Positions 1 to 43,992 of a DNA stretch of 43,992 nt are shown here, piece after piece. The stretch is from positions 1-43,992 of the forward strand of contig CAMWBA010000006.1 in NCBI GenBank assembly GCA_947172355.1. Direction: 5' to 3'. The notes below the pieces were generated by a model that did no database searches, had not been told where the DNA came from, and saw only the letters and a program-made list of their open reading frames with translations. Source of the DNA: an uncultured Bacillota bacterium. GTDB taxonomy: Bacteria > Bacillota > Clostridia > Oscillospirales > Oscillospiraceae. The position numbers and the translations under genes were made by a program. The stretch's first letter is position 1. Every line of letters starts with the position of its first letter.

Positions 1-2
1 CG

Positions 3-596
<594 letters not shown>

Positions 597-601
597 ACAG
601 C

Positions 602-638
602 AAGGGCCTGAGCAACGGACATTGCTCAGGCCCTTTTT
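602..638 (+). terminator. Rho-independent terminator of guaB
   Basis: Arms of 14 bp at 602-615 and 622-635 pair perfectly around a six-base loop, and the right arm runs into a T tract (634-638). It lies 6 bases after the guaB stop and separates guaB from the convergent minus-strand operon. Confidence 0.92.
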
Positions 639-691
639 GCTTTGTATGGATCGGTTCCCCCCGCCAGCCGGGAGGAAGCCGCGCCCAGGCG

Positions 692-1504
692 CTATGAAAC
701 CAGCCAATCCAATTCCAACTCCAACGCTGCCAGTGAAATATCCGGTTTCACCTTCTCCCCATGGAAGTCGCTGCCGCCGGTTATATGGAGTCCGTACTTT
801 TCTGCAAGGCGGAGGTAGAAATCTTGCTGCTGTGCCGTATACTTCGGGTAATAACACTCTATGGCATCCAAGCCATAGCCGGCCAGTTCTCTGACAATGC
901 CCTCCAGTGCTCCGTCGTCCACGCCAATCTGATAGGGGTGGGCCAAAGACACCTTGCCGCCGGCGGCTTTGAGGGTCTCCACACACACCCGTGCGGGAGG
1001 TTTCGGCCGTTCCACCCGGCGGTGAAACTCCTCGGTGTCTAAATAGCGGTCAAACGCCGCCCGGTTGTTGGGCACAAACCCGTGGCGGACCAGTACCTGG
1101 GCAAAGTGGGGCCGACCCACGATGCTCCCGCCCGCCAGTTCCTCCACTTCGGACAGGGCGATCTCCACCCCCTGTTCCTTTAAAAAGCGGACCATCCGCA
1201 GGCTCCGCTCGTCCCGTCCCCGTCTCATCTCCTGACACAGTCCAGCCAGCGCCGGAGCTTCTGGGTCAATTCCATATCCAAGGATGTGAAAGGTAGGGTA
1301 CTCCTTTGCACTCAGCTCCATTCCTCGGATCACCCGCAGTTTCAGTGCCTCCCCCGCCTGCGCCGCCTCGGCCAGTCCCTCTGTCGTGTCGTGGTCGGTA
1401 AGGGCCAGGACCTCCAGGCCCCGGCTCTTTGCTAAGCGCACCAGTTCTGACGGCGTGTACTGGCCATCGGAGGCGGTGCTATGGGTATGCAGGTCCGCTT
1501 TCAT
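692..1504 (-). CDS. PHP-domain phosphoesterase
   Basis: A 270-residue PHP (polymerase and histidinol phosphatase) protein of the small stand-alone type related to nucleoside bisphosphate phosphatases. Visible metal-ligand motifs are DLHTHST at the N-terminus, LTDHD, the GRPHFA segment, LAHPYQ and GSDFHGE near the C-terminus, so the trinuclear metal site looks complete. The ATG at 1504 overlaps the stop of the phosphonopyruvate decarboxylase gene by four bases (ATGA), which fixes the start and makes this the last gene of the phosphonate operon. Its role there is unknown. One possibility is clearing the 3',5'-bisphosphate by-product of PAPS-dependent sulfation, since an APS-kinase-like gene is in the same operon; that is inference. 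Confidence 0.85.
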   Translation of the reverse strand: MKADLHTHSTASDGQYTPSELVRLAKSRGLEVLALTDHDTTEGLAEAAQAGEALKLRVIRGMELSAKEYPTFHILGYGIDPEAPALAGLCQEMRRGRDERSLRMVRFLKEQGVEIALSEVEELAGGSIVGRPHFAQVLVRHGFVPNNRAAFDRYLDTEEFHRRVERPKPPARVCVETLKAAGGKVSLAHPYQIGVDDGALEGIVRELAGYGLDAIECYYPKYTAQQQDFYLRLAEKYGLHITGGSDFHGEKVKPDISLAALELELDWLVS

Positions 1505-2637
1505 CGCTGGCGCCCTCCCCATTCCTTCAGATAATTCATAAAGGACTGTTTATTTTCCTTTGTGGAGGTGGTTGGTCGGCCCAGGTCTGCGCGGGCGCCC
1601 AGCGCACATTTCACATCAATCAGACACGGGCCGCTCCCTTCCCGGGCCCGTTCCAATTCCAGCGTCAGCTCCTCCGCCATCTCCACCGACACCGCCCTGG
1701 GATAGCCGCAGGCTCTGGCCACAGCGGGCAGGTCAACCGTCCCCGTCACAGTCGGCATCCCGCCCACCGTCTCATGGGCGCCGTTGTTGATGACAATATG
1801 GATCAGATTGTCCGCTCCGCTGGCCCCAATCACCGCCAGAGCCCCCATGTGCATCAGCGCCGCACCGTCGCCGTCGATACACCAGACCTTGCCCCCTGGC
1901 CGGTTCAGCGCAATGCCCAAGGCGATGGAGGAGGCGTGCCCCATTGATCCCACCGTCAAGAAGTCATACTGGTGGCTCTGACCATTCTGCTCCCGGATCT
2001 CAAACAGCTCCCGGCTGGCCTTTCCGGTGGTGGACACAATGGGGTCCGTCCCGGCGGCACAGGCGATGTGCCGGATGGCCTCCTCCCGGCGCAGGGTGCA
2101 GCGGTTGTGATACGAAACCTTCTTTTCCCAGGTCAGAGCCTCCTTCCGCACCACAAAGGCCACACTCTTCCCCTTTGCCAGCAGGGGACGAAACTCCGCC
2201 ATCGCCGCGGCGGCCTCGGACCCCGCCGTTTCTTTTCCGATGACAAAGGGCCGGATCTCCAGGTCCTCCAGCAGTTTGACGGTAATCTCCCCTTGGAATC
2301 TGTGCTGGGGCTCGTCGTGGATGCCCGGTTCTCCCCGCCAGCCGACCAGAAACACCATTGGGATTCCATACACCCGTTCATCCAGCAGAGAAGCCACCGG
2401 GTTGACTATGTTGCCCTCCCCGCTGTTCTGCATATAGACCACCGGGATTTTCCCGGTGGCCAAGTGATACCCCGCCGCCAGCGCCACCGCGTTTCCTTCG
2501 TTGGCCGCAATGATATGGCGGTGCGGGTCGATTCCATATGTGTCCATCAGGTAATCACACAGTGCCCGGAGCTGAGAGTCTGGGACGCCGGTAAAAAACT
2601 CCGCACCGATGGTCTCCAACAGCATTTCAACCTTCAA
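1501..2637 (-). CDS. aepY: Phosphonopyruvate decarboxylase (thiamine diphosphate dependent)
   Basis: Decarboxylates 3-phosphonopyruvate to phosphonoacetaldehyde, the irreversible step that pulls the unfavourable PEP mutase reaction forward. The 378-residue protein has the family's N-terminal FFTGVPDS motif (14-21), the catalytic glutamate in AANEGNA (Glu47), and the ThDP/Mg motif GDG...NN (256-258 and 284-285). The start is a TTG at 2637 preceded by a good GGGGAG Shine-Dalgarno at normal spacing; an ATG four codons in is an alternative. Three bases separate it from the upstream dehydrogenase stop and it overlaps the PHP gene, so it is cotranscribed with both. Confidence 0.93.
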   Translation of the reverse strand: MKVEMLLETIGAEFFTGVPDSQLRALCDYLMDTYGIDPHRHIIAANEGNAVALAAGYHLATGKIPVVYMQNSGEGNIVNPVASLLDERVYGIPMVFLVGWRGEPGIHDEPQHRFQGEITVKLLEDLEIRPFVIGKETAGSEAAAAMAEFRPLLAKGKSVAFVVRKEALTWEKKVSYHNRCTLRREEAIRHIACAAGTDPIVSTTGKASRELFEIREQNGQSHQYDFLTVGSMGHASSIALGIALNRPGGKVWCIDGDGAALMHMGALAVIGASGADNLIHIVINNGAHETVGGMPTVTGTVDLPAVARACGYPRAVSVEMAEELTLELERAREGSGPCLIDVKCALGARADLGRPTTSTKENKQSFMNYLKEWGGRQR

Positions 2638-2640
2638 CGG

Positions 2641-3690
2641 TTATCTCCCCTTTAGAATTTCCTGATACAGCGTTTGAATCTCCCGTTCCGTCAGGGAGAT
2701 CGGAAAATTATTCAGCCGAGCCGGATTTACCGAGGCGGTTAATCCCGCCAATTCCTGCTCGGTGCAGGCAGGGACCTCCAGTTCCATCCGGGTGAGGATA
2801 TTCTGAAATCGTTCGGCGCCCTCTCTGGAACTGCCGCAGCCCATTGCGTCCGCGATTGCTTCCAGTGTTTGCCTCAACCCACTCTCTGTGGAAGCGGCGG
2901 CATGGTCCAGCACATAGGGCCACAGCCTAGCCACACACAGGGCAGCGGCATGGCCATGGGCCAGGCCATACAATTTGGTAATCTGATAGCACATGGCGTG
3001 GCCCGCCGTTGTCTGCGCAAGGTTGATGGCCTTGCCCGCCAAGTGCGCTCCCTTCATCATCCCGGCATTTCCCTCCGGGGTATTTTGCAGATAACCTGCA
3101 TAGCTGTCCATAATCCGGCGAATCGCCTGGCCGGAATACTCCCGGCTTTCGGCTGTGGCCTTTTTGGACCAGAAGGACTCCACCCCATGGCACAGGGCGT
3201 CCAGCATGGTCGCCTTGCGCTGATAGTCCGGGAGGGTATCCAGAGCTGACGGGTCCATCAGGACCGCCTCCGGCAGTCCGCAGTCCACCGACTCCTTCAC
3301 GCCCTGCCGGTATACCACAGCAAAATGGGTGGCCTCGCTGCCGCTTCCAGCGGTTGTAGGGATAGCCAGCAGCGGCACATGGCTGCCGGCGGTGTACCGG
3401 ATGCACTTGGCAGTGTCAATCGCGCTCCCCCCGCCCACTGCGGCAATGAGCCCGCACCCGGAGGCTTGAAAGAGGGCCGTGCCGCTTTGAACCTCCTCCC
3501 AGCTGGGATTCGGGGAAAAGCCGCAGAAGGAACGCAGCAGAATTCTCCCTTGCCCCTCCAATTCTTTCAAGTGGGCCCCCACCGTAAGGCGGCGGAACGA
3601 GCCGCTGCACACCAAAAAAATCTGCTGGTACTGCGCCAGATATTGGTCCAGCTCCCGAAAGTTGTTGTCCGGGGACAAAAGGGTCTGCAT
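2641..3690 (-). CDS. Iron-type alcohol dehydrogenase, probable phosphonoacetaldehyde reductase
   Basis: Family III (iron-activated) alcohol dehydrogenase, 349 residues. The NAD(P)-binding GGGSAIDTAK (86-95) and the metal ligands Asp164, His168, His231 and His245 are present, so it should be active. Placed directly between PEP mutase and phosphonopyruvate decarboxylase, it most likely reduces phosphonoacetaldehyde to 2-hydroxyethylphosphonate; PhpC-type enzymes do this in phosphonate antibiotic and phosphonolipid pathways. No aminotransferase of the 2-aminoethylphosphonate branch is seen, which supports hydroxyethylphosphonate as product. The start at 3690 was chosen because GGAGGAGG lies just upstream and it falls two bases after the pepM stop. 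Substrate is inferred from context. Confidence 0.87.
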   Translation of the reverse strand: MQTLLSPDNNFRELDQYLAQYQQIFLVCSGSFRRLTVGAHLKELEGQGRILLRSFCGFSPNPSWEEVQSGTALFQASGCGLIAAVGGGSAIDTAKCIRYTAGSHVPLLAIPTTAGSGSEATHFAVVYRQGVKESVDCGLPEAVLMDPSALDTLPDYQRKATMLDALCHGVESFWSKKATAESREYSGQAIRRIMDSYAGYLQNTPEGNAGMMKGAHLAGKAINLAQTTAGHAMCYQITKLYGLAHGHAAALCVARLWPYVLDHAAASTESGLRQTLEAIADAMGCGSSREGAERFQNILTRMELEVPACTEQELAGLTASVNPARLNNFPISLTEREIQTLYQEILKGR

Positions 3691-3692
3691 GA

Positions 3693-5702
3693 TTATGCCT
3701 CCTCCGGAATCAGCGTAATAATATCCTTGATGGACATACACTGATCGTCGCACTCTTTGGCTCGGTGGTGTTCCAAGATGGTCCTTGCCGCATTCTGCAT
3801 CGCCGGGAATCCGGTGCGGGTCAGTTGGTTGGCATAGATGACCACATTTACCCCCCGCGCCTTGAACTCCTCCTCTGTCACACTGTTAAAGGAGGTGGGC
3901 ACCACCACCAGCGGTGTGGTCCGGTCCTCTGCCCGAAAGCGCTGAATAAACTCAAAAATCTCGGCGGGGTCTTTTTTCCGGCTGTGGATCATAATGGCGT
4001 CCGCTCCAGCCTTCACAAAGGCGAAGGCCCGCTCTAAGGCGTCCTCCATCCCCCGTTCCAAAATCAGGCTTTCAATCCGAGCGCAGATCATAAAGTCTTT
4101 TGTTTTCTGCGCCCGTTTCCCCGCCGCAATCTTGGCGGAAAAATTCTCAATGGTATCCTGGGTCTGCTCCACCTCGTTGCCAAACAGGGAGTTCTTTTTC
4201 AGCCCCGCCTTGTCCTCAATGATGACCATAGACACCCCCATCCGCTCCAGAGACCGGACGGTATAGACAAAATGCTCTGTCAGTCCGCCGGTGTCTCCGT
4301 CGAAGATAATCGGCTTGGTGGTCACTTCCATGATATCATCAATGGTGCGAAAGCGGGAGGTCATATCGACCAGTTCAATATCCGGCTTGCCCTTGGCGGT
4401 GGAGTCGCACAGGGAACTGACCCACATCGCGTCAAACTGCCGGGCGCCGCCGTCCTGATAGACCACCGTATTTTCCACAATCAATCCGGTAATCCCGCTG
4501 TGGGCCTCCATGGCGCAGACCAGTCCCTTCATGGCGATGGCCCGGCGCAGCCGGGCCCGGCGGACATCGGGCAGGGACAACTCCGCCCGTGCCCGGGTCT
4601 CCAGGACCTGATACTTCTCATCCCGCGCATAGGGGAACTCCACCAGCCGCCCTCCATAGCCGGCCAAGACAGACACCACCTCGTCCCGGATGGGTTTTTG
4701 CACGCCGGAGGTCCAGTCATCCCCGTGGACCACAAAATCCGGCCGGAGGGCCTCCAGGTTTTCCCGATAGCTGAGCGTTCTCTGCTCCACCACCCGGGAT
4801 ACGCCGGCTATGCTCTCCAGCATGGCTTTCCGCTCCGGATAGGGGAGCAGGGGAAAGCGCTTGTAGCTGGCTACCGCCTCATCTGAGAGGACCCCGACAA
4901 TCAGCCGGCCCAACCGCCTGGCCTTTTTGAGAATGGCAATATGTCCGCTGTGGAGGATGTCGGCGGCAAAGCACATATAGACCGTCCGGGCCTCCACCGC
5001 CAGCAGGCGGGCGGACACCAGCGACAAATCCTCCGGGTTGTCCACCTCGCTGCACAGCATATCCTCCACATCCAGGGGAAGAATTTGGCAGGCTCCGTCC
5101 AGCACATTCAATGCCTTTTCCGCATAGCAGCACCGCTCTCCCCGCTGGCAGAACTTCTCGATTTCATCCAGCCAACGCCGCCAATCCTCCCGCCGCAGAA
5201 GGTACAGGGGCTGGGCCGCGGCAGCGTCCTGAACAAATTCTACTCCAACTTTGACCACTTGTCCATTCCGAATTACCGCCTTAAAGTCTTTTTCCGGCAG
5301 CGGCTGAGTGGTGCTTACCGCCATACAGCTGCCCTCGCAGGCCAGCATGGCGTCCAGCACGGCGTTTTCAAATACCAAATCCCCATGCAGCAGCAGGATA
5401 TCCTCATCCAGATGCTCCCGGGCCAAATAGATGGAGTAGATGTAGTTGGTCTGCGCATAGTCGGGATTATGGACAAAGGTAACTTCCAAGGGCAGGTCCA
5501 AGCTGCGGCAGTAGTCTGCCAACGCCTCCTCGAAAGGGCCGGTGGTAATCACCGCCTGGGTCACGCCGGCCTCCGACAGCATCCGCAGCTGGCGGGAGAG
5601 AATGGTCTCCCGGCTGGAGATTTCCGTCATACACTTGGGATGCTGGGAGGACAGCACCCCCATCCGGCTGCCCGTTCCCGAGTTCAAAATCAGGGCCTTC
5701 AC
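3693..5702 (-). CDS. pepM: Three-domain nucleotidyltransferase / cytidylyltransferase / phosphoenolpyruvate mutase
   Basis: A 669-residue fusion. Residues 1-235 are a MobA/LicC-like NTP transferase (LNSGTGSRM at 6-14). Residues 240-375 are a TagD-like cytidylyltransferase with the HxGH motif as HSGH (251-254). Residues 385-660 are PEP mutase, with IIFDGDTGG (465-473) and the diagnostic EDKAGLKKNS (496-505) that distinguishes mutase from isocitrate-lyase-type lyases. The mutase forms the C-P bond of phosphonopyruvate; the other domains probably activate a phosphonate as a CMP derivative for transfer to a surface polymer. A cytidylyltransferase-mutase pair is common in bacteria making phosphonate glycans, but a third N-terminal transferase is less usual. 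Starts with GTG, overlapping the kinase stop (GTGA). Confidence 0.92.
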   Translation of the reverse strand: MKALILNSGTGSRMGVLSSQHPKCMTEISSRETILSRQLRMLSEAGVTQAVITTGPFEEALADYCRSLDLPLEVTFVHNPDYAQTNYIYSIYLAREHLDEDILLLHGDLVFENAVLDAMLACEGSCMAVSTTQPLPEKDFKAVIRNGQVVKVGVEFVQDAAAAQPLYLLRREDWRRWLDEIEKFCQRGERCCYAEKALNVLDGACQILPLDVEDMLCSEVDNPEDLSLVSARLLAVEARTVYMCFAADILHSGHIAILKKARRLGRLIVGVLSDEAVASYKRFPLLPYPERKAMLESIAGVSRVVEQRTLSYRENLEALRPDFVVHGDDWTSGVQKPIRDEVVSVLAGYGGRLVEFPYARDEKYQVLETRARAELSLPDVRRARLRRAIAMKGLVCAMEAHSGITGLIVENTVVYQDGGARQFDAMWVSSLCDSTAKGKPDIELVDMTSRFRTIDDIMEVTTKPIIFDGDTGGLTEHFVYTVRSLERMGVSMVIIEDKAGLKKNSLFGNEVEQTQDTIENFSAKIAAGKRAQKTKDFMICARIESLILERGMEDALERAFAFVKAGADAIMIHSRKKDPAEIFEFIQRFRAEDRTTPLVVVPTSFNSVTEEEFKARGVNVVIYANQLTRTGFPAMQNAARTILEHHRAKECDDQCMSIKDIITLIPEEA

Positions 5703-6196
5703 AGCAGCTCTCCCTCCAATCGCTCCACGATGGCCTCCGGAGTCTCCCCGCCGTCGTTTTCCACCACCACATCCGGATGCTGGGGCTCGTCAAAGGGGAG
5801 GTCCACTCCTACCACGTTGGTCCCGACGGTATAAAGACCCTTCTGATTGCGCTGGAGCAGCGTTTCCCGCCGGACTTTAATATAAATTTCCCGATACTGG
5901 TCAATATGTTCCCGGCTCCAGGCCCGCACCGCGGAGTACATGCAGATGCTGCATACCACCACGTCAATGCCCTGATCGGCCAGCATCTTGGCCACCCGGA
6001 AGGTGCGCTGCGCTCCTTTCACCCGGTCCTCGTCGCCATAGCCGATGTCCTCATTGTAAACCGGGCGGATCAGGTCGCCGTCCAGCAGGACCACATTGGG
6101 TTTTTTTGCTTTCAGCCGCCGGTGGAACAATCCGCCCAGCGTTGTTTTCCCTGCGCCGGACAGGCCGGTGAAAAAATACACGGTTCCTTTTTCCAT
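5699..6196 (-). CDS. Adenylylsulfate-kinase-like protein
   Basis: A 165-residue P-loop kinase of the APS kinase family, with Walker A GLSGAGKTT (11-19) and LDGDLIR (38-44) in the place of the family's LDGDNVR. If it is a true APS kinase it makes PAPS for the sulfotransferase-like product of the upstream gene. No ATP sulfurylase is in the window, and the Asn-to-Leu change in the LDGD motif leaves open that it phosphorylates another small substrate of the pathway. It overlaps the start of the pepM fusion and sits 10 bases after the upstream stop, so it is in the same operon. The start at 6196 follows an AGGAG-type site. Confidence 0.82.
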   Translation of the reverse strand: MEKGTVYFFTGLSGAGKTTLGGLFHRRLKAKKPNVVLLDGDLIRPVYNEDIGYGDEDRVKGAQRTFRVAKMLADQGIDVVVCSICMYSAVRAWSREHIDQYREIYIKVRRETLLQRNQKGLYTVGTNVVGVDLPFDEPQHPDVVVENDGGETPEAIVERLEGELL

Positions 6197-6206
6197 AAAC
6201 TTCTCC

Positions 6207-8219
6207 TTAGTGATACAGCGGCTGTTCCAGCAGCGCCGGGTCCAGCTCCAGCTTGGGCATCATGTGCAGAGGCTGGCCATGGCGGTTGACAAAGTTCAGC
6301 CCTTGCAGCAGAATTTTGGCGTGCTCCAGACGTTCCTTGGAAAATTTTTCAATATTCGCTTCCAGCAGTTTTTCCTGGACGGTCCGCTCTGTCTCCGCGT
6401 CCACACGCTTGCCGTTTTGCGACACCTCTGCTTCCATATAGATATTTCTCCAGGTCTCCCGGATATAGTGATTCATCCGCTCAAATCCTCCGATAAGCTC
6501 CTTGGCCCTGGTCTCATCCATCGGCGCTCCGTCGTAGTATTGGAAGCCGTAGCCATAGAACTCATACGCATCCCGGAGGAAGAATTCGATGAAATACCGC
6601 TCATCATCGTTAATATACTCGTCATAGGTGCGGTAGATGGCAGCGGGGTCAAATCCCCGGACATTTCCCTCATAGCTCTCGGCGTCCTGCTTGCCCCACA
6701 GCGAACAATAGGTCATACTCTCGGTGTAGGGCAAGTCCAGGAAGGCGGCCAAGGCGGTAAAGGTCGCTTTTGGATTCAGCTTGCCGTCCTCAAAGCGGAC
6801 GAGGCGGCTGTCTTTATAGAGCCGGTCCTGCCAGTCGATCATAAAGCTGCGGTTCAGAACACGTTCTGAGATTGCGTCGCTGACCACCGATTTTTTCTCT
6901 TCCTTCTTCTCCACCGACTCCAGCGCGGACTGATACATAAACTTCACCGTAGCGCCGTGGCTGGTGGTAGGCCGGCGCATCGGGGTAAAGGTTTTGATGT
7001 ATTGGAAGGCCCGGAACAGGGGGGACTTGCACACCTGCTCATACTGTTTGGAGTACAGGGCAGCGAAGCTGTTTTTGGTGCCCAGGCTGTACACAATATT
7101 GTGAAAGTGGGGCTGGAAGAAGAGGGCCGGCGCGATGCGGGAGGCCGGGTCCAGTGAAGCGGCGCCCCGCTTATCGCTGAAATAGATCGCCACCAGCAGG
7201 TCCTTATCGGTGAGGTCCTTCATGTGGTAGAGCTCCTCCACAATTCTGTGGGAGCAATTCGCCCCCAGATTCTGGAACGCGTCCGACAGGGTTTGGGACG
7301 CCTCCAGGCTGGCGCGTATTTTTTCAAGCTGGTCGGTGATATTGTCGAACCTCAGGGAGGGCATGACCAGCAGGTTGGGGTGGGAGTCGAACACCTCATT
7401 AAAGAAGTCGCCGCCGTTGTGGGTAGACAGCTGGGTGTGCCAAATCAGGCGGTTCACCTCCCGAATGCCCAGGGGTTTTATGGGGAACTGACTGTAGTCA
7501 ATTCCGAAGCGCGCAGAAAAGTCGATTGGGTACTGGCTGAGCTCGTCGCCGATCAAGAATACAATTTTCTCCGTCTCCAAAATTCGGCGCAGGTTGATGC
7601 ACTGGAGGTGAGCACAGAAGGTCCCCCAGTCGGAATAATGGAGGTAGATATGGTTTTCCCGGCCCACAAACTCGCTGTCCCGCACGTTGTCGCACAGGTA
7701 CTCCAATTCATACTGGGAGTACACGTCGCTGGCCAGGATCGGCTTGTCCAAGTCTTTAAAAAAGTTCCGGCTGACAACGGGATGTTTAAAGTTCACATAG
7801 TCGCCGAAGCGGTCCTGGGCGGGGTCATAGGGGATAAAGCCATAATCGTCGTAGGGATAGAATCGGATCGGCAGCTGTTCAAAGGGCAAAAAATCCTTGC
7901 GGAACAGGTAAGGGTACTTGGCCAGCAGCTTACAGTTGCGCTCATAGCGGCCGCTGAGCAATTTGATGTTTGGCTCATAAAACACGGCGGTCATCAGGGG
8001 CAGCAGGTCCTCCCGGTGATAGCCCTGGTTGTAGAGGTTCCGGAAGCAGGTATACGAAATCTTATAGTCGCCGCCGTTCCGGAGGATATACACCGCCGCT
8101 TCCATATCCTGGTCCAAATCCTGGCCCTGATTTTGTTGGATGGCGATGTGATACGCCTGGCAGGCGTCCTCCTGTTCCCCCAATTCGGCCATACGCCGTG
8201 CAAGTTCAATGGTGGTCAT
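6207..8219 (-). CDS. Large cytoplasmic protein with C-terminal sulfotransferase-like region
   Basis: 670 residues, no signal peptide or membrane segment. The first 100 residues are helical and repeat-like. The C-terminal third contains RFEDGKLNPKATFTALAAFL followed by LPYTESM, very close to the conserved C-terminal region of Sulfotransfer_3-type enzymes, where the equivalent is RYEDL..P...L..L..FLGLP. A classical PAPS loop is not obvious; candidates are the segments with STHNGG and RRPTTSHGA. The pairing with an APS-kinase-like gene supports a sulfotransferase, but a role in transferring the phosphonate is also possible. The start at 8219 was chosen for its AAAGGAAG site; an ATG nine codons upstream and a longer open frame reaching the hag scar exist but lack good signals. 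Confidence 0.7.
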   Translation of the reverse strand: MTTIELARRMAELGEQEDACQAYHIAIQQNQGQDLDQDMEAAVYILRNGGDYKISYTCFRNLYNQGYHREDLLPLMTAVFYEPNIKLLSGRYERNCKLLAKYPYLFRKDFLPFEQLPIRFYPYDDYGFIPYDPAQDRFGDYVNFKHPVVSRNFFKDLDKPILASDVYSQYELEYLCDNVRDSEFVGRENHIYLHYSDWGTFCAHLQCINLRRILETEKIVFLIGDELSQYPIDFSARFGIDYSQFPIKPLGIREVNRLIWHTQLSTHNGGDFFNEVFDSHPNLLVMPSLRFDNITDQLEKIRASLEASQTLSDAFQNLGANCSHRIVEELYHMKDLTDKDLLVAIYFSDKRGAASLDPASRIAPALFFQPHFHNIVYSLGTKNSFAALYSKQYEQVCKSPLFRAFQYIKTFTPMRRPTTSHGATVKFMYQSALESVEKKEEKKSVVSDAISERVLNRSFMIDWQDRLYKDSRLVRFEDGKLNPKATFTALAAFLDLPYTESMTYCSLWGKQDAESYEGNVRGFDPAAIYRTYDEYINDDERYFIEFFLRDAYEFYGYGFQYYDGAPMDETRAKELIGGFERMNHYIRETWRNIYMEAEVSQNGKRVDAETERTVQEKLLEANIEKFSKERLEHAKILLQGLNFVNRHGQPLHMMPKLELDPALLEQPLYH

Positions 8220-8237
8220 AGCGCTCTTCCTTTCATA

Positions 8238-8281
8238 CCATTTCATTCTGAAACGGGCCCTTCCATTTAAAAATGAAATGG
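8238..8281 (-). promoter_or_regulatory. Perfect 10-bp inverted repeat in the phosphonate operon leader
   Basis: CCATTTCATT at 8238-8247 is repeated as its exact complement at 8272-8281 with a 24-base spacer. It ends about 18 bases before the first operon start codon, so it could be an operator or a leader hairpin overlapping the ribosome-loading zone. No matching sigma-A or sigma-D promoter is obvious between it and the hairpin at 8297. Confidence 0.5.
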
Positions 8282-8296
8282 CACGATGCTTCAAGG

Positions 8297-8328
8297 AAAC
8301 AGGGCCGGGCACAAGCCCGGCCCTGTTT
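8297..8328. terminator. Strong GC hairpin downstream of the flagellin region
   Basis: 14-bp perfect stem (8297-8310 with 8315-8328) and a four-base loop. On the minus strand, the direction of hag, the stem is followed by CCTTGA rather than a T tract, so termination may be partial and the phosphonate operon may receive read-through from hag. Confidence 0.6.
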
Positions 8329-8355
8329 CTTTGGGTATATGCTGGAACTGCGAAG

Positions 8356-8388
8356 CTGCGGATTAACCCAGCAGCTGGAGCACGCCCT
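8356..8388 (-). pseudogene. Remnant of a flagellin 3' end (33-bp scar)
   Basis: 32 of 33 bases match 8536-8568, the last codons, stop and 3' flank of hag. Read on the minus strand it encodes GVLQLLG and a TAA stop, with no flagellin sequence before it. The two copies lie 180 bp apart in direct orientation, and only the distal one is followed by the terminator-like hairpin. Confidence 0.8.
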
Positions 8389-8535
8389 TCGTCGACACAA
8401 GCTCCGTATCCTTCGCTTCCGGCTTCCGCCGAACGCTCACTCACTGCGCTGTGTCTCCTCTCCAAACCGGACCCGCTTCGCTGGGCTCCGGTTTGGCAGC
8501 GGCCTGCGGCCGCTTTAGGCTGCCCCGCAATTAAT
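8389..8535. repeat. GC-rich multi-hairpin filler between the two flagellin ends
   Basis: 147 bp flanked by the 33-bp direct repeat. It contains a 10-bp inverted repeat CCAAACCGGA/TCCGGTTTGG (about 8462-8496) and a smaller one, AGCGGCC/GGCCGCT (about 8499-8515), plus shorter GCTTCGC-type hairpins. No coding frame is convincing. It could be a short insertion element or what is left of an intergenic spacer between two flagellin genes. Confidence 0.45.
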
Positions 8536-8542
8536 CTGCGGA

Positions 8543-10564
8543 TTAGCCCAGCAGCTGGAGCACGCCCTGAGGCACCTGGTTGGCCTGGGCCAGCATGGCC
8601 TGGGCGGACTGGACCAGGATGTTGTTCTTGACGTAGCTCATCATCTCTTCGGCCACATCGGTGTCGCGGATGGTGGACTCGGCGTCCTGGATGTTCTCCG
8701 CCATCACGGACAGGTTGTTGCCGGTGTGCTCCAGACGGTTCTGGATAGCGCCCAGGTCGCCCCGGATGCCGGACACATAGTTGATCGCGCCCTTGATGAC
8801 GTCGATCGCGGCCTGCGCACCGGACTGGGTGCCGATGTCCACGTCATCGATGCTCTTGCCATCCTCAACAGTGCCGTTGCTGCCAATGATGCCCATAGCG
8901 CCCACGTGGATGTCGCCAATGTCAACCTTCATCTGGTTGAAGTCGTCGGAAGTGTCGCCAATCTGGAGGGTCAGAGGATCGCCCTTGAAGTTGGAAGCCG
9001 CAGCGGCCGCCTCCTCCTTGGAGATGTCCAGGGTGGTGCCAGCCTTCTTGATCTTGAACACCTGGGCCAAGTCTTCCTTGGTCGTGTAGATGTTGGCGGT
9101 TTTGTTGTCGTTGCGCTGGATACGGATGCTGTGGCCGTCGCTGCCCACGCCGACCTCGAAGGTAGCTCCGGTAGCACTGCCCAGCGTGTGGTTGACGTTG
9201 GTGCCGATACCCTTCACGATCTTGGACAGGATGTCGTGCATCTGGGCGTCGGACAGGCTGCCAGCCTCATAGGCGGTCAGATCAATCACAGCAGCGGTGC
9301 TGCCCTGAGTAGCCTTGCCGTTGGCGCCCACTTTCAGCGTGACGGACTTGGTGCCCACTGTGATAACAGTGCCGTCAGTGATGTCAGAGGCATAGATGTC
9401 GAAGGTGGTGTTGGCCCGGTTGCCGTCAACCGGTGCAACACCCACGGTCTGGGGCTGGGTACCGGCCTGGACCGCGCCAGTCATGGTAACAGTACCATCG
9501 TTGGCAGTGGTATCAGAAGCAAAACTGGTCTTGACATTGAAGTCCACACGGGCGGTGGAGGCGGAGGTGGGCTTATCCTTCATCGTGAAGGTCAGCACGC
9601 CGCCAGCGGCGCTCATGGTCCAGTCAACACCATTGAGGGTGACCGTGGCATTGGCCGCACCAGCCGCACCAGCCGCACCATTCACCAAGTCCTTAGCCAC
9701 ATTTGTCGCGGTAACAAAACCGGCGGTAGCGGTAGAAGTACCGTTGCTGCTGACCACATATGCGGTGTTCGTAGAAATTGTCTTGCTGCCGTTAATCTGA
9801 AGTTTGAGCGCCTTAGAGCCGCTGCCAATGGTAAGGGTAAAGCCAGCCGCACCAACGGAAGTGCCCGAACCAGTGGAGGCCATGGTACTATTGTCCAAAT
9901 TCCACTTCAAGGTGTTCAGGTCGATGGTGAAAGAACCCTTTACAGCGCTGGCGCTGGTGGTATCATAGATGTTCTTGCTGCCGGCCACTTCATGAGCCTT
10001 GTCGCTGGCGGCGATGTCAGCGGTGGGCATACGGTTCAGACCGTTCTCGGTCTTGGCCTGGGCGGCTGCGCTGGCCTTGGCCTGAGCGGCCTCCAGAGCG
10101 GCGGCAGCCTCAGCCTGAGCGGCGACCTTGCCCTTGCTGCTCAAAGAGCCGTCCAGCAGCTTGATGCCGTTGAAGTTGGCGGAGTCAGCAATACGGTTAA
10201 TTTCGGTCTTCAGGGCGGCGACCTCTTTCTGGAGGTTGGCGCGGTCGACCTCGTTGTCATAGGTGCCGTTGGCAGACTGGGTAGCCAGATAGTCCATGCG
10301 GTTGAGCATGTCCTGAACTTCCTGCATGGCGCCCTCAGCGGTCTTCACCAGGGAGATGCCGTCCTTAACGTTTTTCTGGGCGGCTTCCAGGCCAGTGATC
10401 TGAGCGCGCATCTTCTCGGAAATAGCCAGACCAGCGGCGTCGTCACCGGCGCGGTTGATCTTGTAGCCGGAGGAGAGCTTCTCCAGGTTGCCGGACAGGG
10501 CCTTGGTGTTGTTGTTGTAGTTGCGGTAGGCGTTCATAGCCATTATATTGTGCTGAATACGCAT
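8543..10564 (-). CDS. hag: Flagellin with a large variable domain
   Basis: The 673-residue filament subunit begins MRIQHNIMAMNAYRN and has the conserved N-terminal D0/D1 helices (LSSGYKINRAGDDAAGLAISEKM), then an Ala/Thr/Ser/Gly-rich central domain of roughly residues 175-545, and the C-terminal D1/D0 helices ending in the canonical QGVLQLLG. Minimal clostridial flagellins are about 270-400 residues, so the surface domain is long; its Ser/Thr richness gives many potential O-modification sites. Start at 10564 is fixed by AAGGAGG eight bases upstream. The leader carries structured elements and a CsrA-type site, and csrA lies immediately upstream on the same strand. The downstream scar suggests past recombination at the 3' end. 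Confidence 0.97.
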   Translation of the reverse strand: MRIQHNIMAMNAYRNYNNNTKALSGNLEKLSSGYKINRAGDDAAGLAISEKMRAQITGLEAAQKNVKDGISLVKTAEGAMQEVQDMLNRMDYLATQSANGTYDNEVDRANLQKEVAALKTEINRIADSANFNGIKLLDGSLSSKGKVAAQAEAAAALEAAQAKASAAAQAKTENGLNRMPTADIAASDKAHEVAGSKNIYDTTSASAVKGSFTIDLNTLKWNLDNSTMASTGSGTSVGAAGFTLTIGSGSKALKLQINGSKTISTNTAYVVSSNGTSTATAGFVTATNVAKDLVNGAAGAAGAANATVTLNGVDWTMSAAGGVLTFTMKDKPTSASTARVDFNVKTSFASDTTANDGTVTMTGAVQAGTQPQTVGVAPVDGNRANTTFDIYASDITDGTVITVGTKSVTLKVGANGKATQGSTAAVIDLTAYEAGSLSDAQMHDILSKIVKGIGTNVNHTLGSATGATFEVGVGSDGHSIRIQRNDNKTANIYTTKEDLAQVFKIKKAGTTLDISKEEAAAAASNFKGDPLTLQIGDTSDDFNQMKVDIGDIHVGAMGIIGSNGTVEDGKSIDDVDIGTQSGAQAAIDVIKGAINYVSGIRGDLGAIQNRLEHTGNNLSVMAENIQDAESTIRDTDVAEEMMSYVKNNILVQSAQAMLAQANQVPQGVLQLLG

Positions 10565-10572
10565 TACTTTTG

Positions 10573-10615
10573 CCTCCTTAGCAAAATTTTCGTGTGTTTG
10601 AACATTCCTTTGTTC
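10573..10615 (-). promoter_or_regulatory. Likely CsrA binding region in the hag leader
   Basis: On the minus strand the 16 bases at 10600-10615 fold as GAACA-AAGGAA-TGTTC, which displays GGA in a hairpin loop and resembles the CsrA consensus ACARGGAUGU. The second GGA is the Shine-Dalgarno AAGGAGG at 10573-10579. Two sites, one overlapping the ribosome site, is the arrangement known for Bacillus subtilis hag. Function is inferred from sequence and from adjacency to csrA. Confidence 0.65.
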
Positions 10616-10636
10616 TCCCACAAACAAAATGGCGGA

Positions 10637-10679
10637 GCGCTGTTTTCCGGTATCCGGCCGGACTGCCGGGGTACAGCGC
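10637..10679 (-). promoter_or_regulatory. Long stem-loop in the hag 5' leader
   Basis: GCGCTGT (10637-10643) pairs with ACAGCGC (10673-10679) and encloses further CCGG/CCGG pairings. Together with the hairpin at 10690-10717 it makes most of the 164-base csrA-hag interval structured. I see no convincing promoter inside the interval, so hag may depend on transcription from further upstream. Confidence 0.45.
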
Positions 10680-10689
10680 AGGTACTATA

Positions 10690-10717
10690 TTTCAACCGGC
10701 TCGTCAGCCGTTTGAAA
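10690..10717 (-). promoter_or_regulatory. Hairpin immediately after csrA
   Basis: TTTCAACCGGCT and AGCCGTTTGAAA form a 12-bp stem with one mismatch and a four-base loop, 11 bases past the csrA stop. There is no T tract, so it looks like an RNA-processing or stability hairpin between csrA and hag rather than a terminator. Confidence 0.4.
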
Positions 10718-10728
10718 CCGAACAGTTC

Positions 10729-10917
10729 TCAGGTGTCGTACACGCAGCCGGGGCGTTCGCCGCCCTCCCGTTCCAACACCTTGCCCCGGAGGATGGGGAT
10801 CTCTCTAGGGGCGCTGATGGTCATGTGCGCCCGTTCCGCCGTAAGGCGGTCCAGTTGAATAACCACATGGTCGCCGATGGTGAGGTATTCGCCTTTTCGC
10901 ATGGTGATGCAGAGCAT
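10729..10917 (-). CDS. csrA: Carbon storage regulator CsrA
   Basis: RNA-binding dimer that blocks ribosome access at GGA motifs; in Gram-positive bacteria it represses flagellin translation and is antagonised by FliW. The 62-residue protein MLCITMRKGEYLTIGDHVVI... matches the family pattern MLVLTRKxGExIxIGD, and APREIPILR matches the RNA-binding APRxVxVxR segment. Residues 1-5 are slightly unusual (LCITM for LVLTR). The start at 10917 has AGGGAG at proper spacing; a longer frame upstream has no support. It lies between the TnpB-family gene and hag, all on the minus strand. No fliW is in the window. Likely target: the hag leader 120 bases downstream. Confidence 0.93.
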   Translation of the reverse strand: MLCITMRKGEYLTIGDHVVIQLDRLTAERAHMTISAPREIPILRGKVLEREGGERPGCVYDT

Positions 10918-10964
10918 AAAAATCTCCCTAACCGCTCCTGGCCCTTCATCCTGCGGGCCGCGTT

Positions 10965-11160
10965 TCATCGTCATAATATTTTGGATACCCTTTCGGGCTT
11001 TGGGCGTGCGCACACGCCCTCTCGTTTCCCGCCCTCCAGCCTGGAAAACGCTGAGCAAAGCGGAAGCGGTTCATTCCGCTTCGCTCAACGCTCCCCCGGC
11101 CGGACCGCGGGCCTTCCCCGGCATCCCGACCGGATAGGCGGCCAGCCGCCTTAAACTTGT
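10965..11160 (-). ncRNA. Candidate guide RNA (omega-RNA-like scaffold plus guide) downstream of the RuvC-dead TnpB
   Basis: TnpB and TldR guide RNAs are encoded at and just after the 3' end of the gene. Here the 244 bases between the stop (11162) and csrA hold four hairpins on the minus strand: 11136-11151 (6 bp), 11047-11092 (17 bp with a 12-base loop), 11002-11019 (7 bp) and 10987-10999 (AGCCC-GAAA-GGGT). Three positions of the long stem pair as G-U only in minus-strand RNA and would be A-C mismatches on the plus strand, which indicates the transcribed strand. Bases just after the last hairpin, from about 10986 downward, would be the guide. Exact ends and the target are not known. Confidence 0.5.
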
Positions 11161-11161
11161 G

Positions 11162-12328
11162 CTAGGCGCTTTGCCCTGCAAATTGTGCAAGGCCGCAGCG
11201 CTTGATGTTCACCGCGGCGTTGACCTCCCGGTCGTGGCTTGTGCCGCATCGGGGGCAGCGCCAGCTCCGCCGCGGATAGGGGATCTCCGGCTGCACCTGG
11301 CCGCACGCGGAGCAGGTCCGTGTGGTGGGGGTGTAGCGGTCCACCAGAATCAGGGCTTTTCCCTGCCGTTCCAGCTTATACCGCAGCAGCTCCCGAAACA
11401 TTCTGTAGCCGGACTCCCGGACAGCGCTGGGGTCCTGGGTAAGCATTTTCGCCATCTCGTCCAGTGCGTCGGCCCGCAGGCACACGGCGTCCCAGGCGTT
11501 GGCTATCCGCCGGGATTCCTTGTGGAGAAAGTCGCGCCGCTGGTTGGCGATGTGCTCATGGATCAGGCGGTATTTTTGTACCGCTTCTGCGTAGTTTTGG
11601 GACCCGGGTTCCATCCGGGCCAATCGTTGCTGGAGCTTTGCCAGCTTCGCCTGGGACTGTTTCAGCCACCGGGGTGGGTCGGCCAAATGGCCGGAGTCGT
11701 CCACATAGAAGTGGGCCAGGGAGTATTTCAGCCCCACGGTGGTCTCCGCCCTGGGGGTGACTGCCTCCGGCTGCTTCACTGCGGCCTCATACAGAATGGA
11801 GCAGAAGTACTTTCCCGTGCGTGTTTTGCTGACGGTAATCCGTTTCAGCTTCCACCACCCCTGAGGCCGCCGTGGAAATTTGGCCTTGACAATCCCCGCC
11901 TTGGTCATGCGGATTCCGTCCGATGTGGTGTAGATGGTGGGGCCGGAGGCAAACTCGTGGTTGCAGGCGGTAAAGGAATCCCGGTCGTCCTTTTTGCGCT
12001 TAAAGTTGGGATACCCGAAGGACTCCGGGTGTTTAAAAAACGCCCGAAACGCCCGAGACAACTGGTTGTGCTCTTGAATCAGGGCCTGATTGTCCACCTC
12101 GGCCAGAAAGGGCGAACTTGTTTTGTACTTGGCCGGAGTTGGGATAAAGTGGGCCCCGGTCTCCTCATAGAACCGCTGTTGGTCGGCAAGCATTCGGTTC
12201 CAGAGGTAGCGGCAGCAGCCGAAGGTCTTTTCAAACAGCTCCGCCTGCTCCGGTGTGGGGTAGAGGCGGGCTTTGATGGTGTTGTACTGGATCATCTGCC
12301 CCTCTGCGGCACTTGCTTTCCGCGCCAT
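11162..12328 (-). CDS. RuvC-dead TnpB-family protein (TldR-like RNA-guided DNA-binding protein)
   Basis: Full-length TnpB/OrfB of the clostridial type, 388 residues from the ATG at 12328 (ATG at 12295, the usual family N-terminus MIQYNTIKARLYPTPEQ, is an alternative). The N-terminal region and zinc ribbon (Cys339, Cys342, Cys358, Cys361) are intact. All three RuvC catalytic positions are changed. The first Asp of the family motif GLDYS is Lys201 (GLKYS). The VED glutamate is lost (LRAD, 284-287). The last DRDxNAA aspartate is Glu368 (DREVNAA). An intact frame with a lost nuclease is the signature of TldR repressors, some of which neighbour flagellin genes. No tnpA is present. It should bind DNA by guide RNA and repress rather than cut. 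Confidence 0.88.
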   Translation of the reverse strand: MARKASAAEGQMIQYNTIKARLYPTPEQAELFEKTFGCCRYLWNRMLADQQRFYEETGAHFIPTPAKYKTSSPFLAEVDNQALIQEHNQLSRAFRAFFKHPESFGYPNFKRKKDDRDSFTACNHEFASGPTIYTTSDGIRMTKAGIVKAKFPRRPQGWWKLKRITVSKTRTGKYFCSILYEAAVKQPEAVTPRAETTVGLKYSLAHFYVDDSGHLADPPRWLKQSQAKLAKLQQRLARMEPGSQNYAEAVQKYRLIHEHIANQRRDFLHKESRRIANAWDAVCLRADALDEMAKMLTQDPSAVRESGYRMFRELLRYKLERQGKALILVDRYTPTTRTCSACGQVQPEIPYPRRSWRCPRCGTSHDREVNAAVNIKRCGLAQFAGQSA

Positions 12329-12352
12329 CCCCGGCTGCACCTCCCGCACGCC

Positions 12353-12384
12353 GCCCGGTCAAGTTGTATACAACCTGACCGCGC
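12353..12384. repeat. Palindrome copy 1, next to the TnpB-family start
   Basis: 32-base near-perfect palindrome centred on TTGTATACAA, 30/32 identical to the copy at 12479-12510. It lies 25 bases before the ATG at 12328, in the 5' leader, where it could act as operator or as an RNA hairpin controlling expression. Confidence 0.75.
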
Positions 12385-12428
12385 CGCCCGCCGGGAAATA
12401 CTTGTTGAAAATTTTTATGGCTGGGGGC

Positions 12429-12455
12429 TAAAGTATTGAAAAAGTCTGCCGATAT
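12429..12455 (+). promoter_or_regulatory. Consensus sigma-D (sigma-28) flagellar promoter
   Basis: TAAA at 12429-12432, exactly 15 bases, then GCCGATAT at 12448-12455: a full match to the Gram-positive flagellar sigma consensus TAAA-N15-GCCGATAT. It points right, away from the flagellin cassette, with a start expected near 12463, just before the palindrome at 12479-12510. No plus-strand gene follows. An overlapping sigma-A-like TATACT lies at 12458-12463. Confidence 0.8.
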
Positions 12456-12462
12456 GTTATAC

Positions 12463-12520
12463 TGAGCAAACAAAAAAAGCGCGGTCAGGTTGTATACAAC
12501 CTGACCGCGCTTTTCCCTCT
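12463..12520 (+). ncRNA. Candidate short sigma-D-dependent RNA
   Basis: A transcript from the sigma-D promoter would run through about 15 unpaired bases, then the perfect 32-base palindrome (a 14-bp stem with a TATA loop) and a U-rich tail from 12511, giving an RNA of roughly 50-60 bases. Its hairpin is nearly identical to the one in the leader of the TnpB-family gene. Whether it exists, or is only an attenuated start, cannot be told from sequence. Confidence 0.4.
12471..12514. terminator. Palindrome copy 2 acting as a bidirectional terminator
   Basis: A perfect 32-base palindrome at 12479-12510 is flanked by seven A's on the left (T's on the minus strand) and TTTT on the right. On the minus strand it would end the sigma/anti-sigma operon that stops at 12677. 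On the plus strand it would end the sigma-D transcript. Confidence 0.7.
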
Positions 12521-12676
12521 ATTTTATTTAAAAATCTGCTGACAGCTGCGGTTTTCTGAACATTTTCCGTCCCATATTCTGTCCACGGAACCATAGCGGC
12601 GGCAATTTTCAGGACAATTCAGCGTCCAAACGCTCATTTTGCCCGCCGTGCTTTGTTTCGCCCCGGCGCTCCCGCC

Positions 12677-14497
12677 TCAGTCGTCAATATCCCGTTCATA
12701 CTCCAGGACAGCTCCGGTCGTGCCGTCGATGGTGTATTCATACTCCACGCCGCCGGACTTAAACTCCACATCATATTCCAGCCTGCCGTCGTCCCAGTCC
12801 CGTTCCACCTTCATCTTGGTGGTCTGGCTCTCCGACAGCCCAGCGTGGTTCAGCGCGGCCTGTTTCGCCGCCGCCTGACCAATATCAGCGGATGACGTTT
12901 CCGTGTGGTGGCTTCCCTGTCCGCTGTGGTGGGAAGAACAGCTCTCAGACTCATGCTTGAGGATACTGCCGTCATACAAGCCGATTTCATACTCGTACTC
13001 AGTGCCGTTGGCGCAGAACTCCACCTTATAACACTCCGGGCGGCCGTCGTCATAATCCATCCAGACATTGCAGTAGACCGCAGCGCTTTCCAGGCAGCTG
13101 GCATGGCTGAGCGCGGCGGCTTTTGCTTCCGCCTCACCGATATAGCTCGTACCCGACCCGCTGCCGGCGTGGTCGTCCCGCTCCTGTTTCAAAATGGACC
13201 CGTCAGCGGCCAGGATGGTGTAGTCATACTCCACAGCCCCATACCAGAACTCCACCTCATACTCCAGCCGGCCGTTATCCCAGTCCCGCTCCGCTTTCAT
13301 CCCGGTGACCTGGGACTCAGAAAGCCCGGCGTGGCTCAGGGCCGCCTTCTTCGCGGCAGCCAGTCCGATGTCCTGCGTCTGCGCAGAGGGCGGTGTCTGG
13401 GTGTTGGGTGTCTGGGTGCTGGGTGTCTGGGTGCTGGGTGTCTGGGTGTTGGGCGTCTGAACATCCGGCGCCTGAGGTACTGGGTCCGCGGAAGCAGGGA
13501 AAATATCCTTCGGTCCGCTGAGTACCTCCCCGGTAAAGGCATCCACCCGATAATCAAATTCCCCCCAGCTGGTTTTCAGCTCCACCTCATAGTGGGGCGG
13601 GAACTCATCCAGCTCCGGGTCCACATCGGTGGTGGTGGAGCTGAGTTCCGCCGTCCCGGCGTAGGTCTCCACCGCCATAGCGGCGGCTGCCTTGCCGATG
13701 GGGATACGGGTTTCCCCCGTCTCCAGCAGGTCGTTCAGCTCCTCCACCGACAGGGCGGCCAGCTGGTCAAAAGCTTTGTCGCCAGCGCCGTTCCGCTCCA
13801 ACACCTTCTGTACCAGGGCTGACTTGCCCATGGAGATGCCGCTGCCATAGACGGCACTTGTCCCGGCGTCCATTGTGAGGACCTGGCTGAGCACAGAGGT
13901 ATTGGGGGCCTGGGTCCGAAGCACCCCGTCCACCGAGGCCACCAGCTCCGCCTGGAGGCGGGCGGCCCGATCCTGGTTGTTGTCCTCCACCGAGATGAGG
14001 ATGGCGGAGGAGATGCTGTCCAGGTAGCCCGCCTGGACCAACGCGCCCACAATGGCGTTCACCGCCACGTCCAGCTTGGTCCCCTTCAGGTCCGCGCCGC
14101 CGTTCATCGAGAACAGCACTGCGGCGGCCTCTTCGTTAAGGGCGGTACAGGAGATGACCCGCTCTCCCCGGTTGACCCTCAGCTCAATGCTGGGGTTTAC
14201 ATCCAGAGACACCACCGAGGCCACAGCATAGCTGTTTTGATAGGCCAGCGCGGCACCGCCCCCCGCCCCCAGCAGGACCAGCGCCGCGCAGGCGGCGGCC
14301 AGCCAGCGGTTCCATTTCTTCCCAGGTTTCAGTTCGGTCACTTCCACGTCTATGATATTCTGATCCGGTTTCAACGCTTTCATTTCCATCACGCTCCCGT
14401 TTTGCGCACCGCAGCGGGAGAGGATCGCGTCCAGGTCGTCGGGGGCGGTCCGCGCCAGGGCGTCTGCCAACCTTTGTTCCAATTCCCGTTCCGTCAT
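12677..14497 (-). CDS. RsgI-like anti-sigma factor with tandem PepSY domains
   Basis: A 606-residue single-pass membrane protein. The cytoplasmic N-terminus (1-62) is followed by one membrane helix (64-86). Next comes an extracellular segment, VSLDVNPSIEL (96-106) and its continuation, typical of the RsgI middle domain, then a series of PepSY-type repeats recognised by the motif A..AAL.HAGLSESQ. A Thr/Pro/Gln linker of five-residue repeats separates the first from the last three, and short His- and Ser-rich linkers the others. It overlaps the upstream ECF sigma gene by four bases (ATGA) and should hold that sigma factor inactive until an extracellular signal is sensed. The signal is unknown. 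The start at 14497 follows the GAGAGAG site inside the sigma gene end. Confidence 0.85.
   Translation of the reverse strand: MTERELEQRLADALARTAPDDLDAILSRCGAQNGSVMEMKALKPDQNIIDVEVTELKPGKKWNRWLAAACAALVLLGAGGGAALAYQNSYAVASVVSLDVNPSIELRVNRGERVISCTALNEEAAAVLFSMNGGADLKGTKLDVAVNAIVGALVQAGYLDSISSAILISVEDNNQDRAARLQAELVASVDGVLRTQAPNTSVLSQVLTMDAGTSAVYGSGISMGKSALVQKVLERNGAGDKAFDQLAALSVEELNDLLETGETRIPIGKAAAAMAVETYAGTAELSSTTTDVDPELDEFPPHYEVELKTSWGEFDYRVDAFTGEVLSGPKDIFPASADPVPQAPDVQTPNTQTPSTQTPSTQTPNTQTPPSAQTQDIGLAAAKKAALSHAGLSESQVTGMKAERDWDNGRLEYEVEFWYGAVEYDYTILAADGSILKQERDDHAGSGSGTSYIGEAEAKAAALSHASCLESAAVYCNVWMDYDDGRPECYKVEFCANGTEYEYEIGLYDGSILKHESESCSSHHSGQGSHHTETSSADIGQAAAKQAALNHAGLSESQTTKMKVERDWDDGRLEYDVEFKSGGVEYEYTIDGTTGAVLEYERDIDD
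13393..13452 (-). repeat. Tandem 15-bp repeats encoding the Thr-Gln-Pro linker
   Basis: About four copies of a 15-base unit (GGTGTCTGGGTGTTG and a variant with GCTG) encode TPNTQ/TPSTQ units in the anti-sigma factor. Such in-frame repeats can change copy number by slippage and alter the length of the extracellular stalk. Confidence 0.8.
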
Positions 14498-15066
14498 CGG
14501 TCGCTCTCTCCTTTCATCAGGCTGTGTAATTTTTTCAGCCCGCGGTGGTATTTTGACAGGACAGTGGACAGCGGAAGTTCCAGCAGCCGCGCAATCTCCC
14601 GGTGTTTCAGCCCGGTCACGGCATGGAGCAGGACAATCTGCCGCTCCTGCCCGCCCAATTTAGACAGCGCCTCTTGCAGCAGGTGGCGGTCCTCCGGAGA
14701 CACATCCGGAGCCTGGGCAGGAATGGCGTTCCACGCCTCCTCCTCCAGTCCCACCTGTCGTCCGCTCCGGCGCAGGCGGGTCAGGGCCAAATTGCGGGTG
14801 ACGGTGAACAGCCAGGCCATGGGCGAGCCCTTGGGCTGATAGCCGGACGCCCGCTCCCACACCTGGACAAAGACATCCTGGGCCACATCCTGGGCCTCCT
14901 GGGCGTCGTGGAGCACCGACAGCGCCAATGCATATACCGCCTCTCTGGTCTGCATATACATTTGGGCAAATGCCCCCCGATCCCCCTGCCCCACCCGGAG
15001 CAGCAGTTTCTCCATCTCCTGGCTGCGGCCATTGTCCCCTTTGGTTGTCTGGACACTCATCCTCAT
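14494..15066 (-). CDS. ECF-type RNA polymerase sigma factor
   Basis: A 190-residue sigma-70 family factor of the extracytoplasmic type. Region 2 (YALALSVLHDAQEAQDVAQD and the following VFVQVWE) binds core polymerase and the -10 element. Region 4 (LGGQERQIVLLHAVTGLKHR and EIARLLELPLSTV) holds the -35 helix-turn-helix. Regions 1 and 3 are absent, as expected. It is translationally coupled to the membrane anti-sigma factor. The start at 15066 has ACAGGAGA upstream. The A/T-rich stretch at 15085-15140, with a TGCAATAAAA-like block on the minus strand, may be its own autoregulated promoter, but I cannot confirm the consensus. Confidence 0.9.
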   Translation of the reverse strand: MRMSVQTTKGDNGRSQEMEKLLLRVGQGDRGAFAQMYMQTREAVYALALSVLHDAQEAQDVAQDVFVQVWERASGYQPKGSPMAWLFTVTRNLALTRLRRSGRQVGLEEEAWNAIPAQAPDVSPEDRHLLQEALSKLGGQERQIVLLHAVTGLKHREIARLLELPLSTVLSKYHRGLKKLHSLMKGESDR

Positions 15067-15180
15067 GGTCCATTTCTCCTGTCACATAAGAAACGCGCAG
15101 CGAAGCCCTTTTATTGCACGCTTCAAAAATTTTTTTGCTTGTTCCGCTTGTCCTTCCTTGTTGGGCGGCAAACTCAGCCG

Positions 15181-17202
15181 CTATGGCAGCCAGGGATAAT
15201 AGAGCCGGAGGGCCCCCAGACCTGACCCTCGGCTGACCACCTGGTAGAAGGAAATCTGCTCCTGGGTTCCGCCATTCTCCCAAAAGCCGCCTGGGACACA
15301 GTATAAGATTTTCACGTCGGCGTTGTCCACCGGCATATAATACTCCATAGCCACCCGGCCCTGCCCGTCCAGACCGTAAACCCTACAGCACGTCCGTTCC
15401 CTCAGCTCCGCCACACCGCCGTTGGCGAGGGTATAGATCTCCTCCGCATCGCTCTTTGTAAAGTCCCGGTCCAGCTGGCATTCCTGAATCAGCTGGGCGC
15501 AGTAGGACTGTCCAAAGGAGGATTCATACCGTTCCCGGACGGTCTCCGCGTCAAACGCCCCCTGGGAGGACGAATACTCCTGGAGAATCAAGCGGCCCTC
15601 CGCCAGTTGGTCGCTGCACAGCACCACCCGAAAGGCAGGGGGCTTGCGCTGATACCATGCCTTCTGTGCCAGCTCTTCCAGCCGTTCCCCCAACGCGGTA
15701 ATGGTATCCCCCGCCCCATAGGGGGGCAGGACAATGAGATAGGTGCCGGAGGTCTGCCAGCGCTCCAGGTTCTGATTCCGGTTTACCAAGTCCACCTCGT
15801 CCAGTCCCTGTTCCCCAGCAAAGTCCTCCAGAGCCCACAGCACCATCATATCGGGATAATTGGTGGTATAGCCCGGGCTGTTCTCTCCCCTGTCCCCGTC
15901 CGGTCCGGCCAGGAACAGCCGGTCCGGCGCATCCGCGGGGGAAAAAACGTTGTCAAAGCGGGGAGATTCCTTGTTGTAATGGGAGCGGAAGGCCACGCCA
16001 TAGTCCTCCTCCATATAGCCGCACACCTGCGTCCGCAAGTCCTGGGCTCGGAAGGACCCGTCCAACCTTTCCCGCAGGCTGGGCACAAAAATCACAGCCG
16101 CCGCCGCTGCCAGACATAGGATGGTGGCAATCACCCCTGGGTCGGCCCGCTTTCCCCGTCCCAGGGGGCACTTTTTCACGCAGGTTTTCACCAGCACAAA
16201 GGGAACCAGCACCACAAAGAGCAAAAGCAGCAGCAGCCAGCCGGATGTCAGCAGCACCACTGTGAGCGGAACAAAGAGGATGCCGCCAACCACGGTGCCC
16301 ACCTGATACAGTCTTTTTCTCCTCTGCTCCTTTCCCGCTGCCTGCCAGGAGGGGAGAAGCATTTGATACAAGGGCCGCAGCTCGGGCCGGGCCACCCCTT
16401 TGTCAAAGCCATAGGCCAGGAACAGGGCGGATTGGATGCAGCGGTCCAGGTCCTGGTGGGCGCTTACAAAGTCCTCCAGTCCAAAAATCAGGTCAATGCT
16501 CCCCTTGTTGTGTTGAAAGAGGGAGCTTTGGAAAAACCTCTGCCAGTTCTCCGCCGCCGCCCTGGCGCTGTACATCATCTCAATGGTATGGAGGATGGTT
16601 TCCGTGTTCTGCCACCGGGCCTGCTCCTGTTGGGACTGGGTGCGCCGCTCCTTCTCGTAGGCCAGCTGCTTCTCCCGGCGGCGGTGCCGCTCGCGCTCTC
16701 GGGCATGTTCCTGGGCTCTCCGCCGCTCCTCTCCCCGGCGGCGGCGGGCCTCCGCCCGCTCCGCCTCTCCTTCCGCAAACAGGCGTTCAAAGTCCCAGTC
16801 CTTTGTTGTCCCCCTTGAAGCGCGGCGGGGGGGCTCCTCCCCTTGGAGCAGCTCTTCAAAGTCGAAGTCCTGTTCCTCCGTCTGCGGCGGGCGGCGGCGG
16901 GGCTCCTCCCCCTGGAGCAGCTCTTCAAAGTCGAAGTCCTGTTCCTCCGTCTGCGGCGGGCGGCGGGACTCTTCCTGGTGCTTTTCCTCCGCCTCCGCCT
17001 GGAAGAGCGCCGGCCCGGTTCGGCCGGTCCGCTCCTGCTGACGGGCCATGCGGCTGGCCATTTGATAGGCGGAGTGGAGACGCTGAAAGCCCTCCGGGTC
17101 CTCCTCCGGGTGGGTAATTTTCAATTTTTCCGCATAGGCGCGGCGGACTTGGGACAGGCTGGACGGGCCGGTCAGCCCCAGCTGACTCCAAGGCCAGCTC
17201 AT
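15181..17202 (-). CDS. J-domain-like membrane protein paired with Hsp70
   Basis: 673 residues. Residues 1-50 are J-domain-like, but the catalytic His-Pro-Asp reads His-Pro-Glu (THPEEDPEGF), a variant seen in some Firmicutes J-like proteins. Then follows a charged low-complexity region with an internal repeat EEQDFDFEELLQGEEP and a long Arg/Glu helix (about 140-215). There are two hydrophobic blocks, one long enough for two helices (around 300-345) and one near 365, and a 300-residue C-terminal domain of unknown type. It overlaps the Hsp70 gene end by four bases (ATGA), so the two proteins are probably coupled partners at the membrane. Client is unknown. Confidence 0.8.
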   Translation of the reverse strand: MSWPWSQLGLTGPSSLSQVRRAYAEKLKITHPEEDPEGFQRLHSAYQMASRMARQQERTGRTGPALFQAEAEEKHQEESRRPPQTEEQDFDFEELLQGEEPRRRPPQTEEQDFDFEELLQGEEPPRRASRGTTKDWDFERLFAEGEAERAEARRRRGEERRRAQEHARERERHRRREKQLAYEKERRTQSQQEQARWQNTETILHTIEMMYSARAAAENWQRFFQSSLFQHNKGSIDLIFGLEDFVSAHQDLDRCIQSALFLAYGFDKGVARPELRPLYQMLLPSWQAAGKEQRRKRLYQVGTVVGGILFVPLTVVLLTSGWLLLLLLFVVLVPFVLVKTCVKKCPLGRGKRADPGVIATILCLAAAAAVIFVPSLRERLDGSFRAQDLRTQVCGYMEEDYGVAFRSHYNKESPRFDNVFSPADAPDRLFLAGPDGDRGENSPGYTTNYPDMMVLWALEDFAGEQGLDEVDLVNRNQNLERWQTSGTYLIVLPPYGAGDTITALGERLEELAQKAWYQRKPPAFRVVLCSDQLAEGRLILQEYSSSQGAFDAETVRERYESSFGQSYCAQLIQECQLDRDFTKSDAEEIYTLANGGVAELRERTCCRVYGLDGQGRVAMEYYMPVDNADVKILYCVPGGFWENGGTQEQISFYQVVSRGSGLGALRLYYPWLP
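16820..16975 (-). repeat. 69-bp tandem repeat inside the J-like gene
   Basis: Unit 16861-16929 is repeated from 16930, identical for about 46 bases before diverging; a degenerate third unit precedes it. It encodes the acidic 23-residue motif with DFDFEELLQG. The frame is preserved, consistent with recent in-frame duplication. Confidence 0.85.
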
Positions 17203-18938
17203 TCCTCTCCCTCCTCATCGCCAGCCAGGGGCTCCAAATCCTGAGGCGGCAGGTCCCCCACTCCCAAATAGGCCTCCACCTGGTCGAAGAACTCGCCGGC
17301 CTTGCGGCTGGCCTTGGCCACCCGCATCGCTTCCTGGGTAGCCAGTTCCTTCTGGAACCAGTCCAGCATATCTGCCACCCGGTCCCGGATATCCCCCACT
17401 GTCATGGCATACAGCCGCTGTGCCCGGGCAATGAGGGTACGTGGCCCCTCCTGCTCTCTGGGGTGCATTTTGAGGGCCTCCAGTTCTTTCAGCCGCTCCT
17501 CCACCTCTGCGTCGCTCATGCCGGAACCTTGGAGGACCAGCCGGGCGCTCTGGCCGTCCCTGCCCGTCACGATAACCTCCAGCAAGCCGTTGATGTCATA
17601 GGTAAAGCGCACCCGAATATATTGCTGTCCCCGGGGGGCTGGGGGAACGGCAATCTCCAAGTGACCCAAAAAGGTATTGTCCTGGCAGTAACGCTGTTCC
17701 CCCTGATAGATCTGAACGTGGATGGACTTCTGTCCATCCCGGGCCGTATGATAGATCCCCTCCTTACTGGAGGGCAGCACGCTGTTGCGCTCAATGATGG
17801 GCGACATCAGGTCCCGGCCCTGTTCGGCCTCATTCAGTGTGGCAATCCCCAGGGTGAAGGGACACACATCGGTCAGAACCAGCTTCTTTAAGTCCTTGGC
17901 CCGCGCCTTCATTCCAGAGCAGATCCCAGCGCCGGCCGCAATCGCGGTATCGGGCTTTGCTCCGGCAGCCGGCTCCCGGCCCAGGGCCTTGGCGATGTAC
18001 CGGCGCACCGCCGGCATATGGCTGGAGCCGCCCACCATGACCAGCTCGTCCAGCTCGCTGACGCCCACTCCGGCATCCAAGAAGACCTTGCGCACCGGAG
18101 CCAGCATCCGCTGAAACAGCGAACTGCTCTTTCGGATCACCCACTCATGGGTAAGGGCCAGCGAAGCGGAGATTTCGTCGTCCGACACCGCCATAATCAC
18201 CGGTTCCCGGGAGGTAAGGGCGATTTTGCAGGTCTCAGCCTGGCGGATCAGGGTCTCCTGCCGCTGGCGGGACAGGGCGTCAAAGTCCAGGCCGCAGTCC
18301 TGGCAGAAGCCCCGGGCAATCAGCTCGTCAAAGTCTCTGCCGCCCAGAAAGTTGTCCCCGCTGACCGCGGTCACACTGACCACATTGTCAAAGCGCTCCA
18401 CCAAAGAGACGTCCAGCGTGCCCCCTCCCAGGTCAAAGACCAAACACACTTTGTCCTCGTCTCCCTCGCCGATATGGCCGGCCACGGCAGCGGCGGAGGG
18501 CTCATTCACCAGCCGCTCCACCGTCAGTCCTGCCAGCGCCCCGGCCCGTTTGGTCGCCGAGCGCTGCGCCTCAGCGAAGTAGGCGGGAACACTGACCACC
18601 GCCTCGTCCACCACCTCGCCCAAATAGGCCTCGGCATCTTCCCGCAGGCGGCGCAGGACAAAGGAGGAGAGATCCTCCGCCGTAAAGGTCCGTCCTCCCA
18701 GTTCAAAACGGCGGCTGGTGCCCATAGCCCGTTTAAAGCAGGCGGCGGTGCGCTCGGGGTGGGTAATCAGCCGGTCCCTGGCCGCCGCCCCCACCAAAAT
18801 TGAGCCGTCGTCGTCCACACTGACCACACTGGGGGTCAGATACTCCCCCGCCGCATTGGGAATCAGCTCACTCGTTCCGTTTCGCCACACCGCAGCCAAA
18901 CTGTTGGTGGTGCCCAAGTCAATACCAATGATGGCCAT
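17199..18938 (-). CDS. Hsp70-family chaperone (DnaK/HscC-like)
   Basis: 579 residues. The actin-like ATPase is complete: phosphate 1 motif GIDLGTTNS (5-13), VPAYF (117-121), phosphate 2 DLGGGT (169-174) and the adenosine motif MVGGSSHMPAVR. A substrate-binding beta domain and a shortened helical lid follow. It is shorter than housekeeping DnaK and sits with a dedicated J-like membrane protein rather than grpE/dnaJ, so it is a specialised Hsp70. Start at 18938 was chosen because the family begins at the MAIIGIDLGTTNS methionine and AGGTG lies upstream. A sigma-A promoter is at 19080-19108; no CIRCE-type repeat is seen. Confidence 0.92.
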   Translation of the reverse strand: MAIIGIDLGTTNSLAAVWRNGTSELIPNAAGEYLTPSVVSVDDDGSILVGAAARDRLITHPERTAACFKRAMGTSRRFELGGRTFTAEDLSSFVLRRLREDAEAYLGEVVDEAVVSVPAYFAEAQRSATKRAGALAGLTVERLVNEPSAAAVAGHIGEGDEDKVCLVFDLGGGTLDVSLVERFDNVVSVTAVSGDNFLGGRDFDELIARGFCQDCGLDFDALSRQRQETLIRQAETCKIALTSREPVIMAVSDDEISASLALTHEWVIRKSSSLFQRMLAPVRKVFLDAGVGVSELDELVMVGGSSHMPAVRRYIAKALGREPAAGAKPDTAIAAGAGICSGMKARAKDLKKLVLTDVCPFTLGIATLNEAEQGRDLMSPIIERNSVLPSSKEGIYHTARDGQKSIHVQIYQGEQRYCQDNTFLGHLEIAVPPAPRGQQYIRVRFTYDINGLLEVIVTGRDGQSARLVLQGSGMSDAEVEERLKELEALKMHPREQEGPRTLIARAQRLYAMTVGDIRDRVADMLDWFQKELATQEAMRVAKASRKAGEFFDQVEAYLGVGDLPPQDLEPLAGDEEGEE

Positions 18939-19079
18939 ATTGTTCACCTGCTCATTCCGCTGCAACTGGCAGCATGTATTCTGTCTTCCAACCCTCATAC
19001 TTGGCAAATCCTCACATAGATTCCGCCCTCTCCGATGCAGCAGGAACCTATCCGAGAACCTGGAGTGATTGGTAACACA

Positions 19080-19108
19080 ATTATAATGTGCTCTTGAAAA
19101 AAAATCAA
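19080..19108 (-). promoter_or_regulatory. Sigma-A promoter of the Hsp70/J operon
   Basis: On the minus strand: TTGATT (19108-19103), 17-base spacer, TATAAT (19085-19080). It gives a leader of about 135 bases before the Hsp70 start. The rest of 18939-19310 holds this promoter, the divergent one at 19253 and no gene. Confidence 0.85.
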
Positions 19109-19252
19109 CCGGACGGCAGGATTTATCCTCGCCTCAGCGGTCCGCCTCCCCCGGCCATTCTTGCACGTTCAATCCAGAAAAGAACCGCAGTTTGGCAAAA
19201 AATTTGTCAGTTTTAATCATCCGATTTTTTTGTAATTTACCACATATGCCCA

Positions 19253-19280
19253 TTTACAACACAAAATACTATGATATAAT
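19253..19280 (+). promoter_or_regulatory. Sigma-A promoter of the giant surface protein
   Basis: TTTACA (19253-19258), 16-base spacer, TATAAT (19275-19280). The ribosome site AAAAGGAGG follows at 19294-19302, eight bases before the ATG at 19311. Confidence 0.85.
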
Positions 19281-19310
19281 GAGAAAAACAGGCAAAAGGA
19301 GGTTCTATCT

Positions 19311-22300
19311 ATGGAAGAACGAAGCAACCGGTGTCTGTCCCGCTGGAAGAGACTGCTGAAGCGCCGCGGCTCCAAGGTATTGGCCTGGATTTTGGTGGTC
19401 TCCCTGTTCACCCCGCTGCTCTGCATCCGTCTCACCTATGCGGCGGACACCCCCGAGGGCGGACTCTGCCCTCACCATGCGCTCCACACCGAAGACTGCG
19501 GTTATGTGGCCGCTGTGGAGGCCGCTCCCTGCATCCATGTCCATGACGAGACCTGCGGAGGCCTTGCTGCCCCCGAGGAACCGCCGGAGGGGTCCCCTGC
19601 CGGGGACGAAGCTCCGGACGCTTCGGAATCTGCCGGTCTTACCGAACCGGCGGAGTTGTTTCGGGACACAAACCTAGCGGGGCTTGAAGAGTCTGAGACT
19701 CCCGCTCCGCCGGCAGTCCTCCCCTCCTGCACCCATGAACACGACGAGACCTGTGGTTACGCCCAAGCTCAGGAGGGCCAGCCCTGCGGGTTTCTATGCC
19801 CGCTGTGCGTCATCGACTGGACCTGGAAGGACGAACCGGATGCACTGACCCAAACGGGGGACGCAAACCTTTGGGGACTAGGCATCCCCGGAGCCAATCC
19901 GGACACGCCTGTCACCCGTGAACAGTTGGCGGAGTACCTCCCCCAGTCTGTAACGGTCGAGACGAAGGCCGGGAAGCAGACGGCAGAAATCCAGTGGGAT
20001 TCCAGCGCCTTTCCGAAGTCCGCGTACCAGGGCAGTTATGTCCTCAACGCCTCGTTCACCGGAGACTATCTTCTCACCGATACCGCCCCGGCTTTGCAGG
20101 TTCTTGTGGACCTGGGCGGCGGAGAAGTGTATGTAGAAAAGTATTTAAATGAGTGGAGCTGGGTAATTCCAGATATCGCAGAAATGTACTGTGAAAATGA
20201 CGGCAGCGGCAATCTAACTTGGTTTTTAAAACTGCCAATGAACACGATTTTCAACCGCAGTGACTTGGAACAGGTTTTAAAAAGATGCTTGCCTTCCCAA
20301 ATTTACGCTTGGGGAACTTCAAGCAGTCAAGATGTGGACTGGGCCGGTTTTAAGTTTGATCGAGAAGAAGCGAATCACCTTAATCCAGAGGACGGCAAGT
20401 ACTATAAGGCGTTTTGGGGTTGGTTGAACATCACTTGGGACTTCAGTCAACTACCACAAAATGTAATGTCTGCACCCTCTTATTCGCTTACCGCTTCAAA
20501 TAACGATTTTTTTGGGGTCAAGGGTCCAGCACGAACGATTACAGTTGTACCCTATACAATTGATCTTGATTTGAATGAACATATTGTTTCCCCCGCCTCT
20601 CCGGAAAATGTCACAGTAAACCTGTTTGACTACTGGGTCAAGGAGGAATCCCCTTCTTCCGCGACCAACGGCGACATTTTAACCAAAAGCGATTGGCACA
20701 TTCGGCCCAACGCGGATAATAAAGGAAATGTAATTGCCGGACAAACCAACACGGCGTATTCCACGGTTAAAGACTGGAATCTGGGCATCAACCAAAACCA
20801 CCTGCTCTTGTTTGGCGACGGGCTGATTCACGCTGGTCTTTGGAACAAGGGGGCCGGCGAGAGCACCTTATACGGAAATGCATACGCTGGCATGGAGGGT
20901 ATCGTAAAAAAGGTTCTGAGCGGCGGGTACCCCGAATTGGACCTGTCGTCTGCCAGAGGGAAATTGACAGCGGACCGGGACTACACCCTTGTCCGGGATT
21001 ACCAGCTGAGCGGAACCCAGGAGGCTACCCTGGGCACTTCCTCCGCCGGGCACCCCTACGAAGGAACCGGCATTCAAAATCTGAGCGAATCTCTGATCGA
21101 CCTCTGGGAAAACGGCAGCAAGAGCATTTCTGCCCCCGACGCCGTCGAATCCCTGCAATATCTCTTCGATCCCGAACTGGGGCACAACTGCAAAACCAGT
21201 TACACAGACGTAACCGGTCTGTTCCAGCTGGACGATGAGGGCTATTATTATTACAACATGCGGGAGAACTTTGCCGAGTTCCAGCCGGACGGCACAGGCT
21301 CTGGCGAATTTGTCCTCTACGACGCGCCGGCAACCACCCGGACCGACCGCAGCACCAATCCAAACAGCGTCGGCAACTTCTTCCCCTTCAACACCGGCGC
21401 GCAGGTATTCAACGGCCTGGACGCAGCCGGCGCTCTGACCAGCAATGTCCACTGTTCCAACAACTCCATGAACCACCACCTGGGCATGACGGTAAACGTA
21501 GATTTCCGCCAGCCTGCGGGGGGTGTCATCCACACCGGAAGCGGCACCAAGCCCATGAGTTTTGGTTTCTCCGGCGACGATGACGTATGGGTCTTTATCG
21601 ACGACGTGCTGGTGCTGGACCTAGGCGGCATCCACAGCGAGATTTACGGCACCATCGACTTCCAGACCGGCGACGTCTGCATCGGCCGGGCCTTCCAGTC
21701 CAAAGGCATCCCCAGCAATCCGGCCGATCCCCAAAACCTGGTCACCCATACCACCCTCCGGGCACTCTATCAGGCCGCCGGCCGGGAGGGGGATACCAAG
21801 TGGAACGGCAGCACTTACGCCAGCAACACCTCCCACACGCTGCGGATGTTCTATCTGGAACGGGGCAATTACGACTCCAGCATTGCGCTGCGCTTCAACC
21901 TTCAGCCTCTGCTGTTCCAGCGCATTGAAAAGGTGGACCAGGAGGGCAATCCCCTCCCTGGCGTAACCTTTGAGCTCTACCCTGCCGAGGAAGCCGCTTC
22001 CACCGATCCAGCCGCCATCCAATGCCTGTATACCGACAACTCGTCCGCCGAACCCGGCGTGTTCTACCGCAAACAGAGCGCCACCGCGGACGGCAAACCG
22101 CTGGTCACCCTCACCACAGACAAAGAAGGCGCCGCCACCTTCCAAATGGAGGACGGCTATTTCAACTTTGCTGACCGTGGCGATGCCTACTACATTCTGA
22201 AAGAGACCGCCACGCTTGACGGCTACCGGATACAGCCCATCGACATTGTGCTTCACTACGACACCAAAACCGCCATGCTCACCGTAGCCAACCGCTGGAC

Positions 22301-24848
22301 CACCGGCGCCTATGCCTGCTCTGTGTCCAACATCACCGGCCCGCAGACCTTAAAATACGGCCAGTTCACCTCGGGCGGGACCATTGCTACAGGTTCTGAG
22401 TCTGTCCGCCCGGAGGACCATGCAGAGGACCTGGTGGTGGCGGTGCCGCTGCTGCAAAAGAAGTCGGACCAAAGCTGGATGGCCCTTTACGGCAGCAATA
22501 TGGGCGGGTTCCACTCGGTCCCGATTTCCGGCGGCGACGAGGCCGCCTGGCAGAGTGCCTTGCTCCAAGCAGCCTGGGAGCAGGCCAAGAGCGGCCACAC
22601 CGCCAACTGGTATCTGTCCTGGAACGAGGGCAACACCCGCCTGGAGGGGCGGCTGAACGACCTGCCCGGTCTGGCCAGCCGCTATCAGCTCAACAACCCC
22701 GACGGCAGCGGAGACATGCGCATGATCTACGGAATCATTGACACCCACACCCTACCTCTCTCCGGAGACAATGCCGGCGAACGCTATCAATCCCTGGGCC
22801 AACTCTCCCTGGAGGAACTGAATCAGGCCCTGGAGGCCGGCGCGTTCCGTTTCCTCAGTGTGGACCAGTTCAACCGGAATTTCCGTTCTATGATCTACAT
22901 TCCCAACGAACGCCGGGAACTTTGGGTCCAGAAGATCGACCAGGACGGCGCCGGTCTCCCCGGCGCGACGTTTGGCCTGTATGACAACGAGGCGTGCCAA
23001 GGCGCTCCCACCGCCTCCGGCACCACCGACCACAATGGCCTGCTGATCTTCTCCCCCAGCGGCGACAACACCCCAGGCCAGGCAAAGATGGTGTGGGCCT
23101 CCAGCGCCAACAGCGGCAACACCCGGTATTATCTGAAGGAGCTCACGCCTCCCGCCGGACACCACTTGAACAACACCATCATCCCCGTGGTGGTGGGCAT
23201 CTACTCCATCTACGCCGACGCAGGCGACGCCAACGACGCTGTGACGGTAATGGCCGGTGTAGGCCGGCTGACCCAAACCATGCGCCAGTACGCCCAGGAC
23301 AACAATGTGGATATCACCCTACAGGATATCACCGCCTTTATGCAGACCCAGCCCAGCGGCGCTTTCTCATTGGACGCCTGGACCGACGCAACGCTGGACG
23401 GTGCTGGCGTGGTCCGCAGCATGAATCTGCATTTTGGCAAGAACGCGGCGGTGGACTATGGATACCATGACCAGGACGGCGGACAGAATAAACTTCCCTA
23501 CTTCGTCACCGACACCGGCTTTATCCGCACACGGGTCCAGCAAAACTACGAGGCCCTCACTACAAACCAATACGACAACGCCAAGATTGATGCAAACTGT
23601 GACGATCTGCGCGGTCTTGACTTGACCAACCTGTTCAGCCTCTTGAATATTGTGGTCATCACCGACCGGACCGCCGCCGAGACCCACACTGGCAAACTGA
23701 CCATCAGCAAGACGGTTCCGGACAGCGGTCTGACCGATTCGGACTATACCAAGCTCTTCACCTTCATGGTAGAACTGTGGGATTCAAACGGCGATCCTCT
23801 GCCCGGCCCCTATGAATACCGCTTTTACGGCAGGGACCAGGCGGGCTTTATCAGCAGCACAGAAAACAAGCTGTACCTCCACCATGACGATTCTGTCACC
23901 ATTCTGGGGCTTCCCGAAGGGACCCGGTTTAAGGTGACCGAAGTGCCGGAGGACCACTGGCAGGTAACCCCTGAAAGCGGCTTTTACAGCGATACCATCA
24001 CGGAAAACGAGACCTTTGAGGCCGCTTTCACCAACCGCAAAGATAAGACCCCTGACATCCCCACACCGGCCTCCGGCAGCCTGACCATCCGAAAAGAGCT
24101 GACAGGCAGCGATCTAACCGCTGCGGACCGCGCCAAGGAGTTCCGCTTCACCGTTACCCTAACGGATGCCGGCGGCCAACCGCTGACGGGCGTTTATCCC
24201 TATACAGGTTCCAAGTCGGGCAGCATCTCCAGCGGCGGCACAATTCTCCTTGCGGGCGGAGAATCCATCACCATACAGGATCTGCCCGAAGGGAGCCGCT
24301 TTGTTGTGACGGAGAACCAAGAAGCGGGCTGGACCGCCAATCGCTTTACTCAGTCCGGTCAAATTTCCGAGCGTCCGGATGTCCAGGTCCAGTTCACCAA
24401 CAGCAAGGAGACGCCTCCTCCTTCCACCCCCCCGGAGAAGCCCAAGGACCCGGAGAAGCCTAAAGACCCGGAGAAGCCTAAGGACCCGGAGAAGCCCAAG
24501 GACCCGGAGAAGCCCAAAGACCCAGAGGAACCTAAGGACCCGGAGGAGCCCAATGAGTCCGAGGAACCGGAGTACCCCACCGAACTGCCTGACCCCAACG
24601 ACCCGGACAGCCCGGACGAAATCACCATTTGGGAAGACGGCGTGCCCAAGACCTATATCAAAGTTTGGGATCCGGAAGAAGAGGAATGGATCTACATTCT
24701 GGACGAAGAGGTCCCCTTGTGGAACCAGAATCCTCAGACCGGTGACGCCAGCCACACCGGATTTTGGGCGCTGCTCAGCGTTCTGTCTCTCGCCGGGCTG
24801 GCTGCACTGTATCTCACATCTCCCCGCAGGAAAAAGCATTCCCGATAA
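19311..24848 (+). CDS. Giant sortase-anchored surface protein with fibro-slime and SpaA-type domains
   Basis: 1845 residues. A signal peptide ends near TYA-ADT (about residue 45). Three His/Cys motifs of the type H.HDETCG follow within residues 50-165. A fibro-slime domain is seen around 700-870 (SFGFSGDDDVWVFIDDVLVL). SpaA/Cna-B-like domains start near 870 and 1204 (KVDQEGNPLPGVTFELY and KIDQDGAGLPGATFGLYD); such domains usually form internal isopeptide bonds. Two related beta domains (about 1461-1575 and 1589-1695) precede a Pro-Lys-Asp-Glu stalk (1709-1750) and the C-terminal sorting signal NPQTG with a hydrophobic helix and a basic tail. Probably a cell-wall adhesin or pilin-like protein. 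No sortase gene is nearby. Residues about 270-505 are encoded by visibly more A+T-rich DNA. Confidence 0.9.
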   Translation: MEERSNRCLSRWKRLLKRRGSKVLAWILVVSLFTPLLCIRLTYAADTPEGGLCPHHALHTEDCGYVAAVEAAPCIHVHDETCGGLAAPEEPPEGSPAGDEAPDASESAGLTEPAELFRDTNLAGLEESETPAPPAVLPSCTHEHDETCGYAQAQEGQPCGFLCPLCVIDWTWKDEPDALTQTGDANLWGLGIPGANPDTPVTREQLAEYLPQSVTVETKAGKQTAEIQWDSSAFPKSAYQGSYVLNASFTGDYLLTDTAPALQVLVDLGGGEVYVEKYLNEWSWVIPDIAEMYCENDGSGNLTWFLKLPMNTIFNRSDLEQVLKRCLPSQIYAWGTSSSQDVDWAGFKFDREEANHLNPEDGKYYKAFWGWLNITWDFSQLPQNVMSAPSYSLTASNNDFFGVKGPARTITVVPYTIDLDLNEHIVSPASPENVTVNLFDYWVKEESPSSATNGDILTKSDWHIRPNADNKGNVIAGQTNTAYSTVKDWNLGINQNHLLLFGDGLIHAGLWNKGAGESTLYGNAYAGMEGIVKKVLSGGYPELDLSSARGKLTADRDYTLVRDYQLSGTQEATLGTSSAGHPYEGTGIQNLSESLIDLWENGSKSISAPDAVESLQYLFDPELGHNCKTSYTDVTGLFQLDDEGYYYYNMRENFAEFQPDGTGSGEFVLYDAPATTRTDRSTNPNSVGNFFPFNTGAQVFNGLDAAGALTSNVHCSNNSMNHHLGMTVNVDFRQPAGGVIHTGSGTKPMSFGFSGDDDVWVFIDDVLVLDLGGIHSEIYGTIDFQTGDVCIGRAFQSKGIPSNPADPQNLVTHTTLRALYQAAGREGDTKWNGSTYASNTSHTLRMFYLERGNYDSSIALRFNLQPLLFQRIEKVDQEGNPLPGVTFELYPAEEAASTDPAAIQCLYTDNSSAEPGVFYRKQSATADGKPLVTLTTDKEGAATFQMEDGYFNFADRGDAYYILKETATLDGYRIQPIDIVLHYDTKTAMLTVANRWTTGAYACSVSNITGPQTLKYGQFTSGGTIATGSESVRPEDHAEDLVVAVPLLQKKSDQSWMALYGSNMGGFHSVPISGGDEAAWQSALLQAAWEQAKSGHTANWYLSWNEGNTRLEGRLNDLPGLASRYQLNNPDGSGDMRMIYGIIDTHTLPLSGDNAGERYQSLGQLSLEELNQALEAGAFRFLSVDQFNRNFRSMIYIPNERRELWVQKIDQDGAGLPGATFGLYDNEACQGAPTASGTTDHNGLLIFSPSGDNTPGQAKMVWASSANSGNTRYYLKELTPPAGHHLNNTIIPVVVGIYSIYADAGDANDAVTVMAGVGRLTQTMRQYAQDNNVDITLQDITAFMQTQPSGAFSLDAWTDATLDGAGVVRSMNLHFGKNAAVDYGYHDQDGGQNKLPYFVTDTGFIRTRVQQNYEALTTNQYDNAKIDANCDDLRGLDLTNLFSLLNIVVITDRTAAETHTGKLTISKTVPDSGLTDSDYTKLFTFMVELWDSNGDPLPGPYEYRFYGRDQAGFISSTENKLYLHHDDSVTILGLPEGTRFKVTEVPEDHWQVTPESGFYSDTITENETFEAAFTNRKDKTPDIPTPASGSLTIRKELTGSDLTAADRAKEFRFTVTLTDAGGQPLTGVYPYTGSKSGSISSGGTILLAGGESITIQDLPEGSRFVVTENQEAGWTANRFTQSGQISERPDVQVQFTNSKETPPPSTPPEKPKDPEKPKDPEKPKDPEKPKDPEKPKDPEEPKDPEEPNESEEPEYPTELPDPNDPDSPDEITIWEDGVPKTYIKVWDPEEEEWIYILDEEVPLWNQNPQTGDASHTGFWALLSVLSLAGLAALYLTSPRRKKHSR
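24437..24545 (+). repeat. 18-bp tandem repeats encoding the wall-spanning stalk
   Basis: Six or so in-frame units of GAGAAGCCCAAGGACCCG and close variants encode EKPKDP, grading into EEPKDP. A typical wall-spanning Pro-rich linker, prone to copy-number change. Confidence 0.9.
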
Positions 24849-24871
24849 CCCTTCCCATACAATGTTACAAG

Positions 24872-24904
24872 GCGGATAGGAGAAAACCTCTCCTATCCGC
24901 TTCA
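24872..24904 (+). terminator. Hairpin terminator of the surface protein gene
   Basis: 12-bp perfect stem (24872-24883 with 24889-24900) and a five-base loop, followed by TTCAGCTTTG. It begins 23 bases after the stop. The T tract is weak. Confidence 0.7.
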
Positions 24905-24945
24905 GCTTTGTCAATGAAGTGTCTGCGGAATCCTGCACATCAAAG

Positions 24946-25080
24946 GCCTCCTTTTAAAAAGGAGGCGCCCCAGTGCGCACACTGGGGCGGAGGATTACAT
25001 TTTGCGAAGCAAACGAAACAAGCTTTGAATGGTTTCATGCCGTTTGCCTGCGGCAAACTACAATCCCCACCTGGCGTGCT
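24946..25080. repeat. Dispersed structured intergenic repeat, copy A
   Basis: Three hairpins in a row: GCCTCCTTT/AAAGGAGGC, CCCCAGTG/CACTGGGG and GTTTGCC/GGCAAAC, joined by GGAGGATTAnnTTTTGCG and TTGAATGnTTTCATnCCGT. The same order occurs at 34376-34515. No coding potential; looks like a MITE-like or REP-like element between convergent gene ends. Confidence 0.75.
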
Positions 25081-25100
25081 GCGAGATGTGAAACGGACGC

Positions 25101-26579
25101 TTACAAGATAATGCAGATCAGTCCGCCTGAGCCTTCGTTGATGATGCGCTGCAAGGTCTCCCGCAGTTTTGTACGGGCATCCTCCGGCATCCGGTTAATT
25201 TTGGCGTTCAAGTCCTCGTTCACCAGCTCATGGAGCGACTTTCCAAAGATATTGGCCTCCCAAATCCGGCTGGAATCCCCTTCATACTCCTGAAGCAGAT
25301 AGTGAATCATGTCTTCGCTCTGCTTCTCCCCTCCCACAATGGGGGATACCTCCGTCTCAATATCCGCCCGAATCATATGGATGGAGGGCGCACTGGCTTT
25401 CAGCCGGACACCGTACCGCCCGCCCTGTTTCATAATCTCCGGTTCCTCCAGCACCAGGGAGTCGATGGGGGGCACCACAATGCCGTAACCTGTCTCTTCC
25501 ACTTCCCGCAGGGCGTCAGCCACCTTGTCATAGGATTTTTTCACCCCGGCCAATTGGGTCAGCAGGGCCATCAAGTCGCCGTCATCCCCGATGCTGAAGC
25601 CGGACTGCTGAGACAGGGTATTGTAAAACAGGGTTCTGGGCAGCTCCAGCATAGCGGCGGACACCCCGGTGCCCAGGTCGATGGCCGAAATGCGGGCATC
25701 GTTGACCACCTCACAGTCTCGGAAGGAGGATACTGCGCTTTCTACGTCCCGAACCCGGTGAAGCTGTGCAGTACCCTCCCGGATGGCGCTGTACAGCGCC
25801 GATTTAATGGGGTGTTCTTGGGGCAGGGCATCCACCCAGGGAGGCAGGAACAGATCCAGCTCCTTCACCGGAAACTCATAGAGGACGCTCTTTAAAATGG
25901 CGTTGATCTCCTCCTGATCCAGTTCCAGGCAGTTGGCCGCCACACAGGTCACGTCGTACCGCTGTGCGATGTCAGAGCGGATCGCCCGGGCCCGTTCCGA
26001 GGCCGGATTGGCGGAGTTAAGCAAAACCACAAAGGGTTTTCCCAGCTCCTTCAGCTCAGAGATGACCCGCTCTTCCGCCTCCAAATAGTCCTCTCGTGGG
26101 ATGTCGGTTATGGTGCCGTCGGTGGTGACCACCACTCCGATGGTAGAGTGCTCCGAAATTACCTTGCGGGTGCCGATCTCCGCTGCCTCCGCCATAGGGA
26201 TCTCGTGCTCAAACCAGGGAGTGGTCACCATCCGTTCCGTCTCCCCTTCCAGCTGTCCCACCGCGCTGGGCACCAGATAGCCCACACAGTCGATCATCCG
26301 CATCTGAAAGGCCGCGCCCCCGTCCACCGTGACCGCCACCGCCTCCTCCGGGACAAACTTAGGCTCCGCCGTCATAATGGTCCGTCCGGAGCCGCTCTGG
26401 GGCAGCTCGTCCCGGGCTCGCTCCCGGCGATAGACATTTTCGATATTGGGAATCACCAGCGTCTCCATAAAGCGCTTGATAAAGGTGGATTTTCCTGTCC
26501 GGACCGGCCCCACAACGCCGATGTAGATATCGCCCTCGGTACGCAGCGCAATATCCTCGTAGATTTTGCGATCTTCCAC
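25101..26579 (-). CDS. spoIVA: Stage IV sporulation protein A (spore coat basement ATPase)
   Basis: SpoIVA is made in the mother cell, polymerises by ATP hydrolysis on the forespore surface and anchors the coat. The 492-residue protein has exactly the Bacillus length. It begins with GTG at 26579 behind AAGGAGGAG, continues with EDIALRTEGDIYIGVVG and the Walker A VRTGKS, and ends in the conserved hydrophobic GLICIIL needed for membrane association. An upstream extension of the open frame has no support. A sigma-E-type promoter lies at 26624-26650. Confidence 0.97.
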   Translation of the reverse strand: MEDRKIYEDIALRTEGDIYIGVVGPVRTGKSTFIKRFMETLVIPNIENVYRRERARDELPQSGSGRTIMTAEPKFVPEEAVAVTVDGGAAFQMRMIDCVGYLVPSAVGQLEGETERMVTTPWFEHEIPMAEAAEIGTRKVISEHSTIGVVVTTDGTITDIPREDYLEAEERVISELKELGKPFVVLLNSANPASERARAIRSDIAQRYDVTCVAANCLELDQEEINAILKSVLYEFPVKELDLFLPPWVDALPQEHPIKSALYSAIREGTAQLHRVRDVESAVSSFRDCEVVNDARISAIDLGTGVSAAMLELPRTLFYNTLSQQSGFSIGDDGDLMALLTQLAGVKKSYDKVADALREVEETGYGIVVPPIDSLVLEEPEIMKQGGRYGVRLKASAPSIHMIRADIETEVSPIVGGEKQSEDMIHYLLQEYEGDSSRIWEANIFGKSLHELVNEDLNAKINRMPEDARTKLRETLQRIINEGSGGLICIIL

Positions 26580-26623
26580 TGAAACTCCTCCTTCGGCCTC
26601 ATTGTCAGCCGGTATTTCCTTAC

Positions 26624-26650
26624 AATCTATGAGGATAAGCTGTGGAATAT
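26624..26650 (-). promoter_or_regulatory. Sigma-E mother-cell promoter of spoIVA
   Basis: On the minus strand ATA (26650-26648), 16 bases, CATAGATT (26631-26624), matching the sigma-E pattern ATA-N16-CATANNNT. It lies 44 bases before the GTG start, as expected for this sigma-E-dependent gene. Confidence 0.7.
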
Positions 26651-26862
26651 AATCAAACGGCCGGAAAGAATCAAAATTCTTTTCCGGCGTTGGGCATCCG
26701 CGCCGGAACCGCGCAGCACGCACAGACGGTCAGGGACCATCTCCCTCTCCCCCGGAAGGGGAAGCCCCTACCAATCTGCACAGGTGAGGGCGCCGCCGGT
26801 GCAACGTCCCAAACCGTTTTTTGGGCGCCTGTCATATACGCCAAGATTTAGGAACGTTTGGC

Positions 26863-27015
26863 TTGAAGGTGGATACCGCCTTTCTTATCTTCAGCGTTTT
26901 AGCGACAGCTCTTGGCATCTATATGCGCAAATAGTCAAACCGCAAAGCTCAGCTGAACCACTTAAAAGCCCTGGGCGAGATGGAACAGCAGACCTCCGAG
27001 CAAAAAACGGACTGA
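26863..27015 (+). pseudogene. Interrupted small membrane-protein reading frame
   Basis: From TTG at 26863 (AGGA upstream) the frame gives a hydrophobic stretch VDTAFLIFSVLATALGIYMRK, meets TAG at 26932, and resumes in frame with SNRKAQLNHLKALGEMEQQ to TGA at 27015. The composition on both sides looks protein-like, as if a 50-residue single-span protein had acquired an amber stop. I do not recognise the family. The rest of 26651-27024 shows nothing else I can support. Confidence 0.3.
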
Positions 27016-27024
27016 CACACCGCA

Positions 27025-27061
27025 TAAAATACAGGCATTGGGACCGCATCCCAATGCCTGT
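27025..27061 (-). terminator. Terminator of the cysE-cysS operon
   Basis: 13-bp perfect stem (27031-27043 with 27049-27061), five bases after the cysS stop on the minus strand, followed by ATTTTATG. Confidence 0.85.
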
Positions 27062-27066
27062 TTGAT

Positions 27067-28515
27067 CTACACTCTCTTCCAGCTCGCGCCGCCGGGCAGG
27101 TCGGTGACCTCGATGCCCTGCTGCTTGAGCTGGTCCCGGATGCGGTCGGCCTCGGCAAAGTTCTTGGCCTTCTTGGCCTCATACCGCTGGAGGACCAGGG
27201 CGTCCACAGCGGGATCTCCCTCGCCGGTGATGGCATACCCTGCCTGAGAAGCGGTAGTCTGTTTGCTGCGCTCCGCACGAATTTTGTGGGCCTTTTCCAG
27301 CAGCGACAGAGACAGTACCTGGTCAAAGCTGTCCAGAACAGCCAGCCGGGTGGCGCCGTTGGTCTTGGCCTTGAGGGCGTCGTACAGAGCGGTAACGCCC
27401 AGCGCGGTATTCAGATCGCTGCCCACCTGCCGGCGGAATTTTTCCTTGTACGATTCCAGCGTCGCCGTGTCCACCGGGCCGTCGTCCGGGTCCAGGGCGG
27501 CGATTTTGGCAATCAGCTTCTGGAAGGCCCCGGCCGCATTGTCCAGATTCTCCCAGGAGAAGACCAGCCCCTTGCGGTAGTGGGACTGCAAGCAGAAGAA
27601 GCGGTAGACCAAGGGGTCATAGCCTTTCTCTTCCAGCAGGGAGACGGTCAAAAACTCCCCCTTGGACTTGGACATCTTGCTGTTGTCCGCGGTAACCAGA
27701 TGGTGGACATGGAACCACTGTTTGCACCAGGGATGGCCGATAAAGGCTTCGGACTGGGCAATCTCGTTGGTGTGGTGGGGGAAAGCGTTGTCAATGCCGC
27801 CGCAGTGGAGGTCCAGATACTCGCCGTTGTACTTGAGCGAGATGCCGGAGCATTCGATATGCCAGCCGGGGTAGCCAACGCCCCAGGGGGAGTCCCACTT
27901 CAAGGCCTGGTCCTCAAACTTGGACTTGGTAAACCAGAGGACGAAATCATTTTTGTTCCGCTTGTTGGCGTCCTCCTCCACGCCCTCCCGGACGCCTACG
28001 GCCAGGTCCTCCTCGTCGTGGGCGTTAAAGACATAGTACCGCTCCAGCTTGGAGGTGTCAAAGTAGACATTCCCTCCGGCTACGTAGGCGTAGCCCTTGT
28101 CCAGCAGTCCCTCCACCAGCTTGATAAACTCGTCAATCAGGCCGGTGGCCGGCTGGACCACATCGGGGGTCTTGATGTTCAGCTTGCGGCAGTCGTCGAA
28201 AAAGGCATCGGTATAGAACTGGGCGATCTCCATGACGGTTTTGTGCTCCCGCTTGGCCCCTTTGAGCATCTTATCTTCGCCGGTGTCGGCATCCGAGCTG
28301 AGGTGGCCCACGTCGGTGATGTTCATCACCCGGTTGACGTCGTAGCCGTCGTACCTCAGGAATTTTTCCAGCACATCCTCCATGATGTAGGACCGCAGGT
28401 TGCCGATGTGGGCAAAGTGGTACACGGTGGGGCCGCAGGTGTACATCTCCACGTGGCCAGGGGTATGGGTGGTAAATTCTTCCTTCTTGTGGGTGGCACT
28501 GTTGTATAATTGCAT
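27067..28515 (-). CDS. cysS: Cysteinyl-tRNA synthetase
   Basis: Class I synthetase charging tRNA-Cys. The 482-residue protein shows the zinc-binding CGPTVY near the N-terminus, the HIGH motif as HIGN (FAHIGNLRSYIMED), the zinc-site and substrate segment with HIECSG, the KMSKS loop (SKMSKSKG) and the helical anticodon domain. The start at 28515 was taken because GGAGGAG lies six bases upstream; an in-frame ATG five codons earlier contains that site. It is the third gene of an operon led by a cysteine T-box, so starvation for charged tRNA-Cys raises both cysteine synthesis and charging. Confidence 0.97.
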   Translation of the reverse strand: MQLYNSATHKKEEFTTHTPGHVEMYTCGPTVYHFAHIGNLRSYIMEDVLEKFLRYDGYDVNRVMNITDVGHLSSDADTGEDKMLKGAKREHKTVMEIAQFYTDAFFDDCRKLNIKTPDVVQPATGLIDEFIKLVEGLLDKGYAYVAGGNVYFDTSKLERYYVFNAHDEEDLAVGVREGVEEDANKRNKNDFVLWFTKSKFEDQALKWDSPWGVGYPGWHIECSGISLKYNGEYLDLHCGGIDNAFPHHTNEIAQSEAFIGHPWCKQWFHVHHLVTADNSKMSKSKGEFLTVSLLEEKGYDPLVYRFFCLQSHYRKGLVFSWENLDNAAGAFQKLIAKIAALDPDDGPVDTATLESYKEKFRRQVGSDLNTALGVTALYDALKAKTNGATRLAVLDSFDQVLSLSLLEKAHKIRAERSKQTTASQAGYAITGEGDPAVDALVLQRYEAKKAKNFAEADRIRDQLKQQGIEVTDLPGGASWKRV

Positions 28516-28545
28516 GGTATTCTCCTCCATTTTGTAATTTTCTAT

Positions 28546-29199
28546 TCAAATGGGCTCGCCCAGCCCCTCCATGACATCCAGCAGGGCGTCGTAGCTCTCC
28601 CGGCCGGAAGCACCATAGAGCATCTGGTATTGGTCTTCCAGATCCATGACCACCACCAGGTTGTCGGGACGGCTGCTGTAGAAAGTAACCTCAAATTCCA
28701 TCCAGCTTTTCAGAACAGCAGGGTGTTTGGCCAGCTTCGCTTGAATGACCTCCAGATCCTCCTCCGGCAGCTCAAAAAACTCCTCCGGAGAACACTCCAG
28801 CTGAAAGACGCTCTCATAGAGCAAAGCGGCCTCCAGAAACTGGCTGACCGAGGGGGAAATCTGCTCCTGAGCCTCGTCGTTGACAAACTCATACACCGGC
28901 GGGTCGGGGAGGGTCAAATCCTCCCGCCGGACGCACGCCTGGCAGCAGCCCTGGTTCTCGTTCAGAAGGACCAGGCCGTCATATTCCTCCAGCCACTTCC
29001 ATTTGGAATATTGCTCCGGAAACATCCAGTCGTCCTGACACTGATTCAACTCCTTGGTGCGGCCAAAGGTACGCCAAAAGTCCTCCACCGCCGCCGGAAT
29101 CGCACCGAAGCGCTCCTTCATGGCGGCAATTTCCTCGTCGGTACAGCCCTGGGGCTGGTCCACGCCGTAGAGATCGCGAACAAGTGTCCTCAATTCCAT
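28546..29199 (-). CDS. SMI1/KNR4 (SUKH)-like hypothetical protein
   Basis: 217 residues, acidic, soluble, no signal peptide. The N-terminal pattern EEIAAMKERFGAIPAAVEDF followed by WRTFG resembles the opening helix and strand of SMI1/KNR4 (SUKH) proteins, which often act as immunity or regulatory proteins, but the similarity is judged by eye. It lies between cysE and cysS with short gaps (16 and 30 bases) and so is inside the cysteine T-box operon. No link to cysteine metabolism is evident. Confidence 0.65.
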   Translation of the reverse strand: MELRTLVRDLYGVDQPQGCTDEEIAAMKERFGAIPAAVEDFWRTFGRTKELNQCQDDWMFPEQYSKWKWLEEYDGLVLLNENQGCCQACVRREDLTLPDPPVYEFVNDEAQEQISPSVSQFLEAALLYESVFQLECSPEEFFELPEEDLEVIQAKLAKHPAVLKSWMEFEVTFYSSRPDNLVVVMDLEDQYQMLYGASGRESYDALLDVMEGLGEPI

Positions 29200-29215
29200 C
29201 TGAACCGCTCCTTTT

Positions 29216-29872
29216 TCATGTGTGTGTTTCCTCCAAATATTTCTCGTCCAGCAGCTTCTCCACCAGTTCCAGCCTGGCGTTGAGGGCGGCCAGCTTCTCT
29301 AGGGTTGGGTTGTTTACGCTGATCTGGTCCACATCGTCGGCGTATCGGGTGGAGCGGCCGGCGATACGGACGATTTGGGCTGGGATGCCCACGGCGGTAG
29401 CATCCTCCGGCACCTCGGACAGCACCACGGCGTTGGCGGCGATGCGGGCGTTGTTCCCCACCTTAAAGGGCCCCAGTACCTTGGCCCCGCAGGAGATGAG
29501 CACATTGTTGCCGATGGTTGGGTGGCGCTTGCCCTGGTCCTTGCCGGTGCCTCCCAGGGTGACGCCGTGGTAGATGAGTACATCATCCCCCACCTCGGCG
29601 GTCTCACCGATGACGATGCCCATGCCGTGGTCGATGACGAACCGCCGGCCGATTTGGGCCCCAGGGTGAATCTCGATCCCCGTCCAGAACCGGGACCATT
29701 GGGAGATCACCCTGGCCAGGAATTTCCATTTGTGACAGTATAGCCAGTGGGCCAGCCGGTGATACAGGGTGGCGTGTACCCCTTGGTACAGCAGGAAGAT
29801 CTCCAGTTTGGACCGGGCCGCCGGGTCCCGCCGCTGGTAGGCTTCCAATGTCTCGTACAAGGCTTTGAACAT
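29216..29872 (-). CDS. cysE: Serine O-acetyltransferase
   Basis: Transfers acetyl from acetyl-CoA to serine, the first step of cysteine synthesis. The 218-residue short form has the left-handed beta-helix hexapeptide repeats (IEIHPGAQIGRRFVIDHGMG, VIGETAEVGDDVLIYHGVTL, the PTIGNNVLISCGAKV turn) and the catalytic His in DHGMGIVIGETA. Start at 29872 follows AAGGAGG. It is the first gene after the T-box leader. Confidence 0.96.
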   Translation of the reverse strand: MFKALYETLEAYQRRDPAARSKLEIFLLYQGVHATLYHRLAHWLYCHKWKFLARVISQWSRFWTGIEIHPGAQIGRRFVIDHGMGIVIGETAEVGDDVLIYHGVTLGGTGKDQGKRHPTIGNNVLISCGAKVLGPFKVGNNARIAANAVVLSEVPEDATAVGIPAQIVRIAGRSTRYADDVDQISVNNPTLEKLAALNARLELVEKLLDEKYLEETHT

Positions 29873-29896
29873 AAACGGCCTCCTTCGAGGGGAACC

Positions 29897-30287
29897 AAAA
29901 AAACCTCCTACACCCATTCGGGCATAAGAGGCGATCATCTCGCGGTTCCACTCTCATTTCTCACTTTGCGGCCGCTATCGGGGCCGAACCGGACGGCATT
30001 ACCCGCCGCGCTCCCGGACGCACTTCACGCCGCTCCAACCGAAACCCCCTTTCAGCCGGTGAGGGGTTCTCTCTGTCTGCCGGAAAGGGCGCTACTTTTC
30101 CGTTCTTCGCGCTGTTGTCATCCAACACCTGGAACCGAACTCCGTCTCAGGTGCCGCGGCGCGAAGGCCGCAGGCCGCGCTGGCGGCCCTGGATTGAATT
30201 TCATGGTTACATCCAGCATGTTTCTCACGCCGGCGTAGAAAGTCCGCCGAAAAACCCCTTTGCGGTTTTTCAAGCACCGGACTATAG
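29897..30287 (-). promoter_or_regulatory. T-box riboswitch, cysteine-type, controlling cysE-cysS
   Basis: On the minus strand the leader has the Stem I AG-bulge and distal loop (AGAGAG at about 30068-30075, GGCTGAAA at 30050-30057). A candidate specifier TGC (Cys) sits in GTGAAGTGCGTCC near 30020-30032. The T-box motif GAGTGGAACCGCG is at 29941-29953. The terminator at 29904-29931 is a 12-bp stem with wobbles followed by seven T's. Uncharged tRNA-Cys should pair and stabilise the antiterminator. The first 150 bases after the promoter contain extra GC hairpins not typical of the class. Confidence 0.88.
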
Positions 30288-30293
30288 TTTAGT

Positions 30294-30322
30294 ATATTAC
30301 CATCCCAACCCATTTGTGTCAA
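30294..30322 (-). promoter_or_regulatory. Sigma-A promoter of the T-box operon
   Basis: TTGACA (30322-30317), 17-base spacer, TAATAT (30299-30294) on the minus strand. Confidence 0.88.
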
Positions 30323-30360
30323 GAAAATTTTCAGCGGGTCCGGAATACCCCGGACCCGCT
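30323..30360 (-). terminator. Terminator of hpf
   Basis: 11-bp stem (30333-30343 with 30350-30360), 11 bases after the hpf stop, then GAAAATTTT on the minus strand. Confidence 0.85.
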
Positions 30361-30371
30361 GGCGTACCGCT

Positions 30372-30923
30372 TTACTGTTCGTCTTCAATCAGGCCATAGT
30401 CACCGTCGTTGCGGCGGTAGACCACAGCAAACGCGCCGTCCGCCTCCTCATTCCGGAAGGCGAAGAAGCTGTGTCCCAGCAGATTCATCTGCAAAATCGC
30501 CTCATCCTTGGTCATGGGCTTAATGGAGAAGGTCTTGCTGCGTACGATACGGTACTCGCCCTCCTCCGGCTCATCGGGGGCAAAGGTGGATACCTCGCTC
30601 ACATCCAAGGCCCGCTCAAAGGCGCCCTGGCGCAGCCGTTTTTCCAAGCGGGTTTTGTTCTTGCGGATCTGCCGTTCCAGGGTGGTAACGGCGGCATCAA
30701 TAGAGGCGTGCATGTCCGAGGTACTCTCCGACACCCGGAAGATGGTGCCGCTGGAGCGGATGGTGATTTCCACCTTGTTGTTCCGCTCCTTCTCCACGCT
30801 GAATGTGATGGCGGCGGTAGCGTCCTCCTTAAAGAAACGGTCCAGCTTGCCCACCTTTTTCTCGGCGTACTTGTGTACGGAGTCGGGCAGGGTCACCTTT
30901 TTGTCCGTAAATACGAATTTCAT
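30372..30923 (-). CDS. hpf: Ribosome hibernation promoting factor, long form
   Basis: Binds the 30S decoding region in stationary phase and dimerises 70S ribosomes into inactive 100S particles. 183 residues: N-terminal Sigma54-modulation/HPF domain (MKFVFTDKKVTLPDSVHKYA onwards to about 100), a charged linker, and the C-terminal dimerisation domain (VRSKTFSIKPMTKDEAILQM onwards). The start at 30923 has AAAGGAG upstream. Monocistronic, with its own promoter (30993-31021) and terminator. Confidence 0.96.
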   Translation of the reverse strand: MKFVFTDKKVTLPDSVHKYAEKKVGKLDRFFKEDATAAITFSVEKERNNKVEITIRSSGTIFRVSESTSDMHASIDAAVTTLERQIRKNKTRLEKRLRQGAFERALDVSEVSTFAPDEPEEGEYRIVRSKTFSIKPMTKDEAILQMNLLGHSFFAFRNEEADGAFAVVYRRNDGDYGLIEDEQ

Positions 30924-30992
30924 AAACTCGCTCCTTTCGCCCAGAGGGCTGGTATAGACCGGCGGGAGGACTGCCCCCCTCCGATTATCTTT

Positions 30993-31021
30993 ATTATACC
31001 ACAACCAGCAAGGAAGTCCAA
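30993..31021 (-). promoter_or_regulatory. Sigma-A promoter of hpf
   Basis: TTGGAC (31021-31016), 17-base spacer, TATAAT (30998-30993) on the minus strand, 70 bases before the start codon. Confidence 0.88.
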
Positions 31022-31040
31022 TGGTTTTTGTTAATTTTTT

Positions 31041-32195
31041 CTAAATTCTTCGTCCCCCCAGAACGACAGCCCTCACCTGTCCCAAAAGCTCCAGAGGGTG
31101 GCGGTCGGTAACCACAAGATCGGCGTCCTTGCCCGGGGTGATAGAGCCCAAGTTTTTCTCCAACCCAGCGATTCTGGCAGCCTGGAGGGTAATGGCGGCC
31201 AGGGCCTCCTCCGCATCCATCCCCCCCTTCACCGCCAGGGCGGCGCACAGGGGGAGGTACTGGATGGGCACCTCAGGATGGTCGGTGCAGATAGCGATGG
31301 GCACCCCCGCTTTTTGGAGCAGCGCAGGATTTTCCAGGGTCATATTGGCCAGTTCCGGCTTAGAGCGGTCTCCCAGGGCGGGACCGGTAATCACCGGAAA
31401 TCCCGTCTCCGCCAGCAGCTCCGGAATCAGATGTCCCTCGGTGCCGTGGACGATGACGCACTTCAAGCGGAACTCCTTAGCAATGCGCACCCCGGTGGCG
31501 ATGTCGTCCGCCCGGTGGGCATGGATGTGGACGGGCAGTTCCCCTCGGACAACAGGAAGGAGCGCTTCCAGCTTGGCGTCGTAGTCGGGCGGGTCCACAT
31601 CCTCCTCTCGGGCGGAGCGGTCCAGCTTGGCGGCGTACTCCGCCGCTTTACGCAGGTTCTCCCGGATGATGGCGGCGGTAGCCATACGGGTGACCGGGGT
31701 CTCATCCCGGTCGTGATACACCTGCTTGGGGTTCTCCCCCAGGGCCAGTTTCATGGCCACGGGGGCCTTGACAATCATAGCGTCCACCCAGCGGCCATCG
31801 GTCTTGACGGCGGCAAACTGGCCGGATATGGGGTTTGCGGAGCCCGGTCCGGTGAGGACGGTGGTCACCCCCGCCGCCCGGGCCTCGGAGAAGCACCGGT
31901 CCAAGGGGTTGATGGCGTCGATAGCCCGGAGCTGGGGGGTACAGGGGTCGGTCTCCTCGTTGCCGTCCTCGCTCTCAAATCCCAAGGCGTCCCCGAACAT
32001 CCCCAGGTGACAGTGGGTGTCAATAAAGCCGGGGCAGATATGGCCCCCTTCCGCATCAATGATCTCCCCCTCCCAGCTCTGGGGGCGCTCCTCCATGGGG
32101 CCCACCCGGGCAATCTTGCTCCCCGATACGGCCACAAAGCCGTTTTCGATGATCAGACCGTCCATGGTGTGGACGGTGCCGTTGATAATGAGCAT
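31041..32195 (-). CDS. Amidohydrolase (imidazolonepropionase-like)
   Basis: 384-residue amidohydrolase-superfamily enzyme. The metal-binding PGFIDTHCHLG, the HIHAHRADDI histidines, the IVHGTEG histidine and the catalytic aspartate in ICTDHPEVP are present, followed by the usual C-terminal ITPGKDADLVV strand return. It probably hydrolyses a cyclic amide or a dipeptide-like bond; the substrate cannot be read from sequence. Start at 32195 was chosen because AAGGAG lies seven bases upstream; the frame stays open upstream into a decayed membrane-protein gene and that extension is not part of the enzyme. Monocistronic, 20 bases from the hpf promoter. Confidence 0.9.
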   Translation of the reverse strand: MLIINGTVHTMDGLIIENGFVAVSGSKIARVGPMEERPQSWEGEIIDAEGGHICPGFIDTHCHLGMFGDALGFESEDGNEETDPCTPQLRAIDAINPLDRCFSEARAAGVTTVLTGPGSANPISGQFAAVKTDGRWVDAMIVKAPVAMKLALGENPKQVYHDRDETPVTRMATAAIIRENLRKAAEYAAKLDRSAREEDVDPPDYDAKLEALLPVVRGELPVHIHAHRADDIATGVRIAKEFRLKCVIVHGTEGHLIPELLAETGFPVITGPALGDRSKPELANMTLENPALLQKAGVPIAICTDHPEVPIQYLPLCAALAVKGGMDAEEALAAITLQAARIAGLEKNLGSITPGKDADLVVTDRHPLELLGQVRAVVLGGRRI

Positions 32196-32340
32196 ACGCA
32201 TTCTCCTTCCATACCGCAAAACGAAATAGATCACATAGCCCCAGCTGAGCAGTCCGCGAAACATTGCCCACCTCACCGAATGTCAAGAGGTATAGCTGAT
32301 CACCATAGCCAGTGCGCTGCCGAAGGGAATGCCTGACCTT
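32196..32340 (-). pseudogene. Broken small two-span membrane protein with in-frame TGA
   Basis: On the minus strand IRSGIPFGSALAMVISYTS is followed by TGA (32285-32283) and then, in the same frame, by HSVRWAMFRGLLSWGYVIYF and VLRYG. The two halves join as a small protein with two membrane helices, of a type common as a conserved short gene in Firmicutes. The TGA could replace TGG (Trp) by one base. No start with a ribosome site is seen upstream in this frame. The second half now runs straight into the amidohydrolase start. Confidence 0.5.
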
Positions 32341-32416
32341 ATCGTTTTCCTGACTGCGGTCTCATGCCTGCTGTCTTGCTCCTCCCATCGCCGTGAGCCT
32401 TCGACAAAACTTCCCA

Positions 32417-32445
32417 TTGACTTATCTGGTAAAATATGGTAGACT
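32417..32445 (+). promoter_or_regulatory. Candidate sigma-A promoter of a small RNA
   Basis: TTGACT (32417-32422), 17-base spacer, TAGACT (32440-32445), on the plus strand between two minus-strand genes. Confidence 0.45.
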
Positions 32446-32451
32446 TGTCCC

Positions 32452-32520
32452 AGCTCGACCAATATGCTTTGTGCGAGTCTCTCCCCGCACATGGGCGCCC
32501 CGGATGGGGCGTCTTTTTTT
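32452..32520 (+). ncRNA. Candidate small RNA, about 70 bases
   Basis: From the promoter at 32417-32445 a transcript would begin near 32452 and end at a clear plus-strand terminator (32496-32520). Inside are GTGCG/CGCAC (about 32471-32490) and CTCG/CGAG pairings. There is no reading frame on this strand and no plus-strand gene that the terminator could serve. I do not recognise a known RNA family. Confidence 0.4.
32496..32520 (+). terminator. Plus-strand terminator without a gene
   Basis: CGCCCC-GGAT-GGGGCG, then TC and seven T's. Directional: on the minus strand the hairpin has no T tract. Confidence 0.75.
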
Positions 32521-32528
32521 ACGCAAAT

Positions 32529-32552
32529 GGGGGCCGTCTGCCGACGGCCCCC
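32529..32552 (-). terminator. GC hairpin after the S1-domain gene
   Basis: 10-bp perfect stem GGGGGCCGTC/GACGGCCCCC with a four-base loop, 12 bases after the stop of the S1 protein. The tail ATTTGCG is poor, so it may terminate only partly or protect the mRNA end. Confidence 0.6.
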
Positions 32553-32564
32553 CTCCTCATGCAC

Positions 32565-33038
32565 TTACCGGCGTCCGCCGCCGCCCCGGCGGTTTCCGCC
32601 CTTCTTTTCGATGTAGCGCAGTTCCGACAGCTTGCTGTCGGAGGACTGCATAAACTGCTTCAGCTTATCCTCAAAGTCGCTGGGCTCCTTCGGGGCCTGG
32701 TGGACAAAGCCCATAGGGCGCGGCGAACCGCCGCCCTGGCGCGGGGGGCGGCCCCCTCCGCTGGGGCGCTGACCGCCTCCCTGTCTGGGGGGGCGCTGAG
32801 GCAGGGGCTCCACCTGCTTGATTGACAGATTGATCCGCTTAGCCTGGTCAATTCCAATAATTTTCACCTTGACCTCCTGCCCTTCGTGCAGGTGGTCGCT
32901 CACCTCATTCACATAGGAATAGGCAATCTCTGAAATATGAACCAGACCGGATTTTCCATCCGGCAGGGCTACAAACGCCCCAAATTTTGTGATTCCTGTC
33001 ACCTTGCCATCCACGATAGTTCCTACACCTAGCTCCAT
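32565..33038 (-). CDS. S1-domain RNA-binding protein (YabR-like)
   Basis: 157 residues. Residues 1-75 form an S1 OB-fold (VGTIVDGKVTGITKFGAFVA, LPDGKSGLVHISEIA, VKVKIIGIDQAKRINLSIK), followed by a Gly/Arg/Pro-rich low-complexity tail (PPRQGGG repeats) that likely also contacts RNA. The position after divIC matches the Bacillus yabP-yabQ-divIC-yabR order, and the domain matches YabR, a general-stress S1 protein. The start MELGVG at 33038 fits the family, though the GGGAGG site is rather far upstream. Confidence 0.88.
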   Translation of the reverse strand: MELGVGTIVDGKVTGITKFGAFVALPDGKSGLVHISEIAYSYVNEVSDHLHEGQEVKVKIIGIDQAKRINLSIKQVEPLPQRPPRQGGGQRPSGGGRPPRQGGGSPRPMGFVHQAPKEPSDFEDKLKQFMQSSDSKLSELRYIEKKGGNRRGGGGRR

Positions 33039-33161
33039 TGCCCCAAATCGTCCTCCCTTGTAAATTTCGAACACAACACACATTATGAACGCGGTTGACC
33101 TGCGCGCTATGCCCAAACGGCGAGGGCTCTTTGCCGGGCAAGCGCAATGTTCCAGCAGGTC

Positions 33162-33437
33162 CTAGTTGGCTATGTCGATGAACAGCGTCTCATGCTGCTC
33201 CACATAGCCTCGGTCCCGTGCCACCTGCTCCAGCATCTCAGGGTCGTCGCTGTTTGCGATCGCGTCTTCCAGCCGCTGATTTTCCAGCTTTTGGTCGCTT
33301 ACCAGACGAGCCAAAACGTCTCGCTCTGCCTGAACTTCCTGAATCTTCCCCCGGAGGTCCAGCAGAGAGATGGCCATATAAATCAGCAGCACCAATACCA
33401 CGAGTTTTGTCAAAAAACCGGCGCGTTTGAACTCCAT
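33162..33437 (-). CDS. divIC: Septum formation initiator DivIC (FtsB-like)
   Basis: Bitopic divisome protein. 91 residues: short cytoplasmic tail, one membrane helix (TKLVVLVLLIYMAISLL), then a coiled coil (LRGKIQEVQAERDVLARLVS onwards) and the conserved end with ARDRGYVEQHETLFIDI. It works with FtsL and DivIB at the septum. The start at 33437 has AGAGGAG upstream; ATG two codons earlier is possible. The 5' part overlaps the 3' end of the yabQ frame in another frame. Confidence 0.9.
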   Translation of the reverse strand: MEFKRAGFLTKLVVLVLLIYMAISLLDLRGKIQEVQAERDVLARLVSDQKLENQRLEDAIANSDDPEMLEQVARDRGYVEQHETLFIDIAN

Positions 33438-33930
33438 GGTCATGCTCTCCTCTCTCCCGGGCTTCACGGCGGCGGGCGGCGGTGTCCAACTGTCCTGTTA
33501 GCTGTTTTATTCTATACCATTTCCATCCGGAAAGGAAGATGTTTTTTGCAAATTTTCTGATTTTTTTCAAAAAGACGCCTGCCAACCCCAGGGGGAAGGT
33601 CAAAATGCCCAATAGTACGGCGGCCAAATCCGCTCCCAGATACCCCAATTTCAGCAGCCAAGGACTAATTGCCCAAAAATAGGCCCCTCCGCCCACCAGG
33701 CAGAAGACCGCCCCATACAGCCGGATCTGTCCGCCCCAAGCCTTTTGCGACCAGAGAAACAGGCTTCCGGTGGCTGCCAGCCAAAACAGGATATCCAGCA
33801 GGGGGACCAGCAGGGGGAGCTTGATTCGAACCCGAAGGATGCGGAACAGGTCGTAGACCACCCCCATGGCCCCTCCCAGCAGCAGAGCCTGACACAGCGC
33901 CCGGCTCTGCTGTGCCACATCTACGGTCAT
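33238..33930 (-). CDS. yabQ: Spore cortex biosynthesis protein YabQ, with an extended overlapping 3' end
   Basis: Membrane protein of the outer forespore membrane needed for cortex formation. 230 residues, with several helices (VAQQSRALCQALLLGGAMGV, LLVPLLDILFWLAATGSLFL, YGAVFCLVGGGAYFWAI, YLGADLAAVLLGILTFPLGL). After a basic segment ending near residue 160 the frame lacks a stop and reads 200 bases into divIC in another frame, giving a Gly/Arg-rich tail that looks like frame shadow. The start at 33930 overlaps the yabP stop (ATGA). The authentic end may have been lost by mutation. Confidence 0.85.
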   Translation of the reverse strand: MTVDVAQQSRALCQALLLGGAMGVVYDLFRILRVRIKLPLLVPLLDILFWLAATGSLFLWSQKAWGGQIRLYGAVFCLVGGGAYFWAISPWLLKLGYLGADLAAVLLGILTFPLGLAGVFLKKIRKFAKNIFLSGWKWYRIKQLTGQLDTAARRREARERGEHDHGVQTRRFFDKTRGIGAADLYGHLSAGPPGEDSGSSGRARRFGSSGKRPKAGKSAAGRRDRKQRRP

Positions 33931-34220
33931 CCGCCCAACAGCCGGGCAAACAGCCCGCCGCCCCGGCTGCCCCGGTCCGGTTCATAGAGCAGAGCGTTCA
34001 CCCGGCCCTCCACCTTCAAATCTCCCCCATCCAGCGACAGCTTTTCAATGTGCAGTCCCTCTCCTTGAATCTCCAGCCCCCCCTGCGCCGTGGTAAGCAG
34101 GATGGTACTTTCATCAAAGCTCTCCACCTCCTCCACGCCGGAGATCACCAGCTGCTCCCGCTCTTCCAATAGAATGTGGTGGCTCATCTCCGGACGGGCC
34201 CGGTCGTCCACAAATGCCAT
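33927..34220 (-). CDS. yabP: Sporulation protein YabP
   Basis: 97 residues; YabP/YqfC family protein required for cortex assembly with YabQ. The family beta-strand pattern is clear: HHILLEEREQLVISGVEEVE, SFDESTILLTTAQGGLEIQG, LHIEKLSLDGGDLKVEGRV. The start at 34220 follows GGGGGAG. First gene of the yabP-yabQ-divIC-S1 cluster. Confidence 0.93.
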   Translation of the reverse strand: MAFVDDRARPEMSHHILLEEREQLVISGVEEVESFDESTILLTTAQGGLEIQGEGLHIEKLSLDGGDLKVEGRVNALLYEPDRGSRGGGLFARLLGG

Positions 34221-34303
34221 ACGGACTCCCCCTTTCCTCTCTATTCTATTGGGACAGCCCATGTTCTTAGAACCTGGATTCCCCTCCGTTCCAAAAAGTT
34301 CCC

Positions 34304-34331
34304 ATCAAAAAACAGCGCCTAGGCGCTGTTT
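34304..34331 (-). terminator. Terminator of the ybeY-recO operon
   Basis: Perfect 22-base palindrome AAACAGCGCCTAGGCGCTGTTT at 34310-34331 followed on the minus strand by six T's. Between it and recO lies the dispersed repeat. Confidence 0.8.
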
Positions 34332-34375
34332 CCAAGCGGTCGAAGAAGGGGCTGCAAAATGGAGCGCTCCAAAAA

Positions 34376-34515
34376 GCCTTCTTTTGAACGGAGGCGCTCC
34401 AGTACGCACGCCGGGACGGAGGATTATGTTTTGCGGAGTAAAGCATAAGAAGGAAAAATTTTTTTGAATGATTTCATACCGTCTGCCTGCGGCAAACGGA
34501 AATTCCCTTCTGGCG
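34376..34515. repeat. Dispersed structured intergenic repeat, copy B
   Basis: Degenerate homologue of 24946-25080 in the same orientation: shared blocks are GGAGGCGC, CGGAGGATTA, TTTTGCG, TTGAATGATTTCAT and CTGCCTGCGGCAAAC. The first two hairpins are partly decayed, the third is kept. Confidence 0.75.
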
Positions 34516-34528
34516 GAGCCGGCATCCC

Positions 34529-35281
34529 TCAAAGCGTCAGGCTTTTATAGTAATCCAAGGTAGAAAATCCCCGCTCCAGCTGGGTGTGCAGATAGGCTTC
34601 GGCGGCGTCGGCCAGCTGCTTGAGGTGTTCTCCCTCCAGTTGAAAGGAGAACAGTCGCTTAGGGTCCCCGTGAATGATATACGCCAGGGCGTCCAGGGCT
34701 TGGGGGCTCAGCGGCATAGACACCCCTTCTCCCACTCCCTCTCGGCACTGGGCACAGTGAACCACCCCTTCCCGCAGATGGAACCTGGGATTTTGGGGCG
34801 GGGCAATGCCGCAGACGGCACAGCCGTCCAACAGCGGCTCATACCCTGCCAGGGCCATAGCCTTCCACTCGAAGGCGGCTTTCACCAGAGGCAGCGGCTT
34901 ATGGGGCAGCTTATCCAGGACATGGAGGCTGTTCAGCGTCAAAGACAGCATTTCCGGATTGGGCAGGCCCTCCACTGCCAGCAGCTCCGCCGCCTCGGCG
35001 AAATAACACCCCAGGGCCAGCCGCTCGATATCCCGGCGCGCCCCTTCAAACAGCCGTTCGGTGGCCGCCTCCTTGACGGACCAGCGGCCCTGAAAGTCAT
35101 AAAGCACCATCTCCGACCAGGCCAGAAGCTGGCAGCCGGCGGCGATGGCGCTTCCTTTTTTCCGGCATCCCCGGGCGGATGCGGTGAGTTTCCCCTGTTC
35201 GTAGGTAAACAGGGTCAGGATTTTATCCGACTCCTTGTAATCCACCGTCCGCAGGACCAGGGCCTTGGTGGTGATGTGCAT
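34529..35281 (-). CDS. recO: DNA repair protein RecO
   Basis: Recombination mediator that loads RecA onto SSB-coated DNA with RecR/RecF. 250 residues: N-terminal OB-fold (TTKALVLRTVDYKESDKILT, LFTYEQGKLTASARGCRK), a helical domain, and a four-cysteine zinc site (CAVCG and CAQC). Start at 35281 is the family start MHITTKALVLR; the upstream open frame is rejected. It follows yqzL by 34 bases, as in many Firmicutes. Confidence 0.95.
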   Translation of the reverse strand: MHITTKALVLRTVDYKESDKILTLFTYEQGKLTASARGCRKKGSAIAAGCQLLAWSEMVLYDFQGRWSVKEAATERLFEGARRDIERLALGCYFAEAAELLAVEGLPNPEMLSLTLNSLHVLDKLPHKPLPLVKAAFEWKAMALAGYEPLLDGCAVCGIAPPQNPRFHLREGVVHCAQCREGVGEGVSMPLSPQALDALAYIIHGDPKRLFSFQLEGEHLKQLADAAEAYLHTQLERGFSTLDYYKSLTL

Positions 35282-35315
35282 AGGCAACGCTCCTAAGTAC
35301 GACGGGGCGTCCCCG

Positions 35316-35444
35316 TCAGACTTGTTCCATGTTCGGCTTGAACGCCGTTTCCGCAGGCTCCTCCCGCTGACACTGAGACACCGCCAGATAAGCCTCCGGC
35401 AGACCAGTCGCAAAAAACAATTCCCAAAGTCCCCGCTCATCCAT
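35316..35444 (-). CDS. yqzL: YqzL-like small protein
   Basis: 42 residues: MDERGLWELFFATGLPEAYL, then a short charged tail. The W..F..TG....YL pattern and the position immediately before recO match the YqzL family (PF14006) of Bacilli and Clostridia. AAGGAGGG lies eight bases before the ATG at 35444; stop TGA at 35316. Function unknown. Confidence 0.8.
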   Translation of the reverse strand: MDERGLWELFFATGLPEAYLAVSQCQREEPAETAFKPNMEQV

Positions 35445-35512
35445 AGCGCAGCCCTCCTTTTCTTTCTATGGTTAGGCTGGCTGTTTGGAACCAAAACTAT
35501 GAGCGGGAAATT

Positions 35513-35713
35513 TTAGGCCGTTTCAAGCTCCTTCTCGATGAGGAACTTGGCAAGTTCAAACGCCCTCACCCGGCGCTCCGCCAGGGTGATCTGGGATTTA
35601 TAACGCTCTGGGCGTTCCTTTGCCCCCAGCGTTTTGATTGTCTCCCGCAGCTTATGCAAGGTTGAGTCAATCTGCCGTTTGGCTTCCAGCAGGTCCTCCT
35701 TTGAATACTCCAT
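35513..35713 (-). CDS. Small helical hypothetical protein
   Basis: 66 residues beginning MEYSKEDLLEAKRQIDSTLH, almost wholly helical and highly charged, no membrane segment. It begins two bases after the era stop and lies in the era-recO operon. Family not recognised, but the regular heptad-like pattern and operon position support a real gene. Confidence 0.75.
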   Translation of the reverse strand: MEYSKEDLLEAKRQIDSTLHKLRETIKTLGAKERPERYKSQITLAERRVRAFELAKFLIEKELETA

Positions 35714-35714
35714 C

Positions 35715-36608
35715 CTACTCGTTCCCATAGCCAAAATTCTGGATGGCCGCCGGGTTGTCCCGCCAGTTCTCTTTCACCTTGACCCAGGTTTTCAAAAACA
35801 CCTTGGTCCCCATAAACCGTTCCATATCCTGTCGGGCCAGGGTGGACGCCCTTTTCAGCATTGCGCCGCCCTTGCCGATGATGATCCCCTTGTGGCTGCT
35901 TTTCTCGCAGTAGATGGTGGCCTCCACATCCACAATCTCGTCCTCCCGCTGGGAAAAGCGGGTGATCTCCACAGCGGTGCCGTGGGGAATCTCCTTATCC
36001 AGCAGGAGAAGAAGCTTTTCCCGCATGATCTCGGCCATCATCTGCCGTTCGGGCTGGTCGGAGGTCATATCGTCGGGGAAGAGCTGAGGCCCCTCGGGAA
36101 GATAGCCCTCCAGCACATCCAGCAGTTCCTCCACCCCCTGTCCAGTCCTGGCGGAGATGGGGACCACGGCGTCAAAGTCATGTGCGGAACAGTAGGTCTG
36201 AATCACCTCCAGCAGCGTTTCCTTCTGCTCCAGGGTATCCGCCTTGTTGATGGCCAGCACAGCGGGACAGCCCAGGGTCTTGACGCGCCCGATGAGCTGC
36301 TTTTCCGGCTCCCCCACGTTGGGGATGGGCTCCACCAGCAGCAGCACGGCATCCACATCGGCCACGCTCTCCTTCACCACGTTGACCATGTAGTCCCCCA
36401 GGCGGGTGCGGGCTTTGTGCAGGCCGGGGGTATCCACAAACACGAACTGGCACTCCCCCCGGGTTTTGATGCCGCAGATGCGGTTCCGGGTGGTCTGGGG
36501 CTTGTTGGTGACGATGGCCACCTTTTCCCCCACAAAGGCGTTGGTCAGGGTGGATTTGCCCACATTGGGCCGTCCGCAGATGGTAATAATACCGGATTTT
36601 TTTATCAT
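35715..36608 (-). CDS. era: GTPase Era
   Basis: Essential GTPase that binds the 16S rRNA 3' end during 30S assembly. 297 residues: G1 GRPNVGKST, the switch segment KPQTTRN, G3 DTPGLH, G4 NKAD, G5 SARTG, and a C-terminal KH domain with GKGGAMLKRAS. It sits with ybeY and recO, a usual Firmicutes grouping. The start at 36608 follows a GTGAGGAT site. Confidence 0.97.
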   Translation of the reverse strand: MIKKSGIITICGRPNVGKSTLTNAFVGEKVAIVTNKPQTTRNRICGIKTRGECQFVFVDTPGLHKARTRLGDYMVNVVKESVADVDAVLLLVEPIPNVGEPEKQLIGRVKTLGCPAVLAINKADTLEQKETLLEVIQTYCSAHDFDAVVPISARTGQGVEELLDVLEGYLPEGPQLFPDDMTSDQPERQMMAEIMREKLLLLLDKEIPHGTAVEITRFSQREDEIVDVEATIYCEKSSHKGIIIGKGGAMLKRASTLARQDMERFMGTKVFLKTWVKVKENWRDNPAAIQNFGYGNE

Positions 36609-36657
36609 AGGTCATCCTCACTTTCCTTCCGGGTGTGAGCGGTTCCCCGGAACACGT

Positions 36658-36690
36658 TCCTGGCCCCGCCCGGCTGGGGCGGGACCAGGA
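36658..36690 (-). terminator. GC hairpin between a small membrane gene and era
   Basis: 15-bp stem with one mismatch (TCCTGGCCCCGCC with its complement), four bases after the stop of the 61-residue gene. No T tract on the minus strand, so probably an attenuator or mRNA-stabilising hairpin within the operon. Confidence 0.5.
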
Positions 36691-36693
36691 ACC

Positions 36694-36879
36694 TTATCTG
36701 TTGAAAAAATGCTTCTGCACAAAGCGGGTCACAAACAGCATCCCGCAGGCCATGGCGCAGGTGACTACATAGGGGGTCAGGTCAAACTCAAAGCTCCAGC
36801 TTTTCCCCTCCTGGATGCCCAGGTCCTCGTAGTCGTCAAATTCGTCCTCAATGGCGGTCAGTTTGATTTTCTTGCTCAT
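36694..36879 (-). CDS. Small single-span membrane protein
   Basis: 61 residues: an acidic cytoplasmic half with EDEFDDYEDLG, then one hydrophobic helix (YVVTCAMACGMLFVTRFVQ) and a basic end. AAAGGAG precedes the ATG. It lies between the lipoprotein gene and era. Family not recognised. Confidence 0.75.
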   Translation of the reverse strand: MSKKIKLTAIEDEFDDYEDLGIQEGKSWSFEFDLTPYVVTCAMACGMLFVTRFVQKHFFNR

Positions 36880-36900
36880 GATGATTCTCCTTTTCTGAAT

Positions 36901-37698
36901 TTACTCGGTCTCGCCGTGGTAGTCTAAGTCTTCCCACTTCAGACGTTCTTCAAAGTATCCGTCCGAACCCGCTGGAAACTCTGTGCGAAATACCTCGGTC
37001 AACCCGCCGTCCACACGGTCCTGCACAACCAGGGCAAACGGGCCTTCCCAACCGTCTGTCTTATACACCGCAATCCGCCGGACACACACCAGCTCGCCGT
37101 CCACCCACTTGTGTATGGTATTGACTCCGTCCGAAGCGGCGCTTTCTCTCGCCCAGCCGCGAATCTCTTCCGCCTCCACATCAAAAACAGGGGAAGAAAT
37201 TTCGCTAAGCTCCGGCTCCAGTACAAACTGGCCTGTTTCTTCCTCCCAGATCCAGAATTGCCAGTAGGTGGGCTGGTTGCCCATCGCATACATATAGCCA
37301 AAATCCTGATAGCCGTCAAAGTTGGCATCGACTGCCTCGCTCCAATGAAAGGCCGCCGTTCTCGTCTCTATGGTTTGAAGAGGCTGGCTCATATCCGCTG
37401 GATTCCAGACAAAGAGGTTCATGGCGGCATCAAACTCGCCCCGCTCGGTCCCCAGCTCCGCCGTCACCAGAAGGGTCCCCATCCGGCCCCCGGTGTCCAC
37501 CAGGAAGGCGTCGTGGGTGTCGTCAATGGGCTGCTCCTCCAGCAGTTCCTGGGCGGTTTTGGGCTGCGGAGGAGGTTCGGGCTGGAAGGAAGAACCTGCT
37601 TCTGCCGGGCCTTCTGAGCTTACCACTCCCTTGGGCTTGGCCTGACACCCAACCAGCAGAAGGGCAGACAGGGCCAAAAGCAGCAGCTTAGTTCTCAT
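36901..37698 (-). CDS. Predicted lipoprotein
   Basis: 265 residues with a type II signal peptide ending in LLLVGC (lipid-modified Cys18), a Pro-rich linker, then a globular domain. The segment VDANFDGYQDFGYMYAMG resembles FG-GAP/XAC2610-type repeats that follow device-like aspartate patterns (DANFDGYQD). It is anchored on the outer face of the membrane. The start overlaps ybeY by 11 bases, so it is cotranscribed. Function unknown. Confidence 0.8.
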   Translation of the reverse strand: MRTKLLLLALSALLLVGCQAKPKGVVSSEGPAEAGSSFQPEPPPQPKTAQELLEEQPIDDTHDAFLVDTGGRMGTLLVTAELGTERGEFDAAMNLFVWNPADMSQPLQTIETRTAAFHWSEAVDANFDGYQDFGYMYAMGNQPTYWQFWIWEEETGQFVLEPELSEISSPVFDVEAEEIRGWARESAASDGVNTIHKWVDGELVCVRRIAVYKTDGWEGPFALVVQDRVDGGLTEVFRTEFPAGSDGYFEERLKWEDLDYHGETE

Positions 37699-38248
37699 CC
37701 GGCTCCCCCCTTGTGATGCCCAGCGCGCCCAGGATGGCCTCCTCCCGCTGGCGCATCTGGGCCTTCATGGGGCCCTCGTCCAGATGGTCGTAGCCCAGCA
37801 GGTGGAGTACCGAGTGAACCGCCAGATAGCACACCTCCCGTTCCGGGCTGTGGCCGTACTCCGCCGCCTGGGTGCGGGCCCGCTCCAGGGAGAGCATCAT
37901 GTCTCCCAGCAGCACCTTGTCCGTGTCCGGGTCGGCCCAGTCCGCCTGGGGCTTCTCCCCAGGGGAGAGCTCAAACATGGGAAAGGACAGTACGTCGGTG
38001 GGGCGGTCCACCCCGCGCATCTCCAGATTGGTCTGGCGGATGCCTTCTTCGTCGGTAACACACACCTCGACAATACAGGGCGTGTCAATTCCTTCTCCCT
38101 CCAAGGCAGCCAAGACAGCCCGCCGGATCTGTTCTTCCACCGCCGGGGGCGTTTCCACCTCGGCGTCGATATAGACTTCGTGTTCGATGGGCCATCCCTC
38201 CTCTCTCTGCCGTCTATTATACGAAAAATAATCCGATAGGTCAAACAT
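37688..38248 (-). CDS. ybeY: Endoribonuclease YbeY (16S rRNA maturation)
   Basis: Zinc-dependent RNase for 16S 3'-end processing and ribosome quality control. 186 residues; the zinc motif H..LH..GYDH is present as HSVLHLLGYDH, and MRGVDRPTDVLSFPM is the other family block. The N-terminus is about 20 residues longer than many relatives; the start at 38248 is supported by GGGAGA. First gene of the ybeY-to-recO operon, divergent from spoVAD with 41 bases between. Confidence 0.94.
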   Translation of the reverse strand: MFDLSDYFSYNRRQREEGWPIEHEVYIDAEVETPPAVEEQIRRAVLAALEGEGIDTPCIVEVCVTDEEGIRQTNLEMRGVDRPTDVLSFPMFELSPGEKPQADWADPDTDKVLLGDMMLSLERARTQAAEYGHSPEREVCYLAVHSVLHLLGYDHLDEGPMKAQMRQREEAILGALGITRGEPDEN

Positions 38249-38289
38249 ATTTTCTCCCTATAGCGGAAAAATAGCCAGGAGGTGAGACT

Positions 38290-39303
38290 ATGACAACGAA
38301 AAAAATTGGAACTCAGACGGCGGCTCTGGCCAATCCGCCCTCCTTTGCCGGCTGGGCCAATGTTGCGGGCAAAAAGGAGGGTGAGGGCCCTCTGGCCGAG
38401 ACCTTCGACTATATTGACGGGGACGACACCTTTGGCGAATCCACCTGGGAGAAGTCGGAGAGCGCTATGCAGAAGCAGGCTCTTAGCCTGGCCTTAAACA
38501 AGGCGGGGCAGGCGGCGTCCAATCTGGACTGGCTCTTTGCCGGTGATCTGCTCAATCAGTGTATCAGCTCCTCCTTTGCCGCCCGGGGGCAGGACATCCC
38601 CTTCTTTGGCCTGTACGGGGCCTGTTCCACCATGGGAGAGGGGCTGGCGTTGGCCTCCATGACTCTGGACGGCGGCTTTGGGGAGTGGGCCGCGGTAACC
38701 GCCTCCTCCCACTTCTGTTCGGCGGAGCGGCAGTACCGCACCCCGCTGGAATACGGCGGACAGCGCACCCCCACCTCCCAGTGGACGGCCACCGCCGCCG
38801 GGGCGGCGGTTCTGGCGCGGGAGGGTCCGGGCCCCTATATCACCCATGTCACGGTGGGCAAGATTGTGGATAAAGGGGTCACCGACACCAACAATATGGG
38901 GGCGGCCATGGCCCCTGCCGCCCATGCCACCATTACCGCTCACTTCAACGACACAGGCCGCTCCCCCAGCAGCTACGACCTGATTGTCACCGGCGATCTG
39001 GGCGTTTTGGGCAGTGAACTTCTGGTGGAATTGCTGCGAAAAGACGGGATTCAGGTGAATAATCATGCCGATTGCGGCGCTATGCTCTTCGATATCCAAA
39101 ATCAGGACGTCCACTGCGGCGGCTCGGGCTGCGGGTGCTGTGCGTCGGTGCTCACCGGGCACATTTTGAACAATATGAAGGCAGGAACGTGGAAAAATGT
39201 CCTTTTCTGCCCCACCGGTGCCCTCCACTCCCCTACTTCCGCTTTCCAGGGAGAGAGCATACCCGGTATCTGCCACGCCATCGCCATCGCCACCAAGGCA
39301 TAG
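38290..39303 (+). CDS. spoVAD: Stage V sporulation protein AD (dipicolinate uptake)
   Basis: Thiolase-fold protein that binds dipicolinic acid and, in the SpoVA channel complex, imports it into the forespore. 337 residues: GACSTMGEGLALASM, SSHFCSAERQYRTPLEYGGQ and the Cys-rich VHCGGSGCGCCASV are family signatures. AGGAGGTGAG precedes the ATG. spoVAC, its usual upstream partner, is not here; spoVAE follows after an unusually long 231-base gap. Confidence 0.96.
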   Translation: MTTKKIGTQTAALANPPSFAGWANVAGKKEGEGPLAETFDYIDGDDTFGESTWEKSESAMQKQALSLALNKAGQAASNLDWLFAGDLLNQCISSSFAARGQDIPFFGLYGACSTMGEGLALASMTLDGGFGEWAAVTASSHFCSAERQYRTPLEYGGQRTPTSQWTATAAGAAVLAREGPGPYITHVTVGKIVDKGVTDTNNMGAAMAPAAHATITAHFNDTGRSPSSYDLIVTGDLGVLGSELLVELLRKDGIQVNNHADCGAMLFDIQNQDVHCGGSGCGCCASVLTGHILNNMKAGTWKNVLFCPTGALHSPTSAFQGESIPGICHAIAIATKA

Positions 39304-39534
39304 TCAAATTGTCCGCCATATGTGGACGTCAAATACAAAATGTTTTATTTCAGTAAAATAATACACCCATAAAAAGGGAAGAATTGAGAAATTTGAGGAA
39401 AAAAACGGGGTTTTTTTGTAAAACAACAGGCTGTCCCTCCAGCACGGACGCCTTCTCTCCCGCTTCGTTTGATTTCCCCGGTTTTTTGTCATATTATACA
39501 ATCCCCCAACAGGGAAGGAACAGAGGAGATTCTT

Positions 39535-39891
39535 ATGGATTATGTAAATGCATTTTTGTGCGGCGGCATTTTATGTGTCATCGGACAGGTGCTCATTGAC
39601 AAGACCCCCCTTACCCCCGCCAAAATCCTGGTGGCCTACGTCACCACTGGGGTGATTCTCAGCGGCGTGGGGGTATATCAGTATCTGGTGGACTGGGGAG
39701 GCGCAGGGGCTACGGTCCCCCTCACCGGCTTCGGCCATCTGCTGGCCAAGGGCGTCAAAAAGGCGGTGGCCGAAGACGGCCTGATCGGCGCCCTCACCGG
39801 CGGCTCCACTGCCGCCGCCGGGGGCATCACCGCCGCCATCTTCTTCGGCTTCCTGGTGGCCCTTATCTGCAAGCCAAAGCCCAAGACGTAA
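39535..39891 (+). CDS. spoVAE: Stage V sporulation protein AE
   Basis: 118-residue membrane protein of the SpoVAE (AEB-type) family, part of the dipicolinate channel. Helices: AFLCGGILCVIGQVLI, ILVAYVTTGVILSGVGVYQYL, GGITAAIFFGFLVALI; the Gly-rich GFGHLLAKGVKKAVAEDG is a family block. The start at 39535 follows AGAGGAGA. The 231 bases upstream are A+T-rich, with a CATATTA-like element near 39490 that may be part of a forespore sigma-G promoter. Confidence 0.93.
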   Translation: MDYVNAFLCGGILCVIGQVLIDKTPLTPAKILVAYVTTGVILSGVGVYQYLVDWGGAGATVPLTGFGHLLAKGVKKAVAEDGLIGALTGGSTAAAGGITAAIFFGFLVALICKPKPKT

Positions 39892-39895
39892 AAAC

Positions 39896-39925
39896 ACTGC
39901 CTCCCCAGCCGGGGAGGCAGTTTCA
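39896..39925 (+). terminator. Terminator of spoVAE
   Basis: 11-bp perfect stem ACTGCCTCCCC/GGGGAGGCAGT with a four-base loop (39896-39921), then TTCATGTTT. Confidence 0.8.
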
Positions 39926-39929
39926 TGTT

Positions 39930-40370
39930 TCACTCCGTTACCGAAGGAACATGTAGGACAACAGGGCTTCCAGTACTGCGGCAATCACGCTGAACTTGGG
40001 TGGATTCTTTTTTGCAATCATAAAGCCGAACAATCCCAGCGACAATCGCATAAACGGCGCAGCCCAGGCACTCTCCCTTGATGCGATCCTTTTCCAGATC
40101 CTCTGGGGCTTTGCCGCAGGCGGCAAAGCCCAGCTTCTCTGCGGCAGACCGCACCCTGGCACAAGCCTCCTCCTGAAGAAAGTTAAAGGGGTGAAACCTG
40201 TTCTTTGGGAACGGCACCGGAGCCAGTGCCATGACGATGGTATCATATCCCACTTCTTTTTCAGATAAAACGTAACCTTCAACTTTTTATCCTGCCTGCC
40301 GTCCAGGCTGACGTTCTGAACCCTGTCTTTGGTCAGCGCCGCAGGACTGCCCAGCTGATACGCTATTTGA
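39930..40370 (-). pseudogene. Decayed coding region between spoVAE and plsX
   Basis: Protein-like stretches appear in different minus-strand frames: RVQNVSLDGRQDKKLKVTFY near 40290-40330, then in another frame GYDTIVMALAPVPFPKNRFH with the continuation FNFLQEEACARVRSAAEKLG near 40120-40250, then a hydrophobic end SVIAAVLEALLSYMFLR near 39940-39990. They switch frame at A-rich runs (for example around 40255-40265), as expected for a gene inactivated by indels. Family not recognised. Confidence 0.4.
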
Positions 40371-41414
40371 TTACAGCTCCACACCTTCGCCTTTTGGCGT
40401 GTCCAGGCGCATGAGATCAATATGCTCGGCAATGCTCTCAATCATGCCGGAGGCGGCAAAGTCCCTGGCCTGACGGACGGCGTTCTGGATGGCTTTGGCA
40501 TCCGAGGAGCCATGGGCCTTAATGACCGGCTTGGAGATGCCCACCAAAGCGGTCCCCCCCACCTCGCTGGAGTCCATCAGCTTTTTTATGCCCTTGAGTC
40601 CATCGGACACCAGCACGGCGGCCAGCTTGGTCAGCAGGTTTTTCAGAAACATCTTCTTCATCTCCCGGGCCAGGAACAGCCCGGTCCCCTCCATGGTCTT
40701 GAGGAAGATATTTCCGGAGTAGCCGTCGGAGACAATGACGTCCACCGCGCCCTCCACCGCCTCCCGGGCCTCTACGTTGCCCATAAAGTTGATGCGGCCC
40801 TGCTCCCCCGCCGCCTCCAGCATGGGATAGACGGTGGTCTGGAGGGTGGTGCCCTTGGAGGGCTCCGCACCGATATTGAGCAGCCCCACCTTGGGGTTGG
40901 GCCGGCCCAGCACCTTTTCGGCATAGTAAGAGCCCATGTAGGCAAATTGCAGTAAGTACTCCGGGGGACACTCGGCGTTGGCGCCGCAGTCGATGAGCAC
41001 CGCTCCGCCGTTCCCTGTGGGCACTACGGGGGCCAGGGCTGCCCGGCGGATGCCCTTGATCCGCTTGGTCACCAGCGTGGCCCCGGACAGCAGCGCCCCG
41101 GTGGAGCCGGCAGAGACAAAGGCGTCCCCCTCCCCCTCTTTCAGCAGGGTCAGACCTACCGTGAGGGAGGAGTCCTTCTTCTTCCGAAAGGCGGTGGCCG
41201 GGTCGTCGCACATCTCCACCACCTGGCTGGCGTGGGCCACCGCCACCCCGGCGGGCAGGTCGCTGATGCCGTTGTCCGCCAGGACCTTGAGAATGTCCTC
41301 CCCCCGGCCCACCAGCGTGACCTCGACTCCATACGCTTTGGCGGCCTGGATGGCCCCCAGAACCGGGGCCTGGGGGGCGTTGTCCCCGCCCATGGCGTCT
41401 ACGATGATTTTCAT
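40371..41414 (-). CDS. plsX: Phosphate acyltransferase PlsX
   Basis: Makes acyl-phosphate from acyl-ACP, feeding PlsY and so phospholipid synthesis. 347 residues with the N-terminal VDAMGGDNAP signature, VSAGSTGALLSG, IDCGANAE, and DGYSGNIFLKTMEG. The ATG at 41414 overlaps the stop of the upstream regulator gene (ATGA), so plsX here is translated with a helix-turn-helix protein rather than with fapR or rpmF. Confidence 0.96.
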   Translation of the reverse strand: MKIIVDAMGGDNAPQAPVLGAIQAAKAYGVEVTLVGRGEDILKVLADNGISDLPAGVAVAHASQVVEMCDDPATAFRKKKDSSLTVGLTLLKEGEGDAFVSAGSTGALLSGATLVTKRIKGIRRAALAPVVPTGNGGAVLIDCGANAECPPEYLLQFAYMGSYYAEKVLGRPNPKVGLLNIGAEPSKGTTLQTTVYPMLEAAGEQGRINFMGNVEAREAVEGAVDVIVSDGYSGNIFLKTMEGTGLFLAREMKKMFLKNLLTKLAAVLVSDGLKGIKKLMDSSEVGGTALVGISKPVIKAHGSSDAKAIQNAVRQARDFAASGMIESIAEHIDLMRLDTPKGEGVEL

Positions 41415-41656
41415 TGTGAACCTTCTTTCTGTAAGGGCCTGGGCTCATCAATCAGCCCCAGCAAATAATCGGCGGACACGTTGTAATGCTGACAGATAAT
41501 CGTTAATTTTTCAAACGTTGTGGTCTTGCGTCCATTTTCCATTTCCACAATCTGGTTCGGCTTCACGCCCAACAGTTCCGCAAGGTCGGCCTGTTTCTCT
41601 CCCGCCTGGTTGCGCAGCTTTTTCAGACGAAGACCGTACAAATCTTTATGAAACAC
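41411..41656 (-). CDS. XRE-family helix-turn-helix regulator
   Basis: 81 residues; Cro/C1-type fold with LKKLRNQAGEKQADLAELLG and VKPNQIVEMENGRKT forming the helix-turn-helix, and an end SADYLLGLIDEP typical of short clostridial XRE proteins. It is translationally coupled to plsX and faces a divergent small gene across an inverted repeat (41679-41713), its likely operator. The start at 41656 is 15-20 bases from that control region. Confidence 0.9.
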   Translation of the reverse strand: MFHKDLYGLRLKKLRNQAGEKQADLAELLGVKPNQIVEMENGRKTTTFEKLTIICQHYNVSADYLLGLIDEPRPLQKEGSQ

Positions 41657-41668
41657 AGCTTACCCCCT

Positions 41669-41697
41669 TGACAACACCACTAAAAGGATGTATACTT
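41669..41697 (+). promoter_or_regulatory. Sigma-A promoter of the divergent small gene
   Basis: TTGACA (41669-41674), exactly 17 bases, TATACT (41692-41697). Start expected near 41704, inside the right arm of the inverted repeat. Confidence 0.88.
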
Positions 41698-41713
41698 GAC
41701 ACACCCTTTTAGT
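41679..41713. promoter_or_regulatory. Operator-like inverted repeat between xre and its divergent neighbour
   Basis: CACTAAAAGG (41679-41688) and its exact complement CCTTTTAGTG (41704-41713) flank GTATAC at the promoter -10. The left arm fills the spacer, the right arm covers the transcription start, a classic repression layout. Confidence 0.7.
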
Positions 41714-41726
41714 GTGGTGATTGTGA

Positions 41727-41951
41727 ATGGACAAACAACTGAAAGAATTCTTCTTTGCGGAACAGGAGCAAGGCCGCCTGAAGTTTGAAACCTTCCCTGA
41801 ATACACCGACCGGCTTGGTCAGAGCGTCGCGCTCTTTCCCTCCGGCGACCTGCCTGACCCAATTTTCGACCTGCTTGAGACCTCCAATTACATCTCCTTC
41901 GCCCACGGGCTCAAGCTGGGCCTGAGGCTGAAACAGTGGGCGGAGGGCTGA
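41727..41951 (+). CDS. Small hypothetical protein, XRE-controlled
   Basis: 74 residues beginning MDKQLKEFFFAEQEQGRLKF, soluble, helical, with ISFAHGLKLGLRLKQW at the end, a pattern seen in small DUF6809-like proteins that sit beside XRE regulators in Clostridia (recognised by pattern only). The leader is about 23 bases with a weak ribosome site (GGTGAT). The strong promoter overlapping the operator suggests tight repression by the divergent regulator. Confidence 0.7.
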   Translation: MDKQLKEFFFAEQEQGRLKFETFPEYTDRLGQSVALFPSGDLPDPIFDLLETSNYISFAHGLKLGLRLKQWAEG

Positions 41952-41954
41952 GCT

Positions 41955-43259
41955 TCAGTCCAAATCCAGCTTTCCCAGCGCCCCCAGCGCCCGCTGGGAG
42001 ATTGCGGCGTTCTTGTTCCGCTTGCCCTTGACCCGGCAGCCCAGCGGGGGGATCAGGCCAAAGTTGATATTCATTGGTTGAAAGTTTACCACACTTTGGT
42101 CGCTGATGTAAAGAGCCAATGCACCCAAGGCCGTCTCCTGGGGAAAATTGGCAGGGGATTTTCCCGCCAGCCGCCGGGCCAGCTCCACCGCCGCCAGACA
42201 GCCGGAGGCGGTGGACTCCACATACCCCTCCACCCCGGTGATCTGTCCGGCGAACATCAGCCGCTCCTGTCCCCGCACCCGGTAGTACCGGTCCAGCAGA
42301 CGGGGGGAGTCTAAAAAGGTGTTCCGGTGCATCACCCCGTAGCGAACGTACTCCGCTTGTCTCAGAGCGGGGATCATGGAGAAGACCCGCTTCTGCTCCG
42401 GGAATTTCAGGTGGGTCTGGAAGCCTACCATATTATAAATGGAGCCCTGGGCGTTGTCCTTCCGGAGCTGGACCACGGCGTGGGGCTCCTTCCCGGTTCT
42501 GGGGTCCTTCAGCCCCACCGGCTTGAGCGGACCATAGGCCAGAGTGTCACGCCCTCGCCGGGCCATCACCTCCACCGGCATACAGCCCTCAAACACCCCC
42601 GCATCCTCAAAGCCGTGGACCTCTGCTTCCTGGGCCTGGGTGAGCTCGGTCCAGAAGGCGTCGTACTCCTCCCGGGTAAGGGGGCAGTTGATATAGTCCG
42701 GGGTGCCCCGGTCATACCGGGAGGCAAACCAGGCTTGTTCCATGTCGATGCTGTCGAAGGTGACCAGAGGGGCGGCAGCATCGAAAAAGTTGAGGTATTT
42801 GCTGTCCGGGAACAGCTTCCTGATCTCCGCCGACAAGGCCTCTGAGGTCAGCGGCCCGGTGGCAAGGATGACCTGCCCCTCGGGGGGAAGTTCGGTGACC
42901 TCCCCCTCTGCCACCGTGATGTTGGGGTGGCCCTTGATTTTCTCCGTTATGGCGGCGGCGAAAGCGTGGCGGTCCACCGCCAGAGCGCCCCCCGCCTCCA
43001 CCCGGTGGGCGTCGGCACAGGCCATAATCAGAGAGCCGCACCGGCGCAGCTCCTCTTTCAGCAGGCCCACCGCATTTTCCAGTTGGTCGGAGCGCAGAGA
43101 GTTGGAGCACACCAGCTCCCCGAAATACGCCGTGTGGTGGGCGGGGGTCATTTTTTTCGGCTTCATCTCCCGCAGCTCCACGGGAATCCCCCGCTGGGCC
43201 AGCTGCCAGGCCGCCTCGCTCCCCGCCAGTCCCGCTCCAATGACAATGACTTGTTCCAT
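41955..43259 (-). CDS. trmFO: Methylenetetrahydrofolate-tRNA-(uracil-5-)-methyltransferase TrmFO
   Basis: Flavin- and folate-dependent methylation of U54 in tRNA, the usual enzyme in Firmicutes. 434 residues: FAD-binding VIGAGLAGSEAAWQLAQRG, the family block FGELVCSNSLRSDQLENAVG, GPLTS, and the C-terminal FAGQITGVEGYVESTASGCL. Start at 43259 (MEQVIVIGAG) follows AGAGGAA; the longer open frame upstream runs through a terminator and is rejected. It ends three bases from the convergent small gene. Confidence 0.96.
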   Translation of the reverse strand: MEQVIVIGAGLAGSEAAWQLAQRGIPVELREMKPKKMTPAHHTAYFGELVCSNSLRSDQLENAVGLLKEELRRCGSLIMACADAHRVEAGGALAVDRHAFAAAITEKIKGHPNITVAEGEVTELPPEGQVILATGPLTSEALSAEIRKLFPDSKYLNFFDAAAPLVTFDSIDMEQAWFASRYDRGTPDYINCPLTREEYDAFWTELTQAQEAEVHGFEDAGVFEGCMPVEVMARRGRDTLAYGPLKPVGLKDPRTGKEPHAVVQLRKDNAQGSIYNMVGFQTHLKFPEQKRVFSMIPALRQAEYVRYGVMHRNTFLDSPRLLDRYYRVRGQERLMFAGQITGVEGYVESTASGCLAAVELARRLAGKSPANFPQETALGALALYISDQSVVNFQPMNINFGLIPPLGCRVKGKRNKNAAISQRALGALGKLDLD

Positions 43260-43275
43260 TTCGGTTCCTCTTCCA

Positions 43276-43308
43276 TAAAACTGAATGGGGCGGCTGGACG
43301 CCGCCCCA
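43276..43308 (-). terminator. Terminator of polC
   Basis: 9-bp perfect stem TGGGGCGGC/GCCGCCCCA (43286-43294 with 43300-43308) and a TTCAGTTTTATG tail on the minus strand. It lies between polC and trmFO. Confidence 0.75.
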
Positions 43309-43422
43309 GATGGTTTATTATACAATAATTTTCCGCCGGTGTCAAACACCGGGACGCGCCCCAGAGAGGTTGGATTGTCCCGGCTCCTCCGCCTCCGGCG
43401 GACAGGGAGCAAACCGCAGCGC

Positions 43423-43992
43423 CTATCCAAACATGGAAAACAAATCCATCTGACTGGTCTCGGGCAGATCGCCGAAGGCTCCCGCCTCCCTCAGCAGCTG
43501 GATATGGGTCTTGGACACCTTGGGACAGGCGGCGGACACCTCCTCGATAGAGATGAACTCCCGGCCCGCCCGCTGTTCCGCCAGGGAAATGGCGGCTGTC
43601 TCCCCCAGGCCGGCCACCGACACAAAGGGCGGACGCAGGGTCCCCCGGGCCTCGTCCACGGTGAAGTGGATGGCCTGCGACTGGTAGATGTCCATGCGGT
43701 CAAACTGAAAGCCCCGGAGGTAAAATTCATAGCACACCTCCAGCGTGGTGAGCATATCCTTTTCCACCTGGGAGGCATCCTTGTCCTTGGCCACAATCTC
43801 CCGCATTTTCTTCCGGCACACCTCCATCCCCCGGCACATAAACGCCTCGTCAAAGGCCTTGGCCCGGATGGAGAAGTAGGCCGCGTAAAAGGCCAGAGGG
43901 CGGTGGACCTTGAACCAGGCGATGCGGAAGGCCATCATCACATAGGCCACGGCGTGGGCCTTGGGGAAGAGGTAGGCGATTTTTTTGCAGGA
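43423..43992 (-). CDS. polC: DNA polymerase III PolC-type, C-terminal part (5' end outside window)
   Basis: Replicative polymerase of low-GC-type Gram-positives. The frame is open to the right edge; the 190 visible residues start at SCKKIAYLFPKAHAVAYVMM, the fingers motif of PolC, and continue through the duplex-binding HhH region (FVSVAGLGETAAISLAEQRA) to the end ETSQMDLFSMFG, the clamp-binding tail. The stop is followed by a terminator. The catalytic aspartates lie outside the window. Confidence 0.95.
   Translation of the reverse strand, partial: SCKKIAYLFPKAHAVAYVMMAFRIAWFKVHRPLAFYAAYFSIRAKAFDEAFMCRGMEVCRKKMREIVAKDKDASQVEKDMLTTLEVCYEFYLRGFQFDRMDIYQSQAIHFTVDEARGTLRPPFVSVAGLGETAAISLAEQRAGREFISIEEVSAACPKVSKTHIQLLREAGAFGDLPETSQMDLFSMFG

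Follow-up and report, generated by a model that had tools for sequence, protein, structure and literature searches.

A predicted nuclease-dead TnpB homologue with guide RNA, csrA and flagellin in an uncultured Oscillospiraceae genome: a putative phase-variable flagellin switch

Results

The window, by which we mean the whole stretch of DNA analysed here (43,992 nt; positions 1 to 43,992 of contig CAMWBA010000006.1, assembly GCA_947172355.1, from an uncultured gut bacterium of the Oscillospiraceae), carries on its minus strand, in this order, a putative invertible promoter segment, tldR, a guide RNA, csrA and a flagellin gene. The tldR gene (11162..12328, minus strand; stop codon 11162-11164, coding 11165-12328) encodes a TnpB homologue of 388 aa classed as nuclease-dead, with the Pfam domains HTH_OrfB_IS605, OrfB_IS605 and Cas12f1-like_TNB each above cut-off; in NCBIfam, guided_TnpB scored 238.6 bits (cut-off 100) and the narrower IS200_TnpB model 267.7 (cut-off 425). 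The zinc ribbon is intact (CSACG...CPRCG), and the original prediction of an intact TnpB-family frame with its zinc ribbon kept is borne out by a real minus-strand frame with three Pfam domains and both CxxC pairs. Alignment with the active ISDra2 TnpB (PDB 8H1J) and relatives assigns the RuvC positions to K201 (GLKYS), R285 (CLRAD) and E368 (HDREVNAA). A phmmer alignment puts RuvC-I two residues off; we decided the register because the relatives L010 and L022 have GLDYS (L, G and C numbers are our handles for loci, genomes and contigs). Lys, Arg and Glu occupy in the alignment the places of Asp, Glu and Asp in ISDra2 TnpB, whose triad numbering we take to be D191/E278/D361. The Asp-Glu-Asp triad of active IS200/IS605 TnpB is thus absent from the window protein (K/R/E), as had been claimed for all three RuvC positions. 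TnpB was the best match in both sequence and fold; it was the first fold match of an AlphaFold model of modest quality (mean pLDDT 66.9, pTM 0.52, 12 sequences), in which fold and domain order are as in ISDra2 TnpB (PDB 8H1J, 8EXA), the triad being intact in the latter but replaced in the window TldR. No tnpA was found among the six proteins scanned around tldR, in agreement with the earlier claim, and the gene's own genome (G000; fragmented assembly, 77% complete) holds a single copy of tldR rather than many near-identical mobile ones.

The active-site replacement is not an isolated error, because close orthologues carry replacements of the same type. Among the 27 close orthologues with all three RuvC positions readable (window included), the first position is Lys in 26 and Asn in one, the second Arg in 27/27 and the third Glu in 27/27; a restored Asp-Glu-Asp triad was absent from every orthologue examined. 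The outgroup TnpBs have Asp and Glu at the first two positions in 8/8 cases and Asp at the third in 7/8. Both zinc-ribbon CxxC pairs are present in 26 of the 27 orthologues (exception: L042), and most orthologues have a long open frame (65-78% identity). Broken copies, where readable, show Asn (L206) or Ser/Thr/Gly (L209) at RuvC positions. One point against a fully dead site is an acidic residue two places past the lost RuvC-II Glu, found in all 27 orthologues (25 Asp, 2 Glu). In the tree, for which L206 and L042 were left out and the truncated L209 was included, 27 dead proteins lie together to one side of a branch supported at 99/99, among them those of F. plautii ATCC 29863 and Oscillibacter sp. 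1-3; the outgroup branches are long. As a separate observation, genome G017 contains two copies (L010, L019) of a TnpB that is 47% identical to the window TldR, retains the first Asp and the Glu and carries Asn in place of the third catalytic residue; the two G017 copies of L010 gave no usable transposon ends for reading a target-adjacent motif.

Downstream of tldR lie csrA (10729..10917, minus strand; 62 aa, PF02599, E 2e-12) and the adjacent flagellin gene hag (8543..10564, minus strand; Flagellin_N and Flagellin_C). The csrA-hag neighbourhood proved to be conserved: the order tldR, guide, csrA, flagellin recurs in 25 of the 26 loci with tldR and downstream sequence (24 loci plus L204 and L208). 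L033 has the flagellin without csrA, and in L181 csrA reads in two frames. The broken tldR copies L205, L206 and L209 are still found beside csrA and flagellin, L180 stops at a contig edge, and L041 and L177 are fragments with neither neighbour. Upstream of tldR in the window, where no hin stands, are genes for an RsgI-like anti-sigma factor and an ECF sigma factor. No phage genes were recognized among the 13 window proteins scanned, and the peptide patterns used retrieved no relatives from viral contigs; four viral-contig stretches that matched a pattern were discarded, as none encoded a relative.

Directly 3' of tldR, covariation delineates a guide-RNA scaffold of five helices (10981..11137, minus strand). 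Of 26 loci scanned, 25 yielded a located scaffold (not L002) and 22 were aligned; L179, L035 and L042 were excluded because they have large insertions or lack a helix. RNAalifold predicted 44 pairs for the 22 aligned loci, 27 of them with compensatory changes; pairing was possible in 95.6% of cells versus 85.5% in shuffles and 37-47% with partners slid, and 0/500 shuffles reached this level. The window scaffold's own fold has a z-score of -5.9. Its long central stem (~11095-11044) may, by analogy, correspond to the RNase III-cleaved stem that the main text of PMC13418256 describes for an Oscillibacter homologue. Between 8500 and 13000, no Rfam family exceeded its gathering score; we put five weak matches down to chance, the one with the lowest E-value being CsrC (23.8 bits versus a cut-off of 61), which overlaps the palindrome. 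Some scaffolds deviate in size. Insertions of ~100 nt interrupt scaffold loops in L179 (4960-5236) and L035 (1241-1544), leaving the stems intact, and similar insertions precede the scaffold in L003, L008, L018 and L032; judged by eye, they have similar purine-rich and GCGACGACG-like ends and look like a small repeated element. In L042 (824-933) the long central helix is missing from the scaffold, the remainder and the guide being kept.

The scaffold is followed by a conserved guide, AATATTATGACGATG (10966..10980, minus strand), the first base of which is uncertain by 1-3 nt. It resembles flagellin codons 6-10 (N-I-M-A-M), and a second flagellin of the same genome, on contig C24 (G000:C24), reads AATATTATGGCAATG at this place: the first 9 nt of the guide match codons 6-8 (core 9/9), with 13/15 identities overall and mismatches at positions 10 and 12, beyond the core. 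Allowing up to 2 mismatches, the 15-mer finds 6 places in its own genome, the guide itself included, versus 3 for the reversed control, and a 9-nt match alone is not unique in a 3-Mb genome. Guide position 10 is A in 24 of the 25 located scaffolds versus G in flagellins; L208 is the only one with G. Position 12 changes along with the target in part of the genomes, with A in both guide and target of G025 and G096 and T in both for G021, while guides with G there face targets carrying G, T or A. At the second locus of G062 (L208), the guide is identical to the non-adjacent flagellin of that genome over the 15 nt compared. Five of the 18 genomes with a non-adjacent flagellin (G061, G062, G063, G066 and G078) have at least one guide without a perfect 9-nt match there: in G062 (first locus), G063, G066 and G078 the guide core is imperfectly matched by the recovered non-adjacent flagellin, and in G061 the guide (L037) has its match in the flagellin of a sister locus. 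The guide-core comparison (13/13 genomes) covers only genomes with the core AATATTATG, those same five lying outside it. The match to the C24 flagellin lends computational support to the earlier claim that another flagellin is silenced. The original prediction had also placed the block at a promoter, and here it has to be revised, the predicted target lying inside the flagellin coding region (codons 6-10). A guide-like match in G081 (L172) was dismissed as chance, as neither tldR nor scaffold accompanies it. In G078:C100 (L169), a guide end stands beside a flagellin with the full 9-nt site; we treated it as a decayed locus, which has lost tldR, csrA and the greater part of the scaffold, and counted its flagellin as non-adjacent. 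In L206 and L209 a guide-like sequence is shifted upstream (TCAGCATAATAT...), as if another target-adjacent motif were used.

The flagellin next to tldR deviates from the guide. Its codons 6-10, AATATAATGGCTATG (10535..10549, minus strand), differ from the guide of the same locus at seed position 6 as well as at positions 10 and 12. Across genomes, the core AATATTATG stands at codons 6-8 in 18 of the 21 counted non-adjacent flagellins versus 1 of 29 adjacent ones (Fisher p 1.3e-9); control flagellins from genus genomes without a detected guide have it in 10/19 cases (p 1.2e-4 versus adjacent, p 0.04 versus non-adjacent flagellins). A mismatch to the own guide within the first six positions, the seed, was seen in all 27 adjacent flagellins compared, at position 6 in 26/27 and at position 3 in 18/27. 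Both are third codon positions, and the encoded amino acids remain Asn and Ile. Codon 7 differs synonymously between the adjacent and non-adjacent flagellins of a genome in 24 of 26 pairs, the highest value of 129 codons; codons 6, 9 and 2 do so in 17/26 pairs each, the mean of the 125 others being 0.17.

These counts depend on the following choices. The 21 non-adjacent flagellins all begin in the MRIQHN manner; excluded were two divergent flagellin-like proteins of G028 (L072, L077), partial matches without a start (for example L100, L107, L111 and L074) and weak hook-protein-like matches. In G078, G079, G090 and G096 flagellins were searched by pattern only, and G010, G064, G067, G068 and G079 gave no non-adjacent flagellin. 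Two of the 29 adjacent flagellins, L110 and L096, stand beside broken, divergent tldR copies with differing guides and were kept out of the guide comparison and the codon count; L088, one of the 27 compared, adjoins an interrupted tldR. The 19 control flagellins are a hand count of pattern-caught ones from genus genomes without a guide match, part of these genomes having been searched by pattern only; the G081 match was counted as chance, and G010, which has tldR, was left out.

Upstream of tldR, two inverted repeats border a putative invertible segment of ~120 bp: a left repeat (12353..12384, plus strand; core GTCAAGTTGTATACAACCTGAC, 12358-12379) and a right repeat (12479..12510, minus strand; palindromic core GTCAGGTTGTATACAACCTGAC, 12484-12505), which are 94% complementary with 94 bp between them. 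Inside lies a FliA (sigma-28) type promoter, TAAA-N15-GCCGATAT (12429..12455, plus strand), a perfect match to the FliA consensus that points away from tldR in the assembled sequence (OFF). The promoter segment is an addition to the earlier reading of this DNA, which had not reported one. The repeat has no further sites in its own genome at up to 3 mismatches. Strict FliA-type matches upstream of tldR were found in 7/24 loci, six pointing away and one (L033) towards the gene. L032 and L033 are related by an exact 114-bp inversion between repeats of the same type, with 100% identity after reversal and identical flanks on both sides over the compared stretch; this shows directly that the segment has flipped in relatives, though not in the window itself. 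The two loci, which share the first 300 nt of tldR and the surroundings of the promoter segment without a difference, encode proteins that clearly differ in the tree, and L033 is without csrA; they may perhaps be a mosaic that arose by recombination. A hin-like gene was found upstream in 15/24 loci (some with little upstream sequence). The window has no hin, and a Hin-like recombinase is encoded on G000:C213, 87.6% identical to that of L032, and might act in trans. Upstream of the C24 flagellin we found no FliA promoter with up to 1 mismatch; such a promoter was found at 6/20 non-adjacent flagellins.

Two predicted hairpins mark candidate CsrA sites in the window: one with AGGAUG in its loop (10940..10959, minus strand) lies in the csrA leader, between guide and csrA, and the other (10568..10586, minus strand) has a loop that contains the adjacent flagellin's Shine-Dalgarno AAGGA. 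The leader of the C24 flagellin reads GATGC-AAGGAT-GCATC and contains the CAAGGAUG motif, which the main text of PMC13418256 describes as a CsrA motif in a flagellin leader. GGA-loop hairpins were found in the leaders of 17/28 adjacent and 16/20 non-adjacent flagellins, with ~2 each expected from single-base shuffles, a weak control. The csrA leaders following the guide have at least one such hairpin in 19/25 cases, by a looser search and as a prediction without shuffle control; that csrA might regulate itself is a guess.

Discussion

In our view, the locus belongs to the csrA-associated TldRs and acts as a phase-variable flagellin switch, a reading to which we assign a probability of about 0.85. 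The sequence comparisons support the original prediction of a TldR-type nuclease-dead TnpB in a clostridial genome, as csrA and a flagellin are linked to the gene and the guide matches another flagellin. Expression of the window tldR is probably gated by the invertible FliA promoter upstream. Flipping of the ~120-bp segment would turn this promoter to face tldR, giving rise to one transcript from which TldR, guide RNA, CsrA and the alternative flagellin would be produced. TldR and guide would then bind the start of the C24 flagellin coding region and block its transcription, a step we propose because of the guide match and of the published experiments on relatives, and CsrA could hold down the remaining mRNA via the GGA hairpin in its leader, while the adjacent flagellin would be spared by synonymous mismatches in the 6-nt guide seed. 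Since the promoter faces away in the assembled state, we read the module as OFF, with the C24 flagellin being made.

Systems of this kind, the csrA-associated TldRs of Oscillibacter and Flavonifractor, have been described together with RIP-seq and ChIP-seq experiments and hin invertons (PMC13418256, Nat Microbiol 2026), and as far as that main text goes they are close to the window locus. Shared features are the nuclease-dead TnpB, the guide RNA 3' of the gene, the linked csrA and flagellin, a target in the flagellin coding region (the published target sites of this clade lie within flagellin reading frames) and CAAGGAUG in the flagellin leader. The published loci combine hin with ~120-bp inversions of a FliA promoter; the window has a similar segment but no adjacent hin, and a hin with FliA-promoter inverton is reported there for most, not all, csrA-TldR loci. 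The prophage flagellin TldRs of enterobacteria, as outlined in the same source, likewise consist of a dead TnpB with a linked flagellin and silence another flagellin, but reside in prophages with a guide to the fliC promoter region, whereas the site predicted for the window lies in a coding region. The kind of system has thus already been published in 2026, where earlier notice is credited to Wiegand 2024 and Altae-Tran 2023 (PMC13418256), and the window adds the locus of another genome. Among the papers listed by our literature search there was no second one on the csrA-TldR clade. The flagellin-associated TldR of enterobacterial prophages was reportedly the subject of Wiegand 2024. What is gained is an extension of the csrA-TldR flagellin switch to another Oscillospiraceae genome, whose sequence makes the switch testable by showing guide, target, escape substitutions and promoter state.

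In the Hin/fljB-fljA phase variation of Salmonella, FljA is the repressor. There, an invertible promoter controls both the alternative flagellin and a protein that represses the other one, and the window appears to be organized alike, with an RNA-guided protein and, as proposed here, CsrA in place of FljA; the Hin switch of Salmonella is also mentioned in the main text of PMC13418256. We consider it fairly likely that the adjacent flagellin is immune to its own module, selection having kept synonymous seed mismatches at guide positions 3 and 6, and that the module is an RNA-guided counterpart of the Hin-FljA switch. The recoding itself is a pattern in the sequences, from which we infer the protective effect; in Enterobacter TldR, the seed comprises 6 nt, 6-nt guides are sufficient and natural mismatches are tolerated (main text of PMC13418256). 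As evidence of selection, the pattern is strong but not final, because synonymous divergence is raised at codons 2-5 and 11 too (as well as at codon 9), the genomes are related and so do not count as independent, and part of the non-adjacent copies may come from tldR loci that were not assembled; a general 5'-end effect may explain part of the codon signal. A search of the main text of PMC13418256, with supplements and Table S3 outside its scope, did not find the seed-recoding rule. If the rule is true, the choice of the flagellin to be silenced depends on a few synonymous codons, targets become predictable in uncultured gut bacteria, and a simple experiment is possible. If the switch works as proposed, one promoter flip turns flagellin B on and flagellin A off by base pairing and CsrA.

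Other readings of the locus have to be weighed against these data. The protein might be an IS200/IS605 TnpB that remains active with a rearranged catalytic site, a notion to which the guided_TnpB score above the NCBIfam cut-off and two acids near the site in 27/27 orthologues (the one past the RuvC-II Glu and the third-position Glu) lend some colour; we nevertheless hold it to be very improbable in view of Lys/Asn at the first and Arg at the second position in 27/27 orthologues, where outgroup TnpBs have Asp at the first in 8/8, and of the single copy, the lack of tnpA among the scanned neighbours and the conserved csrA-flagellin neighbourhood. Marginally more credible, though still only a slim chance, is a decaying transposon remnant that stands beside flagellar genes by chance and is without present function. 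Decayed relatives do exist: besides L169, which retains the guide end only, there are the fragments L041 and L177, the interrupted L205 and the broken copies L206 and L209; csrA of L181 reads in two frames. Against a remnant stand the long frame that is open in most orthologues (65-78% identity), the same substitutions throughout, the compensatory changes in the scaffold, and a guide kept beside flagellins with a recoded seed.

The assignment of AATATTATGACGATG as a guide can be questioned as well: the sequence might instead be a csrA leader element or part of a flagellin-type leader, in favour of which are its near invariance and the mismatch between its position 10 and the flagellins of nearly all genomes. 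We give this explanation slightly more room than the two preceding ones but likewise regard it as quite unlikely: AATATTATGACGATG stands behind the scaffold, at the expected start of a TnpB guide, it changes along with the target in G025, G096, G021 and the second locus of G062, and L033 keeps it without csrA. Downstream of the adjacent flagellin, a phosphonate cluster occupies 692-8465 of the window on the minus strand. It comprises genes for a phosphonopyruvate decarboxylase, an iron alcohol dehydrogenase most similar to the phosphonate type, a nucleotidyltransferase/PEP-mutase fusion, an adenylylsulfate-kinase-like protein and a 752-aa protein without family match, and possibly serves filament decoration.
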